The notes beneath the pieces were generated by a model. It was not told the origin of the DNA and did not search any database. It saw only the letters and a list, made by a program, of their open reading frames with translations. From Paraburkholderia sprentiae WSM5005 (lineage in GTDB: Bacteria > Pseudomonadota > Gammaproteobacteria > Burkholderiales > Burkholderiaceae), in assembly GCF_001865575.2 (NCBI RefSeq), contig NZ_CP017561.2, forward strand, positions 992,001 through 1,056,000: a stretch of DNA of 64,000 bases, written 5' to 3'. Made by a program: the position numbers and the translations under genes. Below are positions 1-64,000 of the stretch, in pieces (position 1 is the first letter of the stretch; the number at the start of each line of letters is the position of its first letter).

Positions 1-689
1 CTCAAGATCCACTAGACCCGCGGACGCTGCGGCGTTCCCAGGCGTCGACGAGTGCATGCTCACTCCATCCAATCGGGCAATCGAACATATGTTAGCGCGG
101 AATTTCGAACACTCTGAAATGACAAGCCTGGTGGGGCGGTTTCAAGAGCGAAGTGCAACACGGCCACGGGAGTGTTGCCCTTCCCAATGCAAGTATTCTC
201 GCGACGTCAAGCGCAGTCGGGCCGACAACTGTACGTTGTTCGCGTTTGATTGTGGACACTCGCAGCTACCGACTACTTTGTCCGGCCGTTCGTTCAGGGC
301 CGATGACGCGCCGAGCGACTGGCAGGAATGGATGGCCGCTGTAGTTGGCGCCAACCTTTAGTTGGAATGCCATCTGGCATAAGTGTTCTCAGCTTGTGCC
401 GTTGAATGTACCAAAATCTGTTTGAATCAATTGCTGCCACCACGTGGCGTCACAGCGACGAGTAGCAGCTGACCTCGCTTTTACCGTCGGCGGTCTTCTG
501 GGAATCAAGCTGGCGCTCTGGACGCGCCCCAGTCACCCAGATGCTCTCTCGTTATCCGATTATTCCAGCGCATTTCAAGCGTGCGGAGACGCTGCCGGGC
601 AACAGATTGACCCGGACGGATCTTTTTATATGAAATTGAATTTAAAGATTTTGTTTGTATTCGCTCGAACTCATCGGACTTCGGTGGAC
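1..689. other. region without a supportable gene
   Basis: I see no gene here. The open frames are short, have no recognisable domain or good ribosome binding site, and overlap one another. Base composition looks less GC-rich than the genes to the right, with A/T-rich runs near 630-660. It may be degraded or acquired DNA left of the rng operon. No clear terminator for rng is visible; a weak inverted repeat lies near 597-620. Confidence 0.5.
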
Positions 690-2159
690 CTACATGAGAA
701 CAATGTCGTACTGCTCCTGACTCAGATTCGACTCCACCTGCAAGGACACCGGCTTGCCGATGAAATCGATCAGCATCGCCAGATGCTGCGACTCTTCCTC
801 GAGAAACAGATCGATCACCTGCTGAGAAGCGATCACGCGAAACTCGCGCGGATTGAACTGCCGCGACTCGCGCAGAATCTCGCGCAACACGTCGTAGCAA
901 ACCGTGCGCGCGGTCTTTACTTGCCCCTTGCCCTGGCAAATCGGGCACGGCTCGCACAGCACATGCGCGAGCGACTCGCGCGTACGCTTGCGCGTCATTT
1001 CCACGAGCCCGAGTTGCGAGAAGCCATTGACGGTCACACGCGTGCGATCGCGCGACAGCGCCTTCTTCAATTCTCCTAACACCTGGTCGCGATGCTCGAC
1101 GTTTTCCATATCGATGAAATCGATGATGATCACGCCGCCCAGGTTGCGCAGCCGCAGTTGCCGCGCGATCGTGTGCGCGGCTTCGAGGTTGGTCTTGAAG
1201 ATGGTGTCGTCGAAGTTGCGCGCGCCGACGTAACCGCCGGTGTTCACGTCAATCGTGGTCATCGCCTCGGTCTGGTCGATCACGAGGTAGCCGCCCGACT
1301 TCAGATCCACGCGGCGCGACAGCGCACGTTGAATCTCGGTCTCGATGTTGTACAGATCGAAGAGCGGCCGCTCGCCGGTGTAGTGATGCAGCTTCGACGA
1401 GACCGCCGGTGTAAATTCGGCCGCGAAATCGGCGAGCATCTGATGCGTCTCGCGCGAATCGACCTGGATGCGCGACGTTTCATCGTTGACGAAATCGCGT
1501 AGCACGCGCTGCGCGAGATTCAGATCCTGGTAGAGCAGGCTGGTGGGCGGCATGCGCTGCGCCTGCGACAGAATCGTCGTCCATGTCTTGCGCAGATACG
1601 CGACGTCCGCGGCGAGTTCTTCGCTCGTCGCATCCTCGGCGATCGTACGTACGATGTAGCCACCTTTCTCGTCGGTGGGCAGCACGGCGGTCAGACGCGC
1701 GCGCACGGCCTCACGCTCAGCTTCGCTTTCGATCTTCTGCGAGATGCCGATGTGGGGCTCCTGCGGCAGATACACCAGCGTGCGCCCGGCGATGCTCACT
1801 TGCGTGGACAGCCGCGCGCCCTTCGTGCCGATCGGGTCCTTGACGACCTGCACCATCAGCGTCTGGCCTTCGAACACGATTTTTTCGATCGGCTGGTGCG
1901 GCGTTTGATGTTGCGCTTCGCCGGCGATGCGCGGATGCCAGATGTCGGCGACATGAAGGAACGCGGCGCGTTCGAGGCCGATGTCGATGAACGCCGATTG
2001 CATGCCCGGCAGCACACGCACGACCTTGCCGAGATAGACATTGCCGACGCGCCCGCGCGATAGCGTTCGTTCGACATGAAGTTCCTGGACGGCGCCCTGT
2101 TGAACGAGCGCGACGCGCGTTTCCTGCGGCGTGACATTGATCAGGATTTCTTCATTCAT
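690..2159 (-). CDS. rng: ribonuclease G
   Basis: RNase G is the short RNase E homologue: an endonuclease that matures the 5' end of 16S rRNA and cuts some mRNAs. The 489-residue length equals that of E. coli RNase G. An S1-like RNA-binding region lies at about residues 35-125 (GRVGNVYLGKVVRVLPGMQS). The metal-binding catalytic core shows TTIDVNTGGYVG and IIIDFIDM, and the zinc-link cysteines appear as CPIC near residue 405. There is no long C-terminal scaffold, which argues against RNase E. It is the last gene of the purD-hemF-nadD-rsfS-rlmH-maf-rng operon, 9 bases after maf. Confidence 0.96.
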   Translation of the reverse strand: MNEEILINVTPQETRVALVQQGAVQELHVERTLSRGRVGNVYLGKVVRVLPGMQSAFIDIGLERAAFLHVADIWHPRIAGEAQHQTPHQPIEKIVFEGQTLMVQVVKDPIGTKGARLSTQVSIAGRTLVYLPQEPHIGISQKIESEAEREAVRARLTAVLPTDEKGGYIVRTIAEDATSEELAADVAYLRKTWTTILSQAQRMPPTSLLYQDLNLAQRVLRDFVNDETSRIQVDSRETHQMLADFAAEFTPAVSSKLHHYTGERPLFDLYNIETEIQRALSRRVDLKSGGYLVIDQTEAMTTIDVNTGGYVGARNFDDTIFKTNLEAAHTIARQLRLRNLGGVIIIDFIDMENVEHRDQVLGELKKALSRDRTRVTVNGFSQLGLVEMTRKRTRESLAHVLCEPCPICQGKGQVKTARTVCYDVLREILRESRQFNPREFRVIASQQVIDLFLEEESQHLAMLIDFIGKPVSLQVESNLSQEQYDIVLM

Positions 2160-2168
2160 GGTGTTGTT

Positions 2169-2798
2169 CTAGAAGTCGATGCGCGCTGCACGCAGGAGGG
2201 CAGCGGTTTCAAAAAGCGGCAAACCCATGATACCCGAATAGGACCCGTCTATACGCTCGATAAACTCCGCCGCGCGTCCCTGCACACCATACGCGCCTGC
2301 CTTGCCGAGCGGCTCGCCGCTCGCCGCGTAGCGACGCAGCGCGTCTGCGTGCACCGCAGCAAAACGCACCGTCGAGACTGATAGCGCGGCGGGCAGCAAC
2401 GCGCCGTCCGCGTCGATCACGGCGAGCGCGGTCAGCACTTCGTGCGTGCGGCCCGCGAGGCGTGTGAGCATGGTGACCGCATCGTCGGCATCGATGGGCT
2501 TGCCAAGAATCGCGTCGTCGATCGTCACGGTCGTGTCCGCGACGAGGATCGGCCGCGCGGCGTGGCCGCCGTCGACGAGCCGCGCGCGCGCCGCATGCGC
2601 CTTCGCGATGCACACGCGCTGCACGTAGTCGCGTGCGTGTTCGCCAGGCAGTTCGGCTTCGAGCGCTTCGGCGTCTTCATCGGGACGCGGCAGCAGCAAT
2701 TCGAAACGCACGCCGAGCTGTTGCAGCAGTTCCTGGCGGCGCGGACTTTGCGACGCGAGGTAGACGAACGGATGCAGCGAAGCGGAGGACATGGACAT
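2169..2798 (-). CDS. maf: Maf nucleotide pyrophosphatase, YhdE-type
   Basis: Maf proteins hydrolyse non-canonical or excess nucleoside triphosphates to monophosphates. The N-terminal [12 protein letters not shown] loop is the family signature, followed by [10 protein letters not shown] with the catalytic aspartate and the GAYGVQG and [11 protein letters not shown] motifs. Resemblance to E. coli YhdE, which is also next to rng, suggests a dTTP/UTP pyrophosphatase. An upstream in-frame ATG at 2933 would add a poorly conserved arginine- and proline-rich stretch, so I chose the ATG at 2798 (209 residues); the ATG at 2792 is also possible. It sits between rlmH and rng. Confidence 0.92.
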
Positions 2799-2936
2799 GA
2801 ACGGGTCTTGACGGAGCGGGAAACGGATGGCGTGACGGGGAGGTGAACGCGGTGGGACGTGGACGCCTGGACAGAGCATCCACGACGCGCCATCAGCAAT
2901 GAACGGTTGCAGGCGTCGCCGCGCCTCGCTCACCGC

Positions 2937-3407
2937 TCACGCGCGATGATAGGGATGATTCTGCGTGATGGTCCACGCGCGGTAAAGCTGTTCGGCCAGC
3001 AGCACGCGCACCATCGCATGTGGCAACGTAAGGCTCGACACGCGCAGCATCATATCGGCGCGTGCCTTCAGCTCGGGATCGAGCCCGTCCGCGCCGCCGA
3101 TCAGAAAAGCCACGTCGCGGCCGTCCTGCTGCCAGCCCGGCAACGCGCCCGCGAGCTGCATCGTGGTCCAGTCCTTGCCGCGTTCGTCGAGCGCGACGAT
3201 GCGGGCGTTCTTCGGCAACGCGGCTTCGATCTTCTGCCGCTCGGCGGCCATCACGCTTTCGGCCGAACGCCCTGACGAGCGCTGCTCCGGTTTGATCTCG
3301 CGCAGCTCGATGCGCAGCTCGGGCGGCATGCGCTTCGCATATTCGTCGAAGCCGGTCGCGATCCAGTCCGGCATCTTGTGGCCGACGGCGAGGATGTGCA
3401 GTTTCAT
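2937..3407 (-). CDS. rlmH: 23S rRNA pseudouridine-1915 N3-methyltransferase RlmH
   Basis: RlmH is a SPOUT methyltransferase that methylates pseudouridine 1915 in helix 69 of 23S rRNA, using SAM, on assembled 70S ribosomes. The 156-residue length matches the family. Visible signatures are the N-terminal [23 protein letters not shown] in the SAM-binding trefoil knot, and the C-terminal [12 protein letters not shown] and YHR. It lies 36 bases after rsfS, so two ribosome-acting genes are adjacent, as in many bacteria. Confidence 0.96.
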
Positions 3408-3443
3408 CGCGAGGGCAGTAGCGGTGTGCCCGACACGGCGCGC

Positions 3444-3893
3444 TTACTTGCGGCGTGCCGTGGTCTTGCGCGCAGGCTTCGCGGCCGGCGTTTCGTCGTC
3501 TTCCTCGTCGTCGGGCTCGCTTGCGCGCGCGCCACCGAACGGGTCCGGCGTCGACAGCTTGATGCGCACCGGCTTGTCGCCCCAGATTTCCTCGAGGTTG
3601 TAGTACTGGCGCAGCGCCGGCTGCAGGATGTGCACGACCGCGTCGCCGCAATCGACCAGCACCCATTCGCCGATGTCCTCGCCCTCGGTGCTGATGATCT
3701 CGCCGCCGGCTTCCTTCACGCCTTCGCGCACGCTCGACGCGAGCGCCTTGGTTTGCCGGTTCGACGTCCCGCTCGCGACGACCACGCGATCGAACAGCGA
3801 GGTCAGGTGGCTGGTGTTGAACACTTTGATGTCTTGCGCCTTGACGTCTTCGAGAGCGTCGACGATCACGCGCTGCAGTTTGCGAATATCCAT
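3444..3893 (-). CDS. rsfS: ribosomal silencing factor RsfS (Iojap family)
   Basis: RsfS binds ribosomal protein L14 (uL14) and blocks subunit joining when nutrients are scarce. The Iojap core covers roughly residues 1-110 and shows VDALEDVKAQDI, VVASGTSNRQ and GEWVLVDCGDAVVHI. The C-terminal tail is acidic and then Lys/Arg-rich (about 35 residues) and looks disordered. An upstream start would add 31 residues running into nadD. The chosen ATG (MDIRKLQ) gives 149 residues and begins 4 bases past the nadD stop. It is probably translationally coupled to nadD. Confidence 0.95.
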   Translation of the reverse strand: MDIRKLQRVIVDALEDVKAQDIKVFNTSHLTSLFDRVVVASGTSNRQTKALASSVREGVKEAGGEIISTEGEDIGEWVLVDCGDAVVHILQPALRQYYNLEEIWGDKPVRIKLSTPDPFGGARASEPDDEEDDETPAAKPARKTTARRK

Positions 3894-3897
3894 GGAG

Positions 3898-4641
3898 TTA
3901 CCGGTGGTACAGATGATGTTGAAGAATATAGTCCCACACCGCGGCGGGGACGTGACTGGCGGCCTGATCCTGCACACTGTCCGCACCCGCGCGGGCGAGC
4001 CGCTGGTTGACCTGCTCGCGCAGATGCGCGCGAATGTCGGTGGCCGAGACGTTGAACGCGAGCGTCGTGTCGATCAGCAGATGGCCGCAGCGCGTGGCCT
4101 GCAGCACGTCGGCGCTGGCGCGGCGCGCGGCGATCTCGCGGACGACCTCGGGGGCGATCGAGGTCAGGTCGAAGCCGGGCCGGGTCGCCGCGCCGATATG
4201 CGCGAGCTCGAACAGGCGCCGCCAGTCGCGCCACGTGTCGAGATGCACCAGTTGATCCGCGCCGATCAACAGCGTGAGCGACGCGTCGTCGCCTTCGCGC
4301 TCGCGCCAGCGTTGCAGCGTGTCGACCGTGTAGGTTGCGCCTTCGTGCTCGATTTCGTCGGTCGCGACGCGCACCGTCACGCCGGGGATCGCGAGCGAAC
4401 CGGCCGCCGCGCGCGTCATCGCGAGTCGATGCTCGGCGGGCGACACGTCGGTCTTCTGCCACGGCTGGCCGGCCGGCAGCAACACCAGCTCGGTCAGCCG
4501 CAGCACGTCGGCGAAACGCCGCGCGAGCGCGAGATGGCCGTCGTGGATCGGATCGAATGTGCCGCCCAGCAGACCGATCCGGCGAGGCAGGGCGACAGGG
4601 TGAGCGTTCGGCTTCAGGTGAGGATCCTTTGTCGTGACCAT
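3898..4641 (-). CDS. nadD: nicotinate-nucleotide adenylyltransferase
   Basis: NadD transfers AMP from ATP to nicotinate mononucleotide, giving deamido-NAD in NAD synthesis. The nucleotidyltransferase signature [15 protein letters not shown] (around residues 23-37) holds the HxGH-type site. A second site, [15 protein letters not shown] near the C-terminus, matches the family ISSTxIR motif. The length is 247 residues with a short non-conserved N-terminus. It lies 19 bases after hemF and 4 bases before rsfS, the usual nadD-rsfS pairing. Confidence 0.96.
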
Positions 4642-4660
4642 GCGCGAGCCAGGTGGCGCG

Positions 4661-6980
<2,320 letters not shown>

Positions 6981-7008
6981 GTGAATCCCCGAGACTTAAA
7001 AACCATAA

Positions 7009-7033
7009 ACGGCCGAGCGGTGCGCTCGGCCGT
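7009..7033 (-). terminator. intrinsic terminator after yebC
   Basis: A perfect 11-bp stem (ACGGCCGAGCG with CGCTCGGCCGT) closes a 3-base loop. Read on the minus strand it is followed by a T-rich stretch (TTATGGTTTTTAAG), as expected for termination of yebC transcripts. Confidence 0.8.
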
Positions 7034-7083
7034 GCAATGAACCATCAACAGCAAGGGCGAACAGATGTGCGGCCGGCGTGCCA

Positions 7084-7812
7084 TCACTCGTCGGCGATCG
7101 ACGCGTTTGTATAGACTTCCTGCACGTCGTCCAGATTTTCCAGCGCGTCGAGCAGCTTCTGCATTTTCACGGCGTCGTCGCCGGTGAATTCGACTTCGGT
7201 CTGCGGCTTCATCGTCACTTCGGCCAATTCGGCCTTGAAGCCGGCTGCTTCGAGCGCAGCCTTCACCTTCGAAAAATCGTTCGGCGCGCACAGCACTTCG
7301 ATACTGCCGTCCTCGTTCGTCACGACGTCGTCGGCGCCCGCTTCCAGCGCGGCTTCCATCAGCGCGTCTTCGGCGGTGCCGGGCGCGAACAGGAACTGGC
7401 CGATGTGATCGAACATGAACGACACCGAGCCGTCCGTGCCCATGTTGCCGCCGTTCTTCGAGAACGCATGACGCACTTCCGCGACCGTGCGCGTGCGGTT
7501 GTCGGTCATCGCGTCGACGATCACCGCCGCGCCGCCGATGCCGTAGCCCTCGTAGCGGATTTCCTCGTAGTTCGCGCCGTCCGCGCCGCCGACGCCGCGC
7601 TGGATCGCGCGGTTGATGTTGTCTTTCGGCATGTTGGCGTCGTACGCCTTGTCGACCGCGAGTCGCAGACGCGGGTTCGAGTCGATTTCGCCGCCGCCCA
7701 GACGGGCCGCAACCTGGATTTCCTTGATGAGCCGCGTCCAGACCTTGCCGCGCTTGGCATCGGCCGCTGCTTTCTTATGCTTGATATTGGCCCATTTCGA
7801 ATGACCCGCCAT
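7084..7812 (-). CDS. yebC: YebC/PmpR family protein
   Basis: YebC-family proteins are cytoplasmic and of about 240-250 residues. They were described as transcriptional regulators and more recently linked to translation of proline-rich stretches. The N-terminal [16 protein letters not shown] is diagnostic, followed by [10 protein letters not shown] and [10 protein letters not shown]. Starting at 7812 gives 242 residues; an upstream ATG at 7857 would add a non-conserved 15-residue tail. It stands alone between upp and purD, with its own terminator. Confidence 0.95.
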
Positions 7813-8246
7813 ACTTTTCTCCGTCGCGCGCGCCAGCGGGGCGCACGCATAGTGCAATTGTCGTTGCGATGTCGGGCGCCTCGCGTGTTGCGCCTCGATG
7901 TCAAACCGTCAGGTGAAAGGCTGCCGGCCGCTCGTTCTGGCCCGTCGGGTCGGCCACTGCTGCCGCCGATCACAGCCTGACCGTTCCCGTGCGCCATGCC
8001 GCGCGTGCCCGCCGGTAGGCGTGCGTGCCGGTTGCATGACCGGCCGGCCAAGCGGGGCCGCAGGGCGGCAGCGCGAGGGGGGCGGGGCGGCTTGCGCGGC
8101 TAGCCGCCGCATGACCTGATGCGAAGGCGCGTTGCGCCAGTCGAAATTGCGGACGGTGGTGCGAGTGATCGTGCGGGTCGAGCCGCTCGTCGAGCGGATT
8201 CGAATTTTATCACGCCGCGCGGGTGCGGCAGAGGGGCCGCGGCGCG
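7813..8246. other. intergenic region between upp and yebC
   Basis: No gene is supported here. The open frames are arginine- and proline-rich shadows without family features. The stretch is very GC-rich, apart from an A/T-rich patch near 8200-8211 next to a 6-bp inverted repeat at 8183-8197. It presumably holds the yebC promoter, but I could not pick out convincing promoter hexamers. Confidence 0.5.
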
Positions 8247-8897
8247 TCAGTTCTTGGTACCGAACAGCCGATCGCCCGCGTCGCCGAGTCCCGGCACGAT
8301 GTACGCATGCTCGTTCAGATGCGAATCGAGCGACGCGACGAACAGCTTGACGTCCGGGTGCGCGTCCTGGAACACCTGCACGCCCTCGGGCGCGGCGACC
8401 AGCGCGAGGAACATGATGTTCTCCGCGGCCACGTTGCGGCGCTTGAGCACATCGACGGCGTGCACAGCCGAGTAGCCGGTCGCGACCATCGGATCGCACA
8501 GGATGAACACGCGGTCTTCGAGGTCCGGCAGCCGCACCAGGTATTCGACCGGCCGATGGTCCTCGGCGCGATACACGCCGATGTGGCCGACGCGCGCCGA
8601 CGGCACCAGCTCGAGCAGGCCGTCCGACATGCCGACGCCCGCGCGCAGCACCGGCACGATCGCGAGCTTCCTGCCGGCGATCACCGGCGCGTCGATTTCG
8701 ACGAGCGGCGTGGTGATGCGCCGCGTGGTCATCGGCAGGTTGCGGGTAATTTCGTAGCCCATCAGCAGCGTGATTTCGCGCAGGAGTTCGCGGAACGTGC
8801 GCGTCGACGTGTCCCGGTCGCGCATGTGCGACAGCTTGTGCTGGATCAGCGGGTGATCGAGGATGAAAAGATTGGGGAAACGGCTGTCCTGGGTCAT
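8247..8897 (-). CDS. upp: uracil phosphoribosyltransferase
   Basis: Upp converts uracil and PRPP to UMP in pyrimidine salvage. The 216-residue protein has the family start ([13 protein letters not shown]), the conserved [11 protein letters not shown] and [10 protein letters not shown], and a region aligned with the PRPP-binding loop ([14 protein letters not shown], near residues 130-143). [14 protein letters not shown] at the C-terminus forms the uracil-binding end. It is divergent from the SDR gene at 9114 and followed by a long gap, so it is probably transcribed alone. Confidence 0.97.
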
Positions 8898-9113
8898 GGC
8901 GGGCTCGCGCGCGGCGGCAAGGTGGATCGGTTCGGCGCGTTTGTCCGTTCATTTCATCCGCACGCAGAAGCCGGGCGAAGGCAGGAGAAGCGCGCCACCG
9001 CGCAAGTTTATCGAAAGAGTGCCACCCGGCGATACCTGAGATTGCAGCGGCGCGGCACAGTCCGGCACCGATTCTTCTAGAATCTGAGAAAACTTCGCCA
9101 CGAGGACACACAC

Positions 9114-9893
9114 ATGGACATGGGAATCGCAGGACGCACCGCGCTCGTTTGCGCGGCGAGCAAGGGTCTGGGACGCGGCTGCGCGGAGGCGCTCGCCGCC
9201 GAGGGCGTCAATCTGACGATCGTCGCGCGCACCGCCGAAACGCTCGAAGCGACCGCGGAGGCGATCCGTCAGCAGAGCGGCGTCGACGTGAAGACGGTCG
9301 CCTGCGACATCACCACGCCCGAAGGGCGCGCCGCCGCGCTCGCCGCGTGCCCGCAGCCGGACATCCTCGTCAACAACGCGGGCGGCCCGCCGCCGGGCGA
9401 TTTCCGCAACTTCACGCACGAGGACTGGATCCGCGCGCTCGAAGCCAACATGCTGACGCCGATCGAGCTGATCCGTCAGACCATCGACACGATGAGCGCG
9501 CGCGGCTTCGGGCGCATCGTCAACATCACGAGCTCGGCGGTGAAGGCGCCGATCGACGTGCTCGGTCTGTCGAACGGCGCGCGCTCGGGGCTGACCGGTT
9601 TCGTCGCGGGGCTCGCGCGCAAGGTCGCACCGACCGGCGTGACGATCAATAACCTGCTGCCTGGCCTGTTCGACACCGACCGCATCGCGGTCACGTTCGA
9701 GGCGCAGGCGAAAACGCACAACATTTCCGTCGACGAAGCGCGCAAGCAGCGCATGAAGACGATCCCCGCCGGGCGCTTCGGCAATCGCGACGAATTCGGC
9801 CGCGCCTGCGCATTCCTGTGCAGCGTGCACGCGGGCTACATCACCGGGCAGAACTGGTTGATCGACGGCGGCGCTTATCCAGGCACGTACTGA
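9114..9893 (+). CDS. atypical short-chain dehydrogenase-like protein (BKR-like)
   Basis: A 259-residue Rossmann-fold protein of the short-chain dehydrogenase/reductase superfamily. The usual TGxxxGxG nucleotide motif reads [10 protein letters not shown], and NNAGG and [11 protein letters not shown] are present. At the catalytic site the expected YxxxK reads LGLSN: both the tyrosine and the lysine appear to be missing. This fits the described subgroup of ketoacyl-reductase-like proteins without a perfect catalytic tetrad. A normal reductase activity is therefore doubtful and the substrate is unknown. It precedes mgsA by 101 bases on the same strand. Confidence 0.85.
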
Positions 9894-9994
9894 GCGGGTA
9901 CGTTCCGGGCCGCCGTGTAGGCGAAGCGCGCGCCGGAACGAACGACACACGTCACATCACAACAACATCACAACGGTTCGAGGAGTCTTACGTC

Positions 9995-10384
9995 ATGACC
10001 ACCCGCATTGCGCTGATCGCGCACGATCACAAGAAGGACGACATCGTCAAACTGGCCGGAGAATACGTCGACACGCTCGCGCGCTGCGAGATCGTCGCGA
10101 CCGGCACGACCGGCGGCCGCATCAGCGATGCGCACGGCCTGACGGTCGAGCGCATGCTGTCGGGTCCGCACGGCGGCGACCTGCAGATCGGCGCGCAGCT
10201 CGCCGAAGGGCGCGTCGACATGGTGATCTTCCTGCGCGACCCGATGACGCCGCAGCCGCACGAGCCGGACATCAACGCGCTCGTGCGCGCGTGCGACGTA
10301 CACAACATTCCGTGCGCGACGAACATCTCGACCGCGCGCATGGTGCTCGACGTGTTGACGCTGCGCATGTCCGGCGAGGCCTGA
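9995..10384 (+). CDS. mgsA: methylglyoxal synthase
   Basis: MgsA converts dihydroxyacetone phosphate to methylglyoxal and phosphate, a bypass that relieves sugar-phosphate stress. The protein is 129 residues with the family pattern [50 protein letters not shown] and a C-terminal [11 protein letters not shown]. The ATG at 9995 follows GAGGAG with good spacing. A longer frame upstream overlaps the end of the SDR gene and is not family-like. qor follows after 46 bases. Confidence 0.95.
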
Positions 10385-10430
10385 GGGCGCGCGTCACCGC
10401 ACCCATATTCATCCAGATCAAGGAGACATG

Positions 10431-11405
10431 ATGGCCAAGGCAATCCGATTCGATAAAACCGGCGGCCCGGAAGTAATGAAGTGGGTCGACGTCGAGGTGG
10501 GCGAGCCCGGCGCGGGCGAGATCCGCATCCGCCAGACGGCGGTCGGCCTGAACTATATCGACGTGTATTTCCGCACCGGTCTGTATCCGCTGCCGCTGCC
10601 GGGTGGGCTCGGTATGGAGGCGGCCGGTGAGGTCAGCGCGGTCGGTTCGGGCGTGAGCGGTCTGAAGGTCGGCGATCGCGTCGCGTATGTGGCCCGGCCG
10701 CCCGGCGCGTATGCGCAGGAGCGCGTGCTGCAGGCCGCACAGGTCGTCAAGCTGCCCGATGCGCTCAGCGACGAGCAGGCCGCCTCGGTGATGCTGCAAG
10801 GCTTGACCGCGCAGTATCTGCTGCGCCGCACGTATCGGGTCAAGGCCGGCGACACGATCGTCATCCAGGCCGCGGCGGGCGGCGTCGGTCTGCTCGTGTG
10901 CCAGTGGGCGAAGGCGCTCGGCGCGACGGTGATCGGCACGGTCGGTTCCGACGAGAAAGCCGAGATCGCGAAAGCGCACGGCTGCGATCACGCAATCGTC
11001 TACACGCGAGAAAACTTCACGAAGCGCGTACGCGAGATCACCAACGGCGCGGGCGTGCCGGTCGTCTACGATTCGATCGGCAAGGACACCTTCGAAAAGT
11101 CGCTCGACTGCCTCGCGCCGCTCGGCCTGTTCGTGAGCTTCGGCAACGCGTCGGGTCCGCTGCCGCCGATCGATTCGTCGGAGTTCGCGGGACGCGGCTC
11201 GCTGTTCTTTACGCGCCCGACGCTCTTCACCTATATGGCGAAACGCAGCGATTACGAGGCGATGTCGGCCGAGCTGTTCGACGTGCTGACCTCGGGCAAG
11301 GTCAAGACGAGCATCAATCAGCGCTATGCGCTGAAGGACGTCGGGCAGGCCCATGCCGATCTCGAGGGCCGCCGCACGACTGGGTCGACGATCCTGCTGC
11401 CGTAA
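10431..11405 (+). CDS. NADPH:quinone oxidoreductase (zinc-independent MDR)
   Basis: A 324-residue medium-chain dehydrogenase/reductase of the QOR type, which reduces quinones or enals with NADPH. It shows the N-terminal GroES-like fold (GLNYIDVYFRTGLYPLPLPGGLG), the QOR signature around AYAQERVLQA, and the nucleotide-binding AAAGGVGLLVCQWAK followed by a Rossmann fold. No structural zinc cysteine cluster is seen. There are two tandem ATG codons; AAGGAG at 10420 fits the second (10431) better than the first (10428). Substrate is inferred only from family. Confidence 0.88.
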   Translation: MAKAIRFDKTGGPEVMKWVDVEVGEPGAGEIRIRQTAVGLNYIDVYFRTGLYPLPLPGGLGMEAAGEVSAVGSGVSGLKVGDRVAYVARPPGAYAQERVLQAAQVVKLPDALSDEQAASVMLQGLTAQYLLRRTYRVKAGDTIVIQAAAGGVGLLVCQWAKALGATVIGTVGSDEKAEIAKAHGCDHAIVYTRENFTKRVREITNGAGVPVVYDSIGKDTFEKSLDCLAPLGLFVSFGNASGPLPPIDSSEFAGRGSLFFTRPTLFTYMAKRSDYEAMSAELFDVLTSGKVKTSINQRYALKDVGQAHADLEGRRTTGSTILLP

Positions 11406-11448
11406 AAAAATCAAAGCGCGGCCTCGGGCTGCAACATACGTCATCCGG

Positions 11449-11482
11449 CAAGGCCGTTTCATCGCGAGATGAAACGGCCTTG
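11449..11482 (+). terminator. hairpin terminator after qor
   Basis: A 15-bp perfect stem (11449-11463 with 11468-11482) is capped by GCGA, a stable GNRA tetraloop. It lies 43 bases after the qor stop. The T tract after it is poor (TCCGTTTA), so it may be a weak terminator or an mRNA-stabilising hairpin separating qor from the kdp operon. Confidence 0.6.
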
Positions 11483-11486
11483 TCCG

Positions 11487-11505
11487 TTTACGCGATTTTT
11501 ACGCG
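11487..11505 (+). promoter_or_regulatory. probable KdpE operator (two phased direct repeats)
   Basis: Two exact TTTACGCG octamers start at 11487 and 11498, exactly 11 bp (one helical turn) apart, followed by ACCCCGCC. The layout resembles the T-rich KdpE site before E. coli kdpFABC. Tandem same-face half-sites are what OmpR-family dimers bind. It lies 83-101 bases upstream of the first small ORF. A possible promoter (TTGATC at 11520, weak -10 near 11543-11550) would place it around -60. Confidence 0.6.
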
Positions 11506-11587
11506 CACCCCGCCATCTTTTGATCAGCTCTTTAGGCGGATCGGCATACCGTTGCACCTATCCAAAATCCGTACATGGGGAACAACA

Positions 11588-11698
11588 ATGGATCTGCTGT
11601 ATGTCGGGGGGCTCGTCGTGTTCGCCGCGCTGACCTTTGGGCTGATCGGCGGCTGCGAAAAGCTGATGCAGTTCCGCCGCGGGCAGGGAGCGCGCTGA
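11588..11698 (+). CDS. small membrane protein preceding kdpF
   Basis: A 36-residue product beginning MDLLYVGGLVVFAALTFGLI. It has one hydrophobic segment (about residues 4-22), then a Cys-Glu-Lys turn and a basic tail ending RRGQGAR. GGGGAA at 11577-11582 gives a good ribosome binding site. Its stop overlaps the ATG of kdpF (ATGA-type), so it is translationally coupled and is the first gene of the kdp operon. It does not resemble E. coli KdpF, which is encoded next. The function is unknown; a second single-helix accessory of the Kdp pump is an inference. Confidence 0.7.
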   Translation: MDLLYVGGLVVFAALTFGLIGGCEKLMQFRRGQGAR

Positions 11699-11790
11699 TG
11701 ACCTGGATGCTGTGGCTGGCCGGCGCGTGCACCGCGCTGCTGTTCGTTTATCTCGTGTATGCGCTGCTGCGCGCGGAGGACATTGAATGA
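11698..11790 (+). CDS. kdpF: K+-transporting ATPase small subunit KdpF
   Basis: A 30-residue single-helix peptide beginning MTWMLWLAGACTALLF. Its YLVYALLRAE tail matches the E. coli KdpF pattern YLVYALINAE. KdpF sits in the membrane beside KdpA and stabilises the KdpFABC complex. GGGAG at 11686-11690 is the likely ribosome binding site. It overlaps the preceding small ORF and the kdpA start by a few bases each, so the set is translationally coupled. Confidence 0.88.
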   Translation: MTWMLWLAGACTALLFVYLVYALLRAEDIE

Positions 11791-13592
11791 ACTCGAACAA
11801 TGTCCTGCAGGCGAGTCTTTTTATCGTCGTGCTACTGGCCGCCGCGGTGCCGATGGCGAGCTATCTCGGCGCCGTGATGGACGGCAGCTCGCGCGTCGTG
11901 CGCTTGGGCGCGCCGCTCGAACGGCTGCTGTACCGCATCGCGGGCGTCGATCCATCCGCGGAAATGGGCTGGAAGCACTATGCGATCGCCACGGTCGCGT
12001 TCAATGTGCTCGGCGTGGCGTTCCTGTACGTGTTGCTTCGCGTGCAAGGGTGGCTGCCGGGCAATCCGCAGCAATTTGGCGCGATGTCGGTCGACAGCGC
12101 GTTCAACACCGCGGTCAGCTTCGTGACCAACACGAATTGGCAGGACTACACGCCCGAGCAGACCGTCGGCTATCTGACGCAGATGCTCGGCCTGACCGTG
12201 CAGAACTTCCTCTCGGCGGCAACGGGCATCGTCGTCGTGATCGCGCTGATTCGCGGCTTCGCGCGTCATACCGCGCAGACGATCGGCAACTTCTGGGTCG
12301 ACATCACGCGCGTGACGATGTACGTCCTGCTGCCGATGGCGGCGATCATCGCCGCACTGCTGATGAGCCAGGGCGTGATCCAGAATTTCAAGGCATATCA
12401 GGAGGTGCCGACGCTGCAGACCACCACCTACGCTGCGCCGAAGCTCGACGCGCAAGGCAATCCGGTGAAGGACGCGAAGGGCGATCCGGTGACGCTCGAC
12501 ACGCCTGTAAAGACACAGACCATCGCGATGGGCCCGGTCGCGTCGCAAGAAGCGATCAAGATGCTCGGCACCAACGGCGGCGGCTTTTTCAACGGCAACT
12601 CCGCGCATCCGTACGAAAACCCGACGCCGTTCTCGAACTTCGTGCAGATCTTCTCGATCCTGATCATTCCGGCCGCGCTCACGCTGGTGTTCGGCCGCGT
12701 GATCGGCGACCGCCGGCAGGGCGTGGCCGTGCTCGCGGCGATGACGATCGCGTTCGGCGTCTGCGTGTTCGGCGAGATCAGCGCCGAGCAAAGCGGCAAT
12801 CCCGCGTTCACGGCGCTCCACGTCGATCAGTCGGCGAACGCGCTGCAGGCCGGCGGCAATGCGGAGGGCAAGGAAACGCGCTTCGGCATCGCGCAGTCGG
12901 GCCTCTTCACGGTCGCGACGACGGCGGCTTCGTGCGGCGCGGTCGCCAATATGCACGATTCGTTGACGCCGCTCGGCGGCCTGTATCCGATGCTGCTGAT
13001 TCAGCTCGGCGAAGTGATTTTCGGCGGCGTCGGCTCCGGCATGTACGGGATGTTGGTGTTCGCGCTGCTCGCGGTGTTCGTCGCGGGACTGATGATCGGG
13101 CGTACTCCTGAATATGTCGGCAAGAAGATCGAGGCCTACGAGATGAAGATGGTGTCGATCGTCGTGCTGCTCACGCCGCTGCTCGTGCTCGTGGGCACCT
13201 CGATCGCGGTGCTCAGCGACGCGGGCAAGGCTGGCATCGCGAACCCCGGCGCGCATGGCTTCTCCGAAATCCTGTATGCGTTCAGCTCGGCCGCGAACAA
13301 CAACGGCAGCGCGTTCGCGGGTCTGTCGGTGAATACGCCGTTCTACAACTGGCTCACCGCGATCGCGATGTGGTTCGGGCGCTTCGGCACGATCGTGCCG
13401 GTGCTCGCGATCGCCGGCTCGCTCGCGGCGAAGAAGCGCATCGGCGTCACCGGCGGCACGCTGCCGACGCACGGACCGCTGTTCGTCGTGCTGCTGCTCG
13501 GCACGGTGCTGCTGGTCGGCGCGCTGACCTACGTGCCGGCGCTCGCGCTCGGCCCCGGCGTCGAGCATCTGATGATGATCGGCGTGCAGTGA
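11787..13592 (+). CDS. kdpA: K+-transporting ATPase subunit A (channel-like)
   Basis: KdpA is the potassium-selective, channel-like subunit of the KdpFABC ATPase, with four pseudo-repeats of a K+-channel fold. Filter-region segments are visible as [33 protein letters not shown] and [10 protein letters not shown]. The length is 601 residues against 557 in E. coli. Much of the excess is a polar insertion around residues 195-250 ([17 protein letters not shown]), probably in an external loop. GGAGGA at 11775-11780 precedes the ATG, which overlaps the kdpF stop. The start of kdpB follows after 79 bases. Confidence 0.96.
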
Positions 13593-13671
13593 CCCGCGGC
13601 AGCGAGCCAACGACCGAACAGGCGCTTGCACGCGGCAAGCCTGCAAGCGCCCACGGACATTCGAGGATTCA

Positions 13672-15783
13672 ATGACTGAACATAACGCTACCCGGTCCAT
13701 GTTCGACGCGGCGCTGCTGCGCCCGGCGATCGTGGACTCCTTTAAAAAGCTCACGCCGCGCACGCAGTTTCGCAACCCGGTGATGTTCTGCGTGTACGTC
13801 GGCAGCATCCTGACGACCATTCTATGGATCGCCGCGCTCGGCGGTCAGGCCGAAGCGCCCGCGGGCTTCATTCTCGCGGTCACGCTGTGGCTGTGGTTCA
13901 CGGTGCTGTTCGCGAACTTCGCGGAGGCGCTAGCCGAAGGCCGCTCGAAAGCGCAGGCCGCGTCGCTGCGCAGCGCGAAGAAAGACGTGATGGCCAAGAA
14001 GCTCAACGAGCCGCATCCGAAGTCGCCGATCCGCATCACCACAGCGACCGATCTGCGCCGTGGCGACGTCGTGCTGGTGGAGACCGGTGACGTGATTCCG
14101 GCCGACGGCGAAGTGGTCGACGGCGTCGCGTCGGTCGACGAATCCGCGATCACCGGCGAATCGGCGCCGGTGATCCGTGAGTCGGGTGGTGATTTTTCGT
14201 CGGTGACGGGCGGCACGCGGGTGCTGTCGGACTGGATCGTCGTGCGCGTCACGGCGAATCCGGGCGAGGCGTTCCTCGACCGCATGATCGCGATGGTCGA
14301 AGGCGCGAAGCGTCAGAAGACGCCGAACGAAATTGCGCTGACCATCCTGCTCGTCGCACTGACGATCGTGATGCTGCTTGCCACCGCGACGCTGCTGCCG
14401 TTCTCGATGTTCTCCGTCGAAGCGGCGAAGGCGGGCCACGTGGTGACGATCACCGCGCTCGCCGCGCTGCTGGTGTGCCTGATCCCGACGACGATCGGCG
14501 GCTTGTTGTCCGCGATCGGCGTGGCCGGCATGAGCCGCATGATGCAGGCGAACGTGATCGCGACCTCGGGCCGCGCGGTCGAAGCGGCCGGCGACGTCGA
14601 CGTGCTGCTGCTCGACAAGACCGGCACGATCACGCTCGGCAACCGTCAGGCGTCGCAGTTTCTGCCCGCGCCCGGTCTGACCGAAGAGGCGCTTGCCGAT
14701 GCCGCGCAGTTGTCGTCGCTGGCCGACGAAACGCCGGAAGGGCGCAGCATCGTCGTGCTCGCGAAGCAGCGCTTCAATATCCGTCAGCGCGATATGGCCT
14801 CGTTGCACGCGGTGTTTCTCGCGTTCACCGCGCAGACGCGCATGAGCGGTGTCGATCTGTTCGCGCAGGGAACGCCCTCAGGCGCGCCCGGCCGCGAAAT
14901 CCGCAAGGGCGCGGCCGATGCGCTCAAGCACTACGTCGAAGCGCACGGCGGCCGTTTCCCGCAGGAAGTCAGCAATGCGGTCGCCGATGTCGCGCGACGC
15001 GGCAGCACACCGCTCGTGGTCGCCGAAAAGAGCGAGCAGGGCGCGCGCGTGCTCGGCGTGATCGAGTTGAAGGACGTCGTGAAGGGCGGCATCAAGGAGC
15101 GCTTCGCCGAGTTGCGCAAGATGGGCATCAAGACCGTGATGATCACGGGCGACAACCGGCTGACCGCCGCCGCGATCGCGGCCGAAGCGGGTGTCGACGA
15201 CTTCCTTGCGGAAGCGACGCCCGAAGCCAAGCTCGCGACGATTCGCGCGCACCAGGCCGAGGGGCGTCTCGTCGCGATGACCGGCGACGGCACCAACGAC
15301 GCGCCGGCGCTCGCGCAGGCCGACGTCGCGGTCGCGATGAACACCGGCACGCAGGCGGCAAAAGAGGCCGGCAACATGGTCGATCTCGATTCGAATCCGA
15401 CCAAGCTGATCGAGATCGTCGAGATCGGCAAACAGATGCTGATGACGCGTGGCTCGCTGACCACGTTCTCGATCGCCAACGACCTCGCCAAGTACTTCGC
15501 GATCATCCCGGCCGCGTTCGCATCGACGTATCCGGCGTTGAATGCGCTGAACGTGATGCATCTGGCCACGCCGACCTCGGCAATCATGTCGGCGGTGATC
15601 TTCAACGCGCTGATCATCGTGCTGCTGATTCCGCTCGCGCTGAAGGGCGTGCGCTACCGCGCGCTAGGCGCCGCGATCCTGCTGCGCCGCAACCTGCTGA
15701 TCTATGGCCTCGGCGGGATCATCGCGCCGTTCATCGGCATCAAGCTGATCGATATGGTGCTCGCCGGGTTCGGCTGGGTTTGA
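13672..15783 (+). CDS. kdpB: K+-transporting ATPase subunit B (P-type ATPase)
   Basis: KdpB is the energy-coupling P-type ATPase subunit. The phosphorylation motif [13 protein letters not shown] carries the phospho-aspartate at about residue 315. The actuator loop reads AITGESAPV, and the hinge and Mg2+ site reads [11 protein letters not shown] and [20 protein letters not shown]. The length is 703 residues against 682 in E. coli. The N-terminus before the first membrane segment is about 45 residues and carries the [15 protein letters not shown] conserved stretch as [10 protein letters not shown]. It lies in the kdpFABC order, followed by kdpC after 58 bases. Confidence 0.97.
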
Positions 15784-15841
15784 GCGCGAAGCGAGTCGCT
15801 ACCAAGTAACCGGAAGTGATGAAAAGAGAAAGAGAACCATC

Positions 15842-16420
15842 ATGAAAAATCTGTTCCGTCCGCTGATCGTGATCTTCGCGGTGCTGACCGCGATCACCGG
15901 ACTCGCTTATCCCGCGGTGATGACCGCGTTCGGCCAGGCGGCGTTCCATGAGCAGGTGAACGGCAGCCTGATCGAGCAGAACGGCAAGGTGGTCGGCTCG
16001 CAGCTGATCGGCCAGCAGTTCGACGCGCCGCAGTACTTCTGGGGCCGGCTGTCGGCGACGAGCCCGATGCCGTACAACGCGCAAAGTTCGGGCGGTTCGA
16101 ACCTCGGGCCGAACAACCCGGCGCTGCTCGACGAGATCAAAGGCCGGCTCGCCGCACTCAAGGCAGCGGGCACCGATATGTCGACGCCGGTGCCGGTCGA
16201 TCTGGTCACGTCGTCGGGCAGCGGGCTCGATCCGGAGATCAGCCCGGCCGCGGCCGCGTACCAGCTCGAGCGGGTCGCGCGGGCCCGTCGCCTCACGCCG
16301 AACGACGTGCGGGCGCTCGTCGAGCGCTACACGACGGGGCGCCAGTTCGGCGTGCTCGGCGAGCCGCGCGTGAATGTGCTGAAGCTCAATCTCGCGCTCG
16401 ATGAAATGAAGCGCGGTTGA
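15842..16420 (+). CDS. kdpC: K+-transporting ATPase subunit C
   Basis: KdpC is the single-span accessory subunit that increases the pump's nucleotide affinity and sits largely in the periplasm. Here there is one N-terminal membrane helix (about residues 8-28), then [36 protein letters not shown] and a conserved C-terminal [16 protein letters not shown]. The length is 192 residues, matching the family. The start at 15842 follows a purine-rich GAAAGAGAACC. kdpD follows after 152 bases, which leaves room for a separate kdpDE promoter, though none is clear. Confidence 0.96.
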
Positions 16421-16572
16421 CACGACGACGCACGAGCCACGCACGAACCGCCGTTGCGGTTCATCGATAAGACAGCGGCGTGCGTGTGGCGCCGCGCCGT
16501 CATTTGCGGGCCGGCGCGGGCCGTGCCACCATGCAGGCACCGCCGCTCGCACGACTATCGCAATTACTGAGC

Positions 16573-19407
16573 ATGAACCGCCCCGATCCTGATCAACTGC
16601 TCGACAAGCTGCAGCGCGACGAAGCAAAACGCCAGCGCGGCCGGCTGAAGGTTTTTTTCGGCGCGTCGGCCGGCGTCGGCAAGACCTATGCGATGCTGCA
16701 GGCCGCGCTGCGCCGCCAGCAAGAAGGTGTCGACGTGCTGGTCGGCATTGCCGAAACCCATGGACGCGGCGAAACCGCCGCGCTGCTCGCGGGGCTCGAC
16801 GTGCTGCCGCTCGCGCAGTTCGAGTATCGCGGCCGCAAGCTCGGCGAGTTCGATCTCGACGCCGCGCTCGCGCGCAAGCCGCAACTGATCCTCGTCGACG
16901 AACTCGCGCATTCGAACGTGCAGGGCGCGCGCCATCTGAAGCGCTGGCAGGACGTCCACGAACTCCTCGACGCGGGCATCGACGTGTATACGACCGTCAA
17001 CGTGCAGCACCTGGAGAGCCTGAATGAAGTGGTCGGCCAGATCACCGGCATCCGCGTGTGGGAGACCGTGCCCGATCGCGTGTTCGATCATGCCGACGAA
17101 GTCACGCTCGTCGATCTGCCGGCCGAGGAACTGCTCGACCGCATGCGCGACGGCAAGGTGTACATGGCGCAGCAGGCCGAGCACGCGGTGCGCAACTTCT
17201 TTCGCAAGGGCAACCTGATCGCGCTGCGCGAGCTGGCGCTGCGCCGCACCGCCGATCGCGTCGACGCGCAGATGCGTGAGTACCGCGCCGACCGTTCGAT
17301 CCAGCGTATCTGGCAGGCGCGCGAGCGGCTGCTGGTGTGCGTCGGGCCAGGTGCGCAGGCGCCGGCGCTGGTGCGCTCGGCGGCGCGCCTCGCCGCGAGC
17401 CTGAAGGCCGACTGGCTCGCGGTCTATGTCGAAACGCCCGCGTTGCAGCGCCTGCCCGACGCGCGACGCGAGCGCACGTTGAATGCGCTGAAGCTCGCCG
17501 CCGAGCTCGGTGCCGAAACCGCGACGCTCGCCGCCGCCGATGCGCTCGACGCCCTGATCGGTTATGCGCAGGCGCGCAACGTATCGAAGCTGGTGGTGGG
17601 CGCATCATCGCGCACAGGCGTGAGCCGCTGGTTGCGGCGGCCGCTTGGCGAGCGTATCGCGCAGAAGAGCGGCGATCTCGATCTCACGCTGATTCGCGTG
17701 TCGTCGGAGCGCGACGGCGGCGCGCAGCGGCGTCTGTTGAACACGACCGCAAACGCGTGGCGCGAGGCGTTGAGCGCGGCGCGCGAGCGTCGTTCGCCGC
17801 CGCGCGCGTATGCGCTCGCGCTCGCGATCGGCGCGGCGATCACGCTGCTGTCGAGCCAGCTGATCGATCGCATCGACCAGACCAACCTCGTGATGCTGTA
17901 TCTGCTCGGCGTGATCTTCACCGCAGTGAAGCTCGGGCGCGGGCCCGGTGTCGTGCTGTCGTTCGCGAGCGTCGCCGCGTTCGATTTCTTTTTCGTGCCG
18001 CCGCGCATGTCGCTGTCGGTCTCCGATACGCAGTACGTGCTGACATTCTTCGGCATGCTGCTGACCTCGCTCGTGATCAGCCATCTGACTTCGAGCCTGC
18101 GCCGCGAAGCAAGCGTCGCGCGCCGCCGCGAGCAGCGCACCGGCGCGATGTACGAGATGGCGCGCGAGCTTGCCGCGGCGCTTGCGACCGAGCAGATCGT
18201 CGGCATCGGCAGCCGGCACGTGAGCGAGGTGTTCGGCGCGCGCGTCGCGATTCTGCTGCCTGACAGCGCCGATCAGGTCCGACAGAAGATCGAGGACCCG
18301 GACGCGGCGATCACGCTCGAAGGCGATGCGCTCGATCTCGACGTCGGCCAGTGGGTCTACGATCAACAGAAGCCGGCCGGGCACGGCACCGACACGCTGC
18401 CGGGCGCCGCGGCGCTGTATCTGCCGCTGAAGGCGCCGATGCGTACGCGCGGCGTGCTGGCGGTCGCCGTGCGCGACGAGCGCGAGCTGACCGTGCCCGA
18501 ACAGCGGCGCATGCTCGATGCGTTCGCCGCGCAGATCGCGCTCGCGCTCGAACGCGTGCACTACGTCGACATCGCGCGCGATGCGCTCGTCAATATGGAG
18601 TCGGAGCGGTTGCGCAATTCGCTGCTGTCGGCGATTTCGCACGATCTGCGCACGCCGCTGACGACGATCGTCGGCTTTTCGTCGATGCTCGCGCAAGGGC
18701 GGCAGCAGAGCTCGGCAGGCGAGGAGAAGCGCAGCGACGAACTCGTCGACGCAATCCACGAAGAAGCGCTGCGCATGACCGGCATCGTCACGAACCTGCT
18801 CGACATGGCGCGCTTGCAGGCCGGCAGCCTGCAACTGAACCGGCAATGGACGCTGCTCGAGGAGACCATCGGCGCCGCGCTGCGCGTGTGCAAACGCGTG
18901 CTCGCCGATCATCCGGTGCACGTCACGCTGCCCGCCGATCTGCCGCTGCTGCATCTCGACGCGGTGCTGATGGAGCGGCTGTTCTCGAACCTGTTCGAAA
19001 ACGCGGCCAAATATACGGCGTCCGGCACGCCGCTCGCGATCGGCGCGCAGCAGATCGACGCGGACGGCGCGCCGTTCGTGCGCGTCACGATCGACGACAA
19101 CGGCGCCGGCCTGCCCGCCGGCATGGAAGCACGCGTGTTCGAGAAATTCACGCGCGGCGAGAAGGAGTCGGCGAAACCGGGGATCGGCCTGGGGCTCGCG
19201 ATCTGCCGCGCGATCGTCGAGGCGCACGGCGGTACAATCGGCGCGCTCAACCGGATCGCCGCCGATGGCCACGTCGAGGGTGCGCGCTTCTGGTTCACGC
19301 TGCCGGTCAAGCCGCCGCCCGACGCACCCGATCCGCTCGAAGACGAGGGCGCCGCCACCGACACCACCGTTGAGCTCAACCCGCTCACCCGACCCGCCCA
19401 TGAGTGA
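16573..19407 (+). CDS. kdpD: potassium sensor histidine kinase KdpD
   Basis: KdpD senses low potassium and phosphorylates KdpE. From the ATG at 16573 it has 944 residues. Domains in order: N-terminal KdpD region (about 20-230) with Walker A GASAGVGKTYAML; Usp-like domain (about 250-380); four membrane segments (about 410-510); GAF-like region (about 530-660); dimerisation domain with ISHDLRTPLTT and phospho-acceptor His690; HATPase domain with NLFENAAKYT and GIGLGLAICRAIVEAHGG. An upstream ATG at 16480 would add a basic 31-residue extension that is not family-like. It overlaps kdpE by 8 bases. Confidence 0.95.
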   Translation: MNRPDPDQLLDKLQRDEAKRQRGRLKVFFGASAGVGKTYAMLQAALRRQQEGVDVLVGIAETHGRGETAALLAGLDVLPLAQFEYRGRKLGEFDLDAALARKPQLILVDELAHSNVQGARHLKRWQDVHELLDAGIDVYTTVNVQHLESLNEVVGQITGIRVWETVPDRVFDHADEVTLVDLPAEELLDRMRDGKVYMAQQAEHAVRNFFRKGNLIALRELALRRTADRVDAQMREYRADRSIQRIWQARERLLVCVGPGAQAPALVRSAARLAASLKADWLAVYVETPALQRLPDARRERTLNALKLAAELGAETATLAAADALDALIGYAQARNVSKLVVGASSRTGVSRWLRRPLGERIAQKSGDLDLTLIRVSSERDGGAQRRLLNTTANAWREALSAARERRSPPRAYALALAIGAAITLLSSQLIDRIDQTNLVMLYLLGVIFTAVKLGRGPGVVLSFASVAAFDFFFVPPRMSLSVSDTQYVLTFFGMLLTSLVISHLTSSLRREASVARRREQRTGAMYEMARELAAALATEQIVGIGSRHVSEVFGARVAILLPDSADQVRQKIEDPDAAITLEGDALDLDVGQWVYDQQKPAGHGTDTLPGAAALYLPLKAPMRTRGVLAVAVRDERELTVPEQRRMLDAFAAQIALALERVHYVDIARDALVNMESERLRNSLLSAISHDLRTPLTTIVGFSSMLAQGRQQSSAGEEKRSDELVDAIHEEALRMTGIVTNLLDMARLQAGSLQLNRQWTLLEETIGAALRVCKRVLADHPVHVTLPADLPLLHLDAVLMERLFSNLFENAAKYTASGTPLAIGAQQIDADGAPFVRVTIDDNGAGLPAGMEARVFEKFTRGEKESAKPGIGLGLAICRAIVEAHGGTIGALNRIAADGHVEGARFWFTLPVKPPPDAPDPLEDEGAATDTTVELNPLTRPAHE

Positions 19408-20098
19408 CCTGAGCATCACCGTCGTTCTGATCGAAGACGAAAAGCAGATTCGCCGCTTCGTGCGCGCGGCGCTCGAAGGCGAAGGCATCGCCGTATACGA
19501 CGCCGAGACCGGCAAGCAGGGACTCGTCGAAGCGGCGACGCGCAAGCCCGACCTCGTGATCGTCGATCTCGGCTTGCCCGATACCGACGGCCTCGACGTG
19601 ATTCGCGAATTGCGCGGCTGGAGCGAGCTGCCGGTGATCGTGCTGTCGGCGCGCACCCAGGAAAGCGAAAAGGTCGCCGCGCTCGACGCCGGCGCCGACG
19701 ACTACCTGACCAAGCCGTTCGGCGTGTCCGAGTTGCTCGCGCGGATCCGCGCGCACCTGCGGCGGCGCAATCAGGGCGGCGCGAACGAATCGCCGCAGGT
19801 GCGCTTCGGCGCGGTCACCGTCGACCTCGCGCTGCGCCAGGTGACACGCGACGGCGCGGCGATCCATCTGACGCCGATCGAATACCGGCTGCTCGCGACG
19901 CTCGTGCGCCACGCCGGCCGGGTGCTCACGCACCGGCAGTTGCTGCGCGACGTGTGGGGGCCGTCCCATGTCGACAGTCATCACTATTTGCGCATTTACA
20001 TGGCGCATCTGCGCGGCAAGCTCGAGCGCGATCCGGCGCAGCCCGAGCATATCGTCACGGAGACGGGCGTCGGGTATCGGCTGCTGGGCGCGGCGTGA
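19400..20098 (+). CDS. kdpE: response regulator KdpE (OmpR family)
   Basis: KdpE activates the kdp operon when phosphorylated by KdpD. The 232-residue protein has a receiver domain with IEDEKQIRRF, phospho-acceptor Asp56 in IVDLGLPDTDG, the switch region LSARTQ and the conserved lysine in DYLTKPFG. A winged-helix DNA-binding domain follows (LTPIEYRLLATLV ... YMAHLRGKLE ... GVGYRL). The ATG at 19400 lies inside the end of kdpD, so translation is coupled. A longer in-frame start inside kdpD is unlikely. Its likely target is the repeat pair at 11487-11505. Confidence 0.96.
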   Translation: MSDLSITVVLIEDEKQIRRFVRAALEGEGIAVYDAETGKQGLVEAATRKPDLVIVDLGLPDTDGLDVIRELRGWSELPVIVLSARTQESEKVAALDAGADDYLTKPFGVSELLARIRAHLRRRNQGGANESPQVRFGAVTVDLALRQVTRDGAAIHLTPIEYRLLATLVRHAGRVLTHRQLLRDVWGPSHVDSHHYLRIYMAHLRGKLERDPAQPEHIVTETGVGYRLLGAA

Positions 20099-20121
20099 GT
20101 CGGGCCACCATGCCGCTCCTT

Positions 20122-20127
20122 TATAAT
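20122..20127 (+). promoter_or_regulatory. -10 element upstream of the sugE riboswitch
   Basis: A perfect TATAAT lies 8 bases before the first riboswitch stem, which would put the transcript start at about 20134, essentially at the aptamer. No good -35 hexamer is visible at 17 bp upstream. Confidence 0.55.
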
Positions 20128-20134
20128 TTCGCGA

Positions 20135-20179
20135 CGTAAGGACGACCTTGCGCTTGCATCAATCATCGGGGACGGCCCC
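20135..20179 (+). ncRNA. guanidine-II (mini-ykkC) riboswitch
   Basis: Two small hairpins, each capped by an ACGR tetraloop, form the class hallmark. The first has a 7-bp stem (20135-20141 with 20146-20152, one G-U pair) and loop ACGA. The second has a 4-bp GGGG/CCCC stem (20168-20171 with 20176-20179) and loop ACGG. They are 15 bases apart. The second hairpin ends 9 bases before the sugE ribosome binding site (GGAG, 20189-20192). In this class two guanidine-bound hairpins dock loop to loop and expose the ribosome binding site. The gene downstream, a guanidinium exporter, fits exactly. Confidence 0.9.
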
Positions 20180-20200
20180 ACTTTTCATGGAGCTGTTTCG

Positions 20201-20521
20201 ATGTCCTGGTTTCTTCTATTGATCGCTGGTTTGCTCGAAGTCGCGTGGGCCGCCGGTCTCAAAACTTCCGAAGGTTTCACCCGCTTGTGGCCGTCCGTCT
20301 TCACGGTCGTGACCGCGCTCGGCAGCTTCGTGCTGCTTGCGCTCGCCATGCGCCAGTTACCGCTCGGCACGGCCTATGCGGTGTGGACGGGGATCGGCGC
20401 GGTCGGCGCGTTCATCTTCGGGGCCGTGATGATGGGCGAGGCGTTGACGGTCGCGCGCGTCGCCAGCGCGTCGCTGATCGTGATCGGACTCGTCGGGCTG
20501 AAGCTGTCCTCGGGGCACTGA
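20201..20521 (+). CDS. sugE: SMR-family guanidinium exporter (SugE/Gdx)
   Basis: A 106-residue small multidrug resistance protein with four predicted helices. It has the conserved membrane glutamate in [11 protein letters not shown] (Glu13) and the second-helix glycine and serine pattern. [15 protein letters not shown] in helix 3 is typical of the SugE/Gdx subtype rather than EmrE. Gdx proteins exchange guanidinium for protons, two protons per substrate. The guanidine-II riboswitch directly upstream supports this role over a general quaternary-ammonium pump. It is monocistronic by spacing (about 230 bases to the next gene). Confidence 0.93.
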
Positions 20522-20751
20522 CCCGGCGGCCGCGTCAGCTCTAGGCGCGGCGGCCATTGTCTGCGAGCCACAGCGAGGCTGCGCCGCTCTACGTTCTGCG
20601 AATTATCGTGGCTATAATGAGACGGGAAAGACCCTGAGATTGCCCTCGGCCCGGTTGGCGCGGCCGGCTGGCGAGCCTGACGGCTTCGGCGCGGAACACC
20701 CGCTTGTTCCTGCCGCGGCGCCCGGCACGCACAAAGCGCGTGGAGGCGGCC

Positions 20752-21366
20752 ATGCTTGAATCACTTTCGCTTGCAGCGGGCCTTTCGTGGGGCAGCGGTT
20801 TGCGCCTCTATCTGACGGTCCTGCTGGCCGGCGCGTTCGAACGTCTTGGCCTGATCCACTTGCCGGACACGTTATCCGCGCTATCTTCACCGTGGGTCAT
20901 CGGCGCGGCGGCCGTGCTGACGCTGGCCGAATTCTTCGCCGACAAGATCCCCGCGTTCGATTCACTGTGGGACGCGATCCACACCTTCATTCGGATTCCG
21001 GCAGGCGCTGTGCTGGCCGCCGGCGCGCTCGGCCACGCCGCCGATCCGGCGCTGCTGACCGTTGCGGCGCTCGCGGGCGGCACACTCGCCGGCACCGCGC
21101 ATCTCGCGAAGGCGGGCACTCGCGCGCTGATCAACCTGTCGCCGGAGCCGGTGTCGAATCTCGTCACGTCGACTGCCGAGGACGGCCTCGTGTTCGGCGG
21201 CGTACTGCTTGCGCTGTTCGTGCCGCTCGTGTTTCTGGTCTTGATGGTAGGCTTCCTGCTGCTCGCGGCGTGGGCATTGCCGCGATTGTGGCGTGGCGTG
21301 CAGGGCGGTTTTCGCGGCATGGCCACGCACATGGTGTCGCGATTGGCGAGGAGCAGGCACGATTGA
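20752..21366 (+). CDS. DUF4126 family membrane protein
   Basis: A 204-residue hydrophobic protein with several predicted membrane segments. It starts MLESLSLAAGLSWGSGLRLY, followed by FFADKIPAFDSLWDAIHTFIR, which is the DUF4126 signature region. A second half has HLAKAGTRALINLSPEPVSN and two C-terminal helices. GGAGG at 20743 supports the ATG at 20752 over an upstream one. Function is unknown in the family. The stop overlaps a TTG start of the permease gene, so the two may be coupled. Confidence 0.8.
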   Translation: MLESLSLAAGLSWGSGLRLYLTVLLAGAFERLGLIHLPDTLSALSSPWVIGAAAVLTLAEFFADKIPAFDSLWDAIHTFIRIPAGAVLAAGALGHAADPALLTVAALAGGTLAGTAHLAKAGTRALINLSPEPVSNLVTSTAEDGLVFGGVLLALFVPLVFLVLMVGFLLLAAWALPRLWRGVQGGFRGMATHMVSRLARSRHD

Positions 21367-23957
21367 GCGAAGCACTACCAGGATCTAAGGCGGCTTCAAC
21401 GACGCGTGCGGACACGCGGCCGGCGCGGCGGCTCGGCGGCATCGATCTGTGGCGCCAGGCCATGCAGATGACGGCGCGCGACTGGCGCGCGGGCGAGCTG
21501 ACCATGTTGCTGCTCGCGCTCGTGCTGGCGGTCGCGGCGTTGTCGAGCGTCGGGTTTCTGGGCGACCGCCTGCATCAGGGGCTCGAGCGCGACGCGCGGC
21601 GCATGATCGCCGCCGACTTCGTCGTGCGCGCCGATCATCCGGTCGATCCGCAATTCGCCGCCGAGGCGCACGCCCTTGGCCTGCGCACCGCTACCACGGC
21701 AATCTTCCCGAGCATGATCAATTCGACCGGCGCGCAACCGGCGTCGCGACTCGCCGCGGTCAAGGCGGTGTCGCCGGGCTATCCGCTGCGCGGCGCGTTG
21801 CGCATCGCGCCGGCGCCGGGTGCGGCCGATCATCCGGCGACCTCGATTCCGGCGCCGGGCACCGTGTGGGTCGACCAGGCGTTGCTCGACGCGCTGAAGC
21901 TGAAGATCGGCGAAGCGGTGAAGGTCGGTAATCGCAATTTCACGGTCGGCGCGGTGATCACGCGCGAGCTCGACCGCGGCTTTTCGTTCGTCAACTTTTC
22001 ACCGCGCCTGATGCTGAACGCCGCTGACGTTCCGTCGACCGGCCTCATCACCTACGGCAGCCGCGTCACGTACCGGCTGCTGGTCGCCGGTTCCGACAAC
22101 GCGGTCGCGCGCTTCGCGCAGTTCGCGCATGACCGCGTCGACGGCGGCAAGATGCGCGGCGTTGCGCTCGAGTCGCTGCAAGACGGCCAGCCGCAGGTGC
22201 GTCAGACGCTCGATCGCGCGGGCCATTTCCTGACGCTCGTGTCGCTGCTGACCGCGCTGCTCGCGGCCGTCGCGATCGCGATGGCCGCGCATCGCTACAT
22301 GCGCCGGCATCTCGACGGCTGCGCGGCGATGCGCTGTCTGGGCGTGAGCCAGGCCGCGCTGCGCGCGCTGTTTACGCTCGAATTCGTCGGGCTCGGCGTG
22401 ATTGGCGGCCTGCTCGGCGTGGCGCTCGGTTACCTCGGCCATCTCGCGCTGCTGACGTGGCTCGGCGGCCTGATCGACGTGGTGCTGCCGCAGCCGACGC
22501 TGTGGCCCGCGCTCGAAGGCGTCGCGGTCGGCCTCGTGCTGCTGCTCGGTTTCGCACTGCCGCCGTTGTTGCCGCTCACGCGCGTGCCACCGGTGCGCGT
22601 GCTGCGCCGTGAGTGGGGCGAGGCGGGACGCACTGCGTGGGCCGCCTACGGGTTCGGCATCGTGCTGTTCGCGGGGCTGCTGATGCTCGCCGCCGGGGAA
22701 TTGAAGCTTGGCGGCATCGTCGCGGGCGGTTTTGCGGGCGGGCTGCTGGTGTTCGCCTGCATCGCGCGGCTCGCGCTGTGGGGCGCTGCGCGCGCGGTGC
22801 GCAGCGAGCGCGTCAATGCGGGCATCGGCTGGCGCTATGCGCTGGCGTCGCTGGAGCGGCGCAGCAGCACGAGCGCGCTGCAGATCACCGCGCTCGGCAT
22901 CGGCCTGATGTGCCTGCTGCTGATCGCGATGACGCGCAACGATCTGGTGCAGGGCTGGCGCAAATCGACGCCGCCCGATGCGCCCAATGAGTTCATCATC
23001 GACATCCAGCCCGATCAGCGCGGCGCGGTCACGCAGTATCTGGACACGCACGGGATCGCCGGCGCGGCGCTGTCGCCGATGGTGCGCGGGCGGCTCGTCG
23101 CGATCAACGGCAAACCGGTCGACCCGGATTCGTTCAAGGGCGAGGATGCGCGGCGTCTGGTGGACCGCGAGTTCAATCTGTCCTACACGACGCAGTTACC
23201 CGACGATAACCGGGTCGCCGCGGGCAGCTGGTTCGGCGAGACGACCAAGCCGCAGATCTCGATCGAGCAGGGTCTGGCGAAGCTGATTAACGTGAAGCCC
23301 GGCGACGTGCTGCGCTTCGACGTGACGGGCCTGACGGTCGAGGCGCCGGTGACGAGCGTGCGCAAGCTCGACTGGGGTTCGTTCAAGGTCAACTTCTTCG
23401 TGCTGATGCCGCCTGCCGCGTTGCAGGACTTCCCGGCGACGTTCATCACGAGCTTCCATTTACCGTCGGACCAACAGTCGACGATCGATGGGCTGATCGC
23501 CGCGTATCCGAATCTGACCGCGATCGATACCGGCCCGATCCTCGCGCAGGTGCAGCGCGTCTTGCAGCAGGTGATCGGCGCGGTGCAGTTCCTGTTCGCG
23601 TTCACGCTCGCGGCCGGCGTGCTGGTGCTGTACGCGGCGCTCGCCGGCACGCGCGACGAGCGTATGCGAGAATCCGCGCTGCTGCGCGCGTTGGGCGCAT
23701 CGCATCGCCAGGTGCGTGCGGTGCAGGTGGCTGAATTCGTCGCGGTCGGCGCACTTGCGGGCCTGATGGCGGCGCTCGGCGCGCAGGTCGTCGGCTCGAT
23801 GCTGGCTACCCACGTGTTCCAGTTTTATCTGGACTTCGACCCGTGGCTGCTGCCGGCGGGCGTTGCCGCAGGCATCGCGTGCGCGGGTGTCGGCGGGTGG
23901 CTGAGTCTGCGGCATGTGCTGGCGCGGCCCGCGCTGCAATCGCTGCGCGACGCGTGA
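21363..23957 (+). CDS. FtsX-like ABC transporter permease (YbbP type)
   Basis: About 864 residues from a TTG at 21363 that overlaps the DUF4126 stop; the first ATG (21462) would give 831. It has an N-terminal helix (TMLLLALVLAVAALSSVGFL), a large extracytoplasmic MacB-like domain, two FtsX domains with three to four helices each (around residues 280-400 and 720-850), and a middle helix set. This matches the YbbP class, which normally pairs with an ATPase such as YbbA. No ATPase gene is adjacent, so the partner must be elsewhere. Likely roles are lipoprotein, lipid or envelope transport; the substrate is unknown. Confidence 0.8.
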   Translation: MSEALPGSKAASTTRADTRPARRLGGIDLWRQAMQMTARDWRAGELTMLLLALVLAVAALSSVGFLGDRLHQGLERDARRMIAADFVVRADHPVDPQFAAEAHALGLRTATTAIFPSMINSTGAQPASRLAAVKAVSPGYPLRGALRIAPAPGAADHPATSIPAPGTVWVDQALLDALKLKIGEAVKVGNRNFTVGAVITRELDRGFSFVNFSPRLMLNAADVPSTGLITYGSRVTYRLLVAGSDNAVARFAQFAHDRVDGGKMRGVALESLQDGQPQVRQTLDRAGHFLTLVSLLTALLAAVAIAMAAHRYMRRHLDGCAAMRCLGVSQAALRALFTLEFVGLGVIGGLLGVALGYLGHLALLTWLGGLIDVVLPQPTLWPALEGVAVGLVLLLGFALPPLLPLTRVPPVRVLRREWGEAGRTAWAAYGFGIVLFAGLLMLAAGELKLGGIVAGGFAGGLLVFACIARLALWGAARAVRSERVNAGIGWRYALASLERRSSTSALQITALGIGLMCLLLIAMTRNDLVQGWRKSTPPDAPNEFIIDIQPDQRGAVTQYLDTHGIAGAALSPMVRGRLVAINGKPVDPDSFKGEDARRLVDREFNLSYTTQLPDDNRVAAGSWFGETTKPQISIEQGLAKLINVKPGDVLRFDVTGLTVEAPVTSVRKLDWGSFKVNFFVLMPPAALQDFPATFITSFHLPSDQQSTIDGLIAAYPNLTAIDTGPILAQVQRVLQQVIGAVQFLFAFTLAAGVLVLYAALAGTRDERMRESALLRALGASHRQVRAVQVAEFVAVGALAGLMAALGAQVVGSMLATHVFQFYLDFDPWLLPAGVAAGIACAGVGGWLSLRHVLARPALQSLRDA

Positions 23958-23992
23958 GCTTTTTCGGGTGTTTGTTTGCTGTTGAGCAGGGT

Positions 23993-24406
23993 ATGAGTGA
24001 TTTGAACGACGAAGTGTCCTCGGACAAGCCGACGGCCTTCGAACTGATAGGCGGCGAGGCGCGCGTTCGCGAGCTGATCGACCGGTTTTACGACCTGATG
24101 GATCTCGAAGCGGATTTCGCCGGGATTCGCGCGCTGCATCCCGCGTCGCTCGAGGGTTCGCGCGACAAGCTGTTCTGGTTCCTGTGCGGCTGGCTCGGCG
24201 GCCCCGATCATTACATCAGCCGCTTTGGGCATCCACGTCTGCGCGCGCGGCATCTGCCGTTCGCGATCGCGTCGAGCGAGCGCGACCAGTGGTTGAGGTG
24301 CATGGCGTGGGCGATGGAGGATGTCGGCTTGCCCGAGCCGCTGCGCGAGCGCCTGCTCGGCTCGTTCTTCGACACCGCCGACTGGATGCGCAACCGCAAT
24401 GGCTGA
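23993..24406 (+). CDS. group II truncated hemoglobin
   Basis: A 137-residue 2-over-2 globin. The heme-binding part reads FGHPRLRARHLPF, where the final histidine is the proximal (F8) ligand. The tryptophan in DQWLRCMAWAM corresponds to the TrpG8 that marks group II. The N-terminus has ELIGGEARVRELIDRFYDLM. Such globins bind oxygen or NO and are linked to NO and oxidative stress defence. The ATG at 23993 follows GAGCAGGG with acceptable spacing. Its last 8 bases overlap the DUF924 gene, so translation is coupled. Confidence 0.92.
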   Translation: MSDLNDEVSSDKPTAFELIGGEARVRELIDRFYDLMDLEADFAGIRALHPASLEGSRDKLFWFLCGWLGGPDHYISRFGHPRLRARHLPFAIASSERDQWLRCMAWAMEDVGLPEPLRERLLGSFFDTADWMRNRNG

Positions 24407-25043
24407 CGCGCCGCGGCACGCCACACCGGCACCGTATTCGTTCGAAGCGGACTATGCGGCGCTCGCGCCGCGGGTGCGCGAGGTGCTCGACTGCTGGTTC
24501 GGCGCGCCGGGCACGGCCGAGCACGGCACCGAGCGCAAGCTCTGGTTCAAGCGCGACGACTCCGTCGATACGATGCTGCGCGAGCGTTTTGGTGACCTGA
24601 TCGATGCGGCGAACGCGGGCGAGCTCGACGCATGGCAGGCGACACCGTTGGGCGCGTTGGCGCTCGTCATCGTGCTGGACCAGTTTTCGCGCAACTGCCA
24701 TCGCCATACGCCGCGCGCCTTCGCGGCCGACAGCAAGGCGCTGCAAACCGCGCAACGGATGATCGCGAGCGGCGCCGATCGGCTGTTGCCGGACGTGCAG
24801 CATCGCGCGTTCGCGTATCTGCCGTTCGAGCACGATGAAACGCTCGCGAGCCAGCAGGAATCGCTGCGTCTGTTCGAACGGCTCGCGCAGGAGCCGGGCG
24901 GTGAGGGCTACTATCGGTACGCGCTGCGCCACGCGAAAGTCATCGAGCGGTTTGGCCGCTTTCCGCATCGCAACGTGCTGCTCGGGCGGGAATCGAGCGA
25001 TGAGGAGATCGCGTTTCTACGCGAGCCCGGTTCGTCGTTCTGA
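24399..25043 (+). CDS. DUF924 family protein
   Basis: A 214-residue soluble, mostly helical protein with the DUF924 pattern: EVLDCWFGAP, RKLWFKRDD, GALALVIVLDQFSRN, FAYLPFEHDE, and YRYALRHAKVIERFGRFPHRN. The fold is TPR-like and no enzyme activity is established. Asp, Arg, His and Glu residues are conserved in these blocks. The start at 24399 lies inside the truncated hemoglobin gene, giving an 8-base overlap. The pair may act together, but I infer that only from overlap. Confidence 0.85.
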   Translation: MADAPRHATPAPYSFEADYAALAPRVREVLDCWFGAPGTAEHGTERKLWFKRDDSVDTMLRERFGDLIDAANAGELDAWQATPLGALALVIVLDQFSRNCHRHTPRAFAADSKALQTAQRMIASGADRLLPDVQHRAFAYLPFEHDETLASQQESLRLFERLAQEPGGEGYYRYALRHAKVIERFGRFPHRNVLLGRESSDEEIAFLREPGSSF

Positions 25044-25097
25044 ATCGACGTGGACGCGTGCGCGAGACACTGAGCCGGCGCGACGCACTCCGCGGCG

Positions 25098-27158
25098 CTA
25101 TTCGTCGCCGTGCAGCTCGCCCGCCACCGGCGTGCGCACGAATACGCGCAACAGCTCATCCGAATCGCCCGGCCGCGCGCCGGACCAGAACAGCCGCCAT
25201 TCGCCGGGCGGCGGCCGCGCGTTGTCGCGGCGGCTTTCCTCGATCAGCCACGTGCAGGCGGTCGTACGCGGATCTTCGCTCGGCTGATGTTCGATGCCGG
25301 TGTAGTAGTAGAGCATCGGCGCCTCGGATTCGCCCAGTCCGGAGCTTGCCATGCAGTCGCCGTCGTTCCATTCGATATTCATCTTCGCGCCGAGGTCCCG
25401 GAACACCGAGCGGTAGCTTTTCGCGTAGTCGAGCCACGGCAGCAGCAACGTGCTGACCAGCCCCCAGGCGAGCATCGCGCCCGCGCACCAGCTGAGCGCG
25501 CCGCGCCATCTGCCCGCGTACTTGAACGACGGCAGCAGCCACAGCCAGCCGATCGTCAGCAGCAGCGCACCGACGATCAGTACGGGCGAAATCGGCAGCA
25601 CCCAGTCGAGCGGCAGCCAGCGGCCGAGCAGATGCAGCGGCGCATGCGTGCTTGCCGGGCTCGTCATGGTCGACCAGACGATCCACACGAGCGCGGCCGC
25701 GCTGCCGAACAGCACTCGGCTCGTCATGTCCCAGCCGGCATGCAGGCGCGCCGGCAAGCGCTCGACGCCCTGCATCGCGACCAGCGCGAGTGGCGCGATG
25801 AACGGCAGGATGTACAACTCGCGGACCGTCGCCGAGCTTTGCAGCACCGCGAAGCCGATGCCAGCGAACAGCACCGGCAACGCGACGCGCGGATCGCGCC
25901 AGCGTCGCCATGCGCCGCCGGCGAGCGCAGCCAGCGCGAGCGGCACCACCGGAAAGCCGACGCTCAGCACGGTGCGCAGCACGAACAGGCGACTTTCGTT
26001 TTCTGAGCCCAGCTCGGCGACCGAAAAACCGAAGAAGCGCCCGACGTTGTTATCCCATAGCCACACTTTGAAGAGTGCCTCGGAGCGCAGGTAGAAGCAG
26101 ACCGGCCAGATCAGCGTGAACGGCGCGCAGACGAGCGCGGCCAGAGCGAGCGTGCCCGCGAAGCTGCGGCTGCGGCATGCGGGATAGAGCAGCAGCGCCG
26201 CGCAGAGGGTCGCGCCGAACACGAGCGGTACGAACAGTCCCTTTGCCAGCAGCGACACGCCCACGCCCGCGCCGAGCATCGTCGCGCCGCTGATGATCGC
26301 GTGACGCCGCTCGCGGGCATCGAGCGGTTTGGTCTGGCTGGCGGCCAGCGCATGCATCGGCAAATACGACGCGGCGCGCGGATTGTCACGCAGATGCAGA
26401 AGTACCAGTTCGAACAGTCCGCAAAAGCCGAGCGCGGCGCCGGCCATCAGCGCGACGTCGGTCATCATGTCGTGCACGTGCTTGACGACCACCAGCGTGC
26501 CGCCGAACAGCGCGAGCGTACCGATCACGCGCAGGTCGAACCAGCTCGACGCATCGACCGCGCGACGCGCGACGCGCCCGGTGTAGTACATCGTCAGGCC
26601 CGCGAACAGCGCGCTCGCGAGCCGTGCCGCATCCGGCAGCGGCAGATAGCGGCCGAACATCCATGCTAGGCCGGCGGCGACCCAGTCGTAGAACGGCGGC
26701 TTTTCGACGAAGGGCTGCCCGGCATTGGTCGGCACGACGAGATCGCCGGTAGCGAGCATGTGCTGGACGATGCCGAACGTATAGGTTTCGTCCTGCTTCC
26801 ACGGCTCGTGGCCAAGAATGCCTGGGATCAGCCACGCGCACAGGATCGCCAGCGCGACGAGCCACAGCAGCGGACGGAGCGCCGCGAGCGCATGCCAACG
26901 CTGCAGGCCGCGCGTAGCACGGTCGCCCGAAACGGCGGAGCCCGATGCCTGGGCGGTGTCGGTGCTGTGTATCGCGGGGGCGGAAGCTGCGGGATCCCCA
27001 ACCGGCAGCTGGGTCTGCGCGTCGGTAAAGGCGTGCGCGGAGTGCGCGGTGCTGGCGGAAAGCGCGGCCTCGTGCGCGCCGCCTGCCGGAGCGGCCGAGG
27101 TCGACGCCGTCGCGCTGGCATTGTGCGCGCGCCAGCGCGCGGACTGCTTGTCTTGCAT
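25098..27158 (-). CDS. GT39/ArnT-type membrane glycosyltransferase
   Basis: A 686-residue polytopic membrane protein with about 12 predicted helices. After a roughly 80-residue Ala/Ser/Thr-rich N-terminus comes WLIPGILGHEPWKQDETYTFG; the Asp-Glu pair in the first loop is the catalytic signature of GT-C enzymes of the PMT/ArnT group. VEKPPFYDWVAAGLAWMFG is another family block. Such enzymes move a sugar from a polyprenyl-phosphate donor to lipid A or another acceptor on the periplasmic side. The acceptor cannot be told from sequence, and there is no arn operon next to it. It is convergent with DUF924. Confidence 0.82.
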   Translation of the reverse strand: MQDKQSARWRAHNASATASTSAAPAGGAHEAALSASTAHSAHAFTDAQTQLPVGDPAASAPAIHSTDTAQASGSAVSGDRATRGLQRWHALAALRPLLWLVALAILCAWLIPGILGHEPWKQDETYTFGIVQHMLATGDLVVPTNAGQPFVEKPPFYDWVAAGLAWMFGRYLPLPDAARLASALFAGLTMYYTGRVARRAVDASSWFDLRVIGTLALFGGTLVVVKHVHDMMTDVALMAGAALGFCGLFELVLLHLRDNPRAASYLPMHALAASQTKPLDARERRHAIISGATMLGAGVGVSLLAKGLFVPLVFGATLCAALLLYPACRSRSFAGTLALAALVCAPFTLIWPVCFYLRSEALFKVWLWDNNVGRFFGFSVAELGSENESRLFVLRTVLSVGFPVVPLALAALAGGAWRRWRDPRVALPVLFAGIGFAVLQSSATVRELYILPFIAPLALVAMQGVERLPARLHAGWDMTSRVLFGSAAALVWIVWSTMTSPASTHAPLHLLGRWLPLDWVLPISPVLIVGALLLTIGWLWLLPSFKYAGRWRGALSWCAGAMLAWGLVSTLLLPWLDYAKSYRSVFRDLGAKMNIEWNDGDCMASSGLGESEAPMLYYYTGIEHQPSEDPRTTACTWLIEESRRDNARPPPGEWRLFWSGARPGDSDELLRVFVRTPVAGELHGDE

Positions 27159-27435
27159 CGAAGTCTCAGGTCAGCGTACGCGGCGGCGTGGGCCTCGTAC
27201 TGATGTTTTGCTTGCGTCGCCTGCGGATGCACACGATCCGGTCGATTGTAGCGCGGCATTATTACTGGACATTACAGACGCAGCGAGGCGCGCGTAATCG
27301 ACGCGCGGCTGTCTCGGTTTCACGACAGACCGATTCCGACTAGCACGAAAGGAGGAGGAGAGCGCCGAAAATGCGTGGCCGTGGCCGACCGCGCCTTGCG
27401 TTTGACGCTGGCGGCCGCTCTCGCGCGGCCCTCGC
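27159..27435. other. intergenic region between GT39 gene and SDR
   Basis: I see no gene in these 277 bases. An AGGAGGAG run at about 27350-27358 on the plus strand is followed by an ATG, but the frame reads antisense into the SDR gene and looks like a shadow. The region should contain the promoter of the minus-strand glycosyltransferase gene; no clear hexamers were found. Confidence 0.4.
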
Positions 27436-28182
27436 TCAGCGGCCGCCGGTCACGTCGAACAGCGCGCCCGTCACGTACGACGCCGCGTCGCTCAGCAGCC
27501 ACACGATGGCCTCGGCGACTTCGTCCGCGCGGCCGGGGCGGCCGAGCGGCGTGGTCGCGCCCAGTTGCGCGGCGCGCTCGGGCTTGCCGCCGCTCGCATG
27601 GATCTCGGTGTCGATCAGGCCTGGACGCACCGCGTTCACGCGCACGCCCTGCGGGCCCAGCTCTTTCGCGAGGCCGAGCGTCATCGTGTCGATGGCGCCT
27701 TTCGACCCCGCATAGTCGACGTATTCGTTGGGCGAACCGAGCCGCGCCGCCGCCGACGAAACATTGACGATCGCGCCGCCCGCGCCGCCGCGCTCGGTCG
27801 ACATGCGACGCGCCGCTTCGCGCGCGCACAGATACGCGCCGAGCACGTTGACGTCGAACACGCGTTTCAGACGTGCGAAGTCCATGTCTGCGAGCTGGCT
27901 CGACGGCGCGACGATACCGGCGTTGTTGACGAGCGCATCGATGCGGCCGAAGGTTTGCTGGAGCGTGTCGAACATGCCGGTCACGTCGGCTTCGTTCGCG
28001 ACGTCGCCGGCGATCGGCACCGCGCGGCCGCCCGCGTGTTCGACCTCGGCGACCGTCTGCTGCGCGGCGGCGAGCTCGCGCAGGTAGTTCACGCCGACGC
28101 ACCAGCCGCGCTCACCAAGCAGACGCGCGGTGGCGCGGCCAATGCCGCGGCTGCCGCCGGTGATCAGAACAGCCTTGGTCAT
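27436..28182 (-). CDS. classical SDR family oxidoreductase
   Basis: A 248-residue short-chain dehydrogenase with an intact classical layout: ITGGSRGIGRATARLL for NAD(P) binding, NNAG, the catalytic Ser in NVSSAAARLG, and Tyr and Lys in YAGSKGAIDTM. VRPGLIDTEIHASGG and TGALFDVTGGR close the fold. The pattern resembles E. coli YgfF-type proteins, whose substrate is not known. CTCCTC on the plus strand (AGGAGG on the coding strand) just before the ATG at 28182 is a strong ribosome binding site. It lies 63 bases after the LOG gene and may be in the same transcript. Confidence 0.88.
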   Translation of the reverse strand: MTKAVLITGGSRGIGRATARLLGERGWCVGVNYLRELAAAQQTVAEVEHAGGRAVPIAGDVANEADVTGMFDTLQQTFGRIDALVNNAGIVAPSSQLADMDFARLKRVFDVNVLGAYLCAREAARRMSTERGGAGGAIVNVSSAAARLGSPNEYVDYAGSKGAIDTMTLGLAKELGPQGVRVNAVRPGLIDTEIHASGGKPERAAQLGATTPLGRPGRADEVAEAIVWLLSDAASYVTGALFDVTGGR

Positions 28183-28245
28183 CGCAACCTCCTCGTTGGG
28201 TGATGCGTGCGTGGCGCGCTTCGCTCGGGTTTGGCGGAACGGGAT

Positions 28246-28833
28246 TCAGACGGCGTCGCTTTGCACCGCCGCCCATTTGTCGCGCGCGGGCGGCGCGTAG
28301 TGTTGCAGCTTGCCGATCAGCGCGAGCGGATCGGCGTCGATCTGCAGCATGTCGAGATAAATCTTGCGCAAGAAGCCTTCGTCGACCGTGTGCTGAAGCA
28401 GGCGGATCAGCGGCTCGTAGAAGCCGCCGGTGTTCAGCAGTGCAACCGGCTTGCCGTGGTAGCCGAGCTGCGCCCAGGTGAAGACCTCGAACAGCTCCTC
28501 GAGCGTGCCCGCGCCGCCCGGCATCGCGACGAACGCATCGGACAGCTCGGCCATCATCTTCTTGCGATGATGCATGTCGGGCACCACGTGCAGTTCGGTC
28601 AAGCCGTTATGGCCCACTTCCTTGCTGACCAGCAGCTCGGGAATCACGCCGATCGCGCGGCCGCCTTCGGCCATCACGGTGTCGGCGATCACGCCCATCA
28701 GCCCGACCTTGCCGCCGCCGTAGACGAGCGCCAGATCCGCCTCGACCAGCGCACGGCCGAAGGCGCGCGCCGCCTGTGCATACAACGGTTTGGCTCCCAT
28801 CGCGGAGCCGCAATATACACACACCGACTTCAT
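28246..28833 (-). CDS. LOG family protein (TIGR00730)
   Basis: A 195-residue Rossmann-like protein with the LOG signature PGGAGTLEELFEVFTWAQLG (about residues 97-116). It also has the N-terminal CVYCGSAMGAKPLY and VYGGGKVGLMG. LOG proteins cleave nucleoside 5'-monophosphates, in plants and some bacteria releasing active cytokinin; many bacterial members act as AMP or pyrimidine nucleosidases. A TTG at 28839 overlapping the tetR stop is an alternative start. I prefer the ATG at 28833 because MKSVCVYCGS is the usual beginning. It is encoded directly after tetR. Confidence 0.9.
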   Translation of the reverse strand: MKSVCVYCGSAMGAKPLYAQAARAFGRALVEADLALVYGGGKVGLMGVIADTVMAEGGRAIGVIPELLVSKEVGHNGLTELHVVPDMHHRKKMMAELSDAFVAMPGGAGTLEELFEVFTWAQLGYHGKPVALLNTGGFYEPLIRLLQHTVDEGFLRKIYLDMLQIDADPLALIGKLQHYAPPARDKWAAVQSDAV

Positions 28834-28835
28834 GC

Positions 28836-29561
28836 TCAACTGTCCTTCGATTCGTTGCGAGGCGCGGCGCCCTCACGGGGCGGCAGGTAATCGTAGAACT
28901 CGCGTTTGGGCAGCTTGCCCGAGACGAGGTCGTCGAAGAGTTGCCGCGAGCGGCCGCGCAGGTAGGGCGCCATCAGCGAGACGATCTGCACGCTCACCTG
29001 GTGCAGCTCCTCGCGGATCGCTTCCTGCTCGTTGTATTTGCGCGGATTCATCACGAACTGATACGACAGCCAGTACGTGCCGATCACGCCGACGTTGGTC
29101 GCGATCACCTGCATTTCCTGCGGCGTCGCGACCATTTCGCCGTCGGCGACGAGCTGCTCGCAGAACTGGCTCGCGAAGCGCACCTTGTGGCTGATGATCT
29201 GCTTGAAGTGCGTCTCGAGCGTGCGGTTGCGCGCGAGCAGGTCGTTCAGGTCGCGGTACAGGAAGCGGTAGCGCCACGTGAAATCGACCATGTACTGCAG
29301 GTACGACCACATTTCGTCGATGGTCGCGCGATGGTCGTCCGGGAAACGCAGACGCTTCTCGATCTCCTGCTCGAACTGGCTGAAGATGCTGTTGATGATG
29401 TCGTCTTTGTTGCGGAAGTGGTAGTACAGGTTGCCTGGACTGATTTCCATTTCCTCGGCGATCGTCGTGGTCGTGACGTTCGGCTCGCCGATTTCGTTGA
29501 ACAGCTTTAACGACAGTTCGAGAATCCGTTCGCGCGTGCGGCGGGGAGGTTTGCCTTCCAT
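28836..29561 (-). CDS. TetR family transcriptional regulator
   Basis: A 241-residue regulator. The N-terminal helix-turn-helix reads TRERILELSLKLFNEIG then TTTTIAEEMEISPGNLYYHF, the typical TetR pattern with the GNLYYHFRNKDDI block. The C-terminal ligand domain (residues 80-220) is rich in aromatic residues. Its stop is immediately next to the LOG gene start, so the pair is co-transcribed. A palindrome over its likely promoter (29748-29771) suggests self-repression. The ligand is unknown. Confidence 0.9.
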   Translation of the reverse strand: MEGKPPRRTRERILELSLKLFNEIGEPNVTTTTIAEEMEISPGNLYYHFRNKDDIINSIFSQFEQEIEKRLRFPDDHRATIDEMWSYLQYMVDFTWRYRFLYRDLNDLLARNRTLETHFKQIISHKVRFASQFCEQLVADGEMVATPQEMQVIATNVGVIGTYWLSYQFVMNPRKYNEQEAIREELHQVSVQIVSLMAPYLRGRSRQLFDDLVSGKLPKREFYDYLPPREGAAPRNESKDS

Positions 29562-29747
29562 GTCGTCCGGCCCTGGTTATGCCGGGCTGGGCGCGTGGCG
29601 GCGTGCCGCTGCTGCGTGTTCCACCCGGATGCGGTTGGTATTTTGAGCGCTCCCGAACCCGCCGCCACGCGACGGGCTCCCCGAAAGGGCAGGGTGAGGT
29701 CCGACGGTGTTGCCTTGCGCCGGCGCTTTCCTGCGAGACCATCGAAC

Positions 29748-29771
29748 GATTATAAACCGAGCGTTCTAATC
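29748..29771 (-). promoter_or_regulatory. likely tetR promoter and operator
   Basis: A 24-bp imperfect palindrome begins GATTATAA and ends TTCTAATC, with 8 of 12 base pairs symmetric. On the minus strand it contains TATAAT (plus strand 29749-29754), preceded at 16 bp by TTGGGG. A TetR dimer bound here would block the promoter. The start codon is about 185 bases downstream, which implies a long 5' leader. Confidence 0.5.
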
Positions 29772-29841
29772 CCCAACCGGCGGTGCGGATTTTCGTTCTG
29801 TGGGGCGTGGCCGGGCGTGCGCTTCGACCTGCATCGATCCA

Positions 29842-30528
29842 TCAAAGCCACGCCCGAATCCAGCCGACGACCAGCGGCCCGACGATCACACCCCACGTCA
29901 TCAGACACATGCCGAGTGCGACCATCACGGCCGCGCTGCCGAGATCTTTCGCGCGACGCGAGAGCTCGTGACGTTCGAGCGAGATCCGGTCGATCGCCGC
30001 TTCGACGCTCGAATTGAGCAGCTCGACGATCAGCACGAGCAGCACCGAGCCGAGCAGCAATACGCGCGACACGGGATCGACAGGCACCACGAGGCCGCAC
30101 GGAATCAGGATCGCGGCCAGCGTGAGTTCCTGACGAAACGCACTTTCCTCACGAATCGCGACGCGAAAGCCGGCCAGCGAGTTTTTCATCGCGTGCCACG
30201 CGCGCGTGAGGCCGCGGTTGCCTTTGTAGGGGTTGAAGGGCAGCGGGGCGAGGGGGTCGTCGGGGCTGAGCGGTTCGTGAGCGGTGTCGAGGGTTGAGTC
30301 GCGGGTCGAGTCGTGCGCAGCGTTGCGTTGCGCGTCCTCCGCGGCGTTCGCGTCGCCGCTGATCGCGTTGTTGCCGCCGTTCACCCGGGGCGTGGCAGCC
30401 GTCTGCTCGCCCGCACCCGGCTCGCGTACATCGTCGAACGGTTCGATGCTGGTGGTGTCGCGGGCGGACTTGAAGGCGCGTAGCGCGCCGTTTGACGCGC
30501 CTTCGGCGCTGGATCGACTGCTTCGCAT
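29842..30528 (-). CDS. dgkA: diacylglycerol kinase
   Basis: DgkA phosphorylates diacylglycerol to phosphatidic acid in the inner membrane. The C-terminal 130 residues hold the trimeric kinase fold: NSLAGFRVAIREESAFRQEL, then three helices and the catalytic VELLNSSVEAAIDR. Unusually, the first ~95 residues are a polar, Ala/Asp/Thr-rich, probably disordered extension; E. coli DgkA is only about 120 residues. It is the third gene of plcP-agt-dgkA with 22 bases from agt. It would recycle diacylglycerol released by PlcP that is not glycosylated. Confidence 0.92.
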   Translation of the reverse strand: MRSSRSSAEGASNGALRAFKSARDTTSIEPFDDVREPGAGEQTAATPRVNGGNNAISGDANAAEDAQRNAAHDSTRDSTLDTAHEPLSPDDPLAPLPFNPYKGNRGLTRAWHAMKNSLAGFRVAIREESAFRQELTLAAILIPCGLVVPVDPVSRVLLLGSVLLVLIVELLNSSVEAAIDRISLERHELSRRAKDLGSAAVMVALGMCLMTWGVIVGPLVVGWIRAWL

Positions 30529-30550
30529 GTCTGGCTCCGCGCGCCCCGCA

Positions 30551-31594
30551 TTACGCGGCGGCGCTCTCCTCGCGATACGTCGCGCCGCGCAGCGGCTTCA
30601 GATGCGCGGCGAATTGCGCGGACGCCGCCGCCCACGAGAAGCGCTCGGCCCACGCGCGCGCCTCCGATCGATCGATCTTCAATGCTTCGAGGCAGGCTTC
30701 GCGCAGATCCTCATGCATCGCGCCGGCGCCGCCGTCGCCGAGCACGTCGATCGGGCCGGTGACCGGATAGGCGGCCACCGGCGTGCCGCATGCGAGCGCT
30801 TCGAGCAGCACCAGCCCGAACGTATCGGTGCGGCTCGGAAACACGAAGACGTCGGCGGCCGCGTAGACTTTCGCGAGTTCGGCCTGCGACAGCACGCCCA
30901 GATAGTTGACCTGCGGATAGCGCGACTTCAGCTCGGCCAGTGCCGGACCCTCGCCCGCGACCCACTTCGAGCCGGGCAGGTCGAGCTGCAAAAATGCCTC
31001 GACGTTTTTTTCGACCGCCACGCGCCCGACGTACAGGAAGATCGGCCGCGCGGTGTTGAGTACCTTCGAGTCCATCGGGCGGAAGATCTCGAGATCGACG
31101 CCGCGCGTCCACAGCACGACGTTCGTGAAACCGAACTTCTCGAGGTCCTGCTTGACGACGGGCGTCGGCGCCATCACCGCGAGCGACGGCTTGTGGAACC
31201 AGTGCAGAAACTTGTAGGTTGCCGCGAGCGGGATACGAAAGCGCGCCTGCACGTATTCGGGAAAGCGCGTGTGATACGCGGTCGTGAACGGCAGCTTGTG
31301 CTCCAGCGCATATGCGCGCGCGCCCATGCCGAGCGGACCTTCGGTCGCAATGTGCAACGCGTCGGGCGCGAAACGATCGATGCGCTCGCGCAGCCGGCCG
31401 CGCGGCAGCAGCGACAGGCGTATCTCCGGATAAGTCGGGCAAGGGATGGTGCGGAATTCGAGCGGCGTCAGCAGGTCGACCTGATGGCCGAGCGCGGTGA
31501 GTTCGCGCCGGGTGTTCTTCAGCGTGCGCACGACGCCGTTGACCTGCGGCTCCCATGCGTCGGTGACGATCATGATCTTCATCGCGTTGTTCAT
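30551..31594 (-). CDS. GT4 glycosyltransferase, Agt-like glycolipid synthase
   Basis: A 347-residue GT-B fold enzyme. It has IVTDAWEPQVNGVVRTL at the N-terminus, WTRGVDLEIFRP, YVGRVAVEKNVEAFL, and the C-terminal donor site FPSRTDTFGLVLLEALACGTPVAAYP. The family transfers sugars from nucleotide donors. Its place directly between a PlcP-like phospholipase and dgkA resembles the plcP-agt pairs of alpha-proteobacteria, where the enzyme makes glucosyl- or glucuronosyl-diacylglycerol during phosphate starvation. Substrate assignment is inferred from this context, not from residues. It lies 35 bases after plcP. Confidence 0.82.
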   Translation of the reverse strand: MNNAMKIMIVTDAWEPQVNGVVRTLKNTRRELTALGHQVDLLTPLEFRTIPCPTYPEIRLSLLPRGRLRERIDRFAPDALHIATEGPLGMGARAYALEHKLPFTTAYHTRFPEYVQARFRIPLAATYKFLHWFHKPSLAVMAPTPVVKQDLEKFGFTNVVLWTRGVDLEIFRPMDSKVLNTARPIFLYVGRVAVEKNVEAFLQLDLPGSKWVAGEGPALAELKSRYPQVNYLGVLSQAELAKVYAAADVFVFPSRTDTFGLVLLEALACGTPVAAYPVTGPIDVLGDGGAGAMHEDLREACLEALKIDRSEARAWAERFSWAAASAQFAAHLKPLRGATYREESAAA

Positions 31595-31629
31595 CGCTGC
31601 GGCCCTGTGGAAGTGGAGAGTGGACGTGC

Positions 31630-32571
31630 TCAGGCAGTGGCGCGGGCTTTTTGCGTGCCCGCCTGGGGCGCGCGCAGCGCGGTCCAGAAGATCACCTTGA
31701 GCTCGCCTTCATAGGTCTCGACGAGCGCCGACAGACTCTCGACCCAATCGCCATCGTTGCAATAGAGCACGCCGTCGATCTCGCGCATCTCGGCCTTGTG
31801 GATGTGCCCGCAGACGACGCCGTCGCAGCCGCGGCGACGCGCTTCGTCGGTCATCACCCGTTCGAACGACGAGATGAAATTGACGGCGTTCTTGACCTGA
31901 TGCTTCAGGTATTGCGACAGCGACCAGTACGGAAAGCCGAGCTTGCTGCGGATCCGGTTGAACCAGCGGTTCAGCACGAGAATCATCGTGTAGAGCGTGT
32001 CGCCGAGATAGGCGAGCCATTTCGCGTGCTGGATCACGCCGTCGAACAGATCGCCGTGCACGATCCACAGGCGCTTGCCGGCGAGCGTCGTGTGAAACGC
32101 TTCACCGCGCACGTGGATGTCGCCGAACGCGAGGTCGCAGAACTGGCGCGCGGCTTCGTCGTGGTTGCCGGGCACGTAGATGACCTGGGTGCCTTTGCGC
32201 GCCTTGCGCAGCACTTTCTGCACGACGTCGTTGTGCGCCTGGGGCCAGTACCAGCCCTTCTTCAACTGCCAGCCGTCGATGATGTCGCCGACGAGGTACA
32301 GGTACTCGGATTCGTTATGGCGCAGAAAGTCGAGCAGATAGCCTGCCTGGCAGCCGCTGGAGCCGAGGTGGATGTCGGAGAGCCAGATCGTGCGATAGCG
32401 ATGCGGATCCTCGTGGCTGTCGTCGTGATGGTCGGCGTGGGCATCCAGTGACGGCGTCGCGGGCAGCGGCAGGCCGTGATGCGTAGAACCTGGGGCGGGC
32501 CGGAACGCGACTGGGTCGACGCTCGGGCCGGTTTGACGAAACAGGGAAGTCGCGGACGTATTGGGGTCCAT
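31630..32571 (-). CDS. PlcP-like metallophosphoesterase (phospholipase C)
   Basis: A 313-residue calcineurin-type phosphoesterase. Metal-site motifs in order are LSDIHLG, VGDIIDGW, VPGNHDEAAR, HGDLFD and CGHIHKAE. The blocks GCQAGYLLDFLRHNES, KKGWYWPQAHNDVVQKVLRK and SLSQYLKHQVKNAVNFISSFE resemble the Sinorhizobium PlcP type that removes phosphorylated headgroups from phospholipids during phosphate limitation. Automated annotation would probably call it UDP-2,3-diacylglucosamine hydrolase (LpxH), the main alternative. The first 57 residues are low-complexity with a His/Asp cluster. It is the first gene of plcP-agt-dgkA, with a PHO-box-like site 45 bases upstream. Confidence 0.78.
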   Translation of the reverse strand: MDPNTSATSLFRQTGPSVDPVAFRPAPGSTHHGLPLPATPSLDAHADHHDDSHEDPHRYRTIWLSDIHLGSSGCQAGYLLDFLRHNESEYLYLVGDIIDGWQLKKGWYWPQAHNDVVQKVLRKARKGTQVIYVPGNHDEAARQFCDLAFGDIHVRGEAFHTTLAGKRLWIVHGDLFDGVIQHAKWLAYLGDTLYTMILVLNRWFNRIRSKLGFPYWSLSQYLKHQVKNAVNFISSFERVMTDEARRRGCDGVVCGHIHKAEMREIDGVLYCNDGDWVESLSALVETYEGELKVIFWTALRAPQAGTQKARATA

Positions 32572-32615
32572 GGCTCACGCGTCGAGTGGCGGTGCCCGTA
32601 TTGGGCCGGGCGCGC

Positions 32616-32633
32616 GTGACTGCGGCGTGACAG
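32616..32633 (-). promoter_or_regulatory. PHO box upstream of plcP operon
   Basis: Read on the minus strand, two heptamers CTGTCAC and CAGTCAC are separated by GCCG. This matches the PhoB layout of two CTGTCAT-like repeats with 4-base spacing (6 and 5 of 7 positions). It ends 45 bases before the plcP ATG. No convincing -10 element is seen, which is common for PhoB-activated promoters with poor core elements. Confidence 0.6.
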
Positions 32634-32693
32634 TCATGAGAAGTTCTTATTACGGGGGGCTTGGCGGGGTCTGTTTTTTCGTTGTTCTGGCCT

Positions 32694-33207
32694 TGTTGGC
32701 CTTTCCTTGATTTGTTGTCGGTCTATTGGCGTTGCCCCTGTGCGGGGCGGCACCTACTTTCTTTGCTGCTGCAAAGAAAGTAGGCAAAGAAGACAGCTTT
32801 ACACCGCCAGCTCTTAAGCGGGTCCCTTGGCTTGGAAGGGGTAGTGGTGCATCTGGAGTCGGTGCCCCCGCACATTTCACCCTGGTGACAAAGCCGTCAT
32901 CCTTCCCACTCCGCACTGCGTGCGTCGTGGACGGGTCTGCCAGGGAAACCGACCGATGGTTTTGGAACGGGGTTTCGGCGCGCGCAGCGCCGCCGCAAGA
33001 ATGACTGCCTTGTCACAAGCGCCGAACGTGCGGGAGCGCGGATTCCAGATGCACCACTGCCGGAGGCGGACCGAGGGACCCGCTTAAGAATTTGCGGTGT
33101 GAGCTGTCTTCTTTGCTTACTTTCTTTGCAGCAGCAAAGAAAGTGAGTGCCGCCCCGCACAGGGGCAACGCTAATAGACCGACAACAAATCAAGGAAAGG
33201 CCAACAA
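32694..33207. repeat. long inverted-repeat element
   Basis: Two arms of about 215 bases face each other: left about 32694-32912, right about 32996-33207, with about 83 bases between. The outer 110 bases are nearly identical, with single-base differences (TTGGCG/TTAGCG, CCTACTT/CTCACTT); the inner part drifts. Each arm carries its own hairpin: CTACTTTCTTTGC with GCAAAGAAAGTAG at 32754-32783, and the matching one at 33116-33147. There is no transposase. The small open frames inside (PTFFAAAKKVG-like) are products of the repeat. It looks like a fold-back or non-autonomous element between two minus-strand operons. Confidence 0.75.
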
Positions 33208-33275
33208 CCCCACAGAACAGGACCAGGAGCGCCCCCCAGCCCGGGGAGACAACGCAACCGCAGACCCACGCGCGC

Positions 33276-33800
33276 TCAGCGCAAAACCGCCACTACCCGC
33301 GTCCCCGCAAGCCGATCATGTAAAAACCGCCGCTGCGGATCGAACCGTCCACTCGCCGCCCACACCACGAACCAGACACCCGCAACAACAAGCGTCTGCG
33401 GCACCCGCAGCCCAAGCATCGGATGCAACGCCAGCGGCGGCAAAAACCACAACCACGCGAACACATACCGCCCAATCGCCCGCCCAACTGAAACCGGCGC
33501 ACCATCAGCGCCGACCACTCGTAACCGCCAGGTTTTCATCGGCAGCGTCTGGCCACCATGCGTCCAGAACCAGACGAAGTACACCCCGACCACGACGCCA
33601 ATCCAGGCGGCGAGCAGATTGTGGTGCGCGAGCCCGTTACGCTGCTGCGTCAGCGTGCTGAACAGATAGCCGGCGAGGAACACGACGCCGAACAGAATGA
33701 CCGCTTCGTAGAGTAGCGCCGCCAGCCGTCGCCGGACGGTGGGCGTCGTGCCGCCGGGTGCGGCGGCGGGCAGGGTCGGGGTGGCGAGCGGCTGGGACAC
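33276..33800 (-). CDS. RDD family membrane protein
   Basis: A 174-residue protein with the RDD domain: RRRLAALLYEAVILFGVVFL at the start of the first helix, then GQTLPMKTWRLRVV, the family's conserved loop, and ILPP-like WFLPPLALHP in the last helices. Predicted four membrane segments. Function of the family is unsettled (a sodium/proton antiport role has been shown for one member). The start is a GTG at 33800, 21 bases after the DUF3106 stop. It is the last gene of the sigma-factor operon, next to the inverted-repeat element. Confidence 0.85.
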   Translation of the reverse strand: MSQPLATPTLPAAAPGGTTPTVRRRLAALLYEAVILFGVVFLAGYLFSTLTQQRNGLAHHNLLAAWIGVVVGVYFVWFWTHGGQTLPMKTWRLRVVGADGAPVSVGRAIGRYVFAWLWFLPPLALHPMLGLRVPQTLVVAGVWFVVWAASGRFDPQRRFLHDRLAGTRVVAVLR

Positions 33801-33821
33801 GTAACGGGCTCAGGATCGGAA

Positions 33822-34589
33822 TCAGGAGCCGTGGAAGATCGCCGGCGCTTCTGCCGGCGACACGGGCAGCGGCGTCGCCGGCACGAAGCTTCCGGCCGCA
33901 GGCATCGCGTTCGACGACGGCAGCGGGGCCGCGGCCGGTGCCGAGGCGGCCGCCGCGGGGCTCGCAGCCGCGGCGCCGCTGGCGCCCAAGCCGTGCTCGC
34001 GCGCGTTCACGAGGCGGTCGATGCCCTTGATCTCGTTGCGGGCCGACGGCGGCGCGCTGACGACGCTAGGGCGGCGCTTGCGCTCACTGGCGGCGAGCCG
34101 CTCCTTCGTTTCCTCGGGCAACTGTTGGTACGCTTTCCACGCGTTCTGGCGCGCTTCGCGCGGCAGTTCCTTCGAAAGCTGGTAGTTCTCGCGCGCGACG
34201 CGGCGCTGCTCGGGCGTCATGCGCACCCATTGGGTCATGCGCTCGTGCAGGCGCTTTTGCGCATCGGGCGACATCTTCGCGAATCTCGATACGATCTTGA
34301 TCCATTTGCGCTTGCGTTCGTCGCTAAAGGAATCCCACTGAGAGGCGAAGGGCGCGAGCGCGGCATGGTCGGCCGCGCTCAGGCGCGACCACGCGAGCGG
34401 GCTATTGCTGCCCGGCAGGGCGGGTAATTCGACGGACAGTGCGGGGGCGGGCGCGGCGACGGTTACGCCGGGCGGCGGATTGCCCGCCGGCAACGGGCTC
34501 GGGTGAAAGCGCGGATACGTCGCGGCAAACGACACCAGGGCCGCGATCGTACATCCGAAAACAACGGCCAGGCCGCGCTTGTAACTCAC
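33822..34589 (-). CDS. DUF3106 domain protein, one N-terminal helix
   Basis: About 255 residues from a GTG at 34589 with GGGAG 8 bases before it. A longer ATG start at 34655 would overlap the DUF3619 gene by 50 bases. A membrane helix lies at residues 6-24. The DUF3106 region (about residues 75-200) has repeated short motifs of the form W..MTPEQR: QKRLHERMTQWVRMTPEQRR and RQNAWKAYQQLPEETKERL. The tail is Ala/Pro-rich. It is probably periplasmic and may act as a stress sensor with the preceding gene. Its function is unknown. Confidence 0.78.
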   Translation of the reverse strand: MSYKRGLAVVFGCTIAALVSFAATYPRFHPSPLPAGNPPPGVTVAAPAPALSVELPALPGSNSPLAWSRLSAADHAALAPFASQWDSFSDERKRKWIKIVSRFAKMSPDAQKRLHERMTQWVRMTPEQRRVARENYQLSKELPREARQNAWKAYQQLPEETKERLAASERKRRPSVVSAPPSARNEIKGIDRLVNAREHGLGASGAAAASPAAAASAPAAAPLPSSNAMPAAGSFVPATPLPVSPAEAPAIFHGS

Positions 34590-34605
34590 CCGAGGAATCT
34601 CCCGC

Positions 34606-35037
34606 TCAGTGGGCGCGTGAAAGATACGCGTTGAAGCCGTGGTCGAGATAGGCATTGAGCGGCAGGTCGTCGCTTAGCATGGCCGCATCGATATCGGCGA
34701 GTTCGGCGGTGCGCTGGTGGTCTTCCCAGTACGCGATGCCGATCAGGCTCACGACCAGCGCCGCGAGCGGCCACGCGAGCGCGAAGCGGCGCAGCGGCCA
34801 GCGTCGGCGCGGCTCCAAGCCATCTTGCGGCAGTCCCACCATCCCGGGCGGCATGCCCGCGAGCACGGGTGCGAACACCGGCGCGCTGACGGCTTCGGGC
34901 TTCTTGCGAGCGAGCGCGGCCCGACGCGCGGCGGCAAGCCGGTCGACGGTGGCGGGCGGGAGGCTGGCGGTGTTCTCATCGAGCGCGCGGCGCAGTTGAC
35001 GCGCAAACTCGAGTTCTGTGTTTTCGAGGGAGCTCAT
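34606..35037 (-). CDS. DUF3619 family protein, candidate anti-sigma factor
   Basis: A 143-residue protein with a cytoplasmic N-terminus (ENTELEFARQLRRALDENTASLP, RLAAARRAALARKK), one membrane helix (FALAWPLAALVVSLIGIAYW, about residues 86-105) and a short external tail with DIDAAMLSDDLPLNAYLDHGF. DUF3619 has no established function. Its start overlaps the sigma factor stop (ATGA), and its single-helix layout is that of anti-sigma factors, so I infer such a role. I do not see a clear zinc-binding HxxxCxxC motif. Confidence 0.75.
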   Translation of the reverse strand: MSSLENTELEFARQLRRALDENTASLPPATVDRLAAARRAALARKKPEAVSAPVFAPVLAGMPPGMVGLPQDGLEPRRRWPLRRFALAWPLAALVVSLIGIAYWEDHQRTAELADIDAAMLSDDLPLNAYLDHGFNAYLSRAH

Positions 35038-35597
35038 AGCGTAATTCCTTTCGCCTTGAGCGCTTGCGCCAGCGTGTGGGTGGCCCGCGAGCAGTGCGTT
35101 TTCACGCTGCCTTCGGAGCAGCCCATTGCGGCGGCAGTCTCGGCGACATCCATATCCTCCCAATAACGCATGAGAAACGCCTCCCGTTGACGTGCGGGTA
35201 ATTTCTGGATCTCGTCGTCGATCAACTGCAGGACCTGCTCGCGTTCGAGCTTCTGTTCGTTGCTCTCCGCGCCGGCCGAACCACCCTCGGCCGCCAAGGT
35301 TTCCAGCGGATCGAATTCGTCGTCGTCGGTATTGCCGAGCGACGAGAACAGGCTAACCCATGTGTTGCGCACTTTGGCACGACGGAAGTGGTCGTGCGTC
35401 GCATTCTGCAGAATACGCTGAAACAGCAGCGGTAGCTCGGCAGCCGGACGGTCGCCGTATTTCTCGGCGAGCTTGATCATCGCGTCCTGCACGATGTCGA
35501 GGGACGCATCGTCGTCCCGCACGGCGTAGACCGTCTGCTTGAACGCGCGCCTTTCGACGCCCGCCAGAAAATCGGCGAGTTCCTTGTCTGATGCCAT
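35034..35597 (-). CDS. ECF-type RNA polymerase sigma factor
   Basis: A 187-residue sigma-70 family protein with region 2 (ERRAFKQTVYAVRDDDASLDIVQDAMIKLAEKYGDRP) and region 4 (LQLIDDEIQKLPARQREAFLMRYWEDMDVAETAAAMGCSEGSVKTHCSRATHTL). These match the ECF group. An acidic linker (NTDDDEFDPLETLAAEGG) joins them. A TTG start at 35651 is possible, but MASDKELADF at the ATG is the likelier beginning. It begins the operon sigma-DUF3619-DUF3106-RDD and overlaps the next gene by 4 bases. The target promoters are unknown. Confidence 0.88.
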   Translation of the reverse strand: MASDKELADFLAGVERRAFKQTVYAVRDDDASLDIVQDAMIKLAEKYGDRPAAELPLLFQRILQNATHDHFRRAKVRNTWVSLFSSLGNTDDDEFDPLETLAAEGGSAGAESNEQKLEREQVLQLIDDEIQKLPARQREAFLMRYWEDMDVAETAAAMGCSEGSVKTHCSRATHTLAQALKAKGITL

Positions 35598-35778
35598 CCG
35601 TGTGGGGGTCGGCGCAGCAAGCGTGCGCGTAATCGGTCGAAAAAGTCGCAAAACTCGCGGATGCTAACAAACTTTTGCGCCGATTGGGGCGAAACCTGCT
35701 CGAGCTTGCATTTGCATGACGGTCGACATTCCACCGGATCGCGTCCCCCGGCGCGCAACCCCGAAAGGCAATATTTGC

Positions 35779-35807
35779 TTGACCGCGAGCGTGGCAGCCG
35801 CTATCGT
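35779..35807 (+). promoter_or_regulatory. sigma-70 promoter for ilvB operon
   Basis: TTGACC (35779-35784) and TATCGT (35802-35807) are 17 bp apart, a good sigma-70 layout. The start would be near 35814, giving a leader of about 140 bases before the ilvB ATG. I looked for a branched-chain-rich leader peptide in that stretch and found none. Confidence 0.65.
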
Positions 35808-35955
35808 CGCTGGTTCGCAACATAAGTGAGTTGTCTCAATTGAGGTGTGGCCCAAGAAGCCCGCCTGTCAACTGGACGCGCCGCTTGAACCCGAGTCACG
35901 AGCCCGGCAGAGAGCACCCGATCAATTTTTTGCCGAAAATTCGAAAGGTCAATCA

Positions 35956-37719
35956 ATGAATATGCCCAGCGCGGAATTCTCCACGTCGGATACGACCCCT
36001 CATCACGAAGCAGACTCTATCGGCGCCACCGTGCTCATGAAGGCACTGGCCGACGAAGACGTCGAGTTCATCTGGGGCTATCCCGGCGGCTCGGTACTCT
36101 ACATCTACGACGAGCTGTACAAGCAGGACAAGTTCCAGCACGTGCTCGTGCGCCACGAACAGGCCGCCGTACACGCTGCCGACGCCTACGCGCGCTCCAC
36201 CGGCAAGGTCGGCGTGTGTCTCGTGACCTCCGGCCCCGGCGTCACCAATGCGGTGACCGGCATCGCCACCGCCTACATGGATTCGATCCCGCTGGTCGTG
36301 ATCAGCGGCCAGGTGCCGACTGCCGCGATCGGTCAGGATGCATTCCAGGAATGCGACACGGTCGGGATCACGCGTCCCTGCGTAAAGCACAACTTTCTCG
36401 TGAAAGACGTGCGTGATCTCGCCGCGACCGTCAAGAAAGCTTTCTACATCGCCCGTACCGGCCGTCCCGGCCCAGTGCTGATCGACATTCCGAAGGACGT
36501 GTCCAAGACGCCCTGCCAGTACGAGCCGATCAAGAGCGTGTCGCTGCGCTCATACAACCCGGTCACGAAGGGCCACTCCGGTCAGATCCGCAAGGCGGTG
36601 TCACTGCTGCTGTCGGCGAAGCGCCCATATATCTACACCGGCGGCGGCATCGTGCTCGCGGACGCGTCGCGCGAGCTGAACCAGTTCGCCGATCTGCTCG
36701 GCTATCCGGTCACCAATACGCTGATGGGTCTGGGCGGCTACCGCTCGAGCGACAAGAAATTCCTCGGCATGCTCGGCATGCACGGCACGTACGAAGCCAA
36801 TATGGCGATGCAGCACTGCGACGTGCTGATCGCGATCGGCGCGCGCTTCGACGACCGCGTGATCGGCGATCCGAACCACTTCGCGTCGCGGCCGCGCAAG
36901 ATCATTCATATCGACATCGATCCCTCTTCCATTTCCAAGCGCGTCAAGGTCGACATCCCGATCGTCGGCGACGTCAAGGAAGTGCTGAAGGAACTCATCG
37001 AGCAGTTGCAGACGGCCGAACATGGCCCGGACAGCGCGGCGCTTGCCGACTGGTGGAAGGACATCGAAGGCTGGCGCGCGAAAGACTGTCTCAAGTTCGA
37101 CCGCAAAAGCGACATCATCAAGCCGCAGTACGTGGTCGAAAAGGCGTGGGAGCTGACCGACGGCAACGCGTTCGTGTGCTCCGACGTCGGCCAGCACCAG
37201 ATGTGGGCCGCGCAATTCTATAAGTTCAACAAGCCGCGCCGCTGGATCAACTCCGGTGGTCTCGGCACGATGGGCTTCGGCCTGCCGGCCGCGATGGGTG
37301 TGAAGATGGCCCACCCGGACGACGACGTGCTGTGCATCACGGGCGAAGGCTCCATCCAGATGTGCATCCAGGAGCTGTCGACCTGCAAGCAGTACGAGTT
37401 GCCGATCAAGATCATTTCGCTGAATAACCGCTATCTGGGCATGGTGCGCCAGTGGCAGCAGATCGAATACAGCAAGCGTTATTCGCATTCGTACATGGAT
37501 GCGCTGCCGGACTTCGTGAAGCTCGCCGAAGCGTACGGTCACGTGGGCATGCGCATCGAGCGCACCGCCGATGTCGAACCGGCGCTCAAGGAAGCGCTGC
37601 GCCTGAAGGATCGCACGGTGTTTCTCGACTTCCAGACCGATCCGACCGAAAACGTCTGGCCGATGGTCCAGGCCGGCAAGGGCATCACCGAGATGCTCAT
37701 GGGTTCGGAAGATCTTTAA
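35956..37719 (+). CDS. ilvB: acetolactate synthase large subunit
   Basis: This thiamine-diphosphate enzyme condenses two pyruvates to acetolactate, or pyruvate with 2-oxobutyrate, at the start of valine, leucine and isoleucine synthesis. It has the glutamate-bearing FIWGYPGGSVL, LVTSGPGVTNAVTGIATAY, the FAD-binding middle, and the TPP site GEGSIQMCIQELSTC. From the ATG at 35956 it has 587 residues; an upstream start would add 37 non-conserved residues. AAAGG at 35946 gives a weak ribosome binding site. The operon continues with ilvN after 124 bases. Confidence 0.97.
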   Translation: MNMPSAEFSTSDTTPHHEADSIGATVLMKALADEDVEFIWGYPGGSVLYIYDELYKQDKFQHVLVRHEQAAVHAADAYARSTGKVGVCLVTSGPGVTNAVTGIATAYMDSIPLVVISGQVPTAAIGQDAFQECDTVGITRPCVKHNFLVKDVRDLAATVKKAFYIARTGRPGPVLIDIPKDVSKTPCQYEPIKSVSLRSYNPVTKGHSGQIRKAVSLLLSAKRPYIYTGGGIVLADASRELNQFADLLGYPVTNTLMGLGGYRSSDKKFLGMLGMHGTYEANMAMQHCDVLIAIGARFDDRVIGDPNHFASRPRKIIHIDIDPSSISKRVKVDIPIVGDVKEVLKELIEQLQTAEHGPDSAALADWWKDIEGWRAKDCLKFDRKSDIIKPQYVVEKAWELTDGNAFVCSDVGQHQMWAAQFYKFNKPRRWINSGGLGTMGFGLPAAMGVKMAHPDDDVLCITGEGSIQMCIQELSTCKQYELPIKIISLNNRYLGMVRQWQQIEYSKRYSHSYMDALPDFVKLAEAYGHVGMRIERTADVEPALKEALRLKDRTVFLDFQTDPTENVWPMVQAGKGITEMLMGSEDL

Positions 37720-37843
37720 CGACGGGGCGTCTGGATAATTCCAGCGCCGGCTTCGCGATGCGCGCCTTCACAAAAGGCGAGGGCGGGCGAAGCGGCGCCG
37801 CTCCGCTCGCAGGCATCGACACAACATCTGGAAGAAGCGAAAC

Positions 37844-38335
37844 ATGAGACACATCATTTCCGTCCTGCTGGAAAACGAACCAGGCGCGCTGTCGCGCGTG
37901 GTCGGACTGTTCTCGGCACGCGGCTACAACATTGAAACCTTGACGGTGGCTCCGACCGAAGACCGTTCGCTGTCGCGCATGACCATCGTCTCCGTTGGCT
38001 CGGACGACGTGATCGAACAGATCACGAAGCATCTGAACCGCCTGATCGAGGTGGTGAAAGTGGTCGACCTTACCGAGGGCGCCCATATCGAACGCGAGCT
38101 GATGCTGATCAAGGTGAGGGCGGTCGGCAAGGAACGTGAGGAGATGAAGCGGATGGCGGACATTTTCCGCGGCCGCATCATCGACGTCACCGAAAAGACC
38201 TACACGATCGAATTGACGGGGGCAAGCGACAAGCTCGACGCCTTCATCGACGGGCTCGACTCCACGGCGATCCTAGAGACGGTCCGCACGGGCAGCTCGG
38301 GCATCGGTCGCGGCGAGCGCATTCTGAAGGTCTGA
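37844..38335 (+). CDS. ilvN: acetolactate synthase small (regulatory) subunit
   Basis: A 163-residue subunit that activates the large subunit and confers valine feedback inhibition through an ACT domain. MRHIISVLLENEPGALSRVVGLFSARGYNIETLTVAPTED, cut here into its ACT fold parts, is the family signature. The C-terminal half (MLIKVRAVGKEREEMKRMADIFRGRIIDV) is the ALS_ss C-terminal domain. The position between ilvB and ilvC is standard. Length equals E. coli IlvH (163). Confidence 0.97.
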   Translation: MRHIISVLLENEPGALSRVVGLFSARGYNIETLTVAPTEDRSLSRMTIVSVGSDDVIEQITKHLNRLIEVVKVVDLTEGAHIERELMLIKVRAVGKEREEMKRMADIFRGRIIDVTEKTYTIELTGASDKLDAFIDGLDSTAILETVRTGSSGIGRGERILKV

Positions 38336-38413
38336 CGCCGCGTTTCGCAAGGCCGGGCAACGCGGCATCCCCCGGCTCGCAGCACCTATTTCGCCGTACC
38401 TGAATTTCTCTGA

Positions 38414-39457
<1,044 letters not shown>

Positions 39458-39513
39458 GCGTCTCGATATAACAGGTCCGGCGCGGTGCTTCGGCGCGGTG
39501 GCCGGAACAGTCA

Positions 39514-39556
39514 AAAAGCCGTCCAAGGGTGCTGAACCCTGGGCGGCTTTTGCTAT
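39514..39556 (+). terminator. terminator after ilvC
   Basis: AAAAGCCGTCC pairs with GGGCGGCTTTT (one G-T pair) and encloses an inner stem AGGGT/ACCCT with loop GCTGA. It ends in a TTTT run. The sequence can also be read in the other direction. It separates ilvBNC from psd. Confidence 0.8.
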
Positions 39557-39588
39557 CCTACGGTTTTACAAAAACACAGAAGCCATCC

Positions 39589-40227
39589 ATGAATTACCCT
39601 CATCCGATCATCGCGCGAGAAGGCTGGCCGTTCATCGCCATCGCGGCCGTCGTTGCATTACTGGTTCACGCCTTCGCGGGGTTCGGCATTGCGTGGCTCT
39701 TCTGGCTGATTCTGATCTTCGTCGTGCAGTTCTTCCGCGACCCGGCGCGTCCGATTCCGACCCAGGCCAACGCGGTGTTATGTCCCGCCGACGGTCGTAT
39801 CGTCGCGGTGGAAACCGCGCATGACCCTTATGCGAATCGCGAGGCGCTGAAAATCAGCGTGTTCATGAACGTGTTCAACGTGCACTCGCAGCGCTCGCCG
39901 GTCGACGGCGCAATCTCGAAGGTCGAATACTTTCCAGGCGCGTATCTGAACGCGGCGGTCGATAAGGCTTCGCTCGAAAACGAGCGCAACGCGATCGTGA
40001 TCGAAATGGCCGGCGGCCAGACGGTCACGTCGGTGCAGATCGCCGGGCTGATCGCGCGGCGCATTCTTTGCTACGTCCGTGCAGGCGAGCCACTGACCCG
40101 CGGCCAGCGTTACGGATTCATCCGCTTCGGTTCGCGCGTCGACGTGTACCTGCCGGTGGGCAGCCGTCCACGCGTGTCGATCGGCGAGAAGGTGTCGGCG
40201 TCGTCCACGATCCTCGCCGAGCTGTAA
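39589..40227 (+). CDS. psd: phosphatidylserine decarboxylase, short type
   Basis: Psd makes phosphatidylethanolamine from phosphatidylserine in the inner membrane, using a pyruvoyl group formed by self-cleavage. This 212-residue protein is the short PSD-A type. It has an N-terminal membrane helix (about residues 12-35), [16 protein letters not shown], and the maturation-site region [14 protein letters not shown] with the processing glycine-serine pair. pssA follows after 24 bases, so consecutive steps of PE synthesis are adjacent. The start at 39589 is preferred over an upstream frame. Confidence 0.96.
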
Positions 40228-40251
40228 AGCGGCATACAGGAGGTTGTCCGA

Positions 40252-41121
40252 ATGGCCGCATTCAAACCGCGTCGACCTCGCAGCAGCGGACCGCTGCCGC
40301 GTCCGTTTCGCCGCAACAAGCCGGTGGTCGCTGAATCGCCCGCCGCCGACAGCCGGCGCGCGCAGCGTCAGCAGTTCCTCAGGAAACGCGGCATCTATTT
40401 GCTGCCGAACGCGTTCACCACGGCCGCGCTGTTTTGCGGCTTCTTCGCCGTCGTGCAGGCGATGAACGTGCGCTTCGAGATCGCGGCGATCGCGATCTTC
40501 GTCGCGATGGTGCTCGATGGCATGGACGGCCGCGTCGCGCGCATGACGCATACGCAAAGCGCGTTCGGCGAGCAGTTCGATAGCCTGTCGGACATGGTGT
40601 CGTTCGGTGTCGCGCCCGCGCTCGTGATGTATGAGTGGGTCTTGAAAGACCTCGGGCGATGGGGCTGGCTCGCCGCGTTCGTGTATTGCTCGGGCGCGGC
40701 GCTGCGGCTTGCGCGCTTCAACACGAATATCGGCGTGGTCGATAAGCGGTTCTTCCAGGGCATGCCGAGCCCGGCCGCGGCGGCGCTGATCGCGGGTTTC
40801 GTGTGGCTTGCCACCGACAACCGCGTGCCGCTGAAGCTCGTCTGGCTGCCGTGGGTTGCCTTCGTGCTGACCATCTATGCGGGCGTGACGATGGTGTCCA
40901 ACGCGCCGTTCTATAGCGGTAAGGCGCTCGACGTGCGGCATCGCGTGCCGTTCGGCGTGATCCTGCTGGTGGTGGTTGCGTTCGTGCTCGTGTCGTCCGA
41001 TCCGCCGTTGATGCTGTTTGGTCTGTTCGTGCTGTACGGTCTGTCCGGCTATGTGTTCTGGGCGTATCAGGCAGTGCGCGGCAGGGCCAACCCGGCGCGT
41101 TCGATTTCGCACGACCGTTGA
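40252..41121 (+). CDS. pssA: CDP-diacylglycerol-serine O-phosphatidyltransferase
   Basis: PssA joins CDP-diacylglycerol and serine to give phosphatidylserine, the step before psd. This is the integral-membrane type II form of 289 residues. The CDP-alcohol phosphotransferase motif is seen as DGMDGRVAR ... GEQFDSLSD, following the family rule D-x2-D-G-x2-A-R-x8-G-x3-D-x3-D. Six to eight helices follow. The first 45 residues are basic. A strong AGGAGG at 40238 precedes the ATG. A terminator follows at 41156. Confidence 0.96.
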   Translation: MAAFKPRRPRSSGPLPRPFRRNKPVVAESPAADSRRAQRQQFLRKRGIYLLPNAFTTAALFCGFFAVVQAMNVRFEIAAIAIFVAMVLDGMDGRVARMTHTQSAFGEQFDSLSDMVSFGVAPALVMYEWVLKDLGRWGWLAAFVYCSGAALRLARFNTNIGVVDKRFFQGMPSPAAAALIAGFVWLATDNRVPLKLVWLPWVAFVLTIYAGVTMVSNAPFYSGKALDVRHRVPFGVILLVVVAFVLVSSDPPLMLFGLFVLYGLSGYVFWAYQAVRGRANPARSISHDR

Positions 41122-41155
41122 CGATCTGAATCACGCTGCATCGCGGCGACGTACC

Positions 41156-41185
41156 AAAACGGCAGCCCGCGGGCTGCCGTTTTTC
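41156..41185 (+). terminator. terminator after pssA
   Basis: AAAACGGCAGCCC (41156-41168) pairs with GGGCTGCCGTTTT (41171-41183) and runs into a T tract, ending the psd-pssA transcript. Confidence 0.85.
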
Positions 41186-41488
41186 GTTGGTACGCGCGCT
41201 AACGAGTTCGCTTCTGACTGCGCCGCAGGCCGCACCGGCGCGCATTGTGCGGTGGCTGGAATGCCGTTATAGTTGTCGGATCAGTGCGTTGGCGTGGCCG
41301 ATTTTGCCGGGCCGGCGAGACCGCTCGCTGCGCCGCGCCATCACGCCTCGTTTAAGCCCTTTATGCTTTTTGCGCTCCGTCCGCCCCGGCCGCGATCATC
41401 GTGATCGCCCTACCTCGCCAGCGGCGGCGACCATCGTCCTATTCCAAAACCAAGTCCCACATCCGAACGACTCCCGAGGAGGCCCCAC
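41186..41488 (+). other. leuA upstream region
   Basis: About 300 bases between the pssA terminator and leuA. No gene is supported. A 13-codon open frame at 41362 has only two leucines and no Leu run, so I do not call it an attenuator leader peptide. A weak hairpin (CGATCA/TGATCG) lies near 41391-41405. The last part holds a strong leuA ribosome binding site (GAGGAGG at 41476-41482). Confidence 0.5.
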
Positions 41489-43036
41489 ATGTCCGACAAA
41501 CTGATCATTTTCGACACCACGCTGCGTGACGGCGAGCAATCGCCCGGCGCGTCGATGACGAAGGAAGAGAAGATCCGCATCGCCAAGCAACTCGAGCGGA
41601 TGAAAGTCGACGTGATCGAAGCGGGCTTCGCGGCCAGTTCCAACGGCGACTTCGACGCGATCCATACGATCGCGGGTCTCGTGAAGGACAGCACGATCTG
41701 CTCGCTCGCGCGTGCAAACGACAAGGACATTCAGCGGGCCGCCGACGCATTGAAGCCCGCCGAACATTTCCGCATCCACACGTTCATCGCGACGTCGCCG
41801 CTGCACATGGAAAAGAAGCTGCGCATGACTGCCGATCAGGTGTTCGAGCAGGCGAAGCTCGCGGTGCGTTTCGCGCGCAAATTTACCGACGACGTCGAAT
41901 TCTCGCCGGAAGACGGCAGCCGCTCCGATATGGACTTCCTGTGCCGTGTGCTCGAAGCGGTGATCGCCGAAGGCGCGACCACGATCAACATCGCGGATAC
42001 GGTCGGCTACGGCGTGCCCGAGCTCTATGGCCAACTCGTGAAGACGCTGCGCGAGCGCATTCCGAACTCGCACAAGGCGGTGTTCTCCGTGCATTGCCAC
42101 AATGACCTCGGCATGGCGGTCGCGAATTCGCTCGCTGGTGTGCAGCTTGGCGGCGCGCGCCAGGTCGAATGCACAATCAACGGTCTCGGCGAGCGCGCGG
42201 GCAATACGTCGCTCGAAGAAATCGTCATGGCGGTGAAGACTCGCAAGGATTACTTCGGACTCGACGTCGGCCTCGACACGACGCAGATCGTGCCGGCTTC
42301 GAAGCTCGTGTCGCAAATTACGGGCTTCGTCGTGCAGCCGAACAAGGCCGTGGTCGGCGCGAACGCATTCGCGCACGCGTCGGGCATCCATCAGGACGGC
42401 GTGCTGAAGGCGCGCGATACTTACGAAATCATGCGCGCGGAAGACGTGGGTTGGTCCGCGAACAAGATCGTGCTCGGCAAGCTGTCGGGCCGCAACGCGT
42501 TCAAGCAGCGTCTGCAGGAGCTCGGCATCGCGCTGGATAGCGAAGCCGATCTGAACACCGCGTTCGCTCGCTTCAAGGAACTCGCCGATCGTAAGTCGGA
42601 GATTTTCGACGAAGACATCATCGCGATCGTCAACGAGGAATCGGCGGAAGCGCACGAGAAGGAGCACTATAAGTTCCTGTCGATGTCGCAGCATTCGGAA
42701 ACCGGCGAGCAGCCGCACGCAAAGGTCGTGTTTTCGATAGAGGGTAAAGAGATCACCGGCGAAGCGCGCGGCAACGGGCCGGTCGACGCCACGCTCAACG
42801 CCATCGAAACGGAAGTGGGCAGCGGCTCCGAGTTGCTGCTCTACTCGGTCAATGCGATCACGACCGGCACGCAGGCGCAGGGTGAAGTCACCGTGCGGCT
42901 GTCGAAAAGCGGACGCATCGTCAACGGTGTGGGCACCGATCCGGATATCGTCGCGGCATCCGCGAAGGCCTATTTTTCGGCGCTCAACAAGCTGTATTCC
43001 AATGCGGACAAGTTGAATCCGCAGCGCTCGGAGTAA
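41489..43036 (+). CDS. leuA: 2-isopropylmalate synthase
   Basis: LeuA condenses 2-oxoisovalerate with acetyl-CoA, the first step of leucine synthesis. The N-terminal HMGL-like barrel begins [18 protein letters not shown], with the metal-binding [16 protein letters not shown]. The C-terminal region has the LeuA regulatory domain (about residues 390-515), where leucine binds. Length is 515 residues, similar to E. coli LeuA (523). It stands apart from ilvBNC but in the same direction, and a strong terminator follows. Confidence 0.97.
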
Positions 43037-43088
43037 CGGGAGCATGGCGCGCCGGTAGCGCGCAATCTCGAGTGAGGGTCGAAGGAGT

Positions 43089-43124
43089 AGCCCCGCGGCA
43101 CCAGGCACGCGGGGCTTTTTTTTG
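43089..43124 (+). terminator. terminator after leuA
   Basis: AGCCCCGCG pairs with CGCGGGGCT around a 10-base loop and is followed by eight T residues, a classic intrinsic terminator. Confidence 0.9.
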
Positions 43125-43162
43125 CCGTCATCGCGCAGGCGCGGTGACGCGAAATTCCGGAA

Positions 43163-44725
43163 TTACTCCGCCGCCGCGCGCCGTACCGACCAGCCGCGCG
43201 TTGCGCGCGCCTGCGCACGGACCTGATATCTGACGTCGACGCTGATCCGGCGGCGCGGCGCATCGGTGACGAACGCGTCCAGCAGCTCGCGCACGTCATG
43301 ATCGACGAAATCGGCGCGCGTCGCGTCGACGATGACGGTGGCACCATCCGGAATCTGCTGCAAATAGTGCTTGAGCGGAACCTTGCCGAGAAACGACACG
43401 TCTTTGCGAAACGACAGCAGGTAGTGATCGCCATGCTGCGCGAGCACGATCGGGCCGCGCAGGTTCGCGTACAGCGCGAACAGCATGCTGCACAGTATGC
43501 CGAGCACGATACCGATCAGCAGATCGGTGACGAGCACACCAACGAGTGTGACGATAAACGGTGCGAACGGCGCGAACCCCTGCCGCGCGAGCCCGGCGAA
43601 CAAGGACGGCTTGGCGAGTTTGAACCCGGTGAAGATCAGGATCGCAGCAAGGCAGGCGAGCGGGATCAGGTTGATCACGCTCGTGAGCGCAAACACGCTC
43701 ACGAGCAGCAAGACGCCGTGAACGATTGCCGAGAGCCGGCTTTTTGCTCCGGCATGCACGTTCGCGGAGCTGCGCACGATCACCGAAGTGATCGGCAGCC
43801 CGCCGATCGCTCCGGCGATCAGATTGCCCACGCCCTGCGCCTTGAGTTCACGATCGGGCGGTGCACGGCGGCGTTCCGGATCGATTTGCTCGACTGCTTC
43901 GAGGCTCAGTAGCGTTTCGAGGCTTGCGACGATTGCGATCGTGATCGCAACACGCCATATGTCGGGATTGATCAGTTGGGCGAACTGGGGTCCGAAGTCT
44001 GCCGACTCGAGCGCGGCCAGCAGTGCCGCGAACGATTCGAGCGACGGCAACGCGACCCGTCCTTCGGCGGCCGGTGCCAGTGACGGCGCAACGAGATTCA
44101 GCGCGAGCGTCGCGCCGATGCCGAGCAGCACCACCGCGAGTGGCGCAGGCATGATGCGCACGACAGCGAAGCGGCGCAGCGCGCGCGTTTCCCAGCCGGC
44201 GAGGATCGCCAGCGACATCAGCGTGATGAGAACGGCAGTCACGGAGATCGCGCCGAGCGGTGTTGCGAGCGCCGCCGCCGACTTCACGGCGGCACCGCTG
44301 CCGGACAGGCCCAGCGCGGCGGGAAACTGCTTGAAGATCAACAGCACGCCGATGGCCGCGAGCATCCCCTTGATCACTGGCGACGGCACGTAGGCGGCGA
44401 ACCGGCCGGCCTTTAGCATGCCGAAGCCGAACTGGATCACGCCCGACAGTAGTACGGCCAGCAGGAAAGCGGAAAACCCGCCAAGCCGCGCGATGCCGTC
44501 GACGACGATCACGACGAGGCCCGCGGCCGGGCCGCTCACGCTCAGACGCGAGCCGCTCAGGGCGGCAACCACGAGCCCGCCGATGATGCCGGACACCAGC
44601 CCCGCAAACGGGTCGACACCCGATGCGTGGGCAATGCCGAGGCAAAGCGGCAGGGCCACCAGAAAAACGGCCGTGCCGGCGAGCACGTCGCGCTGGAGCG
44701 CGGAGAAAGAGCTTTGAGTATTCAT
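43163..44725 (-). CDS. SulP family permease, probable bicarbonate transporter
   Basis: A 520-residue permease with about 10-12 membrane helices. The SulP signature GIAHASGVDPFAGLVSGIIGG and the conserved block LEQIDPERR-like SLEAVEQIDPERRRAP, followed by GVGNLIAGAIGGLPITSVIVRSSANVHAGAKSR, are clear. A STAS-like C-terminal part (about residues 440-515) follows. The upstream start at 44812 is not family-like, so I chose 44725. The beta-carbonic anhydrase gene is 108 bases upstream in the same direction, which suggests bicarbonate rather than sulfate as the substrate. This is inferred from the pairing. Confidence 0.83.
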   Translation of the reverse strand: MNTQSSFSALQRDVLAGTAVFLVALPLCLGIAHASGVDPFAGLVSGIIGGLVVAALSGSRLSVSGPAAGLVVIVVDGIARLGGFSAFLLAVLLSGVIQFGFGMLKAGRFAAYVPSPVIKGMLAAIGVLLIFKQFPAALGLSGSGAAVKSAAALATPLGAISVTAVLITLMSLAILAGWETRALRRFAVVRIMPAPLAVVLLGIGATLALNLVAPSLAPAAEGRVALPSLESFAALLAALESADFGPQFAQLINPDIWRVAITIAIVASLETLLSLEAVEQIDPERRRAPPDRELKAQGVGNLIAGAIGGLPITSVIVRSSANVHAGAKSRLSAIVHGVLLLVSVFALTSVINLIPLACLAAILIFTGFKLAKPSLFAGLARQGFAPFAPFIVTLVGVLVTDLLIGIVLGILCSMLFALYANLRGPIVLAQHGDHYLLSFRKDVSFLGKVPLKHYLQQIPDGATVIVDATRADFVDHDVRELLDAFVTDAPRRRISVDVRYQVRAQARATRGWSVRRAAAE

Positions 44726-44833
44726 GATGTCGAAGAACGAGAGGTAGGGCGACGGGCGACTAACAGGTATGTGTCGATGACGATTCCGCTGTCGGCTCCG
44801 TCCAGGGTCCAATGGGGCGGCCGATGCGCTTCG

Positions 44834-45469
44834 CTACGCCGCACTATGCGCGGCGGTCGTGCAGGTCATTGCGTCGTCGGCGGTATAGCCGGAGGTGAGC
44901 ACCTTGATGCGCCCGTCGTCGAGCGCAAAAATCCAGCCGTGTACGAGCGGCGGCGCGTCAGCCTTCTGCACGATCGCACTGGCCCGTAGCTGCCGCACCT
45001 GTTCGAGCACGTTCAGTTCGGCGAGGCGGTTGACGCGACCCGACTCGGTCGTGGCGCCGTCCAGTTCCGAACGATGCGTTTTTGCGAGTGTGCAGAGTGG
45101 CGCGATACGCCGGTTGACATGGGGTAGCGCGGGGTCTGGCGGCAGCAGCGCGGCGCGCACGCCGCCGCAGCCGTAGTGGCCGCAGACGATCACATGGCCG
45201 ACCTTGAGCACCCGCACCGCGTATTCGAGCACGCTCGCGACGTTGTCGTCGTCAGGATCAAACAGGTTGGCGATGTTGCGATGGACGAACAGATCGCCGG
45301 GCTCGCAATGGGTGATCGTTTCGGCGGGCACGCGGCTGTCCGAGCAGCCGATCCACAGAATGCGTGGATTCTGGCCGCGCATGAGGTCGCGAAAAAAAGC
45401 GGGATTGCGCGTCGCGGTTTCATGCGCCCACGCGACGTTGGCGACCAGCAGGTGTTTGGGGCGGTTCAT
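44834..45469 (-). CDS. beta-carbonic anhydrase
   Basis: A 211-residue zinc enzyme that interconverts CO2 and bicarbonate. Zinc ligands and the Asp-Arg dyad are visible in WIGCSDSRVPAE and CGHYGCGGVRAAL, with HRNIANLF between. C-terminal GWIFALDDGRIKVLT closes the dimer fold. It is followed by the SulP permease on the same strand, a common CA-SulP arrangement. A cytoplasmic location is likely because no signal peptide is seen. Confidence 0.95.
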   Translation of the reverse strand: MNRPKHLLVANVAWAHETATRNPAFFRDLMRGQNPRILWIGCSDSRVPAETITHCEPGDLFVHRNIANLFDPDDDNVASVLEYAVRVLKVGHVIVCGHYGCGGVRAALLPPDPALPHVNRRIAPLCTLAKTHRSELDGATTESGRVNRLAELNVLEQVRQLRASAIVQKADAPPLVHGWIFALDDGRIKVLTSGYTADDAMTCTTAAHSAA

Positions 45470-45697
45470 CGTAGCAACTCCGTCAGAGAGGCAATTGACC
45501 TGGCACCGGATACGACAACGGCCGCGCGGTTGATCGCGAGCCGGTACCCGAACGGGGTTTACAATAACCTTTCTTCTGCGAAATGGTTGACGCGAACAGG
45601 GTAAAATTCTGTTTTATGCTTAAAGAATAAAAAAGCCGCCTATCAAGGGCGGCTTTTTCGAGATTTTAGTGCTTCCTCTGAACAGGGCGCTCAGTGC
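45470..45697. other. intergenic region with minus-strand terminator
   Basis: No gene is seen. Apart from the terminator at 45631-45657, the region is A/T-rich around 45540-45630, where the promoter for the carbonic anhydrase gene could lie on the minus strand. Confidence 0.4.
45631..45657 (-). terminator. terminator of the lipoprotein gene
   Basis: AAAAGCCGCC pairs with GGCGGCTTTT around a 7-base loop, with T runs on both ends when read in either direction. It lies 40 bases after the stop of the gene at 45698-46249 and would work for minus-strand transcripts. Confidence 0.8.
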
Positions 45698-46249
45698 TCA
45701 GAACAGGCTGCGGCGATCGGGGTCATGCAGCGGGTCGGGCGTCTTCTGCGTGAGGCGCAGGACGCCCTGGTCGTCGAAGTAGAAGCTGTACAGCATGTAC
45801 CAGACGTTGTCCTCGAGATAGCGATAGGTCCACACCTCGCGTTTCATCATCGGGAAGTACGACGTTTCGACCGGGCGGCCAAAGTTCACCAGCACGTCGC
45901 TGCGCGTCCATTTGCCGATTTGCGCGCGGTAGAACTCGTTGGGCTGCAGTACCTGCCGCATGTCGACGATCTTGCCGCCCGCATCGATGTCGGCGGCGGT
46001 GGTGGTTTCGCCCATCGGCTGTGTCGGCCACATCAGACGTTTGCCGCCGTCGGGCAGGTCGTAGGTTTCGCGCGGCGGACCGAGGCGCGCGATGACCGTC
46101 GATGCGTCCGCTCCCTGTTGATACTGCTGCCACGGCTGCGCGCAGCCGGCGAGCGCGAGCAGGCTCAGGCAAGCGAGCGCGGCGCGGCGCAGGCCGGCCC
46201 CGGCCGGGGCGGTGGTAGAGGCCGCCGAGCGGTGGTGGCGGTTCGACAT
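45698..46249 (-). CDS. outer-membrane lipoprotein with two BamE-like modules
   Basis: A 183-residue lipoprotein. The signal peptide ends in LSLLALAGC, a lipobox with the lipidated cysteine at about residue 35. Two modules of the SmpA/BamE type follow: GADASTVIARLGPPRETYDLPDGGKRLMW and GKWTRSDVLVNFGRPVE with EVWTYRYLEDNVWYMLYSFYF. A BamE-like module is a small alpha-beta fold. A strong GGAGGA precedes the ATG; an upstream start would add 13 residues. The function is unknown. Confidence 0.82.
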   Translation of the reverse strand: MSNRHHRSAASTTAPAGAGLRRAALACLSLLALAGCAQPWQQYQQGADASTVIARLGPPRETYDLPDGGKRLMWPTQPMGETTTAADIDAGGKIVDMRQVLQPNEFYRAQIGKWTRSDVLVNFGRPVETSYFPMMKREVWTYRYLEDNVWYMLYSFYFDDQGVLRLTQKTPDPLHDPDRRSLF

Positions 46250-46435
46250 GGATTCCTCCGATGGCGTTTGAATAGCGGTTCTTATCATCGAGATGCACTA
46301 TTTTGACACGCGCTGTGGCGAAACAATGGCGCGGCCTGAACGTGGTCACCTCGAAACGGTAACGGATGCGCCCGCTTGCCTATTCGCTGCCCGTCGGCCT
46401 ATGATCCGCGCTTCGAAGATTCAGGCGGGACCAGC

Positions 46436-47812
46436 ATGACGGCGATGTGGCAACGGGCGGCGGCAGTTGCGCTAGCGGCGATTTCGATGGCAGTGGCGGG
46501 ACCCGGGGCGGCTGAGGCGGCGAATCCGGCGGCGACGGGCACGAATCCAGCGGCCACGCGGGCCGCAACGCCGGGCGTAATTCCCGCCAGCAAGTCCGGA
46601 AGTCTGCCGCCCGGCAAACCCACTGGCGCGCCAATCCAGCTTGCGCTGATCGAAGGCATGTCCGGCCCGTTCGCGAACGCCGGCGCGGCGGTCGAGCGCA
46701 ATCTGCGCTTCGGCGTCGAGCAGGTGAACGCGCACGGGGGCGTGAAGCTCGGCGACGGCGCCCATCCGTTCGAACTCGTGGTGCTCGACAGCAAGGGCAG
46801 CACGGAGGAAGCGCTGACGCAATTACGCGCGGCCGCGGACCGCCACATCGGCTACATCCTGCAGGGCAATAGCTCGGCGGTCGCCGCAGCACTGATCGGG
46901 GCGATCGACAAGCAGAACAGCCGCGAGCCAGAGAACCGCGAACTGTTCCTCAATTACTCGGCCGACGACCCCGCGCTCACCAACGGGGACTGCAGCTTCT
47001 GGCACTTTCGCTTCGACGCGCACGCGGGCATGCGTATGGCCGCGCTCGCCGATGTGATCGAACGTGACAAGGCGGTAAAAAAGGTCTATCTGCTGAACCA
47101 GGACTACAGCTTCGGCCACGATGTGAGCAGCCTCGCGCGCTCGACGCTCGCGGCGAAGCGTCCCGACATCGCGGTGGTCGGCGACGAATTTCACCCGATC
47201 GGCCGCGTGAAGGATTTCGCGCCGTATATCGCAAAGATCCGCGCGAGCGGCGCGGACGCCGTGATCACCGGCAACTGGGGCAACGACCTGACGTTGCTCG
47301 TGAAAGCGGCGCGCGAGCAACGCCTCGACACGAAGTTCTACACGTTCTACGGCAACAGCCTCGGCGCACCGGCCGCGCTCGGCGACGCGGGCGTGGGCCA
47401 CGTGATGGCGGTCGCCGAGTGGCATCCGAACGTCGGCGGCGCGGCGTCCGACGCGTGGTACGCGGCGTTCCGCGCGCGCTTTCCGGCCGCGCAGGACGAC
47501 TATCCGGTGCTGCGCATGCCACTGATGATCGAAACGCTCGCCGCCGCGATGAACCGTGCCGGCAGCGCCGATCCGACGGTGGTCGCGAAAGCGCTCGAGG
47601 GCTTCCGTATCGACAACGATTTTCACGCTTCCTGGATGCGCGCCGACGACCATCAACTGATCCAGCCCCTTTACGTGATGCAAATGGACAAGACGGGCGC
47701 CCCCGGCGTGCGCTTCGATAACGAAGGCTCCGGTTACGGCTTCCGCACGGTGCTCGCGCTACCGGCCGAGCGCACGGTATTACCGACGGTCTGCCGGATG
47801 CGGCGCCCTTGA
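46436..47812 (+). CDS. ABC transporter substrate-binding protein (LivK-type)
   Basis: A 458-residue periplasmic protein with a Sec signal peptide (AAAVALAAISMAVAGPGAAEA) followed by an Ala/Pro/Thr-rich linker. The Peripla_BP_6 type I fold starts at IQLALIEGMSGPFANAGAA. It also has HPFELVVLDSKGSTEEALTQLR, VYLLNQDYSFGHDVSSLAR and ITGNWGNDLTLLVKAA. This family binds branched-chain amino acids, amides or related ligands. No permease or ATPase gene is nearby, so its partner is elsewhere; it may instead act as a sensor subunit. Confidence 0.85.
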   Translation: MTAMWQRAAAVALAAISMAVAGPGAAEAANPAATGTNPAATRAATPGVIPASKSGSLPPGKPTGAPIQLALIEGMSGPFANAGAAVERNLRFGVEQVNAHGGVKLGDGAHPFELVVLDSKGSTEEALTQLRAAADRHIGYILQGNSSAVAAALIGAIDKQNSREPENRELFLNYSADDPALTNGDCSFWHFRFDAHAGMRMAALADVIERDKAVKKVYLLNQDYSFGHDVSSLARSTLAAKRPDIAVVGDEFHPIGRVKDFAPYIAKIRASGADAVITGNWGNDLTLLVKAAREQRLDTKFYTFYGNSLGAPAALGDAGVGHVMAVAEWHPNVGGAASDAWYAAFRARFPAAQDDYPVLRMPLMIETLAAAMNRAGSADPTVVAKALEGFRIDNDFHASWMRADDHQLIQPLYVMQMDKTGAPGVRFDNEGSGYGFRTVLALPAERTVLPTVCRMRRP

Positions 47813-47873
47813 ACGGCCGCATCCGCCGCCCGGTCTGCCGTGCCAGCCCGGGGTTCGCGGCCGGAGCCGCCTG

Positions 47874-47882
47874 TGCTACAAT
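47874..47882 (+). promoter_or_regulatory. extended -10 promoter of rpsO
   Basis: TGCTACAAT is an extended -10 (TG-N-TACAAT). No good -35 hexamer is visible, as expected for an extended -10 promoter. The transcript would start near 47889, leaving a leader of about 135 bases before rpsO. A possible hairpin (CACGG/CCGTG, 47970-47992) in this leader could serve S15 autoregulation; that is an inference. Confidence 0.55.
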
Positions 47883-48022
47883 ACGCGTCCCGTTGTTGGG
47901 CTGGGTTCCGATTCAGTCGATTCAGCCACGAACGGAAATCAGTGAAAGTAAATGGTGAAACGGGTATCCCACGGCACGGCCTTTCTTCCGTGACCGCCTG
48001 TCCAGTTATCAAGGAAATTGAC

Positions 48023-48295
48023 ATGTCCGCAGTTGAAGCAAGCAAGAAGTCCGAAGTCGTCGCGCAATTCGCACGCGCAGCCAACGACACCGGCTCCCCC
48101 GAAGTTCAGGTCGCGCTGCTCACGACCCGTATCAACGAACTGACCTCCCACTTCAAGGAGCACACGAAGGACCACCACAGCCGCCGCGGTCTGCTGCGCA
48201 TGGTGAGCCGTCGTCGCAAGCTGCTCGACTACCTGAAGGGTAAGGACGCGGATCGTTATCGCAGCCTGATCGAGAAGCTGGGTCTGCGTAAGTAA
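48023..48295 (+). CDS. rpsO: 30S ribosomal protein S15
   Basis: S15 (uS15) binds 16S rRNA early in 30S assembly. The 90-residue protein has the family sequence [36 protein letters not shown] and [15 protein letters not shown]. The chosen ATG has AAGGAAAT upstream, and an N-terminal 61-residue extension in the same frame is rejected. Its position directly before pnp is conserved in many bacteria. Confidence 0.98.
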
Positions 48296-48315
48296 TCGGC
48301 CAGTCGTTCAGCAAG

Positions 48316-48355
48316 ATGCCTGTGTCAGTTTCGCTGATACAGGCATTTTGTTTTT
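48316..48355 (+). terminator. terminator after rpsO
   Basis: ATGCCTGTGTCAG pairs with CTGATACAGGCAT (one G-T pair) around a 5-base loop. It is followed by TTTTGTTTTT. It should end most rpsO transcripts and limit read-through to pnp. Confidence 0.85.
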
Positions 48356-48503
48356 GCACGGTACGGTTCGTGTAACGCGTGCCGCCTGTGATTCGCCGCG
48401 TATGCCGGTTCGCGCGGCGTCCACGGGCAGCGCAGTAGCAGTAGCAAGACAGCAGTAAAACAGGCAGTAACAGGAACAAGGCCGGGCTTCAGGGCAGAGT
48501 TTT

Positions 48504-48558
48504 GTGTCATTCCAGCGGTTCGCGCGCACGCGCAGTGCGTGGCCCTCTGGAATGGCAT
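48504..48558 (+). ncRNA. long hairpin in the pnp leader
   Basis: GTGTCATTCCAG pairs with CTGGAATGGCAT (about 12 bp including G-U pairs) and encloses a GC-rich stretch that can fold further. It lies 82 bases before the pnp ATG. E. coli pnp has an RNase III-cut hairpin in its leader that mediates autocontrol; this could be the equivalent. Apart from it I see nothing else in the rest of the 285-base leader between the rpsO terminator and pnp. Confidence 0.45.
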
Positions 48559-48640
48559 AGCACGACTCTTCCCATGCGGCGCCGGCCCTGGCGTTGCCGC
48601 GCCGCTTCCGGTCCGCGCGGCATTACGATGAGGAAAAGCA

Positions 48641-50776
48641 ATGACTATGTTCAACAAGATCGTCAAAGAGTTTAAGTGGGGGCAGCACAACGTTCGCCTT
48701 GAAACCGGTGAAATCGCTCGCCAGGCGGGCGGCGCGGTGATCGTCGACGTCGAAGATACCGTGGTGCTCGCCACCGTGGTCGGCGCGAAGACCGCAAAGC
48801 CGGGCCAGGACTTCTTCCCGCTCACCGTCGATTACATCGAAAAGACCTACGCCGCCGGCAAGATCCCGGGCGGCTTCTTCCGCCGCGAAGGGCGTCCGTC
48901 GGAAGGCGAGACGCTGATCTCGCGCCTGATCGACCGGCCGCTGCGTCCGCTCTTCCCGGAAGGCTTCTACAACGAAGTGCAGGTCGTGATTCACGTGCTG
49001 TCGCTGAATCCGGAAATCCCCGCCGACATCCCCGCGCTGATCGGCGCGTCGGCGGCGCTCGCGGTGTCGGGCCTGCCGTTCAACGGCCCGGTCGGCGCGG
49101 CACGCGTGGCCTACATCAACAATGAATACGTGCTGAACCCGACGCGTCCGCAGATGAAAGAATCGGCGCTCGACCTCGTCGTCGCCGGTACGGAACGCGC
49201 GGTGCTGATGGTCGAATCGGAAGCGCAGCAGCTCAGCGAAGAAGTGATGCTCGGCGCCGTCGTGTTCGGTCACGAGCAGATGCAGACCGCGATCGACGCG
49301 ATCCACGAACTGGTCCGCGAAGGCGGCAAGCCCGAGTGGGACTGGCAACCGGCCGCGAAGAACGAAGCGCTGATCGCGCGCGTGACGGAGCTGGCGCAAG
49401 CCGATCTGCTCGCCGCTTACCAGATCCGCGACAAGCAAGCTCGCTCGACCAAGCTGAAGGAAGTCTACGCTGCGACCTCGGCGAAGCTCGAGGAAGAAGC
49501 CGCGGCAGCAGGCACCGTGGCGGCCGACAAGGCGTCGGTCGGCAACGTGCTGTTCGACATCGAAGCGAAGATCGTCCGTACGCAGATTCTGAACGGCGAG
49601 CCGCGCATCGACGGCCGCGACACGCGCACCGTGCGCCCGATCGAAATCCGCACCGGCGTGCTGCCACGTACCCACGGCTCCGCGCTGTTCACGCGCGGCG
49701 AGACGCAGGCGATGGTGATCGCGACGCTCGGCACCAAGGGCGACGAGCAGAACATCGACGCGCTCGAAGGCGAGTACCGCGAACGCTTCATGCTCCACTA
49801 CAACATGCCTCCGTTCGCGACAGGCGAAACGGGCCGCGTCGGATCGCCGAAGCGCCGTGAGATCGGTCACGGCCGTCTCGCCAAGCGCGCGCTCCTCGCG
49901 TGCCTGCCGAGCGCCGACGAATTCGGCTACTCGATTCGCGTCGTGTCGGAAATCACCGAGTCGAACGGTTCGTCGTCGATGGCTTCGGTGTGCGGCGGCT
50001 GCCTCGCGCTGATGGACGCCGGCGTGCCGATGAAGGCGCACGTCGCCGGTATCGCGATGGGCCTGATCCTCGAAGGTAACCGCTTCGCGGTGCTGACTGA
50101 CATTCTCGGCGACGAAGATCACCTCGGCGACATGGATTTCAAGGTCGCGGGTACGGAACAAGGCGTGACCGCGCTGCAGATGGACATCAAGATCCAGGGC
50201 ATCACGAAGGAAATCATGCAGGTCGCGCTCGCGCAGGCGAAGGAAGGCCGCATGCACATCCTCGGCAAGATGACCACGGCCGTGGCCGGCGCGAACACGC
50301 AGCTGTCGGAGTTCGCCCCGCGCATGATCACGATCAAGATCAACCCGGAAAAGATCCGCGACGTGATCGGCAAGGGCGGTTCGGTGATCCGCGCGCTGAC
50401 CGAAGAAACCGGCACGACGATCGACATCTCGGACGACGGCGTCGTCACGATCGCTAGCACGAACAGCGAAGGCATGGCCGAAGCGAAGCGCCGTATCGAA
50501 TCGATCACGATGGAAGTCGAAGTGGGTCAGGTGTACGAAGGCACCGTGCTCAAGCTGCTCGACTTCGGCGCGATCGTGAACATCCTGCCGGGTAAGGACG
50601 GTCTGCTGCATATCTCCGAAATCGCCAACGAGCGCATCAAGGACATCAACGACTATCTCAAGGATGGCCAGCAGGTGAAGGTCAAGGTCATCCAGACGGA
50701 CGAGAAGGGCCGTGTGCGTCTGTCGGCGAAGGCGTTGCTGAACGACGCGCCGCAAGGCGAACCGACTCCGCAGTAA
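48641..50776 (+). CDS. pnp: polynucleotide phosphorylase
   Basis: PNPase degrades RNA 3' to 5' by phosphorolysis and can add tails; it is part of the degradosome in many bacteria. Two RNase PH-like domains (residues about 1-220 and 310-545) flank an all-helical domain. The first has [24 protein letters not shown] and the second has [15 protein letters not shown]. Then come a KH domain ([21 protein letters not shown], about residues 560-620) and an S1 domain ([20 protein letters not shown]) near the C-terminus. Its 711 residues equal the E. coli length. GAGGAAAA precedes the ATG. Confidence 0.98.
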
Positions 50777-50789
50777 TGCGGTAGCGGAC

Positions 50790-50825
50790 AAACGGCCGGC
50801 CGTGTCATGCGCGCCGGCCGTTTTT
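50790..50825 (+). terminator. terminator after pnp
   Basis: AAACGGCCGGC pairs with GCCGGCCGTTT around a 12-base loop and is followed by a T run. Confidence 0.85.
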
Positions 50826-50925
50826 CATGCAGGATGGATTGCGTTGCGAATTCGAATCGCAGCGCGGCGCTACGGCAGACGCAACAACCGCTGGGCAACG
50901 CAATCCAATCTTGGAGTTGACGCAG

Positions 50926-51942
50926 ATGAAAGCGATCGAAATCACAGAATTCGGTGCGCCGGAAGTCCTTAAGCTGGCGGAGCGTCCGATGCCGCAGCTC
51001 AAGGCGGGCGAGGTGCTGATCAAGGTGGCGGCATCAGGCATCAACCGTCCGGACGTGTTTCAGCGCAAGGGTGGCTATGCGCCGCCGCCGGGCGCGTCGG
51101 ATCTGCCGGGGCTGGAGGTGGCGGGCGAAATCGTCGGCGGCACGATCGACGGGAAGAGCAATCCGTTCGGTCTAAAGATTGGCGATCGCGTGTGCGCGCT
51201 TCTGGCCGGCGGCGGCTACGCCGAGTATGCGGCCGCGCCGCTGCTGCAATGCCTGCCGGTGCCGGCCGGATTGTCGGATATCGAAGCCGCTTCGCTGCCC
51301 GAGACCTTTTTCACGGTGTGGAGCAACGTGTTCGATCGCGCGCAGCTCGGCCAGGGCGAAGGCGGCGGGAACGAAACGCTGCTCGTGCAGGGCGGTTCGA
51401 GCGGCATCGGCGTGACGGCGATCCAGATTGCGCACGCGCTGGGCTTCCGTGTATTCGCCACCGCGGGCTCGGACGATAAATGTCGCGCGTGCGAAGCGCT
51501 CGGCGCCGAACGGGCGATCAACTACAAGACTGAAGATTTCGTCGAAGTCATCAAGTCGCTGACCAACGATCGCGGCGTCGACGTGATCCTCGACATGGTC
51601 GCGGGCAGTTATGTGCCGCGCGAATTGTCAGCGCTCGCCGACGGTGGCCGCATCGTGCTGATCGCGCTGCTCGGCGGTGCGAAAGCGGAGCTGAATCTGA
51701 ACGAAGTGTTGCGCCGCCGTCTGACGCTCACCGGTTCGACGCTGCGGCCGCGGCCGATCGAGTTCAAGGCACAGATCGCAGCGCAACTTAAGGAGCGCGT
51801 GTGGCCCCATCTCGAGGCTGGGCGCATCAAGCCGGTTGTGCATCGCGTGTTTCCAGCCGGCCAGGCTGCCGACGCCCATGCGCTGATGGAAAGCAGCGCG
51901 CACGTCGGCAAGATCGTGTTGACGTGGGGTCAGGAGGCTTGA
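50926..51942 (+). CDS. NAD(P)H quinone oxidoreductase, PIG3 family
   Basis: A 338-residue medium-chain reductase of the PIG3/TIGR02824 type. It begins MKAIEITEFGAPEVLKL, with ASGINRPDVFQRKGGYAPPPGASD, LPGLEVAGEIV and a nucleotide-binding LVQGGSSGIGVTAIQIA. It reduces quinones, and has no zinc-binding residues. The chosen ATG follows TTGGAGTTGACGCAG. The other start, 99 bases upstream, adds a Ser/Thr-rich stretch without family support. It shares only distant similarity with the qor gene at 10431. It is flanked by the pnp terminator and the tpiA promoter. Confidence 0.9.
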   Translation: MKAIEITEFGAPEVLKLAERPMPQLKAGEVLIKVAASGINRPDVFQRKGGYAPPPGASDLPGLEVAGEIVGGTIDGKSNPFGLKIGDRVCALLAGGGYAEYAAAPLLQCLPVPAGLSDIEAASLPETFFTVWSNVFDRAQLGQGEGGGNETLLVQGGSSGIGVTAIQIAHALGFRVFATAGSDDKCRACEALGAERAINYKTEDFVEVIKSLTNDRGVDVILDMVAGSYVPRELSALADGGRIVLIALLGGAKAELNLNEVLRRRLTLTGSTLRPRPIEFKAQIAAQLKERVWPHLEAGRIKPVVHRVFPAGQAADAHALMESSAHVGKIVLTWGQEA

Positions 51943-51952
51943 CGTCATCGGT

Positions 51953-51981
51953 TTGACCCGATCCACCCCAGGCAGTAAAAT
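51953..51981 (+). promoter_or_regulatory. sigma-70 promoter of tpiA
   Basis: TTGACC (51953-51958) and TAAAAT (51976-51981) are separated by 17 bp, a strong sigma-70 layout starting 11 bases after the preceding stop. The transcript would begin near 51988, about 120 bases before tpiA. It may also serve secG, and perhaps the tRNA and nuo genes by read-through. Confidence 0.75.
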
Positions 51982-52109
51982 TGCGCGTTTTGCGCGCGCC
52001 GGATCAATCCGACAGGCGGGCCCCGAGCGCAGGAACAGGCTGCAGCGAAGCGCGAGCGCAGTCCGTCCGCGCACCAAGCGGGACCGGCAAGACAGGACAA
52101 CACGAGACG

Positions 52110-52886
52110 ATGTCGAATCAACAACGAGCCAAACTGGTAGTCGGTAACTGGAAGATGCATGGGCGGCTCGCCGCGAACGCCGCGTTGTTGCAGGCGGTGG
52201 CGCGGGGCTCCGGCGAGTTGCCGGCCGACGTGCGCGTTGGTGTATGTGTACCGAGCCTTTATCTCGCGCAGGCTCAGTCGCTGCTCGAAGGCAGCCCGGT
52301 CGTGTGGGGCGTGCAGGACGTGTCCGCGTTCACGCATGGCGCCTATACCGGCGAAGTGGCCGCGCCGATGGTGACGGACTTCGGCGCCACGTTTGCCATC
52401 GTCGGGCACTCGGAGCGCCGCGCGTATCACCGCGAGAGCGCCGAACTGGTCGCGGTCAAAACGCAGCGTGTGCTCGAAGCGGGTTTGACGCCGATCGTCT
52501 GTGTCGGCGAAACACTCGAAGAACGCGAGGCTGGCTCAACCGAGCAGGTGGTCGGCGGGCAGCTCGACGAAGTGCTCGCGAAGCTGTCGGCTCCGGACGC
52601 GGCTCGTCTCGTGGTTGCATACGAGCCGGTGTGGGCAATTGGCACCGGCAAGAGCGCATCGGCGGAACAGGCGCAGGCCGTGCATGGGTTCCTGCGCGCA
52701 CGTCTCACGGCAAAGGGTGCGGCGGGCGTGCCGTTGCTGTACGGCGGCAGCGTGAAGCCGGACAACGCGGAAGAACTGTTTCGTCAGCTCGATATCGACG
52801 GCGGCCTGATAGGCGGTGCGTCGTTGAAGGATCAGGATTTCCTGGCGATCTGCAAGGCGGCCGCCGCGACCAGCGTTGCGGGTTAA
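52110..52886 (+). CDS. tpiA: triosephosphate isomerase
   Basis: TpiA interconverts dihydroxyacetone phosphate and glyceraldehyde 3-phosphate in glycolysis. The TIM-barrel protein has 258 residues. It has [10 protein letters not shown] with the catalytic Lys, [13 protein letters not shown] with the catalytic His, [15 protein letters not shown] with the catalytic Glu, and the phosphate loop [16 protein letters not shown]. It is followed by secG after 82 bases, as in other beta-proteobacteria. Its substrate is shared with mgsA at 9995. Confidence 0.97.
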
Positions 52887-52968
52887 GCGGAGCGTCTCGG
52901 CGAGGATGACTCCATTTCGCGCGGCACGCAGTGTGCGGCGCGGTTAAATAAAGACTCAGGTGAGTGTA

Positions 52969-53355
52969 ATGCTGTATTTGAAAACATTGATTATCGTCGT
53001 TCAGTTGTTGTCGGCGCTCGGTGTCATCGGACTCGTGTTGCTGCAGCACGGCAAAGGTGCCGACATGGGCGCGGCTTTCGGCAGCGGGGCGTCGGGCAGT
53101 CTGTTCGGCGCGACCGGTTCGGCGAACTTTCTATCGCGGACCACGGCGGTGCTTGCAGCGCTGTTCTTTGCCACGACGCTGGCTCTCACTTACCTTGGTG
53201 CTTACCACGTGAAGCCGTCGGCAGGCGTGCTGGGCGCGGCTGCTACCGCACCGGTCACGGCTTCAGCGCCGGCTGCGGGCTCGGGTCCGGTGGCGACATC
53301 GCCCGCGGCGCCGGCTTCGCCTGCGTCGGTTCCGGCGACGGGCGTACCGAAATAA
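52969..53355 (+). CDS. secG: preprotein translocase subunit SecG
   Basis: SecG is a small membrane subunit of the SecYEG channel. It has two helices (about residues 3-22 and 52-72) around [23 protein letters not shown], which is the family's conserved cytoplasmic loop. The tail is Ala/Pro-rich and longer than in E. coli (128 against 110 residues). The ATG at 52969 has AGGTG a few bases upstream; a GTG at 52960 is also in frame but would lack that site. It is followed by tRNA-Leu. Confidence 0.95.
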
Positions 53356-53467
53356 ATTTTCGGCCGAAGCCCTCTTGTGCGTTGAACAATCTGTTTAGAC
53401 AAGTTACAATTCAAGTCTTGAAGCGATTCGCGGGTTTTATAAGTCGTTTTCCCGGATTGCATATAGT

Positions 53468-53552
53468 GCCGACGTGGTGAAATTGGTAGACACGCTATCT
53501 TGAGGGGGTAGTGGCGAAAGCTGTGCGAGTTCGAGTCTCGCCGTCGGCACCA
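53468..53552 (+). tRNA. tRNA-Leu (GAG)
   Basis: An 85-nt class II tRNA. The acceptor stem pairs GCCGACG with CGTCGGC, followed by discriminator A and an encoded CCA. The anticodon stem CTATC/GGTAG holds loop TTGAGGG, with anticodon GAG at 53502-53504. A long variable arm is present, and the T loop reads TTCGAGT. It reads leucine codons CUC and CUU. It lies between secG and nuoA. Confidence 0.97.
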
Positions 53553-53710
53553 AATGTTATCTAAATGCCAGCCGCTTGCTTCGCTTCGGCTGGCATTTTC
53601 ACTTCTGGCGTACGGCCGTAGGGCTTACGTCATGCGCGTTGAGGAAGTGATTTCGCGTCAGTGGTGCTATGCTCCTGACGGCACTCAGAACCAACCGATT
53701 GAGGATTGTC

Positions 53711-54070
53711 TTGAACCTCGCAGCCTATTTTCCCGTTTTGTTGTTCCTCATTGTGGGCACCGGTTTAGGCGTAGCACTGGTCAGTATTGGCAAGATCCTC
53801 GGTCCGAACAAGCCCGACACTGAGAAAAACGCACCGTATGAGTGCGGCTTCGAAGCATTCGAAGATGCGCGCATGAAGTTCGACGTGCGCTACTACCTCG
53901 TGGCCATTCTCTTCATCATTTTCGACCTCGAAACCGCGTTCCTGTTTCCGTGGGGCGTGGCATTGCGTGACATCGGCTGGGCTGGTTTCGCGGCAATGAT
54001 GATTTTCCTGCTCGAGTTCCTGCTTGGTTTTGCCTACATCTGGAAGAAGGGCGGCCTCGACTGGGAGTGA
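53711..54070 (+). CDS. nuoA: NADH-quinone oxidoreductase subunit A
   Basis: NuoA is a three-helix membrane subunit of complex I near the quinone site. From a TTG at 53711 it is 119 residues, the family length; the upstream ATG at 53669 is in frame but would add 14 residues that do not fit. The conserved [20 protein letters not shown] holds the loop cysteine. Helices lie at about residues 5-27, 62-84 and 90-110. GAGGA just upstream supports the TTG. It begins the nuoA-L operon. Confidence 0.93.
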
Positions 54071-54132
54071 TGGATTAATCGCCGGTTTGCGTGGGTGGCC
54101 AGGCTCGCCGCCCCGTCTGGAGTGGAAAGCAA

Positions 54133-54612
54133 ATGAGTATCGAAGGGGTCTTGAAAGAAGGGTTTGTCACCACTACGGCAGACAAACTGATCAACTGGAC
54201 GCGCACCGGCTCGCTGTGGCCGATGACGTTCGGTCTTGCGTGCTGCGCGGTCGAGATGATGCATGCAGGTGCTGCGCGTTATGACCTCGACCGGTTCGGC
54301 GTGGTGTTCCGTCCGAGTCCGCGTCAGTCGGACGTGATGATCGTCGCCGGCACGTTGTGCAACAAGATGGCGCCTGCTCTGCGCAAAGTCTACGACCAAA
54401 TGGCGGAGCCGCGCTGGGTGATCTCGATGGGCTCGTGCGCGAACGGCGGCGGCTATTACCACTACTCTTACTCGGTGGTGCGCGGCTGCGACCGGATCGT
54501 CCCGGTCGACGTGTACGTGCCGGGTTGTCCGCCCACAGCGGAAGCGCTGGTGTACGGCGTGATCCAGTTGCAAGCCAAGATTCGCCGCACCAACACCATC
54601 GCCCGTCAATAA
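54133..54612 (+). CDS. nuoB: NADH-quinone oxidoreductase subunit B
   Basis: NuoB carries the N2 iron-sulfur cluster that donates electrons to quinone. It has the cysteines in [10 protein letters not shown], the block GTLCNKM, then GSCANGGG and VPGCPP, which together form the 4Fe-4S site. The length is 159 residues. The upstream extension of 14 residues is not family-like, so the ATG at 54133 is used. It lies 62 bases after nuoA. Confidence 0.97.
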
Positions 54613-54632
54613 GGCCAACGCCCCTCCACAAT

Positions 54633-55235
54633 ATGGCAAGCAAACTCGAGACCCTGAAAGCGAACCTCGAGGCGGCCTTTGGCGGCCTCCTATTGAGCGT
54701 GACCGAGTCGGTCGGTGAATTGACGATCGTCGTCAAGGCAGGCGACTACCTCCACGTGGCAAAGCGTCTGCGCGACGACCGCGCGCTCGGTTTCGAGCAG
54801 TGTGTCGACCTCTGCGGCGTCGATTATCAGACTTATGCCGAAGGCGCTTACGACGGCCCGCGTTTTGCTGCCGTACTGCATCTTCTGTCGGTGCAAAACA
54901 ACTGGCGTCTGCGTCTGCGCGTGTTCGCACCGGACGACGACATGCCGATCCTGCCGTCCGTTGTCGACATCTGGAACTCGGTCAACTGGTACGAGCGTGA
55001 AGCGTTCGACCTGTATGGCATCGTCTTCGAAGGTCACCCGGACCTGCGCCGCATCTTGACCGACTACGGTTTTATCGGTCATCCGTTCCGCAAGGATTTC
55101 CCAGTCTCCGGCTACGTCGAGATGCGTTACGACCCGGAAGAGAAGCGCGTCGTCTATCAGCCGGTGACGATCGAGCCGCGGGAAATCACACCGCGCGTGA
55201 TCCGCGAGGATCGCTATGGCGGTCTGAAACACTAA
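54633..55235 (+). CDS. nuoC: NADH-quinone oxidoreductase subunit C
   Basis: NuoC is a cytoplasmic subunit of the peripheral arm. The family signature is [24 protein letters not shown], about residues 120-143, ending in [15 protein letters not shown]. The length from ATG 54633 is 200 residues. It begins 20 bases after the nuoB stop. It is separate from nuoD (not a NuoCD fusion as in E. coli). Confidence 0.96.
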
Positions 55236-55244
55236 GAGAACGTC

Positions 55245-56498
55245 ATGGCAGAGATCAAGAACTACACGCTCAACTTCGGCCCGCAGCACCCGGCAGCGCA
55301 CGGTGTGCTGCGTCTCGTGCTCGAACTCGACGGCGAAGTGATCCAACGCGCCGATCCGCACATCGGTCTGCTGCATCGCGCGACTGAAAAGCTCGCCGAA
55401 AGCAAGACGTTCATCCAGTCGGTGCCGTACATGGACCGTCTCGACTACGTGTCGATGATGGTGAACGAACACGGCTACGTGCTCGCGATCGAGAAGCTGC
55501 TCGGCATCGACGTGCCGTTGCGCGCGCAGTACATCCGCGTGCTATTCGACGAAGTCACGCGTGTGTTGAACCACCTGATGTGGATCGGCGCGCACGCGCT
55601 CGACGTCGGTGCGATGGCGGTATTCCTGTACGCGTTCCGCGAGCGCGAAGACCTGATGGACGTGTACGAAGCGGTGTCGGGTGCGCGGATGCACGCGGCT
55701 TACTATCGTCCGGGTGGCGTCTATCGCGATCTGCCTGACGCAATGCCGCAATACAAGGCGTCGAAGATTCGCAATGCGAAGGCGTTGTCGAAAATGAACG
55801 AGAACCGTCAGGGTTCGCTGCTCGACTTCATCGACGACTTCTTCGCGCGCTTCCCGAAGTGCGTCGACGAATACGAAACGCTGCTCACCGACAACCGGAT
55901 CTGGAAGCAGCGCCTGGTCGGCATTGGTGTGGTCAGCCCGGAGCGCGCGTTGCAACTCGGCATGACCGGCGCGATGCTGCGCGGCTCGGGCGTCGAATGG
56001 GACCTGCGCAAGAAGCAGCCGTATGAAGTCTATGACAAGCTCGACTTCGACATTCCGGTCGGCGTGAATGGTGACTGCTACGACCGCTATCTCGTACGCG
56101 TCGAAGAAATGCGTCAGTCCACGCGTATCGCGAAACAGTGCATTGAGTGGCTGCGCAAAAATCCGGGCCCCGTGATGACGGACAATCACAAGGTTGCGCC
56201 GCCGTCGCGCGTCGGCATGAAGTCGAACATGGAAGATCTGATCCATCACTTCAAGCTGTTCACCGAGGGCTTCCATGTGCCGGAAGGCGAGGCGTACGCC
56301 GCAGTCGAACATCCGAAGGGCGAGTTCGGCATTTACCTGATCTCGGACGGCGCCAACAAGCCATATCGCCTGAAGATTCGCGCGCCGGGCTATGCGCACC
56401 TGTCCACGCTCGACGAAATGGCGCGCGGCCACATGATCGCCGACGCAGTGACGATCATCGGCACGCAGGACATCGTGTTCGGCGAAGTGGATCGCTAG
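55245..56498 (+). CDS. nuoD: NADH-quinone oxidoreductase subunit D
   Basis: NuoD forms part of the quinone pocket with NuoB. The conserved [21 protein letters not shown] is at the N-terminus, with [15 protein letters not shown], and the C-terminus carries the VDR end. It is 417 residues, as in other separate NuoD proteins. It begins 9 bases after nuoC. The following 133-base gap to nuoE has no gene. Confidence 0.97.
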
Positions 56499-56631
56499 GA
56501 CGTATTCATCGACGCGTGTCTGCGGTCATCGCACCGCCGCGCGCGTCAAGCAAAGGAACGCCGGGTCTGTCGCAGTATGCCGTGAGCGACAGGTTTTCGT
56601 TCGGTAGGAATTGAAAGAGTCGTGTCTGAAA

Positions 56632-57117
56632 ATGATCTCAGCTGAAGGCCTGAAAGAAATCGATCGCGCGGTCGCGAAGTACCCCGCCGATCAGAAACAG
56701 TCCGCCGTGATGTCGGCGTTGGCCATTGCTCAAACCGAGCATGGCTGGCTGTCGCCCGAACTCATGCAGTTCGTCGCGGATTACCTCGGCATGCCGGCGA
56801 TCGCCGTGCAGGAGGTGGCGACCTTCTACACGATGTATGAGACATCGCCGGTCGGCAAGTTCAAGATCACGCTCTGCACGAACCTGCCGTGCCAGCTCGG
56901 TCCCGACGGCGGTTCCGAAAGCGCCGCTGAATACCTGAAGCAGAAGCTCGGTATCGACTTCGGTGAAACCACGCCCGACGGCAAATTCACGCTGAAAGAG
57001 GGCGAGTGCATGGGTTCGTGCGGCGACGCGCCGGTGATGCTGGTGAACAACCAACGCATGTGCAGCTTCATGAGCCGCGAGAAGATCGACCAGCTGCTCG
57101 AGGAACTTTCGAAATGA
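56632..57117 (+). CDS. nuoE: NADH-quinone oxidoreductase subunit E
   Basis: NuoE binds the N1a 2Fe-2S cluster. The cysteines are in CTNLPCQL and [11 protein letters not shown]. From ATG 56632 it has 161 residues; a TTG at 56611 is in frame but adds a short odd tail. Its stop overlaps the nuoF start by 4 bases, so translation is coupled. Confidence 0.96.
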
Positions 57118-58442
57118 CGGCTTTACACGATCGTCACATCAAACCGCTGATTCTCGCCGGCCTGAACGGCGACAACTGGCATCTTGAAGACTACGTGGCG
57201 CGCGGCGGTTACGCGCAGCTGCGCCGCATCCTGGAAGAAAAGATCGCGCCCGAGCAGGTGATCGCCGACGTCAAGGCGTCGGGTCTGCGCGGCCGCGGCG
57301 GCGCGGGCTTCCCGACCGGTCTGAAGTGGAGCTTCATGCCGCGTCAGTTCCCTGGCCAGAAGTACCTCGTCTGCAATTCGGACGAGGGCGAGCCGGGCAC
57401 GTTCAAGGACCGCGACATCCTGCGCTTCAACCCCCATTCCCTGATCGAAGGCATGGCGATCGGCGCATACGCGATGGGCATTACGGTCGGCTACAACTAT
57501 ATTCACGGCGAAATCTGGGAAGTCTATAAGCGCTTTGAAGAAGCGTTGGACGAAGCTCGTCGTGCCGGGTTCCTCGGCGACAACATCATGGGATCCGGCT
57601 TCTCTTTCCAGTTGCATGCGCACCACGGTTACGGCGCGTATATCTGCGGCGAAGAAACCGCGCTGCTTGAATCGATCGAGGGCAAGAAGGGTCAGCCGCG
57701 CTTCAAGCCGCCATTCCCGGCGAGCTTCGGCGTGTACGGCAAGCCGACCACGATCAACAACACCGAAACGTTCGCGGCGGTGCCTTTCCTGCTCGCCATC
57801 GGCCCGCAGAATTACCTGGAAATCGGCAAGCCGAACAACGGTGGCACGAAGATTTTTTCGGTGTCGGGCGACGTCGAGCGTCCGGGCAATTACGAAATTC
57901 CGCTCGGCACGCCGTTCGCGACGCTGATGGAACTCGCCGGCGGCATGCGCGGCGGCAAGAAGATCAAGGCCGTGATTCCCGGTGGCTCGTCGGCGCCGGT
58001 GATTCCGGGCGACATGATGATGCAGACCGACATGGACTACGACTCGATCGCCAAGGCCGGTTCGATGCTCGGCTCGGGCGCGGTGATCGTGATGGACGAG
58101 ACGCGCTGCATGGTGCGCTCGCTGCTGCGTCTGTCGTACTTCTATTACGAAGAGTCGTGCGGTCAGTGCACGCCTTGCCGGGAAGGTACGGGCTGGCTAT
58201 ATCGCGTCGTGCATCGTATCGAGCATGGTCTCGGCCGCCAGGAAGATCTGGATCTGCTGAATTCTGTCGCGGAAAACATCATGGGCCGTACGATCTGCGC
58301 GCTGGGCGACGCGGCGGCCATGCCGGTTCGGGGCATGCTCAAGCACTACTGGGACGAATTCGAATATCACGTCGCTCACAAGCATTGCCTCGTCGACGGT
58401 CATGCCGGCATGGCGGCCGCGCCCGAAACAGTGGCTGCATGA
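57114..58442 (+). CDS. nuoF: NADH-quinone oxidoreductase subunit F
   Basis: NuoF binds NADH and FMN and carries the N3 4Fe-4S cluster. It shows the glycine-rich [31 protein letters not shown], and [18 protein letters not shown] of the FMN/NADH site, with [10 protein letters not shown] for the cluster near residue 350. It is 442 residues. The ATG at 57114 overlaps the nuoE stop. The next gene, nuoG, begins 143 bases later. Confidence 0.97.
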
Positions 58443-58585
58443 CGATGGCTGCATGAGTCGGGCCAACAAGGTTTGGCTCACGGATAACTACCAGACGAAC
58501 ACCTCAACCGCAGGATTCATCGCCCGAAGCGAGCGGTGAACAGGCGAACGATTGAGCGGTAACGGGTTAAGGAAGATTGACCATC

Positions 58586-60919
58586 ATGGTTGAACTGGAA
58601 ATAGACGGCAAGAAAGTCGAGGTGCCTGAAGGCAGCATGGTGATCCAGGCTGCGCATAAGGTCGACACCTACATTCCTCACTTCTGCTATCACAAGAAGC
58701 TGTCGATTGCGGCCAATTGCCGGATGTGTCTGGTCGATGTCGAGAAGATGCCGAAGGCCGTGCCTGCGTGTGCGACTCCGGTGTCGGCCGGCATGATCGT
58801 GCGCACCACGTCGGACAAGGCGGTGAAGGGCCAGCAAGCCGTGATGGAGTTCCTGCTGATCAACCATCCGCTCGATTGCCCGATCTGCGACCAGGGCGGC
58901 GAATGTCAGCTGCAGGATCTGGCCGTTGGTTACGGGAAGTCGTCGTCGCGCTACAGCGAAGAAAAGCGCGTGGTGTTCCACAAGAACGTGGGTCCGCTGA
59001 TCTCGATGGAAGAGATGTCGCGCTGCATTCACTGCACGCGTTGCGTTCGCTTCGGCCAGGAAATCGCCGGTGTGATGGAGCTCGGCATGCTGGGCCGCGG
59101 CGAGCATGCGGAAATCACGTCGTTCGTCGGCAAGACGGTCGATTCGGAACTGTCGGGCAACATGATCGACCTGTGCCCGGTCGGAGCCCTCACCAGCAAG
59201 CCATTCCGCTACAGCGCCCGGACATGGGAGCTGTCGCGCCGTAAGTCCGTCAGCCCGCACGATTCCGTCGGCGCGAACCTCATCGTGCAGGTGAAGAACA
59301 ATCGCGTGATGCGGGTTCTGCCGTTCGAAAACGAAGCGATCAACGAGTGCTGGATTTCGGACAAGGACCGCTTCTCATACGAAGGCCTCAATAGCCCCGA
59401 GCGTCTGACGAAGCCGATGCTCAAGCAGGGCGGCCAGTGGGTCGAAACCGACTGGCAGACCGCGCTCGATTATGTGGTCAAGGGGCTGAACGGCATCAAG
59501 GGCGACCACGGCGCGAACGCGCTGGCGGCACTGGCGAGCGCGCATAGCACGGTCGAAGAACTGTTCCTGTTGAAACAGATCGCCGAGGCGATCGGCACGC
59601 CGAACGTCGACTTCCGTCTGCGTCAGTCCGATTTCTCGGCGCCCGTTACCGGCGCGCCGTGGCTCGGCGGGGCGATCGCCGATCTGTCGAACGTCGATGC
59701 TGCGCTCGTGATCGGCTCGGATCTGCGTCGCGACCATCCGCTGTTCGCCGCGCGTTTGCGCCAGGTCGCTCGCGGCGGTTCGGCGCTCACGCTGATCCAG
59801 GCCACCAACGACGACGCGATGATCCCGCAGGCGCACCGCGTGGTCGCGGCGCCGTCCGCATGGCTCGACGCGCTCGCGGGTGTCGCCGGTGCGGTGGGCG
59901 AAGCGAAGGGCGTCGCGCTGCCGGAAGCATTCGCAGGCACGCAGCCGACCAACGCCCACAAGCAGATCGCGAAATCGCTGAGTACCGGCGAGCACCGCGT
60001 CGTGCTGCTCGGCAACGAAGCGGTCCGTCATCCGGATTTCGCGGCGATCCACGCCGCGGCGCAATGGCTTGCCGAGGCAACCGGCGCAACGCTCGGTTTT
60101 CTGACCGAAGCGGCCAACACGGTTGGCGCGCATCTCGTGAACGCGCTGCCGGGCGAAGGCGGTCTGAATGCGCGCGAAGTGTTCGAGCAGCCGCGTAAGG
60201 GCTATCTGCTGCTGAACCTCGAGCCGGAATTCGACACGGCCAATCCGGCGCAGGCGCTTGCCGCACTGAAGCAAGCCGACATGGTAGTCGTGATGTCGCC
60301 GTTCCAGACAGGCGCCGACTATGCCGACGTGCTGCTGCCGATCGCGCCGTTCACGGAAACGGGTGGCGCGTTCGTCAACGCGGAAGGCTCGGTGCAGCCG
60401 TTCAACGGCGTCGTGCGTCCGCTCGGCGACACGCGTCCGGCCTGGAAGGTGTTGCGCGTGCTGGGCAGCCTGCTCCGCGCGCCGGGCTTCGAATTCGACA
60501 CGGTCGAAGAAGTGCGCGCGGCCGCGCTCGGCGACGGCGATTTGAGTTCGCGTCTATCGAACCGCACCGGCGTCGCGGTGACCCGCGGCAAGGCCGTGAA
60601 AGCGGCGCAAGGCAAGTTCGAGCGTCTCGCGAACGTGCCGATCTATCATGCCGACGCGCTCGTGCGTCGCGCCGAGTCGCTGCATCTGACCGCGGCGGCC
60701 CGTACGGCGAACTCGGTCGGCCTGCCGGCTGCGTTGTTCGACAAACTGGGTTTGAAAGAGGGCGACGCAGTGCGCGTTCGTCAAGGCGAGCAAGCGGTGC
60801 AGTTGCCGGCCGTGCGCGATGCGAATCTTGCGGAGACGGTCGTCCGCGTATCGGCGGCTACGCCTGCCGGTGCAGCGCTGGGCAGCCTGTTCGGTGAACT
60901 GGTGGTGGAGAAGGCGTAA
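58586..60919 (+). CDS. nuoG: NADH-quinone oxidoreductase subunit G
   Basis: NuoG is the largest peripheral-arm subunit, with several iron-sulfur clusters. The 2Fe-2S domain has CYHKKLSIAANCRMC. The next clusters are in CDQGGECQLQD and CIHCTRCVRFGQE, and the molybdopterin-oxidoreductase-like part begins near residue 220. From the ATG at 58586 it is 777 residues; the TTG at 58577 is a possible alternative. GGAAG at 58571 precedes it. The stop is directly before the nuoH start. Confidence 0.97.
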   Translation: MVELEIDGKKVEVPEGSMVIQAAHKVDTYIPHFCYHKKLSIAANCRMCLVDVEKMPKAVPACATPVSAGMIVRTTSDKAVKGQQAVMEFLLINHPLDCPICDQGGECQLQDLAVGYGKSSSRYSEEKRVVFHKNVGPLISMEEMSRCIHCTRCVRFGQEIAGVMELGMLGRGEHAEITSFVGKTVDSELSGNMIDLCPVGALTSKPFRYSARTWELSRRKSVSPHDSVGANLIVQVKNNRVMRVLPFENEAINECWISDKDRFSYEGLNSPERLTKPMLKQGGQWVETDWQTALDYVVKGLNGIKGDHGANALAALASAHSTVEELFLLKQIAEAIGTPNVDFRLRQSDFSAPVTGAPWLGGAIADLSNVDAALVIGSDLRRDHPLFAARLRQVARGGSALTLIQATNDDAMIPQAHRVVAAPSAWLDALAGVAGAVGEAKGVALPEAFAGTQPTNAHKQIAKSLSTGEHRVVLLGNEAVRHPDFAAIHAAAQWLAEATGATLGFLTEAANTVGAHLVNALPGEGGLNAREVFEQPRKGYLLLNLEPEFDTANPAQALAALKQADMVVVMSPFQTGADYADVLLPIAPFTETGGAFVNAEGSVQPFNGVVRPLGDTRPAWKVLRVLGSLLRAPGFEFDTVEEVRAAALGDGDLSSRLSNRTGVAVTRGKAVKAAQGKFERLANVPIYHADALVRRAESLHLTAAARTANSVGLPAALFDKLGLKEGDAVRVRQGEQAVQLPAVRDANLAETVVRVSAATPAGAALGSLFGELVVEKA

Positions 60920-61984
60920 ATGAGCTTGTTCGATGCGATCAACTCGGGCGGCGCCCAACTTCTCGGTGTGGCATGGCCCACGGTGTGGGCGCTCGTGCGC
61001 ATCCTGGTGGTGGCCGTCGCAGTCCTGCTGTGCGTCGCCTATCTGATCCTGTGGGAGCGTAAGCTGATCGGCTGGATGCACGTGCGTCTCGGTCCGAACC
61101 GGGTCGGCCCCGCCGGGCTCTTGCAGCCGATCGCCGATGTGCTGAAGCTGCTGCTCAAGGAAGTCATTCAGCCCGCGCAGGCGAGCCGCTGGATCTACGT
61201 CATCGCGCCGATCATGGTGGTGGTGCCGGCCTTCGCGGTCTGGGCGGTGATTCCATTCCAGGCGGGCGCGGTGCTGGGCGACATCAACGCGGGCCTGCTG
61301 TACGCGATGGCGATCTCGTCGATCGGCGTGTACGGCGTGATTCTGGCAGGCTGGGCGTCGAACTCGAAATACGCGTTCCTCGGTGCGATGCGCGCCGCCG
61401 CGCAGATGGTCTCGTACGAAATCTCGATGGGCTTTGCTCTCGTGGTCGTGCTGATGACGGCCGGCACGCTGAATCTGTCGGGCATCGTCGGCTCGCAGGA
61501 GCAGGGCTTCTTCGCGTCGCACGGCTTGAACTTCCTGTCCTGGAACTGGCTGCCGCTGCTGCCGATGTTCGTCGTGTACTTCATCTCGGGCATCGCCGAA
61601 ACGAACCGCCACCCGTTCGACGTGGTGGAGGGCGAGTCGGAAATCGTCGCGGGCCACATGATCGATTACTCGGGTATGGCGTTCGCGCTGTTCTTCCTCG
61701 CCGAGTACATCAACATGATCGTGATCTCGGCACTGGCTGCAACACTGTTCCTTGGCGGCTGGAGCGCCCCGTTCGGGTTCCTGTCGTTCGTCCCGGGCAT
61801 CGTCTGGCTCGTCGCCAAGGTTTTCTTCCTGTTGTCGGTGTTCATCTGGGCGCGTGCCACGTTCCCGCGCTATCGCTATGACCAGATCATGCGTCTTGGC
61901 TGGAAGGTTTTCATTCCGGTCTGCGTGGTGTGGCTCGTGGTGGTCGGCTTCTGGATCATGTCGCCGTTGAACATCTGGAAATAA
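60920..61984 (+). CDS. nuoH: NADH-quinone oxidoreductase subunit H
   Basis: NuoH is a membrane subunit lining the quinone channel. It has 354 residues and 8-9 helices with the family blocks [20 protein letters not shown] and [19 protein letters not shown], and [13 protein letters not shown] at the C-terminal side. Its ATG directly abuts the nuoG stop, so translation is likely coupled. Confidence 0.97.
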
Positions 61985-61999
61985 AGGGCGGACGAACCT

Positions 62000-62488
62000 A
62001 TGACCGCAATCCAAAACTTCTTCAAGACTTTCTTCCTTACGGAACTGCTGAAAGGCCTCGCACTGACCGGACGCTACACGTTCCAGCGCAAAGTCACCGT
62101 GCAGTTTCCGGAAGAAAAGACCCCGATCTCGCCGCGTTTCCGCGGTCTGCATGCGTTGCGCCGCTACGAAAACGGCGAAGAGCGCTGCATCGCGTGCAAG
62201 CTGTGCGAAGCAGTGTGCCCGGCGCTCGCGATCACGATCGAATCGGAAACGCGCGCGGACAACACGCGCCGCACGACGCGCTACGACATCGACCTGACCA
62301 AGTGCATCTTCTGCGGTTTCTGCGAAGAGAGCTGCCCGGTCGACTCGATCGTCGAGACGCACATTCTCGAGTATCACGGCGAGAAGCGCGGCGATCTGTA
62401 CTTCACGAAGGAAATGCTGCTGGCCGTTGGCGACCGCTACGAAGCACAAATCGCCGCCAACAAGGCAGCCGACGCACCGTATCGTTGA
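62000..62488 (+). CDS. nuoI: NADH-quinone oxidoreductase subunit I
   Basis: NuoI is a ferredoxin-like subunit with two 4Fe-4S clusters (N6a and N6b). The ligands are [12 protein letters not shown] and [12 protein letters not shown]. It has 162 residues with an N-terminal amphipathic stretch. It follows nuoH by 15 bases. The 192-base gap to nuoJ that follows has no gene and is GC-rich with scattered short inverted repeats. Confidence 0.97.
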
Positions 62489-62680
62489 AGCGCTGTCCCG
62501 CTGATGCAGTAATGGCGGCAGTAAAAGCAGTAACACGGCCTGCTGTCGGGCCGACCGCCGCGGCCTGAACGCCGCGGCACGGCGCACCTGTGTGGCGGTT
62601 TCGGCGGCTTCGTCCGCTGTTGCCAGCCACACGTGCCAAAGAACAATGCCTGACGATGGCCTAACGATGAACCGGTAATC

Positions 62681-63367
62681 ATGGAATTCACGACCGTACT
62701 GTTCTACATCTTCGCGCTGCTCCTGGTGGTTTCGGGGCTGAAGGTGATCACCTCGCGCAACCCGGTTTCGTCCGCACTGTTTCTGGTGCTGGCGTTCTTC
62801 AACGCAGCCGCGATCTGGATGCTGCTGGAGGCCGAGTTCCTCGCGATCCTGCTGGTGCTGGTCTACGTCGGCGCGGTGATGGTGCTGTTCCTGTTCGTCG
62901 TGATGATGTTGGACGTCAATCTCGACGTGCTGCGCAAGGACTTCAAACGCTTTGTGCCGATGGCCTCGGCGGTAGGCGCGATCATCGTGGTCGAAACCGC
63001 GCTGATCCTGTGGCACGGCTACGGCGCGACCACCACCGCGCTGCACGACACGGCCGCTGCCGCGGCCGGCATGGGCGACTGGTCGAACACACGCCTGATC
63101 GGCAAAGTCATCTACACCGACTACATCTTCGCGTTCGAAATCGCCGGTCTGATTTTGCTGGTGGCCATCATCGCGGCGATCGCGCTCACTACGAGCCATA
63201 AGAAGGACAGCAAGCGCCAGAACGTCAGCGCTCAGGTCAAGGTCCGTGCCCAGGACCGCGTGCGCGTCGTGAAGATGCCTTCAGAGAAGACCGCGGCGAC
63301 GATCGCGGCGGAACAAGCCGCTGCAGCGGCAGCAGCAGCCGACTCGGCACCTGCGAAGAACAGCTGA
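62681..63367 (+). CDS. nuoJ: NADH-quinone oxidoreductase subunit J
   Basis: NuoJ is a five-helix membrane subunit of complex I, 228 residues here. The third helix region ([20 protein letters not shown]) with [11 protein letters not shown] is characteristic. The tail after about residue 180 is Lys- and Ala-rich and cytoplasmic. It precedes nuoK by 20 bases. Confidence 0.96.
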
Positions 63368-63387
63368 GCGGACAGGAGATAGAAATC

Positions 63388-63693
63388 ATGTTGACCCTTG
63401 CCCATTACCTTGTCCTCGGCGCGATCCTGTTTGCGATCAGCATCGTCGGCATTTTCCTGAACCGCCGCAACGTCATCATCATCCTGATGGCGATCGAACT
63501 GATGCTGCTCGCGGTGAACACTAATTTCGTCGCGTTCTCGCACTACCTGGGCGACGTGCACGGTCAGATTTTCGTCTTCTTCGTGCTGACGGTTGCGGCA
63601 GCAGAAGCGGCGATCGGTCTCGCAATTCTGGTGACCCTGTTCCGTAGTCTCGACACGATCAATGTCGAGGATCTCGATCAGCTCAAAGGTTAA
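63388..63693 (+). CDS. nuoK: NADH-quinone oxidoreductase subunit K
   Basis: NuoK is an MrpC-like, three-helix membrane subunit of complex I, 101 residues. Conserved features are [24 protein letters not shown] with the membrane glutamate, and [17 protein letters not shown] with the second glutamate, both part of the proton path. GGAG at 63376 precedes it. nuoL follows 17 bases later. Confidence 0.97.
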
Positions 63694-63710
63694 TTTCAGG
63701 AAAAGCGGTT

Positions 63711-64000
63711 ATGTCCACGATACTCAATGAAAACCTGCTGTTGGCAATTCCGCTGGCGCCCCTCGCCGGTTCCCTGGTTGCGGGGCTGTTCGGCAAGGCG
63801 GTAGGGCGAGCGGGTGCGCATTCGGTCACGATCCTCGGCGTCGCGGTTTCGTTCATCCTGTCGGTGATCGTCTTTTTGCAGGTGATGGATGGCGCGAGCT
63901 TCAACGCGACCGTTTATCAATGGATGTCGATCGGCAAGACGCAGCTCGAAGTCGGTTTCCTGGTCGACTCGCTGACCGCGATGATGATCGTCGTGGTGAA
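63711..64000 (+). CDS. nuoL: NADH-quinone oxidoreductase subunit L (partial)
   Basis: Only the first 96 codons are in the window; the gene runs off the right edge. It starts MSTILNENLLLAIPLAPLAG, then a membrane helix set, and VGFLVDSLTAMMIVVV, which is the start of the antiporter-like fold (the NuoL N-terminal blocks). AGGAAAAG upstream supports the ATG. NuoL is the distal proton-pumping subunit. Confidence 0.92.
   Translation, partial: MSTILNENLLLAIPLAPLAGSLVAGLFGKAVGRAGAHSVTILGVAVSFILSVIVFLQVMDGASFNATVYQWMSIGKTQLEVGFLVDSLTAMMIVVV

Follow-up and report, generated by a model that had tools for sequence, protein, structure and literature searches.

Do the three closely spaced minus-strand genes listed in Table 1 serve lipid A synthesis, as the first one's name in the databases would have it, or the replacement of membrane phospholipids when phosphate is scarce? 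The genes lie in a window (the whole 64,000-nucleotide stretch of Paraburkholderia sprentiae WSM5005 DNA that was analyzed), and an earlier note, made from the sequence alone, had taken the second view. The analyses described here make it very probable that plcP-agt-dgkA is a membrane-remodeling operon controlled by PhoB, with the binding of PhoB, co-transcription, the substrates and products of the enzymes and the role of DgkA as predicted parts of that reading.

Table 1. Features of the plcP-agt-dgkA locus, numbered from the first nucleotide of the window
Feature	Position	Strand	Description
plcP	31630..32571	minus	metallophosphoesterase, 313 aa; predicted phospholipase C on membrane phospholipids
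agt	30551..31594	minus	GT4 glycosyltransferase, 347 aa; belongs to the plcP-linked group and is predicted to glycosylate diacylglycerol
dgkA	29842..30528	minus	prokaryotic diacylglycerol kinase, 228 aa; long variable N-terminal extension
PhoB-type box CTGTCACGCCGCAGTCAC	32616..32633	minus	half-sites CTGTCAC and CAGTCAC, 11 bp apart, with the spacer GCCG
conserved block GTAATAAGAACTTCTCATGA	32634..32653	minus	directly upstream of the PhoB-type box

Organization of the locus

The open reading frame coordinates bore out the arrangement described in the earlier note, in which three adjacent genes are separated by intergenic gaps of 35 bases (plcP/agt) and 22 bases (agt/dgkA). The PhoB-like site that it had placed ahead of plcP was also real, as was the spacing of its two half-sites, and 44 bases separate the end of the box from the plcP ATG. 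No terminator was listed within the operon on the minus strand, and no sigma-70 promoter was found in 29200-33000 (0 versus 0.6 in shuffles). Co-transcription of plcP, agt and dgkA as one operon is predicted from the gene layout.

The first gene and its distinction from LpxH

The family to which the 313-aa protein belongs is named UDP-2,3-diacylglucosamine diphosphatase, or LpxH, by NCBI and JGI, a misannotation that the earlier note had anticipated. Among the 120 matches listed, the closest named relatives of the protein were from Paraburkholderia, and Burkholderia proteins were 77-81% identical to it. Scored against the LpxH model, the window protein reached 29.7 bits, far below the cut-off of 190.35, and so fell outside LpxH; a separate LpxH encoded elsewhere in the same genome scored 223 bits and shared 24% identity with the window protein over 125 residues.

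A PlcP match was present in 108 of the 299 genomes of a phylum-wide sample. The matches formed two sets, widely separated in score. The strong group comprised 102 genomes (the present one included) with E values of at most 4.1e-59 and at least 39% identity. The remaining matches to the PlcP query, with E values of at least 2.0e-9 and 18-38 bits, were short fragments or LpxH-like, and four of the weak places coincided with LpxH genes.

In a tree of 70 PlcP and 19 LpxH rows, the two families split completely with a support of 100, and the window protein was placed with PlcP. Clustering with LpxH, which the earlier note had named as the outcome that would count against PlcP, was looked for in this tree and gave way to full separation. 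Both this tree and that of Agt were built by a quick method with SH-aLRT support only, and the PlcP tree omits five of the 59 non-genus loci (L094 and L158, short; L136, L168 and L172, long), for which the open reading frame finder gave odd lengths. The motif GHIH was present in 70/70 PlcP rows and 0/19 LpxH rows, and GNRDF in 0/70 and 19/19, respectively. The metallophosphoesterase motifs SDxHLG, GDxxD, GNHD, HGD and GHIH formed invariant columns in 33 aligned sequences.

Identity between the window protein and P0123 was 52% over 238 residues; P0123, a P. aeruginosa protein according to NCBI, likewise carries an LpxH-type database name and is presumably PA3219. Identities of 46-47% have been reported between PA3219 and two alphaproteobacterial PlcPs (PMC8528852).

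A search of the PDB with the single window protein gave no match, and a search with the PlcP family profile gave mainly weak matches to LpxH. The AlphaFold model (mean pLDDT 76.7) had a metallophosphoesterase fold, with residues 1-51 modeled at low confidence and probably disordered. The best PDB matches of the model were LpxH structures, the top one at 17% identity with TM scores of 0.46/0.59. LpxH thus resembles the window protein in its calcineurin-like metallophosphoesterase fold but differs in its clade, in carrying GNRDF without GHIH, and in being a separate gene of the same genome. LpxH was rejected as the identity of the 313-aa protein on the model score, the separate LpxH, the tree and the motifs. 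The protein is of the PlcP type, and cleavage of phospholipids is its predicted activity.

The glycosyltransferase

The second gene encodes a protein with Pfam GT4 domains. A gene of this group lies beside plcP in 51/51 genus loci and in 37/59 non-genus loci, a count in which L094 and L158 are manual additions and the GT4 protein of L103 is only 31% identical. Among the best 80 of 580 named loci, several of which end at contig ends, an Agt match was found on the plcP strand in 50. No close paralogue of Agt was found in the genome (best 41 bits versus 785 for Agt itself). In the Agt tree the nearest rows were all plcP-linked; the deep branch dividing the agt group from the other GT4 proteins of the genome had a support of 31, with long branches. 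Identity to the glycosyltransferase encoded beside plcP in Pseudomonas loci was about 50%. Both the GT4 fold and orthology to the plcP-adjacent glycosyltransferase were found. The second gene is of the plcP-linked Agt type, with diacylglycerol glycosyltransferase as its predicted function, and a glycolipid would be the product of the operon.

A PhoB-type box upstream of plcP

Judged by eye, the plcP box agrees with the consensus CTGTCATNNNNCTGTCAT, as quoted in PMC8528852, at 11 of its 14 fixed positions, and the spacer GCCG of the box is not AT-rich. The exact sequence of the box occurs once in the 7.84 Mb genome, whose contig 1 contains the window. A scan with a PhoB matrix had been proposed in the earlier note as a check on the site. 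The half-site matrix used here covered 7 bases and was derived from pstS loci in 30 genomes of the genus, with plcP excluded from training; one locus (L064 of G031, with a fragmented pstS) was dropped, leaving 29 promoters. Half-site arrays (GTAAT, CTGTCAC, TTCAC, GTCAC, TGTCAC) were visible in 29/30 pstS loci. Pairs 11 bases apart were scored across the window and across 20 stretches, each of 20 kb, from the same genome, both strands included. The plcP box ranked 1 of 927,286 positions, with a score of 19.99; by the same pstS-trained matrix, the proximal box of the genome's own pstS scored 19.68.

The strict two-half-site pattern HWGTCAYNNNNHWGTCAY occurred in six places genome-wide, compared with one for the reversed control. 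Four of the six precede plcP, pstS, a phnC-like ABC gene and a phnG-like gene, the latter two recognized by reading open reading frames without a family search, and the other two have no evident phosphate link. One of the places matching the pattern is a strong PhoB-type pair, CAGTCACGGCGCAGTCAC (L127, G000 C2:94419-94436), about 110 bases upstream of the start of a short-chain dehydrogenase-like gene on the same strand.

Upstream of the olsB-like gene of the genome, an array of 11-base periodicity scored 15.6, weaker than the plcP box, in agreement with predictions for Burkholderia sensu lato (PMC7814305). The genome carries pst-phoU-phoB-phoR, and PhoB, PhoR and PhoU each scored above the curated cut-off. 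With a box ahead of the operon and PhoB encoded in the same genome, plcP-agt-dgkA has both marks of a Pho regulon member, and PhoB would be expected to bind at the plcP box.

Conservation of the box

Conservation was assessed in 51 genus loci, namely the present one and those of 50 of the 68 plcP-bearing same-genus genomes. In 51/51, the best pair in the 300 bases upstream was the plcP box, located 44-46 bases before the ATG. A score of at least 16 was reached in 48/51 of these upstream regions versus 0/933 control windows from the same loci; the other three boxes scored only 11-12 because one half-site had drifted. The control windows were mostly coding DNA, which makes a test against Markov shuffles fairer. 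Upstream of plcP at 59 non-genus loci, a pair scoring at least 15 was found in 23 regions versus 3/535 control windows, and p was at most 0.01 against each region's own Markov shuffles in 28/59. No box at or above 13.5 was found in 30/59 of the non-genus regions, and two loci (L137 and L138) had neither a strong box nor an adjacent agt. The earlier claim of a PhoB box was thus supported by both the genus-specific matrix and conservation.

Farther upstream of the box, the genus sequences have diverged, with the 20-base block GTAATAAGAACTTCTCATGA kept with few changes and, within the genus, conserved almost as well as the box. In this block, GTAAT precedes CTGTCAC by 22 bp (2 x 11), and the pstS arrays contain GTAAT half-sites as well; the middle part of the block fits no PhoB half-site. 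Block and box together possibly form an extended PhoB array. One same-genus genome (G033, 4.1 Mb) was the sole one of 69 relatives with no plcP match, and it has retained pstS with a Pho array.

The diacylglycerol kinase and recurrence of the trio

The third gene encodes a protein with a DAGK_prokar domain (PF01219, 108.5 bits) in its C-terminal half, and the core ELLNS..EA..DRI..HELS aligns with solved DgkA structures (PDB 3ze4), placing it in the DgkA family. The genome encodes another DgkA elsewhere, with 59% identity over 128 residues. Within the genus dgkA is the third gene in 51/51 loci, and in other genera of the family it is third in all three loci read (five plcP genomes). At the level of the order, dgkA stood beside plcP in only 2/19 loci; these came from 18 genomes, with the clear matches G083, G107 and G114 and the partial match G099 left out. 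For the wider comparison, 40 further regions were taken from the 101 strong PlcP matches, hand-picked for spread.

Outside the order, dgkA was sought in 80 of the 88 strong PlcP matches. A PF01219 gene was present in 44/80 of these plcP-bearing genomes and absent from 36/80. It lay at most 3 kb from plcP in 3 of the 44 dgkA-bearing genomes, where 0.06 were expected; the three genomes represent two families, and when these are counted as two lineages the probability of such linkage by chance is about 0.002. Two of them (G180 and G204, of one genus) have the order dgkA-plcP-agt. The third, G230 of another family (locus L299), has plcP-GT4-dgkA with gene ends overlapping or nearly touching, and its GT4 protein is of another subgroup, 27% identical to Agt, which suggests that the glycosyltransferase slot of the trio can be filled by another subgroup. 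None of the three genomes belongs to the class of the window; among the matches listed, the named relatives of the G180 PlcP are mostly gammaproteobacterial. Two MAG contigs among the best 80 of 580 named loci (L241 and L244) have dgkA downstream of plcP. In G167, G187, G237, G307, G310 and G385 (family f86) the linkage was looser, with 11-15 kb between dgkA and plcP on one contig.

The earlier note had spoken of an added dgkA. The presence of the gene stands; a one-off addition does not, since it recurs in 51/51 genus loci and in two further families. A broader reading, tentative and somewhat short of even odds, is that plcP, a glycosyltransferase gene and dgkA are a recurrent unit controlling the diacylglycerol branch point under phosphate starvation, assembled more than once (in Burkholderiaceae and in two families outside the class), core in the genus, perhaps also carried on marine phosphate islands, and hidden because its genes are named LpxH, glycosyltransferase/RfaG and DGK.

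Comparison with known systems

The PlcP and Agt steps are established for relatives (PMC8528852, PMC3972451, PMC9239053, PMC4796936). The earlier note called them established in alphaproteobacteria, which holds for PlcP-Agt there but not as a restriction, as the pathway has been shown in P. aeruginosa (PMC8528852). The closest parallel is PA3219-PA3218, where plcP and then a glycosyltransferase gene form an operon with a Pho box in the promoter region (PMC8528852). P. aeruginosa differs in having a second Agt elsewhere in its genome, and the function of its PlcP-Agt was shown by mutants and lipidomics, whereas that of the window proteins is predicted (PMC8528852). No mention of dgkA or diacylglycerol kinase was found in the available text of this P. 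aeruginosa study (PMC8528852).

The A. tumefaciens Agt and S. meliloti PlcP systems resemble the window operon in headgroup removal by PlcP and control by PhoB, and at low phosphate Agt makes glucosyl and glucuronosyl diacylglycerol (PMC3972451). Agrobacterium differs in that its plcP (atu1649) and agt (atu2297) have locus numbers far apart.

A diacylglycerol kinase likewise accompanies PlcP at low phosphate in P. putida BIRD-1, where PlcP, DagK and OlsAB were enriched under phosphate depletion and the discussion calls all of them Pho-dependent; among the proteins that the results list as missing from the phoBR mutant are PlcP and OlsAB, but not DagK (PMC5082522). The window dgkA lies inside the operon, whereas the gene, family and place of the P. 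putida DagK are not stated in the available text (PMC5082522). In HIMB59, phosphate islands that contain pst and phoRB also hold genes labeled DGK, LpxH and RfaG/glycosyltransferase (PMC10734472); judged by these names, the island genes would be a plcP-agt-dgkA-like trio under generic labels. They differ in lying on flexible islands of a marine alphaproteobacterial clade, and the authors ascribe no direct phosphorus role to the glycosyltransferase and the kinase (PMC10734472).

Proposed mechanism

Under phosphate scarcity, PhoR-PhoB would activate the promoter at the box. PlcP would then strip the phosphate headgroup from phospholipids, giving diacylglycerol together with a phosphoalcohol whose phosphate could be recovered. 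Agt would add a sugar to the diacylglycerol to form phosphorus-free glycolipids, the donors in relatives being UDP-glucose or UDP-glucuronate. Conversion of diacylglycerol to phosphatidic acid is known DgkA chemistry, and the kinase may re-phosphorylate diacylglycerol unused by Agt. The resulting phosphatidic acid would return the lipid anchor to phospholipid synthesis and prevent a build-up of diacylglycerol. It is gene order that places DgkA in the starvation response, a role that is accordingly a suggested one.

Alternative explanations

An operon for lipid A synthesis headed by LpxH would agree with the NCBI and JGI names, with the shared fold superfamily, and with LpxH being the best PDB match of both the model and the family profile. 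The score far under the LpxH cut-off, the separate LpxH, the full tree separation, the low identity to that LpxH and to the best structural match, and the same name on the PlcP-type P. aeruginosa protein P0123 leave this explanation next to no chance. Binding of the box by an OmpR-family regulator other than PhoB is improbable too, though less extremely so. Such a regulator might explain the conserved block beside the box, which the PhoB half-site pattern does not, and the GC-rich spacer of the box. The matrix by which the box ranked first was, however, derived from pstS promoters, the genome's own pstS array contains both CTGTCAC and CAGTCAC, other HWGTCAYNNNNHWGTCAY sites precede pstS and phn-type genes, and a weaker array precedes olsB.

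A third alternative accepts plcP-agt as Pho-controlled remodeling and regards dgkA as a linked housekeeping gene that plays no particular part in the switch. DgkA has a housekeeping function, the recycling of diacylglycerol from glucan synthesis, and it is widespread (8/14 control genomes). Its family is encoded in only 44/80 of the plcP-bearing genomes, so the pathway can do without dgkA, and the gene is seldom beside plcP at order level. This alternative is unlikely but deserves considerably more weight than the other two. Against it stand the adjacency throughout the genus loci and in the three wider-family loci read, the adjacency in two further families, one with dgkA first, and the other dgkA copy, which could serve housekeeping. 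DagK is also counted as Pho-dependent in the discussion of the P. putida study (PMC5082522). The glycolipid step of the preferred reading, a PhoB-controlled plcP-agt-dgkA operon, has a point against it in P. xenovorans LB400, in which PE was replaced by ornithine lipids at low phosphate ("data not shown", PMC7814305); the passages of that paper on this strain leave glycolipids unmentioned.

Implications

PlcP-Agt remodeling is known; what appears to be new is its occurrence in Paraburkholderia as a plcP-agt-dgkA operon that is conserved, preceded by a Pho box and concealed by the LpxH name. No description of plcP-agt in Burkholderia or Paraburkholderia was found in the literature searched, which covered few subscription journals; Burkholderia, PlcP and the Pho box came up together there in a paper on P. 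aeruginosa and in a review on Agrobacterium. Annotation assigns the genes to lipid A synthesis, so surveys based on names miss the pathway. The genus, whose members live in soil and in association with plants, is predicted to be able to swap phospholipids for glycolipids at low phosphate, beside the known ornithine lipids, and by homology the prediction extends to Burkholderia. P. aeruginosa mutants without such glycolipids survived polymyxin B poorly (PMC8528852), and work on Burkholderiaceae lipids at low phosphate should therefore seek glycolipids. The link to dgkA bears on how cells keep diacylglycerol from accumulating during remodeling.

A repeated element beside the operon

An element of about 530 bp (window 32688-33212) separates the RDD gene from the plcP promoter. 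Its terminal inverted repeats are 111 nt long (95%), and it has inner inverted repeats as well. Elsewhere in the genome, seven places match the element over 322-577 bases, at 80-95% identity, and two more do so over about 55 bases. It is a repeated non-coding element and possibly mobile.
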